43,011 bases of DNA, taken from positions 1 to 43,011 of the forward strand of contig JALSSV010000072.1 of NCBI GenBank assembly GCA_026984045.1, read 5' to 3'. Below, in pieces: positions 1 to 43,011 of this stretch (position 1 is the stretch's first letter; every line of letters begins with the position of its first letter). The position numbers and the translations under genes were made by a program. The notes under the pieces were generated by a model. The model was not told the origin of the DNA and searched no databases. It saw only the letters and a program-made list of their open reading frames with translations. Source of the DNA: Chromatiales bacterium. Lineage in GTDB: Bacteria > Pseudomonadota > Gammaproteobacteria > UBA6429 > Thiohalophilaceae.

Positions 1-781
1 CTTCCAGCACCGGCATCAGTTCGCCGGGCCGGGTCGTCTCTTCGATGAGATACACCCGATCGGCCAGCGGGTGGCGGGGCTGGGGTTCGGGAAAGGGCTC
101 GGGGACGGCCATGGCGGCCTGCACGTCGAAGTCCAGGCGCTGCACGTCGCCGCTGATGTCCTCGCTGCCGGCGTGCAGCCGGTATTCCCAGCGGCAGGCG
201 TTGGTGCAGGTGCCCTGGTTGGGATCCCGGTGGTTGAAGTAGCCCGACAGCAGGCAGCGGCCCGAGTAGGCGATACACAGGGCGCCATGCACGAACACTT
301 CCAGCTCCATGTCGGGGCAGCGTTCCCGGATCTCGGCGATCTCGTCCAGCGAGAGTTCCCGCGACAGGATCACCCGCGACAGGCCCAGCGACTGCCAGAA
401 CTTCACCGCCGCCCAGTTGACCGTGTTGGCCTGCACCGAAAGATGCACGGGCATCTCGGGCCAGCGTTCCCGCACCAGCATGATGAGCCCCGGATCGGCC
501 ATGATCAGCGCATCCGGCTGCAGCGCGATCACCGGCGCCATGTCGTCCAGGTAGGTGCGCAGCTTGGCGTTGTGGGGCATCAGGTTGGAAGCCACGAAGA
601 AACGCTTGCCCTGGCGCCGGGCCTCGGCGATGCCGGTTTCCAGATTGGCCAGGTCGAAATCGTTGTTGCGCACCCGCAGGCTGTAGCGGGGCTGTCCGGC
701 ATACACCGCATCGGCGCCATAGGCGAAGGCGTAACGCAGGTTGCGCAGGGTGCCGGCGGGCAGGAGCAGTTCGGGATGCAT
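1..781 (-). CDS. trhP: tRNA 5-hydroxyuridine synthesis protein TrhP (peptidase U32 family), 3' end cut by window edge
   Basis: About 260 N-terminal residues are visible; the rest (the E. coli protein is about 450 aa) lies beyond base 1. The N-terminus reads MHPELLLPAGTLRNLRYAFA and continues with GADAVYAGQPRYSLRVRNN, nearly identical to E. coli YegQ. The U32 family signature EVFVHGALCIAYSGRCLLSG is present, followed by DPNQGTCTNACRWEY with further Cys residues. Family knowledge: TrhP (YegQ) works with prephenate in forming 5-hydroxyuridine at position 34 of certain tRNAs and carries a Cys cluster likely to hold Fe-S; the protease name is historical. The ATG at 779-781 is chosen because it matches the YegQ start. 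It is divergent from the metalloprotease gene at 853. Confidence 0.93.
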   Translation of the reverse strand, partial: MHPELLLPAGTLRNLRYAFAYGADAVYAGQPRYSLRVRNNDFDLANLETGIAEARRQGKRFFVASNLMPHNAKLRTYLDDMAPVIALQPDALIMADPGLIMLVRERWPEMPVHLSVQANTVNWAAVKFWQSLGLSRVILSRELSLDEIAEIRERCPDMELEVFVHGALCIAYSGRCLLSGYFNHRDPNQGTCTNACRWEYRLHAGSEDISGDVQRLDFDVQAAMAVPEPFPEPQPRHPLADRVYLIEETTRPGELMPVLE

Positions 782-852
782 GACGGACGGGTGAATGTTG
801 CGGAGGACCGCACAGTATACCGAAACCGGATGTGTCTGCTATCGTCCGGATC

Positions 853-1575
853 ATGACCCGCCTCCCTCCGGAACTGCCCGAATATCGCCTGCGCGTGGAT
901 CGCCGGGCCCGTCACGTGCGCCTGCGCGTCACGCCGCGGGGCGAGCTGGTGGTGACCGTGCCGCCGGGGTTTCCCGAGGCGGAACTCGGCCCGATCCTGG
1001 CCCGGCGCGCCGACTGGGTGCGCCAGGTGCGGGCCCGGCAGCACCGTCATCAGGCGGCGGCGCCGGAGGTGGGGGGCGCGCGACCGCGCGAGATCCGGCT
1101 TGCGGCCATCGAAGAAGCATGGGAGGTGAACTATGCGTCGGTGCAGGCGCGCACGCTGCAGGCGCTGCCCCGTCGGCGGCTTCTGCGGGTGGATGCCCGG
1201 GCCGGCGACGAGGAACTGGGCGCGGCCCTGCGCCGCTGGCTGCAGGCCCGGGCGAAGGCGGTGCTGCCTCCCTGGCTGGCCCGGGTGAGCGAGGAGACCG
1301 GGCTGGTCTTCCGCAGTGTCGGCGTCCGCGGCCAGCGCAGCCGGTGGGGAAGCTGCTCGGCGCGCGGCCACATCAGCCTCAACCGCAATCTGCTGTTTCT
1401 GCCGGCCGATACGGTGCGTTACCTGCTGGTCCACGAACTCTGCCATACCCGGCACCTCGACCACTCGGCCGCCTTCTGGCGGGAAGTGGCCCGCCATCAG
1501 GCCGACTGGCGGCAGCAGGAAAGCGTCCTGCGGGAGGCGGGCCGGCGCCTGCCCCTGTGGTGCCATGCGCCATGA
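853..1575 (+). CDS. YgjP-type zinc metallopeptidase (DUF45, SprT-like)
   Basis: 240 aa. The C-terminal half carries RGQRSRWGSCS, then a HELCH zinc-binding motif (HExxH type) and a downstream His in HLDHSAAFW. This is the layout of the YgjP-like/DUF45 metallopeptidase family. The N-terminus (YRLRVDRRARHVRLRVTPRG) matches the beta-hairpin start common in this family. It is predicted to be a cytoplasmic metalloprotease; substrates in this family are poorly known. The ATG at 853 is preferred, but an in-frame GTG at 832 would add seven residues and neither has a clear Shine-Dalgarno sequence. It is followed after 76 nt by rsd on the same strand. Confidence 0.85.
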   Translation: MTRLPPELPEYRLRVDRRARHVRLRVTPRGELVVTVPPGFPEAELGPILARRADWVRQVRARQHRHQAAAPEVGGARPREIRLAAIEEAWEVNYASVQARTLQALPRRRLLRVDARAGDEELGAALRRWLQARAKAVLPPWLARVSEETGLVFRSVGVRGQRSRWGSCSARGHISLNRNLLFLPADTVRYLLVHELCHTRHLDHSAAFWREVARHQADWRQQESVLREAGRRLPLWCHAP

Positions 1576-1651
1576 CGGCTTGCGCCGATGCGCCGGGCAG
1601 GGCATAGTTGGGCGGCACGAACCGGACAACGGAAATCCAGGAGGTCGCACC

Positions 1652-2095
1652 GTGGGTGCCCAGGAAGCGGCGGAACGTCGAACCGAATCCCTCAACAAGC
1701 TGCACACCCTGATCGAGACCCGGGATCGCACCCTGGTCCTGTTTTCGCAGCTCATCGGCCTGCGCCCCTTCGAACCGGGCGAGGCCATTCAGACCCTGTT
1801 GCAGGAATTCTGCGAAACGCTGGTGGACTACACGGCCAGCGCCCACTTTCAGCTCTACCGCTACATCGAGGAAGGCACCGAGCGTCGCCAGGCGGTGAAG
1901 ACCGTTGCGGCGGAAGTCTATCCCCGCATCGCCGACGTGACCCGGCTGATCGTCGAATTCAACGACAAGTACGACGGCGAGACCATCGTCGAAGACACCG
2001 CCGCCCTGGAACGGGATCTCGCCCACCTGGGCGAAATGCTGGCCGACCGCATCGCCGCCGAGGACCGCATCCTCGAAGCCCTGACCCGCCGCTGA
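1652..2095 (+). CDS. rsd: Rsd/AlgQ-family anti-sigma-70 factor
   Basis: 147 aa from a GTG at 1652. The start is decided by a perfect AGGAGG at 1639-1644, seven bases upstream. The body (TESLNKLHTLIETRDRTLVL and LLQEFCETLVDYTASAHFQL) has the all-helical Rsd/AlgQ layout and usual length (E. coli Rsd is 158 aa). Family role: Rsd binds region 4 of sigma-70 and favours alternative sigma factors when growth slows; AlgQ in Pseudomonas also affects alginate and siderophore genes. It stands alone, 76 nt after the YgjP-type protease gene, and is followed by a palindromic repeat region. The family assignment is firm; the exact regulatory role here is inferred. Confidence 0.88.
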   Translation: MGAQEAAERRTESLNKLHTLIETRDRTLVLFSQLIGLRPFEPGEAIQTLLQEFCETLVDYTASAHFQLYRYIEEGTERRQAVKTVAAEVYPRIADVTRLIVEFNDKYDGETIVEDTAALERDLAHLGEMLADRIAAEDRILEALTRR

Positions 2096-2124
2096 CCGCC
2101 GCGAACCTGCCCCCTCCCTTTACC

Positions 2125-2306
2125 GTAGGAGCGGCGCCCTCGCCGCGACGAGGGCCAAGGGCCGAGGAAAAGCATTGACTTCCGATTTCGGCTCTCACCT
2201 CGTCACTCGGCTTTGGCTTCCTGCGTCGCTCTCCCTCCTGCATCCATGCAGTCGTCGGCCCTCGTCACTCGTCCCTGCGTGATCGCGGCGAGGGCGCCGC
2301 TCCTGC
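2125..2306. repeat. Paired inverted REP-like elements (BIME-like), 3' of rsd
   Basis: A REP unit starting GTAGGAGCGGCG and ending CGCCGCGA lies at 2125-2148. An inverted copy is at 2283-2306, with about 135 nt between them. Each unit is itself a GC-rich hairpin. The spacer carries short repeats of the type ctcgtcactcg and ctcgtccctgc. The same paired arrangement recurs at 36710-36857. No gene is visible in 2096-2437 on either strand; the stretch holds this element, the repeat at 2198-2278 and the hairpin at 2341. Confidence 0.8.
2198..2278. repeat. 81-bp dispersed repeat, copy A (intergenic)
   Basis: Positions 2198-2278 match 8108-8188 with about four mismatches, beginning CCTCGTCACTCGGC and including the small palindrome CTGCATCCATGCAG. 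Here it lies between two REP units and encodes nothing obvious; copy B supplies the last codons of the GGDEF-EAL gene. Confidence 0.85.
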
Positions 2307-2340
2307 CCTTGGTTCCTCCGTTTTTTCCGCTCCGAAAACG

Positions 2341-2372
2341 CAAACACCCCGGCCTGGAAGCCGGGGTGTTTG
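2341..2372. terminator. Bidirectional-type intrinsic terminator hairpin
   Basis: A perfect 13-bp stem: CAAACACCCCGGC (2341-2353) pairs with GCCGGGGTGTTTG (2360-2372) around a 6-nt loop. Read on the minus strand it is followed by CGTTTTCGG, so it most naturally ends the small minus-strand gene at 2438-2581. On the plus strand it could catch transcripts from rsd, but there is no T-run on that side. Confidence 0.75.
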
Positions 2373-2437
2373 CGTGATGAGGTGACGCAGAGGCGGATTC
2401 CGGGGAATCCGCATGCGTCGAGGGGTGATCGGGGGTG

Positions 2438-2581
2438 TCAGCTTGCCATCTGCAGGAGCAGGCGTTCGGAGCTGTGGCGGAAATCGGCCTGCTGCTTTTC
2501 CTGATCCGTGGCGATCAGCAGGATCGCATCTTCCAGAGAGAGTTCCTCGACTTCATAGAGGGGCAGTTCTTCTTCGTTCAT
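2438..2581 (-). CDS. Small acidic protein of unknown function (47 aa)
   Basis: An ATG at 2579-2581 is preceded at ideal spacing by AGGAGGA (minus strand, 2594-2588). It opens a 47-codon frame ending TGA at 2438. The product starts MNEEELPLYEVEELSLEDAI and ends HSSERLLLQMAS. It is acidic and helical-looking, with no signal peptide or membrane segment. A strong terminator hairpin follows 66 nt downstream and an AT-rich, palindrome-bearing region precedes it, so it looks like a self-contained transcription unit. I do not recognise a family. The strong ribosome site, terminator and dedicated promoter-like region argue that it is real. Confidence 0.7.
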   Translation of the reverse strand: MNEEELPLYEVEELSLEDAILLIATDQEKQQADFRHSSERLLLQMAS

Positions 2582-2594
2582 GGCGAGTCCTCCT

Positions 2595-2902
2595 CATAAC
2601 AACAGTTACATGTATAGCAAACTTAAAGTAGTTTGTAAAGAAAATTATGTAACCTATTGTTTTTATGTTGGAGGTCTCCGCGTCGCGTGTCAGATGAGAG
2701 ATATATATTTCATTTCAAGAGTTTTATCAAGAAATCGTCGTAACTTCTTGATAATAGGTGCATGGAACGAAAAGGCGGTCCAAGGCCGAGCGGCCCGGCG
2801 GATGGAGGAAGACGATGCGGATGCGCAGGTCCGGGGGCGTCCCTGCGCGGCGGGCGGCGATCAGCGTTTTCCGGCAGCCTGTGTGCGATGCATGAGGCAT
2901 CG
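2595..2902. promoter_or_regulatory. AT-rich upstream region with palindromes
   Basis: 2595-2760 is conspicuously AT-rich against a GC-rich background and lies upstream of the 47-aa minus-strand gene. It holds a perfect 10-bp inverted repeat TTATCAAGAA (2724-2733) / TTCTTGATAA (2745-2754) with an 11-nt spacer. It also holds AAACT-N6-AGTTT near 2619-2634, and GTTACAT near 2605 facing ATGTAAC near 2646. These look like regulator sites or a promoter, but I cannot name the regulator. I see no convincing gene from 2760 to 2902. Confidence 0.5.
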
Positions 2903-2935
2903 CCATTTTCAATGACGTCAAGTCATTGAAAATGG
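2903..2935. other. Perfect 14-bp stem-loop
   Basis: CCATTTTCAATGAC (2903-2916) is exactly complementary to GTCATTGAAAATGG (2922-2935), with a 5-nt loop. A second imperfect hairpin, GGGAACG...CGTTCCC, follows within 35 nt, and GCCCATCCATGGGC lies around 2978-2992. These are on the 3' side of the minus-strand gene at 3006-3131, so they may serve in termination, but there is no clean T-run next to the 14-bp stem. Confidence 0.6.
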
Positions 2936-3005
2936 GAGGGAACGGGAAACGACGTTTTTCGTTCCCGAGTTGAAAGGCCCATGGATGGGCATCATCAACA
3001 GCCTG

Positions 3006-3131
3006 TTAGCGGTGACGCCGCGCCTCCTTGAGGTATTCCCGGATGAACCGGGTCTGGCCCATGGTGTTGCCGAAATGGTAGCCGGCCAGGAAGAGGGTGG
3101 CGCCGAGAAGGAGTAGAATCAGCAGGTCCAT
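3006..3131 (-). CDS. Small single-pass membrane protein (41 aa)
   Basis: The ATG at 3129-3131 follows GGAG about ten bases upstream. The product begins MDLLILLLLGATLFLAGYHF, one hydrophobic helix, and ends in a basic and polar tail (REYLKEARRHR). It lies 135 nt downstream of slt on the same strand and might be co-transcribed. No family is recognised; it may be a membrane-anchored small protein with a cytoplasmic tail. The stop codon is immediately followed by CAGGCTGTTGA, the same motif that abuts the stop of the gene at 7266-7484. Confidence 0.6.
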   Translation of the reverse strand: MDLLILLLLGATLFLAGYHFGNTMGQTRFIREYLKEARRHR

Positions 3132-3266
3132 GAGATTCTCCAGTGGATGTTGCCAAGTCCCTTTTCCTATCGGCGCCTTTGCCCCGCGCTTGAGGGCATC
3201 CCGGAGCCGGTTTGCCGAAATGCCGATGGGGTCACGGAATGGCCCGTCAGCGAAGGGGAAATCAAT

Positions 3267-5273
3267 TCAGCCGGGCTTGCGCGGGGTCTCGGTGCCCTGG
3301 CGGGCAGTGGTGGTGCCGATGCCCGGGATCGGCTGCATGCGTTGCAGCAGGGGCACCGGCTCGCGGCCCAGGCGCTGTTCGTAGATCACCGTGTAGGTGA
3401 GCACCCGCTGCAGGTAGTCGCGGGTTTCGCTAAAGGGCACGGTTTCGATCCACACGTCGGCCGGCACGGTGCCGACCGCCGGCAGCCAGTGGCGCACGTT
3501 GCGGGCGCCGGCATTGTAGGCGGCGGTGGCCAGTACCGGATGACCGTCGTAACGGTCCTGTACCTGTTTCAGGTAGCGGATCCCGAGACGGATGTTGGTG
3601 TCCGAGTCGAGCAGATCCCGGTAACGGGGGCGGCGCAGGCGCAGGGAGCGGGCCATGCGGCGGGCGGTCCGGGGCAGAAGCTGCATCAGGCCCAGGGCGC
3701 CGGCATCGGAGCGGGCATCCGGGGTGAAGGCGCTCTCCTGGCGGATGATGGCGAAGGCCCAGGCGGGATTGACCCGCTGGCGCCGGGCCTCGCGCAGCAC
3801 CTGTTGCTGGTGGGCCAGGGGAAAGCGCAGTTCCAGATCGTCCCAGTAGCGGGCCTGGGCGGCGGTGGCGATGGCCCGGTCGTGCCAGCCCCAGGCGTCG
3901 GCCAGCTTGGCGGCCCGCAGCAGGGCCGGCGTGTCGAGCCGCTCGATGGCATGGTTCCATTCGCGCCGGGCATCCACCGGGCGGCGGATGGCCAGCAGTT
4001 CCCGGGCCCGCAGGATGGCCGGCAGTTGCTCGATGTCGGCCAGCTCGGCCGGGGCGTAGCGCAGGGGCGCATGGGCGAACTGATAGCGATAGCCGGCTCG
4101 ATCGGCGGCCAGAAAGCTGTAGTAACCCCGGCTCTCGCCGTTCATGACATAGATCGCGCGGGCCTCTTCGAGACGGCCCATACCCTCGTATACCCGGCCT
4201 CGCCAGTAGCGCCACTTGTCGCTGTGCTGGCTGGCCAGAGGCAACCGCTCCAGCCAGGCCAGGGCCGTATCCCAGTCCTGGTCCTGGACGGCGGAGAAGA
4301 AGTGCAGGGTGATGACACGCGCGTCGGTGTCGGCGAGATCCAGGTGTTCGAGCAGGGTCCGGGCTTCGGGCTCGCGGGACTTGAGCAGGGCCAGCGCCAG
4401 ACGCCGTTCGATGCGCTCCCGCTCCGCGGGGGCGACCACGTGCTGCTCCCGCAGGCGCTGCCACTGGCGGGCCGCCTCCACGGGGTGGCGACGTGCCTGA
4501 CGCTGCAGGCCATAGACGGTGATCCAGTCGAGGATGGCTGGCCGCTCCCTGCCCACGAAGTGATCGTTCACTTCCATGATGAAGCCGGGATCCCGCCGCA
4601 CCTTGAGCCAGATCTTCACCCAGTAGCGCTGATCCGCAGGCAGATCGCCCGTCAGGTGCCGCACCAGGCGCACGTGGCCCCGTGCCATGGCCAGGCGGAT
4701 GCGCTTCCACACCAGCGCGGTGTCGAGCTGACCGGCCCGCCGCCAGGCCGCCAGGGGCCAATCGCACTGTCGGGGCAATGAGCGCCCGGTTTGCCACAGG
4801 CCTTCCATCACCGCCCAGGCCCGTTGGGGCTGGCCGGTCTCCACCAGACCGCGGGCATAGTGGCACAGCAGCCGCCGGCTGTCGGTGGGCATGAAGTGAT
4901 CCACCAGCAGTCGCCAGCGGCCCTGGCGGGCCAGGCTGTAGAGCCAGCGTCGCTGCAGGCGCGTGGCCAGGGGCGTGTCGGCGTGACGGCGCAGGAAGGC
5001 GAGCACCTCCTGGGGGCGGCTGCGATCCAGACGGCGGTTCAGCTCGGCGTATTCCAGATAGACGTGCAGCGGATAGTCACGCAGTCGCTGCTCCAGGCGC
5101 CGGAAGGTTTGCAGATGCCCCCGGCGCAGGGCCTTCTCCGCTTCCTGGAACTGATTGCGCTGGTTGACGAGCGCCGGGCTGGCGGGGATGTTGGCCGCGG
5201 CCATGTCCGGCAGCCATCCGAGTACGAGCATGGCGAGCAGCAGCCTGCGATGTATCGGCGCACGTTGCGGCAC
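3267..5273 (-). CDS. slt: Soluble lytic murein transglycosylase (Slt70-like)
   Basis: 668 aa with an N-terminal signal peptide (basic start, then LLLAMLVLGWLPDMAAA). A long helical-repeat superhelix (about 30-480) is followed by a C-terminal SLT domain. The catalytic Glu is residue 513 in FAIIRQESAF, followed by GALGLMQLLP and AAYNAG, all classical family-1 motifs. Slt cleaves the MurNAc-GlcNAc bond in the periplasm to give 1,6-anhydro ends and takes part in wall turnover and quality control. Length and order match E. coli Slt70 (645 aa). It is transcribed divergently from ilvD. Confidence 0.95.
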   Translation of the reverse strand: MPQRAPIHRRLLLAMLVLGWLPDMAAANIPASPALVNQRNQFQEAEKALRRGHLQTFRRLEQRLRDYPLHVYLEYAELNRRLDRSRPQEVLAFLRRHADTPLATRLQRRWLYSLARQGRWRLLVDHFMPTDSRRLLCHYARGLVETGQPQRAWAVMEGLWQTGRSLPRQCDWPLAAWRRAGQLDTALVWKRIRLAMARGHVRLVRHLTGDLPADQRYWVKIWLKVRRDPGFIMEVNDHFVGRERPAILDWITVYGLQRQARRHPVEAARQWQRLREQHVVAPAERERIERRLALALLKSREPEARTLLEHLDLADTDARVITLHFFSAVQDQDWDTALAWLERLPLASQHSDKWRYWRGRVYEGMGRLEEARAIYVMNGESRGYYSFLAADRAGYRYQFAHAPLRYAPAELADIEQLPAILRARELLAIRRPVDARREWNHAIERLDTPALLRAAKLADAWGWHDRAIATAAQARYWDDLELRFPLAHQQQVLREARRQRVNPAWAFAIIRQESAFTPDARSDAGALGLMQLLPRTARRMARSLRLRRPRYRDLLDSDTNIRLGIRYLKQVQDRYDGHPVLATAAYNAGARNVRHWLPAVGTVPADVWIETVPFSETRDYLQRVLTYTVIYEQRLGREPVPLLQRMQPIPGIGTTTARQGTETPRKPG

Positions 5274-5445
5274 GCGGGGCCTCCCGGCTGGAGAATGTTT
5301 GAGTGCACTTTGTCCATAGCATAGCCTTCATTGGCCATCCTTGCCCATGGGGCAGACCCGTTATCGGCACGCCCCGGCCGCGAGTTGACCGTTTTGCGGG
5401 CGTTTTGTGACGCAGTAGACCGTTTTCCGCGGGCTGTTGCCCATT

Positions 5446-5454
5446 TGCTATACT
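5446..5454 (+). promoter_or_regulatory. Probable extended -10 promoter of ilvD
   Basis: TGC followed by TATACT (5449-5454) forms an extended -10 element (TGnTATAAT type), about 40 nt before the ilvD ATG. No good -35 hexamer is at the right spacing, which is usual for extended -10 promoters. Confidence 0.5.
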
Positions 5455-5493
5455 GGCCGGCCCCGTACCGTTTCTGCTGCCGGAGTTTCCCTC

Positions 5494-7179
5494 ATGTCCG
5501 AAAAGAAGAAGCTCAATCCCTGGAGTTCCCGCATCACCGAGCCGCGCTCCCAGGGCGCCTCCCAGGCCATGCTCTATGGCACCGGTCTCACGCCCGAGGA
5601 GATCCGCAAGCCCGAGGTGGGGATCTCCAGCGTCTGGTGGGAGGGCAACACCTGCAACATGCACCTCAACGATCTGGCGGCCCACGTGAAGGAAGGGGTC
5701 AGCGCGGCGGGCCTGGTGGGCATGCGTTTCAACACCATCGGCGTCTCCGACGGCATTTCCATGGGCACCGATGGCATGAGCTATTCGCTGCAGTCGCGGG
5801 ACATCATCGCCGACTCCATCGAGACGGTGATGAGCGCCCAGTGGTACGACGCCAACATCGCCATCCCCGGCTGCGACAAGAACATGCCCGGCGTGATGAT
5901 CGCCATGGGCCGCCTCAACCGCCCGGCGCTGATGGTCTATGGTGGCACCATCAAGCCCGGCCACTGGCAGAACCGGACCCTGGACATCGTCTCGGCCTTC
6001 CAGAGCTATGGCGAGTACCTGGCCGGCAAGATCGACGATGCGGAACGGGAGGAGATCGTCGAGCACGCCTGCCCCGGCCCGGGCGCCTGCGGCGGCATGT
6101 ACACCGCCAACACCATGGCCTCGGCCATCGAGGCGCTGGGCATGAGCCTGCCCTACAGTTCCTCCACCCCGGCGGTGGATGCCGACAAGATCAAGGAATG
6201 CCACGCGGCCGGCCAGGCCATCCGCCACCTGCTGGAAGCCGACATCCGCCCGCGCGACATCATGACCCGCGAGGCCTTCGAGAACGCCATGGTCCTGGTC
6301 ATGGCCCTGGGCGGCTCCACCAACGCCGTACTGCATCTCATCGCCATGGCCCGGGCGGTGGAGGTGCCGCTGAGCATCGACGACTTCCAGGCCGTTTCCG
6401 ACCGGGTGCCCTTCATCGCCGATCTCAAGCCCTCCGGAAAGTACGTGATGGAGGATCTGCACAACGTGGGCGGGACGCCTGCGGTCATGAAATACCTGCT
6501 GGAAAAGGGCTTCCTCAACGGCGACTGTCTCACCGTCACCGGCAAGACGGTGGCCGAGAACCTGGCCGAACTGCCCGGCCTGGCCGAGGGCCAGAAGGTG
6601 ATCCTGCCGGTGGAGAAGCCGATCAAGGAAACCGCCCACATCCAGATCCTCAAGGGCAACCTGGCGCCCGGCGGCTCGGTGGCCAAGATCACCGGCAAGG
6701 AAGGGTTGCGCTTCTCCGGCCCGGCCCGGGTCTACGACTGCGAGGAGGACATGCTGGCCGGCCTCGAGCAGGGCGAGATCCAGAAGGGCGAGGTGGTGAT
6801 CATCCGCTACGAAGGGCCCAAGGGCGGCCCCGGCATGCCCGAGATGCTCACGCCCACCTCGGCCATCATGGGCGCGGGCCTGGGCAACGACGTGGCGCTC
6901 ATCACCGATGGCCGCTTCTCCGGCGGTTCCCACGGCTTCATCATCGGCCACGTGGTGCCCGAGGCCCAGGAAGGCGGTCCCATCGCCCTGGTGCAAAACG
7001 GCGACGTGATCACCATCGATGCCGAGAAGCGGGAGCTGAGCGTGGATCTCAGCGATGCCGAACTGGCCGAGCGCCGCAAGCAGTGGCAGGCGCCGCCCCT
7101 GAAGGCCACCCGCGGCACCCTGCACAAGTACATCAAGCTGGTGAAATCGGCCTCCGAGGGCTGCGTGACCGACGAGTGA
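5494..7179 (+). CDS. ilvD: Dihydroxy-acid dehydratase
   Basis: 561 aa. Converts 2,3-dihydroxy-isovalerate and 2,3-dihydroxy-3-methylvalerate to the 2-keto acids in valine, isoleucine and leucine synthesis. Cluster ligands are visible as Cys54 (EGNTCNMH), Cys127 (GCDKNMPG, the IlvD/Edd signature) and Cys199 ([15 protein letters not shown]). The C-terminal signature is [12 protein letters not shown]. The length and three-Cys layout fit the shorter [2Fe-2S] class of the family rather than the roughly 616-aa [4Fe-4S] E. coli enzyme; that class call is inference. The ATG at 5494 follows CGGAG. It is monocistronic or leads into the small gene at 7266. Confidence 0.96.
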
Positions 7180-7265
7180 GCCGGCTCCCCCGGGCGCTTT
7201 GCGTTGCCTGCGATTCTGGTACACTCACGGGTACGAGAACAACGGTTGCGCAGGGGGAGACAACC

Positions 7266-7484
7266 ATGTTCAGCAGCCAGAAACCCGTGCCCGGCTCGTG
7301 GTACGTCAACCGCACCGGCAAGCTGATGAAGGTGCGGCTGATGCTCTTTCAGGGCCGTCGGCGCCGCGCATTGCTCATCGAGTACCTGGAAGGCCAGCGC
7401 CAGATCATCGGCATCGACGACTGGTATCGCCTGCAGCTCCATCGCCGCGACGCCAATCTCGAAAATCGCCAGCAGGGAACCTGA
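7266..7484 (+). CDS. Small conserved-looking basic protein (72 aa), unknown function
   Basis: Begins MFSSQKPVPGSWYVNRTGKL and runs through LMLFQGRRRRALLIEYLEG to an RDAN-rich end. The ATG at 7266 is preceded by a GGGGGAGA ribosome site. The chain looks like a compact basic beta-rich domain with a WY and a DDWYRL motif; no signal peptide or membrane segment is seen. It lies 86 nt after ilvD on the same strand, with a possible weak promoter (TACACT at 7220) of its own. Its stop codon directly abuts CAGGCTGTTGA. I do not recognise a named family. Confidence 0.65.
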   Translation: MFSSQKPVPGSWYVNRTGKLMKVRLMLFQGRRRRALLIEYLEGQRQIIGIDDWYRLQLHRRDANLENRQQGT

Positions 7485-7588
7485 CAGGCTGTTGAAAAAC
7501 GGCTGTTTCCGCAGCCCGCCACGGCATGTTCGCGCAGCCGCCCATCATCACCCCGCGCTGATCGCTGGCGCCATATGGCAAACACGAC

Positions 7589-7966
7589 ATGAAGCCACCG
7601 GAAAATGCCATTTCCGAACTGCAGGCCCGCCTCAAGGCCTTCGCCGAGGAGCGCGACTGGGAGCAGTTTCACGCGCCCAAGAACCTGGTCATGGCCCTGT
7701 CGGTGGAGGCCGCCGAACTGGTGGAACACTTCCAGTGGCTCACCGCCGAACAGAGCGAAAACCTGCCGTCCGACACCCGCCGCGAGGTCAGCCACGAGAT
7801 GGCCGACGTGTTCATCTACCTGCTGCGCCTCGCCGAACGCCTCGACATCGATCTGCTCGCCGCCGTCGAGGAGAAGATCCGCCTCAACGCCGAAAAATAC
7901 CCCGCCGACCGCGTGCGCGGCAGCGCGAGAAAATACACGGCCTATCGGGACGAGGAAGCCTCGTAG
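7589..7966 (+). CDS. MazG-like nucleotide pyrophosphohydrolase
   Basis: 125 aa. The all-alpha NTP-PPase motif is clear: ALSVEAAELVEHFQW (ExxE type) and later HEMADVFIYLLRLAE (ExxD type), the two Mg-binding helices of the MazG/dCTPase (RS21-C6-like) superfamily. Small single-domain members hydrolyse dCTP or modified nucleotides to the monophosphate plus pyrophosphate and act in nucleotide-pool cleaning. The N-terminal WEQFHAPKNL matches this subgroup. No clear ribosome site precedes the ATG. A REP element follows immediately after the stop. Confidence 0.85.
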   Translation: MKPPENAISELQARLKAFAEERDWEQFHAPKNLVMALSVEAAELVEHFQWLTAEQSENLPSDTRREVSHEMADVFIYLLRLAERLDIDLLAAVEEKIRLNAEKYPADRVRGSARKYTAYRDEEAS

Positions 7967-7974
7967 TGGAATCC

Positions 7975-7998
7975 GTGGGAGCGGCGCCCTCGCCGCGA
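7975..7998. repeat. REP-like element
   Basis: GTGGGAGCGGCG...CGCCGCGA, a near-consensus copy of the REP family, nine bases after the stop of the MazG-like gene. It is followed by traces (about 8000-8060) of the 102-bp unit seen at 28599, such as GGGTAGCTGG and CAACCAGCGACC. Confidence 0.8.
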
Positions 7999-8107
7999 TG
8001 ATGGGTAGCTGGAAAAGACGTCATGGGATGACCAGCAACCAGCGACCCCCCACCCGTAACCGGCCAATCGCGGACCGAGCGGGAATACCGATTCCGACTC
8101 CCTTGCG

Positions 8108-8188
8108 CCTCGTCACTCGGCTTTGGCTTCCTGCGTCGCTCTACCTCCTGCATCCATGCAGTCGTCGGCCCTCGGCCCTCGTCCCTGC
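8108..8188. repeat. 81-bp dispersed repeat, copy B (encodes a protein tail)
   Basis: Matches 2198-2278 with about four mismatches. Read on the minus strand from 8188 it supplies the last 23 or so codons and the TGA of the GGDEF-EAL gene. Confidence 0.85.
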
Positions 8189-11100
8189 TTTTCCAGCAAG
8201 GCGGTCATCTCCTTCTCGGGGACCGGCGGGCTGTAGTAGAAGCCCTGGATGAGGTGGCAGCCGTTCTCCTTGAGGAAGGCCAGTTGCGCTTCGGTCTCCA
8301 CCCCTTCGGCGATCACGTTCAGAGACAGGTTCTGGGCCATGACCACGATGGCCTTGGTGATGGCCGCATCGTCCGGGTCCTCGGTGATGTCGCGGATGAA
8401 GGAGCGGTCGATCTTGATGGTGTCGATGGGAAAACGGCGCAGATAGCTCAGGGACGAATAGCCGGTGCCGAAGTCGTCGATGGCGAAGCGCACGCCCAGC
8501 CGGTTGAGGGACTTGAGGGCGGTGACCACCGAGCTGGCCTGGCGCATGAGCATGCTCTCGGTCAGCTCCAGTTCCAGGAATTCGGGGTTGACGCCGGTGC
8601 GCTCGATGATGCCGTGCAGCACGTCGATGAATTCGCTGTTGTTGAACTGGCGGCTGGAGATGTTCACCGACAGGTGCAGGTAGCGCCAGCCGGCGTCGTG
8701 CCAGGCCCGGGACTGGCGGCAGGCGGCCTCCAGCACCCATTCGCCCACCTCCTCGATGAGGCCGGTTTCCTCCAGCAGCGAGATGAAGTTGCTGGGCGAG
8801 ACCAGTCCCAGCTCCGGATGCTGCCAGCGCAGCAAGGCCTCGACCCCGATGATGCGTTCCGTGCGCGCATCCACCTGGGGCTGGTAATGGAGCACGAACT
8901 GTTCCCGGGCCAGGGCATGGCGGAGGTGATTCTCCAGGGTCAGGCGCTCGAAGTTGCGGGCGCTCATGTCGTCGGAATAGAACTGGTAGTTGTTCTTGCC
9001 CAGTTCCTTGGCCCGGTACATGGCCACGTCGGCGTTGCGCAGCAGGGTGTCGGGATCCTCGCCGTCGTGGGGAAAGATGGCGATGCCGATGCTGGCGGTC
9101 ACGAACAGCTCGTGACCGTTGATGTGGAAGGGCTCGGTCAGGGTCTGCAGCAGTTTCTGCGCCACGGCGGCAATGCTGTTCTCGTTGTCCACGTCATCGA
9201 GCAGGATGGCGAATTCGTCGCCGCCGAAGCGGGCGATGGTGTCGCCGTCGCGCACGCTGTGCTTGAGCCGTTCCGACAGTTGCAGCAGGAGCTGATCGCC
9301 GGTGTTGTGCCCCAGGGTGTCGTTGATGTTCTTGAAGCGATCCAGATCCATGAACATCACCGCCACCAGGCGCTTGTGATGCCGGGCACGGATCAGGGCC
9401 TGCTGCAGGCGATCCAGAAACAGGTTGCGGTTGGGCAGATCGGTCAGGGCGTCGTGATGGGCCATGTGCTGGAGTCGCTCCTGGACTTGCATGCGTTCCG
9501 AGATGTCCTTGGCCGTGGACACGAAGTGGGTGATGCGGCCGCTCTGGTCGCGGATCGGGGTGATGGTTTTCTCCTCGTAGTACAGCGAGCCGTCCTTGCG
9601 CCGGTTGATCATGATGTTGGTGTAGCTCTCGCCGGCCAGGATGGTCTGCCACAGGTGCTGGTAGAACTCGGGCTTGTGCTTGCCCGAGGAGAGAATCGAC
9701 GGCTTGCGCCCCACCACTTCCTCGAAGCGGTAGCCGGTGACCCGCTCGAAGGAGGGGTTGACGTATTCGATGATGCCGTCGATGTCGGTCACGATCACGA
9801 TGTCGGCGGTCTGTTCCAGCACGCTGGACAGCTTGCTGACCTGGGATTCGTGCAGCTTGCGGTCGGTGATGTCGCGGGCCGTACCTTCCACACCGATCAC
9901 CTTGCCGTCCTCGTCATAGATGAAATGGGCGTGGCTCGAGGTCCAGACCACCGAGCCGTCGCGGTGGCGCAGGGCGGTTTCGTTGTTGGCGATCTGGCCC
10001 CCGTTGGCTTCCATGCGCCTGAGCAGCGTCTCCCGTTCTTCGGGGTGCACGTAGAATTCCACCATCGGCCTGCCAATGACCTCTTCGGGCGCGTAGCCGA
10101 GCAGTTGCTGCACCGAATCGGAGACCCGGATCAGGATGCCTTTGGCATCGATGCGATAATACGTGTCCTGCATGTTGTGCAGGATCATGTCCAGTTCCTG
10201 AGCGGCCTCGCGCAGTCGCTGCTCGGTCTGCAGGCGTTCGGTGACGTCCATGCGCACGTAGACCAGGCCGATCACGCTGCCTTCGGCGTCACGCACCGCC
10301 TGCAGGCTCCAGTCCCAGAAGCGGCCGGCCGGATCGCCGGAAGGGCGGTCGACGCGGGCCCGTTCGGTGTGGGGATGGCCGGTGCGCACGACTTCGGTGA
10401 AGCGCTCACGAATGGCCGGTTCACGGCAGTCGTCGAAGAAGTTGCGGCCGATGAATTCGTCGGGCGTGCGTTCGAAGGCGCTGGCGAAGGCCGGATTGAC
10501 GCGAATGTAACGGAACTCCCGATCCAGATAGGCCATCTGGGTGAAATCGTTGGCGAACACCTGTTCCAGCAGACGGTTGGATTCCTCCAGGGCCCGCTGG
10601 GCCAGGCGGCGGCGGGTGATGTCGTGGACGATGGCCTGGATCAGGGGGCCGTCGGGCAGATCGATGCGACTGACGCTGATCTCGCAGTCGAACAGGGTGC
10701 CGTCGAAGCGCCGGTGCTGCCATTCGAAACGCTGGGCCTCGCCTTCCATGGCCCGTTGCAGGATGGCGAGCGCCTCACTGTCGGAAGGGCGGCCGCCGGG
10801 CTGGCGGGGAGGCGAGATGGCGATGGGGGAGAGGCCCAGGAGTTCCTCCTTCTGGCAACAGAACATCTCCAGGGCCTTGCCATTGCAGTCGATGATCAGG
10901 CCGTCGCGCACCAGGAACACGGCATCGTTGGCCCGCTCGAACAGGGCGCGGTAGCGGGTTTCGTTTTCGCCCAGGCGGCGCAGGGCCCGTTGCTGTTCGG
11001 AGATGTCGCGCACGATGCTCAGATACTCGTCGCTGTCGCCGATGCGCACAATGCGGGCCTCGAAGTCCCGGCGTTCGCCGTCGAATTCGAGCTGGTAATG

Positions 11101-11364
11101 GAAGAGCGCCGGACGGCCGCTGCGACGGGTTTCCTCGATGCCGCGCAGGGTGCCTTGGGCGATGTCCGGAGGCGTCACTTCGCGGAGGTTGCGATGCAGG
11201 AACTGTTCGGGATCCAGCAGCAGGGGAATGTGCGGCGACTGCTTCACGTCGAGGAAATTGCCCTCCCGATCGAGGCGAAAGATGAGATCGGGCAGAGCGT
11301 GGAGCAGGGCCTCGGTCTCGGAGACCAGCTCTCGGGTTTCCGGGGTGAGTGTCATGGAACACAT
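8113..11364 (-). CDS. Multi-PAS sensor GGDEF-EAL protein (cyclic di-GMP turnover)
   Basis: 1083 aa with no membrane segment. Five PAS/PAC modules (about 15-125, 132-253, 262-377, 388-503, 512-625) precede GGDEF (about 635-800) and EAL (about 815-1060). The GGDEF active site is intact at 714-718, with an RDGD inhibitory site at 705-708. The EAL signature EALLRW starts at 842, and DDFGTGYSS is present, so both synthase and phosphodiesterase activities are possible. The PAS modules suggest a redox or ligand input; no cofactor can be assigned. The start (11364, or Met4) lies seven bases after the gloA stop, so the two are probably one transcript. The last 23 residues come from an intergenic repeat. 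Confidence 0.93.
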   Translation of the reverse strand: MCSMTLTPETRELVSETEALLHALPDLIFRLDREGNFLDVKQSPHIPLLLDPEQFLHRNLREVTPPDIAQGTLRGIEETRRSGRPALFHYQLEFDGERRDFEARIVRIGDSDEYLSIVRDISEQQRALRRLGENETRYRALFERANDAVFLVRDGLIIDCNGKALEMFCCQKEELLGLSPIAISPPRQPGGRPSDSEALAILQRAMEGEAQRFEWQHRRFDGTLFDCEISVSRIDLPDGPLIQAIVHDITRRRLAQRALEESNRLLEQVFANDFTQMAYLDREFRYIRVNPAFASAFERTPDEFIGRNFFDDCREPAIRERFTEVVRTGHPHTERARVDRPSGDPAGRFWDWSLQAVRDAEGSVIGLVYVRMDVTERLQTEQRLREAAQELDMILHNMQDTYYRIDAKGILIRVSDSVQQLLGYAPEEVIGRPMVEFYVHPEERETLLRRMEANGGQIANNETALRHRDGSVVWTSSHAHFIYDEDGKVIGVEGTARDITDRKLHESQVSKLSSVLEQTADIVIVTDIDGIIEYVNPSFERVTGYRFEEVVGRKPSILSSGKHKPEFYQHLWQTILAGESYTNIMINRRKDGSLYYEEKTITPIRDQSGRITHFVSTAKDISERMQVQERLQHMAHHDALTDLPNRNLFLDRLQQALIRARHHKRLVAVMFMDLDRFKNINDTLGHNTGDQLLLQLSERLKHSVRDGDTIARFGGDEFAILLDDVDNENSIAAVAQKLLQTLTEPFHINGHELFVTASIGIAIFPHDGEDPDTLLRNADVAMYRAKELGKNNYQFYSDDMSARNFERLTLENHLRHALAREQFVLHYQPQVDARTERIIGVEALLRWQHPELGLVSPSNFISLLEETGLIEEVGEWVLEAACRQSRAWHDAGWRYLHLSVNISSRQFNNSEFIDVLHGIIERTGVNPEFLELELTESMLMRQASSVVTALKSLNRLGVRFAIDDFGTGYSSLSYLRRFPIDTIKIDRSFIRDITEDPDDAAITKAIVVMAQNLSLNVIAEGVETEAQLAFLKENGCHLIQGFYYSPPVPEKEMTALLEKQGRGPRADDCMDAGGRATQEAKAE

Positions 11365-11371
11365 GCGGGAT

Positions 11372-11758
11372 TCAGGCCTTCTTGCCGATCAGCTCGATGG
11401 GATAGCCGTCGGGATCCTCGACGAAGGCGATGAGGGTAGTGCCGGCATTCATCGGGCCGGCGTCACGGAGGATCTTGCCCCCGCGCTGGCGGATGGTCTC
11501 CACGGCCTCATGCACGTCGTCCACCTCGATGGCGATGTGACCGAAGCCGGTGCCGAGTTCGTAGTGTGCCACGCCCCAGTTGTAGGTCAGTTCGATGACC
11601 GCCTGTTCCGATTCGGGGCCGTAACCGACGAAGGCCAGGGTGAACCTGCCGTCGGGATAGTCCTTCTGGCGCAGCAGCGTCATGCCCAGCACCCGGGTGT
11701 AGAAATCGATGGAACGTTGCAGATCGCCAACGCGCAGCATGGTATGCAGGATGCGCAT
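11372..11758 (-). CDS. gloA: Lactoylglutathione lyase (glyoxalase I)
   Basis: 128 aa. Isomerises the methylglyoxal-glutathione hemithioacetal to S-lactoylglutathione in the cytoplasm. The four metal ligands sit at His5, Glu56, His74 and Glu122, the positions known for E. coli GloA (135 aa, Ni-activated). The TGFGHIAI and [10 protein letters not shown] motifs are intact. The ATG at 11758 is preceded by a strong AGGAGGAAGGG. It is the first gene of a likely two-gene unit with the GGDEF-EAL gene. Confidence 0.95.
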
Positions 11759-11906
11759 CCCTTCCTCCTGAGGCGGGGTGTGGTTTGTGTCAGAATAGCG
11801 CAGAAAAACCCGGTTCGAGTATAGCCCAATCCGACTAACTGGCGGTGTCGGGTTTCGGGGCCGATCCCGGTTTCCGGCCGGCGGCGGAGCAGGAGGAGAC
11901 AGGCCA

Positions 11907-12833
11907 ATGGCCGTGTTCGAAACCGTACTGCAGATGATGGCCATGGTGGCCCTGGGCGCCTTCTGGCGCTGGCGCCAGCCCGGTCGGGTGCCGCTGGCGC
12001 CGTTGCGCAGCGCCATCACCGAACTGGTCTACCACCTGCTGTTGCCGGCGCTGGTGCTGCGGGTGCTGTGGCAGGCGGAGCTGGGGCTGCAATCGCTGGC
12101 CATCTCGGTGGTGGCAGCCAGTGGCATCCTGGTGGCCATGGCGGTGGCCACTTTCGTCTGCCGGCGGTGTGGGATCGCCGCGCCCCTGGCCGGGGCCGCC
12201 ATCCTTGCGGCTGCCTTCGGCAACTTCACCTACATGGGCCTGCCGGTCCTGATCGCCGTGTTCGGCGACTGGGCGGCGGGCATCGCCATCCAGTACGATC
12301 TGTTCGCCTCCACTCCCCTCCTGTTCACCGTGGGGATCCTGCTGGCGAGTCGCTATGGGCACGTGCACGAAGCGGTGCATCCCCTGCGCCGCTTGGCGGC
12401 GATCCCGCCATTGTGGGCGGCCCTGCTGGCGATGGTACTGAACCTGGCCGGGGTGCCCCTGCCAGCCGGGCTGGCCCAGGTGCTCACCTATCTCGGCAAC
12501 GGGGTGGTGCCGCTGATGCTGCTGGCGGTGGGCATGAATCTCGAGTGGCGGGGGCTGGATCGTGAGCGCCTCGGGCCGCTGGTGATGGTGCTGCTGGTAC
12601 AGTTGCTGCTGATGCCGCTGGTGGTGTGGGGGCTTTCCGGGCCGCTGGGTTTCCGCGGCGAGCTGCGCCTGGCCCTGGTGCTGGAGGCGGCCATGCCGAG
12701 CATGGTGCTGGGGATCGTGCTGTGCGAACATTTCCGGCTCGACACTGCCTTCTACGCCGCGGCCGTGACCGTGTCCACCATCCTGGGTCTGGTGACCCTG
12801 CCGGCCTGGTATCTCCTCCTCGGCGGGGCCTGA
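11907..12833 (+). CDS. AEC-family (auxin efflux carrier-type) membrane transporter
   Basis: 308 aa, almost entirely hydrophobic, with about ten helices in two five-helix halves. The first half holds [12 protein letters not shown], the second [12 protein letters not shown]; both are the N/P-containing crossover stretches typical of the AEC/BASS-like fold. AEC proteins are secondary transporters of organic acids or other small molecules; the substrate cannot be told from sequence. A strong GGAGGAGA lies about ten bases before the ATG. It is divergent from gloA (148-bp shared upstream region) and converges with the gene ending at 12846. Confidence 0.85.
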
Positions 12834-12845
12834 AATCATCTCCGT

Positions 12846-13799
12846 TCAGTCCCGGCGCCGCCATCCCAGCGCCAGCGAGGCGAGCAGACCCACGCCCACC
12901 GCATACCACAGGGTGGTGAGGCGGTTGATGATGGGGGCCGCCACGGCGGTGGCCGGATCGGCGCCCGCCCGGAGCAGCAGCAGCCCCATTACGGCCTCGG
13001 TGGTGCCGATCCCGCCCGGCACGAAGGACAGGGCACCGGCCAGCAGGCTCACGGCGTAGATCGCCAGCGCCGTGGTGGGGGCGATGGGCAGATCGAGCAC
13101 CGACAGCAGGTAGAGGAAGGCCAGCCCCTGTGCCAGCCAGGCCAGGGCGCCCAGTGCCAGGCCGGCATACAGGGGGCGCCAGGCCAGCAGATCCCGGGCC
13201 GTGTCGAGCAGGCCGGCCAGATGCAGCACGCCCCGGCGCAGGCGGGCCGGGCGCAGGCGCAGGGCCAGTCCCTCCACCGTCGCCACCACCCAGGGGCTGC
13301 GCAGCAGCGGCAGGGCCAGCCCCAGCGCCCCGGCGGCACCGAGCACGAAGGGGCCGAAGCGCGCGAACTGCAGCACGGACAGGGTGGCCAGCAGGGTTAC
13401 CACCACCACGTCGAGCAGCCGCTCGGTGAAGAACATGGCCAGGCTCCGGGGCCAGGGCACGCCATGTGCCTTCAGGTAGGCCGAACGGATGGTCTCGCCG
13501 GCCTTGCCGGGCGTGGCCGTGAGGGCGAAGCCCGAGAGGTAGTAGGCCAGGCTGGCGACCGGCGGCACGCGGTGGCCGAGACGCTTCAGATAGAGGCTCC
13601 AGCGGCCGAAACGCAGCAGGTAGTTGAGGCTGGAGGCCAGCAGCAGGATCAGCCAGCCCCCCACCCCGAGCCGGGTGGCGGCCGCCAGCAGCCGCTCGGG
13701 GCCGCCCAGCAGGGCGGCGAGCAGGTAGAGCAGGGCCGCGCCGCCCAGGGTCCAGGCCAGGACGCGTTTGCGGGAATGAGTGGTGGGAATGGCGGTCAT
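12846..13799 (-). CDS. YbhN/AglD-type flippase-like membrane protein (LPG_synthase_TM domain)
   Basis: 317 aa with eight or more hydrophobic helices. Family hallmarks are LNYLLRFGRWSLYL, TPGKAGE and LSFVPGGIGTTEAV, which define the lysylphosphatidylglycerol synthase transmembrane (UPF0104) family. Members lacking the catalytic C-terminal domain, as here, are thought to move lipids or lipid-linked molecules across membranes; that role is inference. The N-terminus is basic (HSRKR), followed by the first helix. It is convergent with the AEC transporter, with only 12 bp between the stops. Confidence 0.85.
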   Translation of the reverse strand: MTAIPTTHSRKRVLAWTLGGAALLYLLAALLGGPERLLAAATRLGVGGWLILLLASSLNYLLRFGRWSLYLKRLGHRVPPVASLAYYLSGFALTATPGKAGETIRSAYLKAHGVPWPRSLAMFFTERLLDVVVVTLLATLSVLQFARFGPFVLGAAGALGLALPLLRSPWVVATVEGLALRLRPARLRRGVLHLAGLLDTARDLLAWRPLYAGLALGALAWLAQGLAFLYLLSVLDLPIAPTTALAIYAVSLLAGALSFVPGGIGTTEAVMGLLLLRAGADPATAVAAPIINRLTTLWYAVGVGLLASLALGWRRRD

Positions 13800-13877
13800 G
13801 GCGATGCCGGCGCGGGAAACCGGCCCGGATTATGCATCATTTTCATCATCGAATCGTCACCGAGGGAACGCTTCGCC

Positions 13878-14285
13878 ATGCGCCAGTTCATCCGTCATCC
13901 CGCCGACATCGAGGTGGTCATCGAATCCGGCCCGGCCGAACCGGCCGGCCGGCTGCGGGATCTCGGTCTGGGTGGGCTGTGCCTGCGCAGCGATGCCCCG
14001 CGGGCGCCGGGCAGCCTGGTGCAGGTGCGCCTGCCGGGCATCGCGCCCGATCTGCGCCTGCCGGGCCGGGTGGCCTGGTGCCGGCGGCAGGCGGACGGAT
14101 TCGAGATCGGCGTGGCCTTCGTCGGCCGCCAGACGGCCTACCGGGCACGGATGGTGGAGCAGATCGCCCACATCGAGCAATACCGCCTGGACGTGCTGGT
14201 CCAGGAAGGGCGGCAGCTCTCCCGGCGCGAGGCCGCCGAGGAGTGGATTGCCCGCCATGCCGCCGCCTTCCCCAAGGTCGGCTGA
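13878..14285 (+). CDS. PilZ-domain protein (cyclic di-GMP receptor candidate)
   Basis: 135 aa. The N-terminus MRQFIRH provides an RxxxR motif, and LRDLGLGGLCL gives the DxGxxG variant of the (D/N)xSxxG motif, with Gly replacing the usual Ser. The first roughly 90 residues are the PilZ beta-barrel; a helical tail follows. Such proteins bind c-di-GMP and pass the signal to motility, polysaccharide or secretion machinery. The GGDEF-EAL protein at 8113-11364 is a possible source of the signal. It is divergent from the flippase-like gene. Confidence 0.8.
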   Translation: MRQFIRHPADIEVVIESGPAEPAGRLRDLGLGGLCLRSDAPRAPGSLVQVRLPGIAPDLRLPGRVAWCRRQADGFEIGVAFVGRQTAYRARMVEQIAHIEQYRLDVLVQEGRQLSRREAAEEWIARHAAAFPKVG

Positions 14286-14367
14286 GGCGGCTTGTCGAGA
14301 GGCCGGCAGGTGTGGCATAAGGTTCCGGAATCATTCCCTTTACCAATCAACCGCAAGAGGCAGGAAC

Positions 14368-14679
14368 ATGGGCGCAAGCGATGTCGAGGATCTGACCATC
14401 GAATACACCGAGGATGGTCAGCTGATCACCCGCCAGCTCGACAAGATCGTGCTCACCAAGGGCGCCTGGTCGACCATCATCTTCCGTTACCAGGACTGGG
14501 ATCGGCGCAAACAGGAATACGGGCCGGAAAAGTATTCCATCCGCCGCTACCAGAAGCGCAACGGCGAGTACATGCCCAAGTCCAAGTTCAACATCTCCAG
14601 CCGGGATCAGGCGCAGAAGATCGTCGCGGCCCTGCAGACCTGGCTTAACGAACCGGAAGCGCCGCGCGAGGCGGACTGA
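14368..14679 (+). CDS. Conserved-looking hypothetical protein (103 aa)
   Basis: Starts MGASDVEDLTIEYTEDGQ after a GAGGCAGGA ribosome site. The chain is charged and soluble, with KGAWSTIIFRYQDWDRR and YSIRRYQKRNGEYMPKSKF as the memorable stretches, and ends with a helix (QAQKIVAALQTWL). No Cys, signal peptide or membrane helix. The pattern looks like a small conserved cytoplasmic domain, but I cannot give it a function. It is 82 nt after the PilZ gene on the same strand and is followed directly by a fold-back palindrome. Confidence 0.7.
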   Translation: MGASDVEDLTIEYTEDGQLITRQLDKIVLTKGAWSTIIFRYQDWDRRKQEYGPEKYSIRRYQKRNGEYMPKSKFNISSRDQAQKIVAALQTWLNEPEAPREAD

Positions 14680-14680
14680 A

Positions 14681-14801
14681 GGCTAAATGAAGGTTCCAAA
14701 TTCCAGACCATGGTTCATTGTGGGCACTGAGTCCTCTGGGACGGTGTTGGAATCGGGCACTCTTGCCTGGGTGGTTCGGTATTTGGAACTTCCATTCAGC
14801 C
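14681..14801. repeat. 121-bp fold-back palindrome between convergent genes
   Basis: Arm 1, 14681-14704 (GGCTAAATGAAGGTTCCAAA...), matches the reverse complement of arm 2, 14778-14801 (...TTTGGAACTTCCATTCAGCC), at about 20 of 24 positions. About 73 nt lie between. It starts right after the stop at 14679 and overlaps the last codons and stop (14796) of the convergent gene. It may act as a bidirectional terminator or be a small non-autonomous element. Confidence 0.65.
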
Positions 14802-15206
14802 TGCCGCTTCCGGCGGTGGAAACGGGTGGGGATCGCCGTATTCGTGCCGGCCGGGGGCCAGACGCTTGTAGTTGTTGATCATGATGAGGGTTTTGAAGAC
14901 CGTGGGCGCGTCGATCGCCGGCACCGCCAGGGCCACTTCCAGCTCGGCGAGGCCCGGATCGGCGGTTTCGCGGATGTGGATGTACTGGCGCAGGGTGACG
15001 CTGCCGGGAGTGGCGTCCCCGGCCTGCCGCTCCCGCCAGACGTCTTCCAGGGTGCGCAGCCGGGCCTGCCAGATCACCTCGCGGCCCTGCAGCCGTCCGG
15101 AGAAGCGGATCCGCGCACTCGAACCGCCGAGCGGTTCGAGTGCCTCGTACACCAGACGGTTCTGGGAGATGTCGGAAGATGAGCGGCGCATGGACTGACC
15201 GGGCAT
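14796..15206 (-). CDS. Hypothetical protein (136 aa)
   Basis: Begins MPGQSMRRSSSDISQNRL, with AGGGAA upstream of the ATG at 15206 (an inner Met at 15191 is possible). The core contains VYEALEPLGGSSARIRFSGR, a REVIWQARLRTLEDVW stretch and a C-terminal IMINNYKRLAPGRHEYGDP. It is soluble, mixed alpha/beta, without Cys. Family not recognised. The gene's 3' end lies inside the palindrome at 14778-14801, so its last residues (PPPEAAG) may derive from that element. Confidence 0.65.
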   Translation of the reverse strand: MPGQSMRRSSSDISQNRLVYEALEPLGGSSARIRFSGRLQGREVIWQARLRTLEDVWRERQAGDATPGSVTLRQYIHIRETADPGLAELEVALAVPAIDAPTVFKTLIMINNYKRLAPGRHEYGDPHPFPPPEAAG

Positions 15207-15281
15207 GAATCTGTTCCCTGAGACGGCGGTTCGGGTTGTGGTGTTCCTTTCTGGCGCCTCATTATCGCATCGTATGACGGC

Positions 15282-16163
15282 ATGAAACGTCGAACCCTGC
15301 TCAAATTTGCTGCCGGCGGCGCCCTTGGCGCCGGGTTGTTGCCGTGGTGGCGGCAACGGGAAGACGTCCCGGCAAGCCGACCGGCGCCTGCCTCGCTCGT
15401 CGCCACGCCCCCACCGGCATCGCCGCCGGCAAAAGCCACGCGGCCGGATCGCGCCGAGCGGATCCGCCGCTTCGACGAGGACCTGCCCGGCGACGTGACT
15501 CTGCCCGCCGGACGCTGGCCGGTGTTCCTGGCCACCCTCGCCCGCCTCGAACGGGTGCGGGATCTGGTGGGCCACGGCCATTTCGCCCTGCTGGGTTTCG
15601 ACGCCATGTTGCGCCACGCGCGTGGCCATGCTTCCGTGGGGGCCTTCCCGCCCGACGAGCTGGCCTTCATGGAGGAGATCTTCGCCCTCGACGCCCGCCG
15701 CCTGGGCTTCGAGGGGCCCCGGGTGCTGCCCCGGCTCACCGCCACCATTCCCGTGGCCGAGACGGTCAAGGTACCGGGCACCGGCAATTACCTCTACCGC
15801 GACATCTCCCTCGCGCTTTACCGCCGCCTGCGCCGCGACGTGGGCGAGAGCCTGATCCTCACTTCGGGGATCCGTGGCATCGTCAAGCAGATGCACCTGT
15901 TTCTGGCCAAGACCCGTCGCACCGGCGGCAATCTGTCCCGCGCCGCCCGTTCGCTCGCCCCGCCCGGCCATTCCTACCACGGCATCGGGGATTTCGACGT
16001 GGGCAAGGCCGGCTTCGGCCGCGCCAACTTCACCGCCCGCTTCGCCGAGACCGAGGAGTTCCGGCGCCTGCGACAACTGGGTTACGTGCGGATCCGCTAT
16101 CCCGAGAACAACACCACCGGGGTGCGCTACGAACCGTGGCACGTGCGGGTGGTGTCGGCATGA
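15282..16163 (+). CDS. M15-family (VanY-like) peptidoglycan carboxypeptidase
   Basis: 293 aa, exported: the N-terminus MKRRTLLKFAAGGALGAG looks Tat-like (RR followed by a hydrophobic stretch), then a Pro/Ala-rich linker to about residue 58. Zinc-site motifs of the M15 family are present: GHSYHGIGDFDVG (His233, Asp239) and EPWH (Glu284, His286). The His-to-Asp spacing is one residue shorter than in classical VanY (SxHxxGxAxD), so this is a divergent subgroup. It probably trims peptide stems of peptidoglycan in the periplasm. Its stop overlaps the start of the next gene by four bases (ATGA), so the two are translationally coupled. Confidence 0.85.
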   Translation: MKRRTLLKFAAGGALGAGLLPWWRQREDVPASRPAPASLVATPPPASPPAKATRPDRAERIRRFDEDLPGDVTLPAGRWPVFLATLARLERVRDLVGHGHFALLGFDAMLRHARGHASVGAFPPDELAFMEEIFALDARRLGFEGPRVLPRLTATIPVAETVKVPGTGNYLYRDISLALYRRLRRDVGESLILTSGIRGIVKQMHLFLAKTRRTGGNLSRAARSLAPPGHSYHGIGDFDVGKAGFGRANFTARFAETEEFRRLRQLGYVRIRYPENNTTGVRYEPWHVRVVSA

Positions 16164-17476
16164 GGCGCTGGCTCCTGCTGCTGTGGCTGTTGTCGTCTCC
16201 CCTGGCCGGGGCGGCGAAGGGACCCGCTTTCACCCTGCATCGCCTCGACGGCGAGGCGCCCGGCCCCACCCTGCTGGTGATCGGCGGCATCCAGGGCGAC
16301 GAGCCGGGCGGTTTCCATGCCGCCTCGCTGCTGGTGACCGATTACCACATCGAACGGGGCCACCTGTGGGTGGTGCCCAATCTCAACTTCCCCAGCATCC
16401 TGGCCCGCTCGCGGGGCGTGCACGGCGACATGAACCGCAAGTTCGCCGACATTCGCCCCGACGATCCCGAATACGCCGCGGTGCAGAAGATCAAGCGGAT
16501 CATCCTCGATCCGCAGGTGGACATGGTGCTCAACCTGCACGACGGCAGCGGTTTCTATCGGCCGCAGCATATCGACAGGCAGCACAACCCCCGGCGCTGG
16601 GGGCAGAGCGTGATCATCGATCAGGCCGAGCTGCCGGGCGTGGCCCACGGCAACCTGGCCGGGCTGGCGGCCCGGGTGCGGGCCCACGTGAATGCCCGTG
16701 AACCCCGCCCCGAATACCACTTTCACGTGCGCAACACCCGCACCCGCGAGGGCGATGCCGAGATGGAGAAGAGCCTCACCTACTTCGCCATCCGTCACGG
16801 CAAGCCGGCCTTCGGCATCGAGGCCAGCAAGGCCTTCCTCACCCACCGCCGGGTCCGCTATCACCTGCTGGCGGTGGAGGGGTTCATGAACGCGCTGGGC
16901 ATCGGTCATCGCCGCGACTTCCCGCTCACCGCCGAAGCCGTGCGTCGGCGCATCGACGCCAACCTGCGTCTGGCCCTCTACGATGCGCGGATCCTGCTGG
17001 ACGTGAGCGGCGGCGCCCGCCCCCGGCTGGGCTACATCCCCATGCCGCCGGACCGCCCGCTGGCCTTCACCGCCAGCAATCCCCTGCTGGCCATCGTCGG
17101 TGAACGGAACCGCTACCGGGTGCGCTACGGCAACCGCCGCGTGACCCTGCTCGAACCCCAGTATTTCGAGTTCGACGACAGCCTGAAGCGGATCGTGCTG
17201 GAGGTGGACGGTGAGCGGCGTGAAGTGCCACCGGGGAGCCTGGTGCCGGTCCATGGCCGCTTTCGCGTCGCGCCGCTGGCCGGCTACCGGGTCAACGTGA
17301 TCGGTTTTCGCCGCCCCGGCCGGCGGGACGAGAGCGGCGTTCTCATCCGCCGCCAGGACATCGCCAGCCGGTTTTCGGTGGATCGGCAGGGTCGCCGCTA
17401 CCGGGTGGAGTTCTACCGGGGCAACCGCTTCAGCGGCATGGTGCTGGTGGAGTTTGCGGCCCCCTCCGGCGCCTGA
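16160..17476 (+). CDS. M99-family peptidoglycan DL-carboxypeptidase, Csd4/Pgp1-like
   Basis: 438 aa with a signal peptide (RRWLLLLWLLSSPLAGAA). The metal site reads GGIQGDEPGG with Gln45 and Glu48, and NLHDGSGF with His127; Glu221 in AFGIEASKAF fits the catalytic Glu. These are the Csd4 residues (Gln46, Glu49, His128, Glu222) shifted by one, including the unusual Gln ligand. Family role: Csd4 (Helicobacter) and Pgp1 (Campylobacter) trim tripeptide stems to dipeptides in the periplasm and are needed for helical shape. The C-terminal 150 residues form the extra beta domains of that family. Coupled to the upstream M15 gene. A role in cell curvature here is inference. Confidence 0.88.
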   Translation: MRRWLLLLWLLSSPLAGAAKGPAFTLHRLDGEAPGPTLLVIGGIQGDEPGGFHAASLLVTDYHIERGHLWVVPNLNFPSILARSRGVHGDMNRKFADIRPDDPEYAAVQKIKRIILDPQVDMVLNLHDGSGFYRPQHIDRQHNPRRWGQSVIIDQAELPGVAHGNLAGLAARVRAHVNAREPRPEYHFHVRNTRTREGDAEMEKSLTYFAIRHGKPAFGIEASKAFLTHRRVRYHLLAVEGFMNALGIGHRRDFPLTAEAVRRRIDANLRLALYDARILLDVSGGARPRLGYIPMPPDRPLAFTASNPLLAIVGERNRYRVRYGNRRVTLLEPQYFEFDDSLKRIVLEVDGERREVPPGSLVPVHGRFRVAPLAGYRVNVIGFRRPGRRDESGVLIRRQDIASRFSVDRQGRRYRVEFYRGNRFSGMVLVEFAAPSGA

Positions 17477-17539
17477 TGTTGCTAGCGGGTAGCGGGGCGC
17501 AACGTCGCTGCTTCCCCCGGCTACCCGTCCCCGGCCACC

Positions 17540-17842
17540 TCAGAACTCCACCCAGATCCCGTCCTCCCGCTGTAGCACGGCATAGGTCTTCACCGGCGTG
17601 TCGGCTGGTGGTTCCTGGGGCTGGCCGGTGCGCAGATCGAAGCGGCTGCCGTGCAGGGGGCATTCCACGCAGTGGCCCTTGAGCGCGCCGTTGTAGAGGG
17701 AGGCGTCCTCGTGGGGGCAGCGGTTGTCCAGGGCGTGGAGCGTGCCCTCCACGTTGGCCAGCAGGAGGTCGCGGCCCTCGAGGCGGAGGCGGCGCATCTG
17801 ACCGGGACGGGGGAGGGCGTCGTCGGGGATTTTCGTCAACAT
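17540..17842 (-). CDS. Rieske-type [2Fe-2S] ferredoxin
   Basis: 100 aa, a single Rieske domain with no membrane anchor. The cluster ligands are Cys42-x-His44 (NRCPHEDASL) and Cys61-x-x-His64 (ECPLHGSRFDL), with the hallmark CPLHG. This soluble form is like NirD or dioxygenase ferredoxins and probably transfers electrons to an oxygenase or reductase not seen here. No strong ribosome site precedes the ATG at 17842. It is divergent from the MbcA-like gene, and an IscR-like site lies in the 125-bp region between them. Confidence 0.88.
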   Translation of the reverse strand: MLTKIPDDALPRPGQMRRLRLEGRDLLLANVEGTLHALDNRCPHEDASLYNGALKGHCVECPLHGSRFDLRTGQPQEPPADTPVKTYAVLQREDGIWVEF

Positions 17843-17899
17843 GATTACTGTGGTCTTTAGGGTGGCAAAAGAGGGGTCGCCGGATGGCGGCGGGTATTG

Positions 17900-17928
17900 T
17901 ATAATACTTGACTAATACGGACGGATAT
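17900..17928. promoter_or_regulatory. TATAAT -10 overlapping an IscR type-1-like site
   Basis: TATAAT sits at 17900-17905. From 17904 to 17928 the sequence ATACTTGACTAATACGG... fits the published E. coli IscR type-1 consensus (ATASYYGACTRWWWYAG...) at about 22 of 25 positions by my alignment. Its position over the -10 and presumed start of transcription of the plus-strand gene would suit repression. A cluster-binding Rieske gene begins 61 bp to the left. Binding by IscR or another Rrf2 protein is inferred. Confidence 0.5.
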
Positions 17929-17967
17929 TTTCCGGTGCCCGCAATGCCACCGCTGGAGGTGAACACC

Positions 17968-18402
17968 ATGTCTGAATCCACTGCCCAGACAGCCGAGGCC
18001 ACAGAAGCCACCCAGAACGACATGAACGAAGAGCAGCGCGCCGCCCTGGCCCGCGCCATCATGGCCATTCTCGACCGCTGGGGCCTGTCGGCCGAGCAGC
18101 AGGTGCAACTGCTCAACCTGCCCGAGAATACCCCCAGCCGCATGCTGCGGCGCTTCCGCGACAACACCCCCTTCCCGGACACCAAGGAAGTCAACGAGCG
18201 GCTCGAGCACATCATCGGCATCGCCGACGCCCTGCGCACCACCTATCCCCACTATCCCTCCATGGGCCTGATCTGGATGAAGCGCAAGAACAAGCGCTTC
18301 CAGCGTCGTGCGCCCATCCAGGTGATGGTAGAGGACGGCCTGGAAGGCATCGTCGCCGTGCGCTCGCACCTCGACTGCTCCTTCGACTGGTTCAATTCCT
18401 GA
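17968..18402 (+). CDS. MbcA/ParS/Xre antitoxin-like domain protein, orphan
   Basis: 144 aa. Starts MSESTAQTAEATEATQND after a perfect GGAGGTGAA. The body has a short helix-turn-helix-like part (WGLSAEQQVQLLNLPENTPS) followed by the C-terminal toxin-binding type helices seen in the Xre/MbcA/ParS (DUF2384) family. The end differs from typical members (PIQVMVEDGLEGIVAVRSHL). In toxin-antitoxin pairs a RES-domain toxin normally sits next door; none is visible, so a stand-alone regulator is more likely. Family assignment moderate. Confidence 0.65.
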   Translation: MSESTAQTAEATEATQNDMNEEQRAALARAIMAILDRWGLSAEQQVQLLNLPENTPSRMLRRFRDNTPFPDTKEVNERLEHIIGIADALRTTYPHYPSMGLIWMKRKNKRFQRRAPIQVMVEDGLEGIVAVRSHLDCSFDWFNS

Positions 18403-18505
18403 GCCGGGATTCCTTCCTGGGAGACCTTGCCGCGATCAGGCGCAATCCCTCATCGCGGCTTGCGCCGGTTTCCTTTGCCAGGCGCGGCGCTTGCGATACC
18501 CGCCA

Positions 18506-18955
18506 TCACTTCCCGCGCCGCCGCCGGGCATCGAAGGCCACCACGCTGCGGACGATCGCCTGCCACGGCCAGGCATCCGCAGCGCCCCACCGGGTGGCTG
18601 CCTCACGCAGCAGGCCGGTGATGTCCTCCACCCGTTCTTCGTCCCGCTCGGGGTGCAGGCATTTCTGTACCCCGAGCATGCCGCCGATCTGCACCTTCAT
18701 CTCCCGGGCGTGGGGCAGGGGGCCGTCGGCCTCGGTCAGGCCCAGGGCGAAGATGGCCTTGCGGCGCAGGACGGGGAGCAGGTCGGCACAGCGGGCCTGA
18801 CTTTCGGGATCCGTGCAGGAAACGCCCTCCCGATCGGCCAGGTTGAAGCGTTGGCCCAGGCTGCAGGTGGCGCGGCGGGCGTTGATGGCCTTCTCGAACC
18901 AGCAACGCCGGGGATTGATGCGCCGGTAGGTGTCGCGGTATTCGGTCTCGTCCAC
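18506..18955 (-). CDS. Cysteine-rich hypothetical protein (149 aa)
   Basis: GTG start at 18955, six bases after the stop of the gene at 18962-19201, so the two form an operon. Cys18, Cys31, Cys47 and Cys56 lie within the first 60 residues (RRCWFEKA, ATCSLGQRF, VSCTDPES, ARCADLL), with one more Cys near residue 99 (KCLHPE). Four regularly spaced Cys suggest a metal or Fe-S site, but the spacing does not match a family I can name. The C-terminal half is helical. No signal peptide. Confidence 0.7.
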   Translation of the reverse strand: MDETEYRDTYRRINPRRCWFEKAINARRATCSLGQRFNLADREGVSCTDPESQARCADLLPVLRRKAIFALGLTEADGPLPHAREMKVQIGGMLGVQKCLHPERDEERVEDITGLLREAATRWGAADAWPWQAIVRSVVAFDARRRRGK

Positions 18956-18961
18956 CGCGGA

Positions 18962-19201
18962 TCATTTTTCCCATTCGCGAACCACGTCGGGCTCGCGGTA
19001 TTCGAGCAGTTTCTCCTCGGCCTGCAGCGGGTTCTCGGCGAAGATCATCTTGTAGACGACGCCGGAGCTGCCGTTCTCGCCCACCCGTTTTTCGCGCACG
19101 AACTGCTTGGCTTCCTTGAAGTTCTCGAAAGTGTCGATGAGCTCCAGATCCTTCACCAGATCGGTGACGCCGGGTTTGATTCGGTAGACGTAGTAGGGCA
19201 T
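18962..19201 (-). CDS. Small conserved-looking protein (79 aa)
   Basis: Begins MPYYVYRIKPGVTDLVKDLE and ends REPDVVREWEK. The first 15 residues look like a beta hairpin; the rest is helix-rich and charged, with KEAKQFVREKR in the middle. No Cys or membrane segment. First gene of an operon with the four-Cys protein. Function unknown; partners of this type sometimes assist metalloproteins, but nothing in the sequence proves this. Confidence 0.7.
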   Translation of the reverse strand: MPYYVYRIKPGVTDLVKDLELIDTFENFKEAKQFVREKRVGENGSSGVVYKMIFAENPLQAEEKLLEYREPDVVREWEK

Positions 19202-19359
19202 GTTCGTGACTTCTCCGCGTTCGGTTGCTTTCCGCGAATGGCCCCGAAAAACACGGGGAAAATCGGCGGTTCGATCATCTCAGCATAGCGACTCGCTGCC
19301 TGCGACTCAAGCACGGCTTCTGGTATTCTTGCAGCCCCAAGCCACCGGAGGAGACCGTC

Positions 19360-19731
19360 ATTTCCACACCCGTCCTGCTTTCCATCGTCGAACTCGGCGG
19401 CTATCCCGATTTCTCGTCGCTGTATCGCCGTTGCGGTTTCGCGGTGGAAACCGCCGATTCCATGCGCAAGGCCACCCGCCTGCTCAAGCGGATCACGCCA
19501 CGGGTGATCGTGGCCGAGTTCAACTACCAGTCCGACTTCCGCGATCGCACCTCCAGCCTCGAGACCCTCATGGCCGTGGTGCAGCGCCTGCCCGACACCC
19601 GGGTGATCGTCTTCTACGAACAGGAATACCGCCATCAGCTCGAGCGGCTCACCAGCCGCTTCCCCGTGCACGCCGAGCTGCCCTTTCCCATTGACGAACA
19701 GGCCCTGGAAGGGGCGCTGCGGGGAGTATGA
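19360..19731 (+). CDS. Receiver-like hypothetical protein with probable ATT start (123 aa)
   Basis: The frame is open further upstream, but a strong GGAGGAG (19347-19353) points to ATT at 19360, six bases later. No ATG, GTG or TTG lies at a suitable distance. The product STPVLLSIVELGGYPDFSSL continues with alternating hydrophobic strands and helices (RVIVAEFNY; TRVIVFYE), like a two-component receiver fold. A clear phosphoacceptor Asp is missing (AEFNY where a receiver has an acidic site). An alternative is the in-frame ATG at 19225, which would add 45 residues of non-coding appearance. Function unknown. Confidence 0.65.
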   Translation: MSTPVLLSIVELGGYPDFSSLYRRCGFAVETADSMRKATRLLKRITPRVIVAEFNYQSDFRDRTSSLETLMAVVQRLPDTRVIVFYEQEYRHQLERLTSRFPVHAELPFPIDEQALEGALRGV

Positions 19732-19796
19732 CGGCGCTTTGCCTGAACGAAACGCAGGAGCGGCGTTTCGGCGTGACCCAGCCGCTACCCGTGTAT

Positions 19797-19870
19797 CGCG
19801 GCGAGGGCGCCGCTCCTACGGGGGCAGCCTGCGCAGCGACTGCACCTGTAGGAGCGACGCAAGTCGCGAC
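19797..19870. repeat. Two REP-like units, inverted pair
   Basis: An inverted REP unit (TCGCGGCG...GCCGCTCCTAC) at 19797-19820 is followed by a forward, diverged unit (GTAGGAGCGACG...GTCGCGA) at 19849-19870. A partial copy (CAGGAGCGGCG) is near 19757. The stretch 19732-20174 holds no gene, only repeats. Confidence 0.75.
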
Positions 19871-19961
19871 CCTGTGGTAGCAAGTGGCAGGGGTCTGGTT
19901 GCTGGGAAAACCCTATATGACCGTTCCGAAACATGGATCAATCTTGGCTACAGGCACGAAG

Positions 19962-20071
19962 CCCTCATGGTTGGAGGGGTGTTGCGTGACCTTCGGCCGC
20001 AGGGATGCGGCCGTAGAGCCTACAGGGATGTATTCACGGCGTGTCACGCAACACCCCTCCAGCCATGAGGG
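19962..20071. other. Long stem-loop element (29-bp arms, 52-nt loop)
   Basis: Arm 19962-19990 (CCCTCATGGTTGGAGGGG...) pairs with 20043-20071 (...CCCCTCCAGCCATGAGGG) at 28 of 29 positions. The loop contains a second perfect 7-bp hairpin, CGGCCGC/GCGGCCG (19994-20013), then CTACAGGGATGTATTCACGG. The last motif resembles a repeat I remember in many gammaproteobacterial genomes; that recollection is unverified. Could be a structured RNA, a non-autonomous element or a strong bidirectional terminator. Confidence 0.75.
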
Positions 20072-20156
20072 CGGCCTCGGGTGAGGTATCCAGCAACAAA
20101 ATGACGCATCTTTCGGCTCAGATATCCAGTGTTCCCAGCCACCCGCTACCGCAGGG

Positions 20157-20178
20157 TCGCGGCTCGCGCCGCTCCTAC
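20157..20178. repeat. REP-like element overlapping a stop codon
   Basis: TCGCGGCTCGCGCCGCTCCT plus AC; a reversed REP copy. It overlaps the stop codon (20175-20177) of the GIY-YIG gene. Confidence 0.75.
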
Positions 20179-20441
20179 AGTTCGGGGAAAGCGCTGCCCG
20201 AGATCAACGCCAGCTTGCGCGTTCTCGGCAGGCGCTTGATGGCCGCTTCCCGTTTCAGGGCGGCGGAGCGGTTCGGGGCGCTTTCGGTGTAGACGAGGGT
20301 GACGGGGCGGCGGGCGCGGGTGTAGCGGGCGGCGCCGCGGGGGCTGTTGTGTTCGGCCAGGCGGCGTTGCGGGTCGGTGGTGATGCCGGTGTAGAGGCTG
20401 CCGTCGGCGCAGGCGAGGATGTAGACGGTCCAGTCAGGCAT
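20175..20441 (-). CDS. GIY-YIG domain protein (UPF0213/YhbQ-like)
   Basis: 88 aa, a single GIY-YIG nuclease module. The two core strands read VYILACADGSLYTGIT (Y-I-L and Y-T-G variants of the name motif), followed by RRLAEHN with the catalytic-type Arg, and SAALKREAAIKRLPRTRK. Members of this short family are cytoplasmic, and DNA-processing roles have been proposed. Its start overlaps the end of the thioredoxin-HEAT gene by eight bases, showing co-transcription. Confidence 0.9.
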   Translation of the reverse strand: MPDWTVYILACADGSLYTGITTDPQRRLAEHNSPRGAARYTRARRPVTLVYTESAPNRSAALKREAAIKRLPRTRKLALISGSAFPEL

Positions 20442-21099
20442 GTTCCGCCAGGGCGGCGTCGAGTTCTTCCAGCGCTTCGCGGGCGAATTCGCGCACTTCC
20501 GCGCTTTCGTCCTGCAAGCGGGCCTCGATGGCCTTGCGGGCGTCGGGGGAGCGGGTCAGGGCCAGGTAGTGCACCGCATCCGAGCGCAGGTTCTGTCGCT
20601 CGCTTTCGGCCAGGCGCGCCAGTTCCGGCACCAGGGGCGAGAGATCCACGCGATCGGCCAGGGCCTCGAGCAGGGCGTCCACGCCGATCCGGATCTTGAT
20701 GTCGGTATCCTCATCCTCGAGCAGGGGCACCAGGGCGGGGAGCCATTCGGGATGGGCGGCCAGGAACGCCTCCATCGCGTCCAGCTTGCCTTCCTTGAGC
20801 TGTTCGGCCAGGTAACGGCTCATGCCCTCGAGGCTGCCGGCCTGCTCCGCCCATTCGCGCAGCTCGGCGGGGGAATGCAGGCCCTGCAGGGTGAAGGGGC
20901 CGAGCTGCAGCCAGGGCACCGAGCGCACGCCCTTCTCGCGGGCCACTTCCGGGTGTTCGACGATGTTGGTCACCTGCAGGCGGCCGATTTTCCCTTCCTT
21001 GATCAGATCCGCGAGCCCCTGGAGCACCACGGGGCAGTGGGCGCAGCCGGTGGCGATCAGCAGTTCGGCGTCGGGGGGCGTGGCAGCGGCGTTTGGCAT
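20434..21099 (-). CDS. Thioredoxin-fold plus HEAT-repeat fusion protein
   Basis: 221 aa. Residues 1-85 are thioredoxin-like, with a redox-type CxxC (TGCAHCPV) near the N-terminus and the cis-Pro region (VRSVPWLQLG). Residues about 95-221 are HEAT-like helical pairs (LVPLLEDEDTDIKIRIGVDA; SDAVHYLALTRSPDARKAIE). No signal peptide, so it is cytoplasmic. The combination suggests disulfide or thiol chemistry on a bound protein partner; substrate unknown. Operon with the GIY-YIG gene. Confidence 0.82.
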   Translation of the reverse strand: MPNAAATPPDAELLIATGCAHCPVVLQGLADLIKEGKIGRLQVTNIVEHPEVAREKGVRSVPWLQLGPFTLQGLHSPAELREWAEQAGSLEGMSRYLAEQLKEGKLDAMEAFLAAHPEWLPALVPLLEDEDTDIKIRIGVDALLEALADRVDLSPLVPELARLAESERQNLRSDAVHYLALTRSPDARKAIEARLQDESAEVREFAREALEELDAALAEHA

Positions 21100-21129
21100 G
21101 ATTCGGTTCCCGGTGAATGGCTGCCGGGA

Positions 21130-21411
21130 TTATGCCTCAAACTGGACGCCGATGCCCTCGTCGTCCACCCGCACCACCTGGCCGGCCACGCGGGGGGGCG
21201 CCTCATCGCCGCCGAGCGAGTCCAGGATCCGCAGCCACACCCGGCTGCCAAGGGGCGGCAGGGGCGCCTCGCCGGCTTCGAGAAAGACGCCGTTCTCGCA
21301 CATGTCGCGGGTACGCAGGATCTGTACTTCGCCGTCGGGCAGTTCCACTTCCACGCGCACGGCGACCCGGAAGCGGGGATGCTTGCGCTTGTCCTCGATG
21401 GGGGGATTCAT
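21130..21411 (-). CDS. PilZ-domain protein
   Basis: 93 aa, a PilZ module only. RKHPR gives the RxxxR motif, and TRDMCENGVFL the (D/N)xSxxG motif with Cys in place of Ser. It ends with the barrel strand GQVVRVDDEGIGVQF. Probable c-di-GMP effector; the second PilZ protein in the window. It lies 30 bp upstream of the thioredoxin-HEAT gene on the same strand, probably in the same operon. Confidence 0.85.
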   Translation of the reverse strand: MNPPIEDKRKHPRFRVAVRVEVELPDGEVQILRTRDMCENGVFLEAGEAPLPPLGSRVWLRILDSLGGDEAPPRVAGQVVRVDDEGIGVQFEA

Positions 21412-21487
21412 GGGTATGACTCGCTCGGCCGGCTCCTCGTTCCTGCATCGGCCGGAAACCGCGCGGCTTGAGCGGGCGGGTGGCCCC

Positions 21488-21694
21488 TCAGGCCTCGATG
21501 TCCGGGATCAGGCGGCTGCGCAGCAGGGTGATCTGATCCTTGAGCTGAAGCTTGCGCTTCTTCAGGCGGCGAAGCTGAAGCTGATCGATGAAGGGATCGG
21601 CGTTCAGGCGAGTGATCACGTCGTCCAGATCCCGGTGTTCCAGAACGAGCTCCTGAAGGCGCTGGCGCAGGCGTTCGATCTCGGGATCGGGCAT
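21488..21694 (-). CDS. DUF465 (YdcH-like) coiled-coil protein
   Basis: 68 aa, MPDPEIERLRQRLQELVLEH at the start and RRLKKRKLQLKDQITLLRS near the end. Length, amphipathic helices and the LKKRKLxLKDQI signature match the DUF465/YdcH family, small cytoplasmic proteins of unknown function. GGAG lies upstream of the ATG at 21694. Divergent from uup. Confidence 0.88.
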   Translation of the reverse strand: MPDPEIERLRQRLQELVLEHRDLDDVITRLNADPFIDQLQLRRLKKRKLQLKDQITLLRSRLIPDIEA

Positions 21695-21812
21695 GAAGGA
21701 CTCCGCTCGGAAAAGGGCGCCCATTCTAGCGCAAGCCACAGGGGTATTGAAGAAACGGTATACTGTCCCCATACCCTCGTTTCCCTGTACCCCGTCACCC
21801 GGCATTTCTCTC

Positions 21813-23711
<1,899 letters not shown>

Positions 23712-23992
23712 GAGGAAAGGAAAAAGCGAAAAGAGAAAAGGGAAGCGCAGCCGAGGAAGCCGAAACGCATTGGGGGACGGGTAGCGGGCTTGCCAAGCCG
23801 GTTGCCAGTATCCGCTTTTCCCCGATTCCGCTTCGCTTCATCCGGGTTACGGGGTACTTCCGGCGTCTTGATGCCGGTTGGGCTTCAGCCTGAGATGGGC
23901 ATCCCGGTGGGATGCGCCTTGCACAAAAATCTCTGCGTTCTTTGCGCCTTCGCGTCTTTGTGTTGAAATCCCCCTGTGAATCCCGTCACCGG
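23712..23992. other. Intergenic stretch with repeat fragments
   Basis: No gene is visible. Holds a purine-rich start, a fragment like the 102-bp unit (GGGGACGGGTAGCGGG, about 23774), a small hairpin CATCCCGGTGGGATG near 23900, and at 23931-23966 a CTCTGCGTTC...GCGTCTTTGTG copy of the GCGAAGG/GCACGGAG repeat family. Confidence 0.6.
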
Positions 23993-24559
23993 CTATCGCT
24001 CCAGCCACGCCATCGCCTCGTTGATCTCCTGCAGGCACGCCGTGTCGCCGCCCCGGTCCGGGTGATGGCGCATCACCAGTTCGCGGTAACGGGCCTTGAT
24101 GGTCGCCGCATCCACGGGCTCGGTCAGCCCCAGCACCGCCAGCGCCGCGGCGCGCTCGTCGGCGCCGGTGAAACGCTGCCAGAAATCGGCCAGCAGCCGT
24201 TCCACCTCGGCCTCGCCGGTCCCATCCAGGTGGGTCAGATCCAGATAGTAATCCCGCAGGGGATCGGCCTCGGCGAGCGCATCCTGGCCGGGTCGCCAGG
24301 GTTCGCAGACGATGTGCAGGGGCGAGATGCGCAGATCGTGGCGCCGGGCCTGCCACCAGGCGTCGCGCAGGCGGTAGAGCACATGAAAGAGCAGGAAATG
24401 GCTGCGGAACAGGGCCAGGTTGTCGCCGGGCGCCATGGGTGGCAGGTGCCCATCCTCGCGCAGGCGGGTGAGCAGAGCGTATTCGCTCAGCCCCGCCGCT
24501 TCGGCCTCCAGGATCCGCGCCGTGGCTGCCTGCAGGGCTTCCAGTTGCGGCGCGGCCAT
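23993..24559 (-). CDS. DNAJ-related protein with C-terminal J domain
   Basis: 188 aa. The N-terminal two-thirds (LRDAWWQARRHDLRISPLHI; DPLRDYYLDLTHL) match the DNAJ_related domain. The last 55 residues are a J domain with the essential HPD in RHHPDRGGD. J proteins stimulate DnaK/Hsp70 ATPase and deliver clients; the N-terminal domain's client is not known. The N-terminal position of the extra domain and the roughly 190-aa length are typical of this gammaproteobacterial family. Six bases after the stop of the gene at 24566, so co-transcribed. Confidence 0.9.
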   Translation of the reverse strand: MAAPQLEALQAATARILEAEAAGLSEYALLTRLREDGHLPPMAPGDNLALFRSHFLLFHVLYRLRDAWWQARRHDLRISPLHIVCEPWRPGQDALAEADPLRDYYLDLTHLDGTGEAEVERLLADFWQRFTGADERAAALAVLGLTEPVDAATIKARYRELVMRHHPDRGGDTACLQEINEAMAWLER

Positions 24560-24565
24560 GGAGCG

Positions 24566-24865
24566 TCAGTCGTCCGGATCGGTGGCGGCGGGCTTGCGGT
24601 TCAGGGCGTCGAACTGCACCACCACTTCCGAAGGCGGCTCGTCCACATAGCGGGGACGGGCCTGGGAGGGTCGGCCGGCGGCCTCGGCCAGCTCCCGCTC
24701 CCGGGCCGTGATCAGCCTCAGGCACTCGCGGATGTTGGCGATGGTCTGCTGCGACAGGGGGTGGCGCAGGCCCGGCTGGGTGTAGGTGTCCTTGGCCACG
24801 TCGGTGAGCGTCTTGCGCATCGCCTGCAGGATCAGTTCTTCCTTCGAGAAATCGGTATCGGACAT
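24566..24865 (-). CDS. Conserved-looking hypothetical protein (99 aa)
   Basis: Starts MSDTDFSKEELILQAMRKTL; an in-frame ATG at 24880 would add five residues, but CCAGGTG favours 24865. Helical, with a PGLRHPLSQQTI stretch and LRLITARERELAEAAG; the C-terminal 25 residues are Pro-rich and probably disordered. No domain I can name. It precedes the DNAJ-related gene by six bases and may be functionally linked to it. Confidence 0.72.
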   Translation of the reverse strand: MSDTDFSKEELILQAMRKTLTDVAKDTYTQPGLRHPLSQQTIANIRECLRLITARERELAEAAGRPSQARPRYVDEPPSEVVVQFDALNRKPAATDPDD

Positions 24866-24989
24866 GGGGGCACCTGGCATGGGGTCGGTTCGGTATGGCG
24901 GATACTTGCCATTCTAGCAGAATCCCGTCCCTGGGCGGCCGGGCAAATCCCCCGGGAAGCGCGCGGGATTGTGCACTACACTCAATGGC

Positions 24990-25415
24990 ATGACGGCGAA
25001 ACTCCAGACCATCACCTGCCAGCAGGCCTGGGCGATCCTGCAGGAAAATCCCCGCGCCGTGCTGGTGGACGTGCGCTCGAGCATGGAATACCTGTTCGTG
25101 GGCCATCCCACCGGCGCCATCAACATCCCCTGGATCGACGAGCCGGACTGGGTGGTCAATCCCGACTTCGTGCGCGAAGTGCGCAAGCTCCTGCTCGGCG
25201 GCAAAATCGAGAAGGGCGAAATCCACTCGGCGCCGGTGCTGCTCATCTGCCGCAGCGGCAAGCGCTCGCTGGAAGCGGGCGAGCTGCTGGTGCAGGAAGG
25301 CTTCACCGCCGTCTACAACATCGACGAAGGCTTCGAAGGCGAACTGGACGAACACCACCACCGCAGCAGCCTCGGCGGCTGGCGCTTCCACGGCCTGCCG
25401 TGGGAGCAGTGCTGA
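24990..25415 (+). CDS. Single-domain rhodanese (sulfurtransferase)
   Basis: 141 aa. The rhodanese fold is shown by VLVDVRSSMEYLFVGH, GAINIPW and the active loop CRSGKRS with the catalytic Cys. Moves sulfane sulfur from a persulfide or thiosulfate to a thiol acceptor in the cytoplasm. The insertion between strands (DFVREVRKLLLGG) and the C-terminal HHHRSSLGGWRFHGLPW, seen in rhodaneses of sulfur-oxidising proteobacteria, are notable. ATG at 24990 chosen over an upstream TTG at 24969. Divergent from 24566. Confidence 0.9.
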   Translation: MTAKLQTITCQQAWAILQENPRAVLVDVRSSMEYLFVGHPTGAINIPWIDEPDWVVNPDFVREVRKLLLGGKIEKGEIHSAPVLLICRSGKRSLEAGELLVQEGFTAVYNIDEGFEGELDEHHHRSSLGGWRFHGLPWEQC

Positions 25416-25489
25416 GAGGGGCGTTGCAACGCGAAGGCGCGCAAGGATTTTTGAGAAGGCGGCGCATCCGCTACCGGCCACCGTGATGC

Positions 25490-25498
25490 TGTTATACT
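25490..25498 (+). promoter_or_regulatory. Extended -10 promoter candidate
   Basis: TGTTATACT (TG-n-TATACT, hexamer 25493-25498), 30 bp before the ATG at 25528. No convincing -35. Confidence 0.45.
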
Positions 25499-25527
25499 GC
25501 ATGGCCCTTTGGTGATTGCCGTCCGTC

Positions 25528-26082
25528 ATGCCCTACCGCCTCGCCCTGCATCCCGTCGATTCCCGCTGGCGACCGGCCGAACCGGTCGCGCTGACGGCGG
25601 TGCTGCGTGACATCGGTCTGATCGGGGCGCCCTGGGGCGCGGCCGCTGCCGGTCGCTATCTGATCGGCGAGCATTTTCTGCAACTGGTCACCTTCATGGG
25701 CTGCGCCCCGGCCATCGAGCTGGCGCCGCCGGACGACGGCGGCGCCTTCTGCCATGTCCGCGTGCGGATGTTCGAGGCGCCCCGGCTGTTCGTCGATGCC
25801 ACCGGGTTCAATCCCCGCTGCACCGCCTGCGGCCGGCGCTCGCCACAGTGGAAGACCGCGTTGCCGGCCTGGGAGCAGGATCCGCAAATGCCCGTGCCCT
25901 GTCCCCTGTGCGGTGAAACCCTGGCCGCTGGCGCCCTGGATTTTCGCCATACTGCCGCGCTCGCCAGTACCTTCGTCGAGATCCACGACATCCATCCCCG
26001 CGAGGCCCTGCCCACCGAAGCCCTGTTCACCGCCCTGGAGCGGGCCGGTGGCGGATGCTGGAACCACGCCTATCTGGCCTGA
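25528..26082 (+). CDS. Zinc-ribbon hypothetical protein (184 aa)
   Basis: Starts MPYRLALHPVDSRWRPAEPV. The centre has two Cys pairs, RCTACGRRSP and VPCPLCGETL, a zinc-ribbon layout. Before it lies LVTFMGCAPAIELAPPDDGG, after it FVEIHDIHPREALP. Soluble, no signal peptide. The family looks conserved and I cannot assign a function; zinc binding is inferred from the Cys spacing. Last gene before the attenuator region. Confidence 0.75.
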   Translation: MPYRLALHPVDSRWRPAEPVALTAVLRDIGLIGAPWGAAAAGRYLIGEHFLQLVTFMGCAPAIELAPPDDGGAFCHVRVRMFEAPRLFVDATGFNPRCTACGRRSPQWKTALPAWEQDPQMPVPCPLCGETLAAGALDFRHTAALASTFVEIHDIHPREALPTEALFTALERAGGGCWNHAYLA

Positions 26083-26119
26083 GGGCGAGGTTTTTCGCAT
26101 CCGGAAATTCCGTGTCTCC

Positions 26120-26154
26120 CATGGCTTGACAGCCATGCCCCCTCACGCGACACT
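26120..26154 (+). promoter_or_regulatory. Sigma-70 promoter with -35 inside a palindrome
   Basis: A perfect -35 TTGACA (26126-26131) is flanked exactly by CATGGC (26120-26125) and GCCATG (26132-26137). A 17-bp spacer leads to GACACT (26149-26154). Transcription would begin about 26160-26162, at the ATG of the leader ORF. The palindrome around the -35 is placed as an operator would be. Confidence 0.65.
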
Positions 26155-26160
26155 CGGCGC

Positions 26161-26253
26161 ATGAACCGCGTTCTTCCTCATCTCGCCGTGCCCGCCATCG
26201 ACCGCCCGCTGTGGTGGATTCGTCCGTGGCCGGAGGAACGAACGCGCAACTGA
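26161..26253 (+). CDS. Putative Trp-rich leader peptide (30 aa)
   Basis: ATG at 26161, stop TGA at 26251-26253. Codons 18, 19 and 23 are TGG (26212-26217 and 26227-26229), in the context PLWWIRPWPEE. Three Trp in 30 residues, two adjacent, is a hallmark of trp leader peptides. There is no ribosome site; with the promoter just upstream the message would be leaderless, as known for trpL of Sinorhizobium. Two exclusive hairpins follow before the transporter gene. Translation is inferred. Confidence 0.7.
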   Translation: MNRVLPHLAVPAIDRPLWWIRPWPEERTRN

Positions 26254-26290
26254 CCCGTTCCGCAAGACATCCGTTTCTCCGCAGGCCACG
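26225..26290 (+). promoter_or_regulatory. Predicted antiterminator of the attenuator
   Basis: 26231-26240 (CGGAGGAACG) pairs with 26272-26281 (CGTTTCTCCG, one G-U). The helix extends as CGTGGC (26225-26230) with GCCACG (26285-26290) across a 3-nt bulge, about 16 bp in all. It consumes the 5' arm of the terminator and overlaps the third Trp codon. A ribosome stalled at codons 18-19 would leave most of it free to form; one reaching the stop codon would cover its 5' arm. Confidence 0.65.
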
Positions 26291-26319
26291 TTTCTCCCGA
26301 ATCGTGGCCTTTCTCGTTT
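26283..26319 (+). terminator. Predicted attenuator terminator
   Basis: AGGCCACG (26283-26290) pairs with CGTGGCCT (26303-26310), 8 bp with a 12-nt loop, followed by TTCTCGTTT. It ends 29 nt before the EamA start codon. The U-tract is interrupted, so strength is uncertain. Its 5' arm is shared with the antiterminator. Confidence 0.65.
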
Positions 26320-26347
26320 CAGGACCAACGAAAACAGGAATCCGATC

Positions 26348-27229
26348 ATGTCCGTGCCCGCCGCCTATATCGGTATCATCCTGATCTGGGCCACCACGCC
26401 GCTGGCCATCAAGTGGAGCGGCGAGGGGCCCGGTTTTCTCTTCGGCCTCTCGGCGCGGATGGTGCTGGGCGCGATCCTCTCCTCCTTGCTGATGACGATT
26501 CTGGCGCGGCGGCTGTCGTGGCGACGCGAGGCGGTGCTCTCCTACCTGGCGTCGGGGATGAGCATCTATGGCGGGATGCTGCCGGTGTACTGGGCCGCCC
26601 AGTACATTCCCTCCGGCCTCATCTCGGTGATCTTCGCCATCAGTCCCATCGTCACCGGCATCTTCGCCAGCTTCTGGTTGCGCGAGTCGGCGCTCACGCC
26701 CTTGCGCCTGCTGGGGATCGGTCTGGGCCTGGCTGGCCTTGCGGCCATCTTCGGCACCGGCGGCCGCCTGGGGCCACACGCGCCGCTGGGGATCCTTGGC
26801 GTACTGCTGGCGGTGCTGTTCCATTCGCTGGGCTCGGTGTGGGTCAAGGCGGTGGGGGCGCGTCTGCCCGCCCTGTCCACGGTCACCGGCGGCCTGCTGG
26901 TGGCGGCGCCACTGTTCCTGATCACCTGGGGGCTGTTCGATGGCCACTGGCCGGTGCAGGTGCCGGCGCGGGCCTGGCAGTCCATCGTCTATCTGGGCGT
27001 GGTGGGATCGGTGTTGGGCTTCGTGCTGTTCTATTACGTGCTCCAGCACCTGGAGACCAGCCGGGTGATGCTGGTGACCCTGCTCACACCGGTCCTGGCC
27101 CTGCTGATCGGTCAGGTCTTCAATGGCGAGCACATCGCCCCTGTCGTCTGGCTGGGCACCTGTTGTATTCTGCTGGGCATGGCCGTACACCAGTGGGGAG
27201 ATCGCCTGTGGCGGTGGAAAACAACCTGA
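26348..27229 (+). CDS. EamA/DMT-family transporter, candidate tryptophan-responsive
   Basis: 293 aa with ten hydrophobic helices in two EamA repeats. Hallmarks are IWATTPLAIKWSGEGPGFLF at the start, YIPSGLISVIFAISPIVTGI and the second-half LETSRVMLVTLLTPVLALLI. DMT proteins move amino acids, nucleotides or other small metabolites across the inner membrane. AGGAA lies before the ATG. The leader suggests induction when Trp-tRNA is short, so uptake of tryptophan or a precursor is the best guess. The Bacillus EamA gene ycbK is likewise tryptophan-regulated, while E. coli YddG in this superfamily exports aromatics. Overlaps mltF by 22 nt. Confidence 0.88.
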   Translation: MSVPAAYIGIILIWATTPLAIKWSGEGPGFLFGLSARMVLGAILSSLLMTILARRLSWRREAVLSYLASGMSIYGGMLPVYWAAQYIPSGLISVIFAISPIVTGIFASFWLRESALTPLRLLGIGLGLAGLAAIFGTGGRLGPHAPLGILGVLLAVLFHSLGSVWVKAVGARLPALSTVTGGLLVAAPLFLITWGLFDGHWPVQVPARAWQSIVYLGVVGSVLGFVLFYYVLQHLETSRVMLVTLLTPVLALLIGQVFNGEHIAPVVWLGTCCILLGMAVHQWGDRLWRWKTT

Positions 27230-28605
27230 AGTCTGGCGTGGTGGCGTGGCCGTGGCGGCTGGTGGTGAACCTGCTGCTGGCGGCCATGGTCACGGCCTGC
27301 AGCAAACCGCCCTCGCGCCTCGATCGGATCCGCGAGAAGGGCGAACTGGTGGTGGTTACCCGCAACGCCCCCACCACCTATTACGAAGGCCGCGAGGGCA
27401 TGGCCGGCTTCGAATACGAAATGGTCAACGCCTTCGCCAAGACCCTCGGCGTCACGCCCCGCTTCGTGGTCAAGGACACTCTCTCCGAAATGCTGCCCCT
27501 GCTCGAGAACGGCGAGGTGGATCTGGCCGCCGCCGGCCTGACCCGCACCGACGAGCGGGAGAAGCGTTTCCTGTTCAGCAAGCCCTACATGCAGGTGCGC
27601 CAGCAGGTGGTGTGCCGGCGTGGCGGGGCCACGCCTCGGGATGTCGACGATCTGGCCGATGTGGATCTGGTGGTTGCGGCCCGCAGCAGCTACGAGGAAC
27701 GTCTGCGCGAGTTGCAAAAAAACCATCCCGAGCTGGAATGGCGGGCCGATCCCGAGCGCAATTCCGAGGAACTGCTCGAGCAGGTCTGGCTGCGCAAGGT
27801 GGAATGCACCATCGCCGATGACAACATCGTGCGCATCAATCGCCGCTACTATCCCGAGCTGGTGGTGCGTTTCGACATCTCAGAGGCCGAACCCCTGGCC
27901 TGGGTCATGCCGCCCGACGCAGGCCAGCTGGCCGATACGGTCAACGGCTGGCTGAGTGAATTTCTCGCCAGCGACGCCTTCAAGGCGCTGGAAGAAAAAT
28001 ACTATGCCTACATCCCGGTCTTCGACTACGTGGACATCCGCACCTTCAAGCGTCGCATCCGTTCGCGCCTGCCGAAGTACCGCAAGCTGTTCGAGGAAGC
28101 CGGCCGGATCTACGATTTCGACTGGACCCTGCTGGCCGCCCAGTCCTACCAGGAATCCCACTGGAATCCCCGCGCCCGCAGCCCCACCGGCGTGCGGGGG
28201 ATCATGATGCTCACTCTCACCACCGCCAGGGAGATGGGCATCAGGAGCCGCCTGGATCCGAAACAGAGCATCCTGGCCGGCACCCGCTATCTGTACGGCC
28301 TGCGCAAGCGCATCCCCGATCCGGTGCCGGAACCGGATCGGGACTGGATGACCCTCGCCGCCTACAACGTGGGCATGGGCCATCTGCGCGATGCCCGGGT
28401 CCTGGCCAGACGCCTGGGGAAGAACCCCGATTCCTGGCCCGACCTGCGCGAGGTGCTGCCCCTGCTGTCACGCAAGAAGTATTACAAGACCCTCAAGCAC
28501 GGCTACGCCCGGGGCCGCGAACCCGTCATCTACGTGCGCCGGATCCGCGACTACCAGGACATCCTGATCAAGACCCTGGAACTGGCCCGCCGGGATGTGC
28601 GGTAG
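27208..28605 (+). CDS. mltF: Membrane-bound lytic murein transglycosylase F
   Basis: 465 aa. The GTG at 27208 is set by GGGGAG seven bases upstream and lies inside the 3' end of the EamA gene, so translation is coupled. Lipoprotein signal with lipobox VTAC (Cys31). Residues about 45-265 form a periplasmic solute-binding (SBP type 3) domain (FEYEMVNAFAKTLGV; GEVDLAAAGLTRT). Residues about 290-460 form an SLT domain with catalytic Glu316 in AAQSYQESHWNP. MltF is an outer-membrane lipoprotein that cleaves peptidoglycan; the SBP domain senses ligands, muropeptides or amino acids. E. coli MltF is 518 aa. The stop TAG lies inside the tandem repeat. Confidence 0.95.
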   Translation: MAVENNLKSGVVAWPWRLVVNLLLAAMVTACSKPPSRLDRIREKGELVVVTRNAPTTYYEGREGMAGFEYEMVNAFAKTLGVTPRFVVKDTLSEMLPLLENGEVDLAAAGLTRTDEREKRFLFSKPYMQVRQQVVCRRGGATPRDVDDLADVDLVVAARSSYEERLRELQKNHPELEWRADPERNSEELLEQVWLRKVECTIADDNIVRINRRYYPELVVRFDISEAEPLAWVMPPDAGQLADTVNGWLSEFLASDAFKALEEKYYAYIPVFDYVDIRTFKRRIRSRLPKYRKLFEEAGRIYDFDWTLLAAQSYQESHWNPRARSPTGVRGIMMLTLTTAREMGIRSRLDPKQSILAGTRYLYGLRKRIPDPVPEPDRDWMTLAAYNVGMGHLRDARVLARRLGKNPDSWPDLREVLPLLSRKKYYKTLKHGYARGREPVIYVRRIRDYQDILIKTLELARRDVR

Positions 28606-28910
28606 CGGGTGGCTGGGGACGGGTGGCTGGGAAAAGCGTTGGCAGGTGCCACCAACCGCCCTCCTGGCCCCCGGTAGGAGCGGCGCCCTCGCCGCGAGAG
28701 AGCGGTAGCGGGTAGCCGGGGACGGGTGGCTGGGAAAAGCGTCGGTGGTGCCACCAACCACCTTCCCGCCCCCCTGTAGGAGCGGCGCCTCGCCGCGATA
28801 GAGCGGTAGCGGGTAGCCGGGGACGGGTGGCTGGGAAAAGCGTCGGCGGTGCCACCAACCTCCTTCCGGGGCCCCCCGGTAGGAGCGGCGCAAGCCGCGA
28901 TAACTCGGTA
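28599..28910. repeat. Tandem array, about three 102-bp units each ending in a REP element
   Basis: Units begin at 28599, 28702 and 28803 with GCGGTAGCGGGTRGC, continue GGGGACGGGTGGCTGGGAAA, then GTGCCACCAACC, and end in a REP element (28674-28697, 28776-28798, 28879-28900). A fourth partial unit starts near 28906. Unit 1 begins inside the last codons of mltF and contains its TAG. 28606-28969 has no gene. Confidence 0.9.
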
Positions 28911-28969
28911 GCCGGGAAACCAGTCAATGCATTGCCGGAACCCGCGCCGTGCCGCCGCACGCCCCCGCT

Positions 28970-30223
28970 TCAGGAACCGCCATCCCCTCCCGCCCCGAAC
29001 CGCCGTTGCACGTAGGCCGTCACCAGTGTCTGGAACTCCTCGGCGATGCGCTCGCCCTTGAGGGTCACGGTCTTCTCGCCGTCCTCGTAGACCGGGGCCA
29101 CCGGCACTTCGCCCGTGCCGGGCAGACTGATTCCGATGTCGGCATGCTTGCTTTCCCCGGGGCCGTTGACCACGCAACCCATCACCGCCACGGAGAGGCT
29201 TTCCACCCCCGGATACTGCCGGCGCCACACCGGCATCTGTTCACGCAGAAAGGCCTGGATGTCACGGGCCAGTTCCTGGAAATAGGTGCTGGAAGTCCGG
29301 CCGCAGCCGGGACAGGAAACCACGTTGGGCGTGAAGGCGCGCAGGCCCATCGATTGAAGGATCTCCTGGGCCACGCGCACCTCGCGGGTGCGGTCGCCGC
29401 CGGGTTCCGGGGTCAGGGAAATCCGGATGGTGTCGCCGATCCCTTCCTGCAGCAGCACGGCCAGCGCGGCGGTGGAGGCCACCACGCCCTTGTCGCCCAT
29501 GCCGGCCTCGGTCAGGCCCAGGTGCAGCGGCCAGTCGCAGCGTGATGCCAGATCCCGGTACACGGCGATCAGATCCTGCACGCCGCTCATCTTGCAGGAG
29601 AGGATGATCCGGTCGTGGGGCAGGCCCAGTTCCTCGGCCCGCGCGGCGCTCTCCAGGGCCGAGGCCACCACGGCCGCGTGCATCAGTTCGGTGGGCGTCT
29701 TCGGTTCCGGCTGCCGGGCATTTTCGTCCATCATCCGCGCCAGCAGGGCCTGATCCAGGCTGCCCCAGTTCACGCCGATGCGCACCGGCCTGGCGTATTC
29801 GCAGGCCGTCTCGATCATGCGCGCGAACTGCTCGTCCTTCTTCTTTCCCTTGCCCACGTTGCCGGGGTTGATCCGGTACTTGGCCAGGGCCTGGGCGCAG
29901 GCCGGCTCCGCGGCCAGCAGCCGGTGGCCGTTGAAATGGAAATCGCCCACCAGCGGCACGTCGCAGCCGGCGGCATCCAGCGCCTCGCGGATCCGGGGTA
30001 CGGCGGCGGCCGCCTCGGCGGTGTTGACCGTGATCCGTACCAGCTCCGACCCGGCCTCGGCCAGTTCGCGCACCTGGGCCACCGTGGCGGCCACCTCGGC
30101 GGTGTCGGTATTGGTCATGGACTGGACCACCACCGGCGCGCCGCCGCCCACGACGACGTGGCCGACGCGCACCGCCACGGTGGCATGACGCTGGGGTTGG
30201 AAGTCGGGCATGGCTTGCAGCAT
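28970..30223 (-). CDS. ispG: 4-hydroxy-3-methylbut-2-en-1-yl diphosphate synthase (flavodoxin)
   Basis: 417 aa from ATG 30223, or 413 aa from ATG 30211; neither has a ribosome site. Converts MEcPP to HMBPP, the penultimate step of the MEP isoprenoid pathway, using a [4Fe-4S] cluster. Motifs: [37 protein letters not shown] (two cluster Cys) and [16 protein letters not shown] (third Cys, Glu ligand). Longer than E. coli IspG (372 aa) because of a mid-chain insertion, as in several other proteobacteria. A minus-strand TGGTATCCT near 30253-30245 is a plausible extended -10. Confidence 0.95.
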
Positions 30224-30276
30224 AGGGCAGGAACGGAAAAGGCAAGGATACCACACCGCCGCCGCGTCCCCCGGCG

Positions 30277-30282
30277 TATAAT
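30277..30282 (+). promoter_or_regulatory. Consensus -10 of the methyltransferase gene
   Basis: TATAAT, 39 bp before the ATG at 30322; no convincing -35 at 17 bp. It lies between this gene and ispG, which are divergent. Confidence 0.5.
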
Positions 30283-30321
30283 CTTCGGGTTTCCATCCGT
30301 TCACCGCATTCCGAGGTCCGC

Positions 30322-31164
30322 ATGAGCCGTCGCAACACCGCATCCCGAGCCACCCGTGCCGAGCAGGCCGATCGCCACGTTCTCTACCAGAAGGCCGTCC
30401 AGGCCCCCGATTTCGAGGTGGAATTCCTGGACCGGATCTTCCGCGAGCTGCGGGGGCGCAAGCCCCTGAGCCTGAAGGAAGATTTCTGCGGCACCGCCTA
30501 CCTCTCCAGCGAATGGGTCAAGAGCGACCCGGCACGCAGCGCCGTGGGCGTGGACATCGACGCCGACACCCTGGCCTGGGGCCGGCAACACAACCTCGAG
30601 GCCGCCGGCGCCGACGTGGCCGGCCGGGTAACCCTGTTGGAGAAGGACGTGCGCGAGGTCACCGAGCCGAAGGTGGACATCGTCTGCGCCTTCAACTTCA
30701 GCTACTGCCTGCTGGAAACCCGCGACGCGCTGCGCCACTACTTCGCCCAAGCCCGCGAGAGCCTGGTGGACGACGGCCTGCTGTTCCTCGATCTCTTCGG
30801 TGGCACCGAATGTGAAACCGAAGCCGAGGAGGAGACCGAACTGGAGGGGGAGGGCGCCACCTACATCTGGGAGCAGGTGTCCTTCAACCCCATCGACCAC
30901 CACATGGAATGCGCCATCCACTTCGAGTTCGACGACGGCTCCCGCCTCGACAACGCCTTCACCTATGCCTGGCGCCTGTGGTCCATCCCCGAAATCCGCG
31001 AACTCCTGGAAGAGGCCGGCTTCTCCAAGGTGCGCATCTACTGGGAACGCTTCGAGGAAGCCGACGACGACAGCGACGAGATGGAAGGCACCGGCGAATA
31101 CTACGAAACCGACGAAGCCGAGAACCAGGAATCCTGGCTGGTGTACATCGTGGCGGAGAAGTGA
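30322..31164 (+). CDS. Class I SAM-dependent methyltransferase
   Basis: 280 aa. The AdoMet site is seen as [16 protein letters not shown] (motif I region) and [15 protein letters not shown] (acidic end of beta 2), then [13 protein letters not shown] (motif IV) and [12 protein letters not shown]. The C-terminal half is rich in Glu and Asp ([16 protein letters not shown]). No signal peptide. The substrate cannot be told; the DFCGT and LDLFGGTE motifs are characteristic of an uncharacterised methyltransferase group. Starts after ATTCCGAGGTCCGC. Confidence 0.85.
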
Positions 31165-31448
31165 TCCTGCAGCGATTCTATTCTCCTGGAAAGAATGCAG
31201 TGATTACAGCAGCGCAGAGAGCACCAAGTTTTGTTGTGTAAAACCGATTACTAAACTGCAGCGTTATCGATGGGCTTGATGTCGGTTTTGCACGGCCAGT
31301 GCTCGCGCTGTCAGTTCTAAATCATGCCGGTATACGTTATGTTAGATGAAGTGTGAATTACTCGGGGCGTGCGGAATGAGGGCTGCCTTCCTTTTTGCAC
31401 GACCCAGCCGGCGGAAGGGTAGTTGAAAACGCCACACTGTCGCATCCC
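31165..31448. other. Lower-GC intergenic region
   Basis: No gene found. The AT content rises here compared with the flanking genes, and the shift continues through the lipoprotein gene to about 33000. It contains short imperfect repeats but no recognisable element. Confidence 0.6.
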
Positions 31449-31475
31449 AAAAGGGCCTGCGCAGCGGGCAGGCCC
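31449..31475 (-). terminator. Intrinsic terminator of the lipoprotein gene
   Basis: On the minus strand GGGCCTGC (31475-31468) pairs with GCAGGCCC (31460-31453) over a 7-nt loop and is followed by TTTT (31452-31449), 20 nt after the stop at 31495. Confidence 0.85.
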
Positions 31476-31494
31476 CGTCAGGACTTTTCAGCGA

Positions 31495-32751
31495 TTAGTT
31501 GGTGAAGGTTTTCGCCCAAGTCGTGGTTTCGAAGTGCAAATCGGGAAGCCAGTATATGGGAGCTTGTAATACCGCCATCGTTTGTGGATCCACGTTGAAC
31601 ATTACGGCTGTGAGTCCGCTGTTTATGTCTCCAGAGCCGAAATCATAATCCAAGGGGAATTCCAAGCGGCTGGCATCCGGGATAGTGTAAGCGTGCGTAT
31701 TGCTGTCCCCGAGCCAGCCCTTGGAGATGGTGATTTCCCAGTCTATTGATTTGGCAATCATCGATTGGTACATATCAATTGTATAGGCTCTAAGCGGGGG
31801 GCTGTCCTGGACGGGTTGATAGGCTGGCCATTCCACATTGCTTACACTTATTGAGGTGGCTTCAATCAGGGGCCGGTTACTCAGGTCGATGGATATGTCG
31901 CCAGGATTGCTTTGGCTGTTGTAATTGTTCAGCCAGAAATAAGACTGGTCGAAACCGGTTCTCGATATGAATTCATTGGCGATAAATAGATAGCGGTCCC
32001 CGCCGGACAAGCCACTGTTCAATCCGCTCCATTTGCCCAGGGTTGAATCACCGGTATGTACGATAGTGTGTCCTGCCGTGGACAAAAAGGCCTCTGCATT
32101 AGTGTTGCCGCCTGTATGCCCGGTAACAGAGAGATTTTTCTCGAACAGTGCGGAATTTGGTATTCCACTTTCACTGTAGTCGATGGACAGAATGCCTCCT
32201 TGAGTGATATGTACTGCCCGCTTGAGAATGATGTCGCCTACGATATCTCCCTGGCTGTCGGCTTGTATTGCGACAACGTCCCACGTTCCCGATGCCGCTT
32301 TTTCCGAGTACGAACCATCAGAGTTATATATATATTTTGCTTCATCAAAATAAATACGCTGCTCTGTGCCGGTGCTGTTACTGATTTCGATTGTTAAGTC
32401 GACCGGCGTGAATGATTCATCAAATATCAGGGACGCTTTGTGTGTTTCATTCAGCGTACCTTGTAGGATTTTTACGTCATATAAAGTAAAATTTGTCATT
32501 GCCGCAGCAACGCCAAAACGCCCTTCCGGATCATTGACAGTACACTCGAATTGCCAATGGCCGGTCGATGTAGTCCTCTGGCGGGCTTGCCACATCCCGT
32601 TCTTTCCATCTTGACAGGCAACCCATTCTGCGTCGGTATCCACAGTGACCCGGTTGGTTTGGGGAGGGGTGGTTGACCCACCGCCGCCTCCGCAAGCAGT
32701 CGTAAGAAGTAGGCTGGTTGCGATCACTGTATTCAAGATTTTCGTGTCCAT
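31495..32751 (-). CDS. Orphan lipoprotein of unknown function (418 aa)
   Basis: Signal peptide with lipobox TTAC at Cys20, then a Gly-rich linker (CGGGGGSTTPPQ). The mature protein is Asn/Ser/Thr-rich, with long beta-type stretches (DLTIEISNSTGTEQRIYFD; DISIDLSNRPLIEATSISVS) and a GTWDVVAIQADSQGD motif, suggesting a secreted or surface beta-sandwich fold. No catalytic motif. Codon and base use are clearly more AT-rich than the neighbours, a sign of transfer. It has its own terminator and an FNR-type box about 90 bp upstream. Not assigned to a family. Confidence 0.85.
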   Translation of the reverse strand: MDTKILNTVIATSLLLTTACGGGGGSTTPPQTNRVTVDTDAEWVACQDGKNGMWQARQRTTSTGHWQFECTVNDPEGRFGVAAAMTNFTLYDVKILQGTLNETHKASLIFDESFTPVDLTIEISNSTGTEQRIYFDEAKYIYNSDGSYSEKAASGTWDVVAIQADSQGDIVGDIILKRAVHITQGGILSIDYSESGIPNSALFEKNLSVTGHTGGNTNAEAFLSTAGHTIVHTGDSTLGKWSGLNSGLSGGDRYLFIANEFISRTGFDQSYFWLNNYNSQSNPGDISIDLSNRPLIEATSISVSNVEWPAYQPVQDSPPLRAYTIDMYQSMIAKSIDWEITISKGWLGDSNTHAYTIPDASRLEFPLDYDFGSGDINSGLTAVMFNVDPQTMAVLQAPIYWLPDLHFETTTWAKTFTN

Positions 32752-32845
32752 TTTCCTTTCCCCGGAATCATATAATCGTTTTAGTGCAATGATTATTGCT
32801 TCTTGAAATTAAATATTGCCTGAGGGGAAAAGATACAATGCGGTT

Positions 32846-32865
32846 CAATTGATCTGGATCAATTG
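32846..32865. promoter_or_regulatory. Perfect FNR/ANR-type box in a 20-bp palindrome
   Basis: CAATTGATCTGGATCAATTG contains TTGAT-CTGG-ATCAA (32849-32862), an exact FNR consensus. It lies 95-115 bp before the lipoprotein start. AT-rich hexamers (minus TATCTT at 32835-32830, TATTTA at 32815-32810) follow, but none at the textbook spacing for a class II site. A DNR or CRP relative is an alternative. Confidence 0.7.
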
Positions 32866-32995
32866 CTTATAACTTGAAGCCAACGCATGTCCAGAGAATA
32901 AGTGATGGATTAGCCTGGCGGTGGCAAAAGGTGAATGTCTTTGAGAGAGCTTCAGCGGAGAGCAGAGCGAATAACGTGGTCCGAATGCATGCGTC

Positions 32996-33721
32996 TCATT
33001 CAGCGTTGCAATCTTGGGGGGTCCCCTTCTTGACTGACTTATAAGGCTCCTGCCGGATCCGGTCATGCACGTGCATCCGGTATTCCACGAAGTGTTCCCG
33101 ATCCGGGCAGTGCAGGAAGGGGTTGCCTTCCTTTTGTTCCGCGAGGGTGGCGGTGGGGCGATCCGAATAGTCGTGGCCGGGCAGGGTGAGGGTGGTGTCG
33201 GGCAGTTGCATCAGCCTGCGCAGGCTGTCGTACATCTGTTCCGGATCACCGCCGTCGAGATCGCAGCGGCCGCAGCCCCAGACGAAGAGGGTGTCGCCGG
33301 CGATCAGGAACTCGTCGATCATGTAGCAGGCCGAGCCGGGGGTGTGGCCGGGGGTGTGCAGGATGCGGATGGGCGTTGCGCCCAGGCGGATTTCGTCCTC
33401 GCCATGATGGAGGGTGGGGCAGGCCGGATGGTCGCCCCAGAAGGCTGCTTCCGCCTTGAGCAGGTGCAGTTCGGCATCGTGGGCGGTCAGCACCGGTTCC
33501 ACGGCATTGATGTGATCGTAATGGCTGTGGGTGAGCAGGATGTCGCTGATCCGGGTTTCCCGCGCCTTCGCCAGTTGCAGGATGGCCTCCGGTTCCCAGG
33601 CCGGGTCCACCACGGCCGTGCGGCCGCTCTTGCGGTCGGTGATCACGTAGACGAAATTGGCCATCGGCCCCAGTTCCAGGGCGTCGATGGTGTAGCGGTC
33701 GTTGGCGGTGACGTGCAGCAT
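32996..33721 (-). CDS. MBL-fold metallohydrolase, glyoxalase II-like
   Basis: 241 aa. The THSHYDH motif supplies the di-metal site; further ligands are in HTPGHTPGS, AGDTLFVWGCGR and PGHDYSDRPT. The overall length and the C-terminal GNPFLHC resemble hydroxyacylglutathione hydrolases and persulfide dioxygenase (ETHE1)-like proteins. The C-terminus is basic, unlike GloB. Whether it hydrolyses S-lactoylglutathione (gloA is in the window at 11.4 kb) or another thioester cannot be told. ATG 33721 with GGAG upstream; a TTG at 33742 is less likely. Divergent from tpm. Confidence 0.88.
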   Translation of the reverse strand: MLHVTANDRYTIDALELGPMANFVYVITDRKSGRTAVVDPAWEPEAILQLAKARETRISDILLTHSHYDHINAVEPVLTAHDAELHLLKAEAAFWGDHPACPTLHHGEDEIRLGATPIRILHTPGHTPGSACYMIDEFLIAGDTLFVWGCGRCDLDGGDPEQMYDSLRRLMQLPDTTLTLPGHDYSDRPTATLAEQKEGNPFLHCPDREHFVEYRMHVHDRIRQEPYKSVKKGTPQDCNAE

Positions 33722-33826
33722 GTGTTTCTCCGGCGGCGGCAAACTGGACTATCCCGGAAGGGCGATCGCCGTGGCCGGCGATCTGGGGCAGAATGGTAAC
33801 CCAAGCCGCCGGCAGAGGACATTTTC

Positions 33827-34474
33827 ATGGATCCCGATTTCTGGCACGCCCGCTGGGAACAGAACCGCATCGGCTTTCACCTGGATCAGGTGAATCCGTG
33901 GCTGGTGGAATACTGGCCTTCGCTTGGCCTGCATGCCGGCAGCCGGGTTTTCGTGCCCCTGTGCGGCAAGAGCCTCGACATGCTCTGGCTGGCGGAGCAG
34001 GGGCATGACGTGGTGGGGGTGGAACTCAACCCCATTGCGGTGCGGGCCTTTTTCGAGGAGAACGATCTCCTGCCCCGCGTGGAAGCCGCCGGGCCGTTCG
34101 AGATCTGGTCCGTGGAACAGATCACCCTGCTGCTGGGCGACTATTTCGAGCTGCAGCCGGCGCAGCTCGGCGAGGTCTCAGCGGTCTATGATCGCGCCTC
34201 GCTGGTGGCCCTGCCCGAGGACATGCGCCGGGACTACGTGGCCCATCTGGACGCCCTGGCCCCCGGCGTCCCGCGCCTGCTGATCACGCTCGATTACGCG
34301 CAGGAGCGGGCCGAGGGGCCGCCCTTCGCCGTCAGTGACGAGGAGGTGCGCGATCTCTACGCCAGCCACGGCAGCCTGACCCGGCTCGCCGCCGTGGACA
34401 TTCTCGACGCCAATCCCCGCTACCGCGAAAAGGGCCTGGACCGGCTGGTGGAGTCGGTCTGGCGGATTGGCTGA
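33827..34474 (+). CDS. tpm: Thiopurine S-methyltransferase
   Basis: 215 aa, the usual bacterial length. Starts MDPDFWHARWEQNRIGFHLD, the Tpm signature, followed by VFVPLCGKSLDMLWLAEQGH (AdoMet site) and GVELNPIAV. In bacteria Tpm methylates thiols, and methylation of selenium or tellurium oxyanions has been reported. The substrate-binding RASLVALP is present. It starts after AGAGGA. It has its own short upstream region, shared with the MBL gene. Confidence 0.95.
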   Translation: MDPDFWHARWEQNRIGFHLDQVNPWLVEYWPSLGLHAGSRVFVPLCGKSLDMLWLAEQGHDVVGVELNPIAVRAFFEENDLLPRVEAAGPFEIWSVEQITLLLGDYFELQPAQLGEVSAVYDRASLVALPEDMRRDYVAHLDALAPGVPRLLITLDYAQERAEGPPFAVSDEEVRDLYASHGSLTRLAAVDILDANPRYREKGLDRLVESVWRIG

Positions 34475-34585
34475 AAAGGGGGAAAAGCAGTAGGAGCGAT
34501 TATCAGCCACTTGCGGGAGTGGGCGGGGGAGGCCCTGACACCCCACCGAGGTTGACCGCCAGGCCGGCGCCCCCGAAAATGCGAC

Positions 34586-34612
34586 TCAAGTCACAGTTTG
34601 CGGTGCCGATAG
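34586..34612 (+). promoter_or_regulatory. Sigma-28 (FliA)-type promoter candidate
   Basis: TCAAGTCA (34586-34593), exactly 11 nt, then GCCGATAG (34605-34612), against TAAAGTTT-N11-GCCGATAA. The -10 matches 7 of 8, the -35 5 of 8. It starts about 40 bp before the lytic transglycosylase ATG. Confidence 0.55.
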
Positions 34613-34652
34613 GACAGGAAAGCACCGCGATCCGCTTGGGGGTTCTACCGAC

Positions 34653-35267
34653 ATGCACCATTGGCGTCACGCTGTCCGGGCGATGCTGCTGCTCTGGCTC
34701 GTCTCCGGAGCGGCCTCGGCCGGCTACTACGTCTACCAGCTCCCGGACGGCAGCCGGCTGGTGACCGACCGACCGCGCCAGGAGGCCTCCTTCAAGCTGA
34801 TTTCGGCCAGCCGTGACGTCAGGCGGCTTGGCCGGGTGGCCGCGGCGGGTTACACCATCAGTCCCGCCGTCAACCACCTGCGCTTCGATGATCTGATCCG
34901 CGAGACCGCAGAGCGACACCAGGTAGACGTGGCCCTGGTCAAGGCCGTCATTCGCACCGAGTCCTACTTCAATCCCAATGCCACCTCCCGAGTCGGCGCC
35001 TCGGGCCTCATGCAGCTCATGCCCCAGACGGCGCGACGCTACGGCGTGACCGATCTCTACAGCCCCCGCCAGAATCTCGAGGCCGGCGTGCGCCACCTTC
35101 GCTACCTGCTAGACCGCTACCCCCGCCAGCTCCACCTGGCCCTGGCCGCCTACAACGCCGGCGAAGAAGCCGTGGAAAAGTATCGGGGCATCCCGCCCTA
35201 TCCCGAAACCCGCGACTACGTGAAGAAGGTGCTCAGGTTCCTCGAACTCTACAGCAGCTGGCCCTGA
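34653..35267 (+). CDS. Small lytic transglycosylase with DUF4124-like N-terminus
   Basis: 204 aa. Signal peptide (AMLLLWLVSGAASA), then a YYVYQLPDGSRLVTDRP stretch like DUF4124, then an SLT domain from about residue 80. Catalytic Glu in VKAVIRTESYFNPNA; GASGLMQLMPQTA and LALAAYNAGEEAV follow. Predicted periplasmic. Such small SLT proteins are used to open the wall for appendages; the sigma-28-like promoter would connect it to flagella, which is inference. No good ribosome site is seen. The third lytic transglycosylase in the window. Confidence 0.92.
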   Translation: MHHWRHAVRAMLLLWLVSGAASAGYYVYQLPDGSRLVTDRPRQEASFKLISASRDVRRLGRVAAAGYTISPAVNHLRFDDLIRETAERHQVDVALVKAVIRTESYFNPNATSRVGASGLMQLMPQTARRYGVTDLYSPRQNLEAGVRHLRYLLDRYPRQLHLALAAYNAGEEAVEKYRGIPPYPETRDYVKKVLRFLELYSSWP

Positions 35268-35292
35268 AAGGATCGTTCCGGCGCTGTGGAAG

Positions 35293-35437
35293 GAACACAG
35301 AGGGCACGGAGGCACGGAGAACACGGAGACAGGGAATTGTCAGTGGAAGAGTGACCCCGGCCAGCGATATACAACCAGCCAGAACCCGAAAATCACGGAC
35401 GCTCTGTGTCCTCCGTGTCTCCGTGCCCTCCGTGTTG
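35293..35437. repeat. Inverted pair of GCACGGAG repeats
   Basis: Arm 35293-35330 (ACACAGAGGGCACGGAGGCA...) and arm 35402-35437, which is its reverse type (CTCTGTGTCCTCCGTGTCTC...), flank about 70 nt. Each arm is itself a run of 7-10-nt GCACGGAG-like words. No gene lies in 35268-35481. Confidence 0.75.
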
Positions 35438-35481
35438 TTTGCAGAATATTCGTTGTAAGGAATTGTGCGTAAAATGGGCTC

Positions 35482-36666
35482 ATGCCCTCGCACCGCGCCA
35501 TTCTCCACGTCGACATGGATGCCTTCTATGCCTCGGTGGAGATCCGGGATCAGCCCGCGCTGGCCGGGCGGCCGGTGATCGTGGGCGGGGCGCCGCAACG
35601 GCGCGGGGTGGTGTCGGCGGCGAGCTACGAAGCCCGGCGGTTCGGGGTGCACAGCGCCATGCCCACGGCCACGGCCCTGCGGCGCTGTCCCGAGGCGGTG
35701 CTTCTGCCGGTGCGCATGGAGCGCTATGCGGCTGTCTCACGGCAAATCCGGGCCATCTTCGCCCGCTACACGCCGCTGGTGGAGCCCCTGTCGCTGGATG
35801 AGGCGTTTCTGGACGTGACCGAATCGCAGAAGCTGTTCGGCCCGGGCGCCGAAATCGGCCGCGCCATCAGGCAGGCCATCCGCCAGGAGCTGGATCTGGT
35901 GGCCTCGGTGGGCGTGGCACCCAACAAATTCCTGGCCAAGATCGCCTCCGATCTGGACAAGCCCGACGGCTTCGTCGAGGTGAAGCCCGACGCGGTGCAG
36001 GATTTCCTCGATCCCCTGCCGGCCAGCCGCGTGTGGGGGGTGGGCAAGGCCACCTGTACCGAGCTGGAGCGTTACGGCATCCGCACCATCGCCAATCTGC
36101 GCCGCCAGCCCCGCGACTGGCTGGTGGACCGGTTTGGCCGCTTCGGCGAACGCCTGTACGAACTGGCCCGCGGCATCGATCACCGCCCGGTGGTGCCCGA
36201 CAGCGAGGCCAAATCCCTCTCCCACGAGACCACCTTCCCGGTGGACGTGCGCGACCGCGAGACCCTGCGCGCCCGGCTGCTGGATCTCACCGAGCAGGTG
36301 GCCCGCCGCCTGCGCCGTCACGACCGGCAGGCCCGCACCGTGCAGCTCAAGCTGCGTTTCGCCGACTTCCGTTCCCTCACCCGATCCCGTACCCTGCCCG
36401 AGCCGACCGACGTGACCGCCGAGATCTGGCACGCGACGGAGGGGCTCTTCCGCGCCGCCCTGCAGGGTGAGACCCGTCCCGTGCGCCTCATCGGCATGGG
36501 CGTGCACGAACTTGTGGATCCGGCCGCCGAACCCCATATCCAGCCGGACCTGTTCGCCGAACCGCAACGCCACCGCCAGCGCGAACTCGACCGCCTGGCC
36601 GACGCCATCCAGTCCCGTTTCGGGCCGGACGGCCTCCGGCGGGGTGGGGCCATTAAACGGCAGTGA
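35482..36666 (+). CDS. dinB: DNA polymerase IV (Y-family translesion polymerase)
   Basis: 394 aa. Catalytic acids in HVDMDAFYASVE (Asp11, with steric gate Phe15) and PLSLDEAFLD (Asp106, Glu107). The Y-family PNKFLAKIASDLDKP signature and a little-finger domain follow. The C-terminal QPDLF near 353-357 is a beta-clamp-binding motif. Longer than E. coli Pol IV (351 aa) by a tail after the clamp motif. No LexA-type box was noticed upstream; the region before it is repeat DNA. Bypasses DNA lesions. Confidence 0.95.
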   Translation: MPSHRAILHVDMDAFYASVEIRDQPALAGRPVIVGGAPQRRGVVSAASYEARRFGVHSAMPTATALRRCPEAVLLPVRMERYAAVSRQIRAIFARYTPLVEPLSLDEAFLDVTESQKLFGPGAEIGRAIRQAIRQELDLVASVGVAPNKFLAKIASDLDKPDGFVEVKPDAVQDFLDPLPASRVWGVGKATCTELERYGIRTIANLRRQPRDWLVDRFGRFGERLYELARGIDHRPVVPDSEAKSLSHETTFPVDVRDRETLRARLLDLTEQVARRLRRHDRQARTVQLKLRFADFRSLTRSRTLPEPTDVTAEIWHATEGLFRAALQGETRPVRLIGMGVHELVDPAAEPHIQPDLFAEPQRHRQRELDRLADAIQSRFGPDGLRRGGAIKRQ

Positions 36667-36709
36667 ATTTTTCAACGCAAAGGCGCAAAGATCGCTAAAG
36701 GTTTTTTGT

Positions 36710-36857
36710 GTAGGAGCGGCGCCCTCGCCGCGATGAACAGGGCCAAGGGACGAGTGGCGAGGAACGATGTCATCCACGCCAAACCACCAATGTCATTTCT
36801 CGGCCCTCGTCCCTCGCCACTCGTCCCTGCATGGTCGCGGCGAGGCGCCGCTCCTCC
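36710..36857. repeat. Paired inverted REP units (BIME-like)
   Basis: Forward REP at 36710-36733 and inverted REP at 36835-36857. Inside lies a further inverted repeat, AGGGACGAGTGGCGAGG (about 36744-36760) facing CCTCGCCACTCGTCCCT (about 36811-36828). Also at 36673-36700 is a fragment of the GCGAAGG/GCACGGAG family. No gene is present in 36667-36906. Confidence 0.85.
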
Positions 36858-36906
36858 AGGTACAATCCGTCTCTTGCTGGACAAGTTTTCCAAAGGAACC
36901 AATCCC

Positions 36907-39573
36907 ATGGCCGACATCGCCAAGACCACCCCCGAATCTGCCCCCCGCACCATTTATCTCAAGGACTACACGCCGCCGGCCTATCTCGTGGATACGGTGG
37001 AACTCGAATTCGACCTGGACGAGCAGGATACGGTGGTCCGGGCGAAGCTGGCCATGCGCCGCAATCCCGACCATCCCCACGCCAACCCGCCGCTGGTGCT
37101 CGACGGCCAGCAGCTCGAACTGCTGGCCCTGCGGCTGGACGGACGCGAACTGCGGAAAGGCGACTACACCCTGGATGACGAGCACCTGACCATCGAAAAG
37201 GTGCCGGCGGCCTTCACCCTGGAGAGCGAGGTGCGCATCCACCCGGCGGCCAATACCGCGCTCGAGGGGCTCTACCATTCGGGGAAGATGCTCTGCACCC
37301 AGTGCGAGGCCGAGGGCTTCCGGCGGATCACCTTCTACCCCGACCGGCCCGACGTGATGGCCCGTTTCAGCGTCATCCTGCATGGTGACCGGGCGCGCCA
37401 TCCGGTGCTGCTGTCCAACGGCAACCCGGTGGCGAAGGGGGAAGAGGGCGATCGCCACTGGGTGCGCTGGGAAGATCCCTTCCCCAAGCCCAGCTATCTG
37501 TTCGCGGTGGTGGCCGGCCAGCTCGAGTGCGTGGAAGATTGCTTCACCACGATGTCCGGCCGCGAGGTGGCCCTGCGCCTGTACGTGGAGAAGGAGAACC
37601 TGGGCAAGACCGATCACGCCCTGGCCTCGCTCAAGCAGGCCATGCGCTGGGACGAGGAGGCCTACGGGCGGGAATACGATCTCGACACCTACATGATCGT
37701 GGCGGTCAACGACTTCAACATGGGCGCCATGGAAAACAAGGGGCTCAACATCTTCAACGCTTCCTGCGTGCTGGCCAGCCCCGAGACCGCCACCGACGGC
37801 GACTATTACAACATCCAGAGCATCATCGGCCACGAGTATTTCCACAACTGGTCGGGCAACCGCGTCACCTGCCGCGACTGGTTCCAGCTCTCTCTCAAGG
37901 AAGGCTTCACCGTGTTCCGGGATCAGGAATTCTCGGCCGATCTCAACTCCCGCGGCGTCAAGCGCATCGACGACGTGAACGTGCTGCGCACCCACCAGTT
38001 CGCCGAGGACGCCAGCCCCATGGCCCATCCCGTGCGGCCCGATCACTACATCGAGATCAACAACTTCTATACGGTGACTGTCTACAACAAGGGCGCCGAG
38101 GTGGTGCGCATGATCCGCACTCTGGTCGGTCCCGAGGGTTTTCGCAAGGGCACCGATCTCTATTTCGACCGCCACGACGGCCAGGCCGTGACCACCGACG
38201 ACTTCGTGCGCGCCATGGAAGACGCCAACGGGATCGATCTCGGCCAGTTCCGCCGCTGGTACGATCAGGCCGGCACCCCCGAGATCACCATGCGGGAAGA
38301 CTGGCACGCCGCCAGCGGCACCTACAGCCTCACCCTTTCCCAGACCTGCCCACCCACCCCCGGCCAGCCGGAGAAAAAGCCCTTCCACATTCCCGTGACC
38401 GTCGGCCTCATGGACGCCGAGGGCCGGGATCTGCCCCTGCAGCTCGAGGGCGAGCACGCTCCGGGCGGCACCGAGCGGGTCCTCTCCCTCACCGAACCCG
38501 AGCAAACCTTCCGTTTCGTCGGACTGCGCGAGCGGCCGCGCCCCTCCATCCTGCGCGGCTTTTCCGCGCCGGTGAAGCTGCACACCGGCTACACCGATGC
38601 CGACTGGCGCTTCCGCCTGGCCCACGACAGCGACGACTTCAACCGCTGGGAAGCCGGCCAGGCGCTGGCCATGGGGGCGCTGCTGCGCCTGGTGACCGAC
38701 GTGCAGCAGGCGCGTGACCTGGCCGTGGACACCGAACTGCTCGACGCCTTTGGCAAGGTGCTCACCGATCCCGGCATCGACAAGGCCCTGGCCGCGCGCA
38801 TCCTCACCCTGCCCTCGGAGAGTTACATCGCCGATCAGATGGACGTGGTGGACGTGGAGGCCATTCATACCGCCTGGCAGTTCCTGCGCCGGCAGCTGGC
38901 CGAACACCTGCGCGAGGATTTCCTGCGTATCTACGAGGCCAACGTGGAAACCGGCCCCTACCGCTTCAGCGCCCACGACATGGCCCGCCGCAGCTTCAAG
39001 AACATGGCCCTGGGCTACCTGGTGGCGCTGGACGAGCCGGCTTTCCACGAACTGTGCGTGGATCAGTACGAGGCCCGCCACAACATGACCGACATGATGG
39101 CCGCCCTATCCCTGCTGGCCGATCTGGACATCCCCGCCCGGCAGGCGGCCCTCGACGACTTCTACGCCCGTTTCCGCCACGATCCCCAGGTGGTGGAAAA
39201 GTGGCTGGCCCTGCAGGCCGGCTCCTCGCTCCCGGACACCCTGGAACGGGTCAAGGCCCTGATGCAGCATCCCGCCTTCGATCCGAAGAACCCCAACAAG
39301 GTCCGCGCCCTCATCGGCCGCTTTTGCGCCGGCAACCCCCTGCGCTTCCATGCTGCCGACGGCAGCGGCTACCGCTTCCTTGCCGACCGGGTGCTGGAAC
39401 TCGACCCCCTCAATCCCAGCCTCGCCGCCCGTCTGGTCAAGAGCCTCAGTCGCTGGCGCCGCTACGACCCCGCCCGCCAGGCCCTGATGAAGGCCCAGCT
39501 CGAACGGATCGTGGCCCAGGAAGGGCTGTCGAAGGATGTCTACGAAATCGCCTCGCGCAGCCTTGAAGGGTGA
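36907..39573 (+). CDS. pepN: Aminopeptidase N
   Basis: 888 aa (E. coli PepN 870), M1 family, cytoplasmic, removes N-terminal residues from peptides. GAMEN exopeptidase motif at 273-277; zinc site HEYFH at 309-313 with the third ligand Glu332 (LKEGFTVF); later NNFYTVTVYNKGAEVVRMI. N-terminal beta domain, catalytic domain and C-terminal helical repeats are all complete. The ATG at 36907 is preceded by AAGGAACC. It stands alone between repeat regions. Confidence 0.96.
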   Translation: MADIAKTTPESAPRTIYLKDYTPPAYLVDTVELEFDLDEQDTVVRAKLAMRRNPDHPHANPPLVLDGQQLELLALRLDGRELRKGDYTLDDEHLTIEKVPAAFTLESEVRIHPAANTALEGLYHSGKMLCTQCEAEGFRRITFYPDRPDVMARFSVILHGDRARHPVLLSNGNPVAKGEEGDRHWVRWEDPFPKPSYLFAVVAGQLECVEDCFTTMSGREVALRLYVEKENLGKTDHALASLKQAMRWDEEAYGREYDLDTYMIVAVNDFNMGAMENKGLNIFNASCVLASPETATDGDYYNIQSIIGHEYFHNWSGNRVTCRDWFQLSLKEGFTVFRDQEFSADLNSRGVKRIDDVNVLRTHQFAEDASPMAHPVRPDHYIEINNFYTVTVYNKGAEVVRMIRTLVGPEGFRKGTDLYFDRHDGQAVTTDDFVRAMEDANGIDLGQFRRWYDQAGTPEITMREDWHAASGTYSLTLSQTCPPTPGQPEKKPFHIPVTVGLMDAEGRDLPLQLEGEHAPGGTERVLSLTEPEQTFRFVGLRERPRPSILRGFSAPVKLHTGYTDADWRFRLAHDSDDFNRWEAGQALAMGALLRLVTDVQQARDLAVDTELLDAFGKVLTDPGIDKALAARILTLPSESYIADQMDVVDVEAIHTAWQFLRRQLAEHLREDFLRIYEANVETGPYRFSAHDMARRSFKNMALGYLVALDEPAFHELCVDQYEARHNMTDMMAALSLLADLDIPARQAALDDFYARFRHDPQVVEKWLALQAGSSLPDTLERVKALMQHPAFDPKNPNKVRALIGRFCAGNPLRFHAADGSGYRFLADRVLELDPLNPSLAARLVKSLSRWRRYDPARQALMKAQLERIVAQEGLSKDVYEIASRSLEG

Positions 39574-39598
39574 GGCTTCGAAGCAGGGGGAGTGTAAT

Positions 39599-39805
39599 GA
39601 ACGCGGAGGACGCAGAGACGCAGAGGGCGCGGAGATTTGATGAGGATGGTAGTCGTAGGGCGGCTCAAGCGCAGCGGAACCGCCGCCAGAGCAACAGAGA
39701 AAAGCGGCCTACCGGGACCGGGTGCAAAAATTCGCCACGATTGTCGAGCCAAAGCCCGACCGACAAATCACCAACCCTCTCCGCGCCCTCTGCGTCCTTC
39801 GCGTT
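39599..39805. repeat. Inverted pair of GCGGAGGACGCAGAG repeats
   Basis: Arm 39599-39635 (AACGCGGAGGACGCAGAGAC...) faces 39777-39805 (CTCTCCGCGCCCTCTGCGTC...). It is the same family as the GCACGGAG repeats. Between them lies a GTAGGGCGG...CCGCCG fragment near 39656-39690. 39574-39963 has no convincing gene. Confidence 0.75.
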
Positions 39806-39963
39806 ATTTCCACCGATCCTGATTCACGCCGGCGAAGCCACATTCGCCTCCCCCGTCGCCTGCAGCTTGAGGCTTTCGGCGAAGCATCGTGTAGGCGCCA
39901 TACCCAGATTGCGCTGCGCGGCATTGGGGCGACGGCAGGGGCGTCCTATGTGAATGTCCAAGA

Positions 39964-40293
39964 TTACTTGACCAGTACAGCCACCCTCCCTATCGCATCG
40001 AGAACGAGGACGGGATTGCGCAGGGAGCCCCACACGGTTGTCAACGCCTCACCTTTCGCAAGATCCTCTTCCTGTATTTGCCTGATTTCATCTTCATCCA
40101 TTTCCTGGAAATCCGACACCCCAAGATGGGCGAAGGTGCCGGGCAGAAACTCCCGGCACTGCACGCCCCTGCCCTGCAGGGGCCAGCGGCGGATGGCCCG
40201 CTCCGAGGCGCTCAGGCGCGTCTCGTCCAGCGGCGGCAAATCCCGGGGGCGGGTGCTGTCGTAGGCCGTGGGGGCGTAGGTGACGGTCTTCAT
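39964..40293 (-). CDS. Small protein coupled to the VasX-like gene (109 aa), candidate immunity or accessory protein
   Basis: Starts MKTVTYAPTAYDSTRPRDLP; the ATG overlaps the stop of the upstream gene by four bases (ATGA). Soluble, with a Pro/Arg-rich first half and an acidic helix (EMDEDEIRQIQEEDLAKGEA), ending in hydrophobic strands (NPVLVLDAIGRVAVLVK). No membrane helix. Effector-immunity pairs are coupled like this, but immunity proteins of pore-forming effectors are usually membrane proteins, so an adaptor is equally possible. Family not recognised. Confidence 0.7.
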   Translation of the reverse strand: MKTVTYAPTAYDSTRPRDLPPLDETRLSASERAIRRWPLQGRGVQCREFLPGTFAHLGVSDFQEMDEDEIRQIQEEDLAKGEALTTVWGSLRNPVLVLDAIGRVAVLVK

Positions 40294-43011
40294 GCGGGTC
40301 TCACCGGCTGTTCGGCATACACCCAACCGGGGATGGCCGGGTCGACCCTGTCCGGCTCGGCCGGCTTTTGCGCCTGCTCGCCCGGCAGGGTGGGGATGAT
40401 GAGCTGATCGGCGGTGACGTGCCGGGCCCGGGCGCGGACGGTGATCCGGTACTCGCCCTGACCGCCCAGCGGCGGCAGGGCGTAACGGTAGCGGATCCCG
40501 ATCTGGCTGACGCCGTCCTCACCGAGCAGGGGCTGCCATTCCCGCAGCTGCAGCCGCTGCTGCACGCCGCTGGCGGTGAACCGCTCCATGGCGGCCACAT
40601 CGGCAAACCCGTTGCGGATGGCCATGGCCCGCTCCTGCGGGCTCATCCGATAGGCCGTCTCGCCCGTGGCCAGCACGTTGAGGCTGCTGCGCCCCGGCGC
40701 GAAGCCGGGGGCGAGCACGTCCACCAGAATCGTCGCCGGCACGGTGGCGCGGTCGAGCCGAATGGTGATTCCCGGGCTCATGAGCAGGCTCATCAGGGCT
40801 TCATACATCTTTTCCGGCGGCAGGGGCTCGCGCACGACATGGCGGTTGCGGCCCCTGCCCTCGAACACGACTTTCCCGTTTTCGTCCCGCACGGGGCGGC
40901 TGTATTCGTGGGTGCCCCGAGCGGCCGGATCCTTGGCAAAGGGGCCGTGCTTGCCCCATTTTTCCACCGGCGTGTCCTTCAGCAGGTTGGCCACGAGGCC
41001 GGCGGCGAGAAACACCGCCAGCGCCGCCCAGCCCCAGGGGCCGAGACCGGCCAGCAATCCGGTCGTGGCCGTGGAGGCCGCGCCCAGATCGCACAGCGCC
41101 AGGGCCAGCCCGGCCAGGGTCTGGACACCGTAGGCGGCTGCGGCATCCCCGTCGTCCGCGGCGAGGCTGTCGAAGGCATCCCAGCCTGCCATCACCGCGC
41201 CGGCAAGGCTCACGCCGGCGCCGATGGTGCCGACCGTGCGGAATTCCAACCGTCCTCTTTCCGTTTCTATTGCAATTTTTGAGGTGAGAAATTTCTCCGT
41301 TGGCTTGCGCCACCGTTCCCGCGGCATGATTTCCGCCCAGAATTTCGCGCCCTGCTCGTGGCCCGCGACTTTCAGCGGCGTGTCCACGACGACATAGAGA
41401 AATGCAAAGCCTGCAAGGAGAAATGAAACCGCACTCTTTGCATCTCTTTCTCGAGATACCCGTTCATGCATTTCATGCACATTGAACATCTCCACCACCG
41501 CCACCAGGGGCGGCAGCACCTTGCCGGCGGCCTTCATCCCTTCCACAACCGTGCCCACGTCCTTCGCCGTGGGCGCGTGCGGAGCGTGGTACCTGAGCGC
41601 GTAGGGCGAGATGTCGTCCACCACCACGAAGCGGCCGCGGGCGCGGGCCACGCCGTCGGCGTCCACGTCCCGAAACAGGCCGGCCCAGGCTTTTTCGTCC
41701 GCCGGCAGGGGCAGGCCCTTGATGTCGACGATGTCGGTGATGGCCTGGCTGAACACGGCCTTGCCGGTGCGGGGATCGATGACGTTGACGCGATCCCTGC
41801 CCGGGTCCCTCACCGCCGCCCCGAAGCGCTCGCGGATCTGCGACTGGTCGAGTCTGGCCCGGATCCGCAGCTCGCCGTCGATGATCACCTTGCCCTCGAG
41901 ATCGGTGCCCGGCGTGACCAGGTACATGCCTCGCAAGTCGGGGTGGCCGGTGGCCTTGACCAGGCGCATGAGGCCTTCCTGGATGACGGTTTTCGCCTGG
42001 CCCCTGGCCGCCTTCCACTGCCGCTGGAACTGCAGGAGAAAACTCGCCACGATCTTGTCGGCTTCCTTGGCGAGCGCCATGGCCAGTTCGGTCTTGCGCA
42101 GGGCGTCGGCGGCCAGGGCGCCGGCGAAGGCGACGGGGCGGAAGCGCCCGTCCGGTGGCGGCGGCTCGTCCGCCATGCGGGCCGTGAAGGCGGGCGGTTC
42201 GGGGCTCGTCTCGTCCACCTGGTCGCGGCGGGGGAAAAGCATGGCGTGCAGCGGGTGGCCGGGCTGGCAGAGGCGTTCGAGATAGCGCTGGCCCGGATCG
42301 GCGCCGGGGTCCGGCCTTTCGCGGTCGCGCTCCAGGTCGAGCCCGGCGTCCAGGGCCGCCGGGTCGTGGTTGGCGTAGAGCAGGGCCAGGTTCATGACGG
42401 CCCAGAGCTGGATGTAGCCGTCCCGGGGCAGGCTGGCGTAGTCCAGCAGCGCGGCTTCGAAGGTGATGAAATCGGGCGCGAGGTCGTCAATCGTTTCCGC
42501 CTGCGCCGCTTCGCCGTTTGGCGCCTCGGGCGTGACGCGGCCTTCGAGCCAGTCGAAGTGGCGTTGCCGGAGCTTGCGCAGCTCGCGGCGCAACCGCCGG
42601 CGCGGTTCGACGCGCAGGATGTCCTTCAGCAGTTCCCTGTCCATTTCGCGGGCGGCCGCGCGCAGAGCGTCGGCTTCGTCGCTCTTGTCCACATAATGCG
42701 TCGAGCCGTGCTGGTGCTTGCGCCTGGCCTTTTCCCACAGTTCTTCGTTGAAGAAGGTCTGCCAGGTGAGCACGGCGCTGCGGTAGTGCTCGTGGGCTTT
42801 CGCCTTTTCCACTTCGGCCAGCAGATCGGCCTCTTTGGCGCGGTAGGCTTCGAGGTTGCGCAGCATGATCCCGAGCGGGTCGTGCAGATACACCACGGGG
42901 ATGTTGGCCTTGCGGTGCAGGCGGATGTGGATGAGCCGGTCGTTGGCGTGTTCGACGTTCTCGACGCGGGCCTTGCGGCCTTCCGGGGGCTGGACGGGAA
43001 AGCCGGCGTCG
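40290..43011 (-). CDS. VasX-like probable type VI secretion effector, 5' part outside window
   Basis: The frame is open through the right edge; about 906 residues are visible. Near the visible start RLIHIRLHRKANIPVVYLHD followed by PLGI matches the toxin VasX N-terminal-region domain of T6SS membrane-active effectors. A charged coiled-coil and helical body follows. Three or four hydrophobic segments lie at about nt 41385-41445 (SAVSFLLAGFAFLYVVVD), 41175-41245, 41080-41130 and 40985-41065 (PWGWAALAVFLAAGLVANLL). VasX depolarises target membranes. The final 200 residues form a soluble beta-rich domain. An AT-rich patch spans 41240-41480. No VgrG, PAAR or adaptor is visible here. Confidence 0.72.
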   Translation of the reverse strand, partial: DAGFPVQPPEGRKARVENVEHANDRLIHIRLHRKANIPVVYLHDPLGIMLRNLEAYRAKEADLLAEVEKAKAHEHYRSAVLTWQTFFNEELWEKARRKHQHGSTHYVDKSDEADALRAAAREMDRELLKDILRVEPRRRLRRELRKLRQRHFDWLEGRVTPEAPNGEAAQAETIDDLAPDFITFEAALLDYASLPRDGYIQLWAVMNLALLYANHDPAALDAGLDLERDRERPDPGADPGQRYLERLCQPGHPLHAMLFPRRDQVDETSPEPPAFTARMADEPPPPDGRFRPVAFAGALAADALRKTELAMALAKEADKIVASFLLQFQRQWKAARGQAKTVIQEGLMRLVKATGHPDLRGMYLVTPGTDLEGKVIIDGELRIRARLDQSQIRERFGAAVRDPGRDRVNVIDPRTGKAVFSQAITDIVDIKGLPLPADEKAWAGLFRDVDADGVARARGRFVVVDDISPYALRYHAPHAPTAKDVGTVVEGMKAAGKVLPPLVAVVEMFNVHEMHERVSRERDAKSAVSFLLAGFAFLYVVVDTPLKVAGHEQGAKFWAEIMPRERWRKPTEKFLTSKIAIETERGRLEFRTVGTIGAGVSLAGAVMAGWDAFDSLAADDGDAAAAYGVQTLAGLALALCDLGAASTATTGLLAGLGPWGWAALAVFLAAGLVANLLKDTPVEKWGKHGPFAKDPAARGTHEYSRPVRDENGKVVFEGRGRNRHVVREPLPPEKMYEALMSLLMSPGITIRLDRATVPATILVDVLAPGFAPGRSSLNVLATGETAYRMSPQERAMAIRNGFADVAAMERFTASGVQQRLQLREWQPLLGEDGVSQIGIRYRYALPPLGGQGEYRITVRARARHVTADQLIIPTLPGEQAQKPAEPDRVDPAIPGWVYAEQPVRPA

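Follow-up and report, generated by a model that had tools for sequence, protein, structure and literature searches.

The analysed window, a 43,011-nucleotide stretch of gammaproteobacterial DNA, contains a gene for a divergent M15-family zinc peptidase that overlaps a gene for an M99 peptidase of the Csd4/Pgp1 type. We propose that the two products form a periplasmic module for the trimming of peptidoglycan stem peptides, in which the M15 enzyme would most likely be an LD-carboxypeptidase supplying the M99 enzyme and cell curvature would be the likely purpose. We put the probability of this reading at about 0.45. Peptidoglycan trimming is one of the few known routes to curved or helical cells, and trimming-based cell shape has been worked out in Helicobacter, Campylobacter, and Bdellovibrio. 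A Csd4-type enzyme paired with a divergent zinc peptidase would be a simple marker for such a mechanism in gammaproteobacteria and elsewhere, and would test whether an unrelated enzyme can perform the supplier step. The finding amounts to a supplier-consumer hypothesis for two enzymes that can be put to the test, and opens no new kind of system. The features of the locus are given below in window coordinates.

14796..15191, minus strand: divergent conserved hypothetical gene beside the M15-M99 pair (similar proteins in L087, L091, and L153)
15282..16163, plus strand: M15/VanY-family zinc peptidase gene, 293 aa, predicted Tat export (Pfam VanY, 62 distinct relatives, AlphaFold model)
15282..15350, plus strand: Tat-type signal of M15, MKRRTLLKFAAGGALGAGLLPWW (RRx-hydrophobic pair, R3 and R4 conserved)
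15444..15716, plus strand: N-terminal helical domain of M15, residues about 55-145, with no Pfam family (model and conserved residues)
15972..15998, plus strand: short zinc motif of M15, S231-Y-H233-G-I-G-D237-F-D239 (His-x5-Asp; H233, D237, and D239 invariant)
16131..16142, plus strand: E284-P-W-H287 of M15, catalytic Glu and third zinc His (invariant in the alignment)
16160..16163, plus strand: ATGA overlap of the M15 stop and the M99 start (the junction reads ...gtcggcATGAggc)
16160..17476, plus strand: M99 peptidase gene, 438 aa, Csd4/Pgp1-type DL-carboxypeptidase by family (PF17033 and PF17129, Csd4 top in PDB)
16160..16216, plus strand: Sec-type signal peptide of M99, MRRWLLLLWLLSSPLAGAA (read from the sequence; N-terminus of the model low-confidence)
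16292..16822, plus strand: M99 active site span with Q45 and E48 (QxxE), R85, R93, H127, and E221 (alignment with Csd4)
17171..17455, plus strand: M99_C C-terminal domain (Pfam PF17129)

Judged by all the sequence and fold features tested, the M99 protein is a true relative of Csd4/Pgp1. It matched Peptidase_M99 (PF17033, 273 bits) and Peptidase_M99_C (PF17129, 90.5 bits), both with cut-offs of 27, and its best sequence match in the PDB was Csd4 of H. pylori (E about 1e-100), with 40% identity across the full structure. The AlphaFold model (pLDDT 92.6) has the three-domain Csd4 fold; its top match was Csd4 itself (4wck, TM 0.85/0.88 over 422 columns), and all others were far behind. The residues Gln45, Glu48, His127, and Glu221, which had been singled out in an initial annotation of this DNA, are all present and align with the QxxE...H metal site and the catalytic Glu of Csd4, a DL-carboxypeptidase that acts on the tripeptide and requires Glu222 (PMC3310797, PMC4220969). 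Among 114 M99 relatives plus Csd4, E48, H127, and E221 were found in 115 of 115 sequences, and R85 and R93, which correspond to two Arg residues of Csd4 that change conformation (PMC4220969), in 114 of 115 each. Position 45 was Gln in 101 sequences and His in 14; the zinc-site Gln was termed strictly conserved among Csd4 homologues (PMC4220969). The nearest relative, from a MAG labelled Chromatiales (L003), was 80% identical. The initial annotation had also stressed that the protein has the length of Csd4. Its 438 residues are indeed close to the 437-439 of the crystallised chains, but the match means little, because M99 relatives range from 427 to 503 aa. The protein thus resembles Csd4 (H. 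pylori) and Pgp1 (C. jejuni) in both domains, the metal site, the catalytic Glu, the two Arg, the fold, and the presence of a secretion signal, and differs from them in its gammaproteobacterial host and in the overlapping M15 gene.

The M15 protein, by contrast with canonical VanY or LdcB, belongs on sequence and model to a divergent subfamily, because it has the M15 fold without the canonical His-x6-Asp spacing. Pfam VanY (PF02557) was matched at 52.6 bits (cut-off 25) and also in all 25 aligned relatives, in which R198, Q203, H233, D237, D239, E284, and H287 were invariant. The LAS site is therefore complete, with SGxR, two His, Asp, and Glu (R198, H233, D239, E284, and H287), and D237 is an additional invariant acid. 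As the initial annotation had noticed, H233-x5-D239 is one residue shorter than the H-x6-D of LAS/M15 enzymes; in alignments to LdcB and VanXYc, a one-residue gap brings D239 into register with the canonical Asp. Its question whether the short motif is constant can be answered affirmatively, since His-x5-Asp occurred in 62 of 62 distinct relatives, including copies away from M99 (a strict pattern finds 61, and the remaining one reads GDYDLG). The possibility that M15 is a pseudoenzyme that has lost a ligand was considered and rejected as unlikely, as all predicted zinc and catalytic residues are kept and invariant.

The AlphaFold model of M15 (pLDDT 85, domain above 90) matched VanXYg, VanXYc, VanYB, and LdcB over residues about 144-293 with Z scores of 10-12, the four differing by no more than about 1.5 Z. 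Carboxypeptidases of the family scored Z 9-12, and the endopeptidases ChiX and Ply500 Z 5-7. The closest solved sequence was the LD-carboxypeptidase BaLdcB (E 7e-8 with the single sequence), which was also first in the profile search, with VanXYc a close second. The helices of the N-terminal domain are well predicted, and G97, F101, F122, E126, G142, and F143 are conserved there; relatives had no Pfam match besides VanY and the signal, and the structure matches covering this domain in a search with the whole model were weak (Z 2.2-2.6). M15 therefore shares its catalytic fold and residues with the LD-carboxypeptidases LdcB/DacB and the DD-peptidases VanY/VanXY of family M15B, but differs from them in the His-x5-Asp motif with its added invariant Asp, the Tat signal, the N-terminal helical domain, and the coupling to M99.

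The two proteins are probably exported by different routes, M15 by Tat and M99 by Sec, because an RRx-hydrophobic pair was found in 56 of 62 M15 relatives (most of the others being truncated or of uncertain start) versus only 1 of 114 M99 proteins. R3 and R4 of M15 are more than 90% conserved, and the Pfam TAT_signal was recognised in 3 of 25 members. The zinc amidases AmiA and AmiC of E. coli are likewise Tat-exported peptidoglycan hydrolases, as M15 is predicted to be, although they differ from it in fold and bond.

The M15 and M99 genes share the 4-base ATGA overlap already reported in the initial annotation, which in sequence terms is an arrangement of translational coupling; across relatives the gap varies from -17 to +33 bases. 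Considering that dozens of genomes keep the motif, the gene order, and an overlap or near-overlap of the two genes, the pair is not due to chance, and its distribution marks it as a conserved module and not a local oddity. The 30 genomes with M99 among 58 relatives all belong to the family of the window. At the level of the order, 40 genomes were examined and 23 carried M15, each with M99 adjoining it (23/23). In Campylobacterota, M15 occurred in 61 of 397 genomes; M99 was present in 60 of these 61, versus 243 of the 336 genomes without M15 (Fisher p 7e-7, relatedness not corrected), and lay directly after M15 in 23 of the best 30 M15 loci. Altogether, 51 distinct M99 proteins from three phyla have M15 directly upstream, and the pair was also seen in Arcobacter, Sulfurimonas, a Helicobacteraceae MAG, a Desulfobacteraceae MAG, and a Halodesulfovibrio MAG, the latter two being single MAG contigs for which a binning error is possible. 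The suggestion that the pair lies outside Epsilonproteobacteria is right insofar as it occurs in a gammaproteobacterial family, but a restriction to such hosts has to be rejected, since the pair is common in Campylobacterota (Arcobacter, Sulfurimonas). The Desulfovibrio-type genomes checked had M99 without M15.

Several members of the family of the window likewise have M99 without M15 in the same neighbourhood, which speaks against the module reading and indicates that M15 is dispensable. They retain the same flanking genes, including a homologue of the minus-strand gene at 14796..15191, which means that M15 is present or absent at one and the same locus. On the M99 tree, nine changes were needed to account for M15 linkage, without distinguishing gain from loss. 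In the open literature we found no report of an M15 partner for Csd4/Pgp1, and as far as open papers show, a known shape enzyme paired with a member of a divergent M15 subfamily is undescribed.

Single loci show further arrangements. In two family members without M15 (L153:5579-6907 and L154:5052-6353), a Cys-rich CxxxCxDTCC protein follows M99 directly; the one scanned had no Pfam match at 1e-5. The sole M15-bearing Campylobacterota genome without M99 (L192:1450-3224) has M15 directly before TsaD, and in Campylobacter the spot before TsaD is taken by a Pgp1-type gene (L039:2002-4343). A Sulfurimonas locus (L147:1517-3923) has an M15 of this type but no M99; its neighbours in the gene run are a nuclease-like gene, AnmK, and an APH-family (phosphotransferase-family) kinase. 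This run suggests a wall-recycling context and fits a wall-related substrate for M15.

A different partner was found directly upstream of 12 distinct M99 proteins, all from Sulfurimonas, namely a Csd6/Pgp2-type protein (YkuD plus Cds6_C). Csd6, Pgp2, and Bd1075 are LD-carboxypeptidases with a YkuD and an NTF2-like domain; they occupy the same slot as M15, yet are unrelated to the zinc enzyme in sequence and chemistry, and M15 had neither a YkuD nor a Cds6_C domain in Pfam. On the M99 tree, the Csd6-linked M99 proteins group together with full support, and each carries His at the position of the atypical Gln of Csd4. Two Sulfurimonas genomes carry both arrangements, with a separate M99 copy for each. 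In one of them (G062), the Gln copy adjoins M15 (L036) and the His copy adjoins Csd6 (L139). The 14 M99 proteins with the zinc-site His among the 115 comprise the Csd6-linked Sulfurimonas clade (L069-L081, L139) and the second tandem copy of Malonomonas rubra (L025:6286-7584). The split of the zinc sites by partner offers a natural experiment on the atypical Gln ligand of Csd4. Since Pgp2 supplies the tripeptide substrate to Pgp1 in C. jejuni (PMC3961634) and a Csd6/Pgp2-type gene precedes M99 in Sulfurimonas, the slot upstream of M99 is plausibly, by analogy, a supplier slot. It is mainly for this reason that we favour an LD-carboxypeptidase for M15.

In the proposed mechanism, M15, probably exported by Tat, would strip the C-terminal D-alanine off peptidoglycan stems that are not crosslinked; its most likely activity is that of an LD-carboxypeptidase converting tetrapeptides to tripeptides. 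The Sec-exported M99 enzyme would then take off meso-diaminopimelate, leaving dipeptides that could not be crosslinked, and coupled translation would match the supplier to the consumer. The trimming would likely serve the same end as in Helicobacter and Campylobacter, namely to curve the cells by regulating crosslinking locally, a shape role that may be assigned to the pair from the genetics of Csd4 and Pgp1 (PMC3310797, PMC3310789).

The genome of the window encodes further enzymes that bear on this scheme. A Csd6/Pgp2/Bd1075-like protein with both YkuD and Cds6_C (L194:4163-5470, plus strand; matches to 7o21, 6xj6, and 4xzz; Cds6_C 97.5 bits) is unlinked to M15-M99, and a second Cds6_C protein adjoins its gene. 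About 4-5 kb away lie the genes for DacA, a PBP5-like DD-carboxypeptidase, and for RlpA, RodA, and PBP2 (L194 9900-16092, minus strand). Cds6_C proteins were present in 17 of 21 M15-bearing family members and accompanied M99 in 35 of 38 genomes checked, although the matches in Desulfovibrio-type genomes were weak and may represent a different NTF2 protein. The idea that M15 replaces Csd6 as a general rule was rejected on these grounds, as a Csd6-like enzyme coexists here with M15 and M99. The two-enzyme trimming series of the initial annotation is plausible in that a Csd4-type enzyme is coupled to an M15 peptidase, but the genome has at least four such enzymes. With PBP5, the Csd6-like enzyme, and M99, all three successive trimming steps are already encoded and M15 is an addition, which weakens the simple LD and DD assignments alike. 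A second maker of tripeptides beside the Csd6/Pgp2-like enzyme is not obviously needed, and the sequence and fold of M15 do not separate LD from DD specificity.

The alternative that M15 is a DD-carboxypeptidase converting pentapeptides to tetrapeptides is rather unlikely in our estimate. M15 would then take the first of three steps, followed by the Csd6-like enzyme and M99, and would be a beta-lactam-insensitive counterpart of the activity of PBP5 and Csd3/Pgp3. VanY is by name a family of DD-carboxypeptidases, VanXYg, VanXYc, and VanYB are among the top structural matches, an enzyme for the middle step is encoded in the genome, and Cds6_C proteins are found almost always with M99. However, the product would feed the Csd6 step and not M99, so that the near-strict dependence of M15 on M99 is explained less well; moreover, PBP5 is present already, and the closest solved sequence is an LD-carboxypeptidase. 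Least probable of all seems a different bond, whether M15 is an endopeptidase (cutting L-Ala-D-Glu or a crosslink) or acts after M99, on the dipeptides that M99 leaves. A changed substrate would then account for the altered His-x5-Asp loop, the invariant D237, and the additional N-terminal domain. The constancy of the short motif and D237 (62/62), the conservation of a domain that has no Pfam family, and the existence of endopeptidases such as ChiX and Ply500 within M15 are consistent with this, but those endopeptidases matched clearly below the carboxypeptidases, and M15 retains the carboxypeptidase SGxR motif.

Compatible with any assignment of the bond, and in our view unlikely, is a role of the pair in recycling, crosslink density, or stress in a host that is a straight rod. 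The orphan M15 near AnmK and the family members without M99 would agree with it. On the other hand, in each of the two species tested the cells became straighter when Csd4 or Pgp1 was lost, and the homologues reported come mainly from curved or helical bacteria (PMC3310797, PMC3310789). Returning to the supplier-consumer reading, the recurrence of the same pair in distant bacteria argues that it is probably a ready-made kit for cell-wall trimming, which by analogy may bend cells. A wider proposal is more tentative: M15 could found a distinct Tat-exported subfamily that serves as a dedicated Csd4-type partner, making the M99 substrate in at least two well-sampled phyla, and the pair could be a transferable curvature module parallel to the Csd6/Pgp2-Csd4/Pgp1 route; some Sulfurimonas would use both.

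Downstream of the pair, window positions 17908-18402 encode a conserved Xre/MbcA/ParS-antitoxin-like protein with no obvious toxin adjoining, and other family members encode similar proteins in this neighbourhood.
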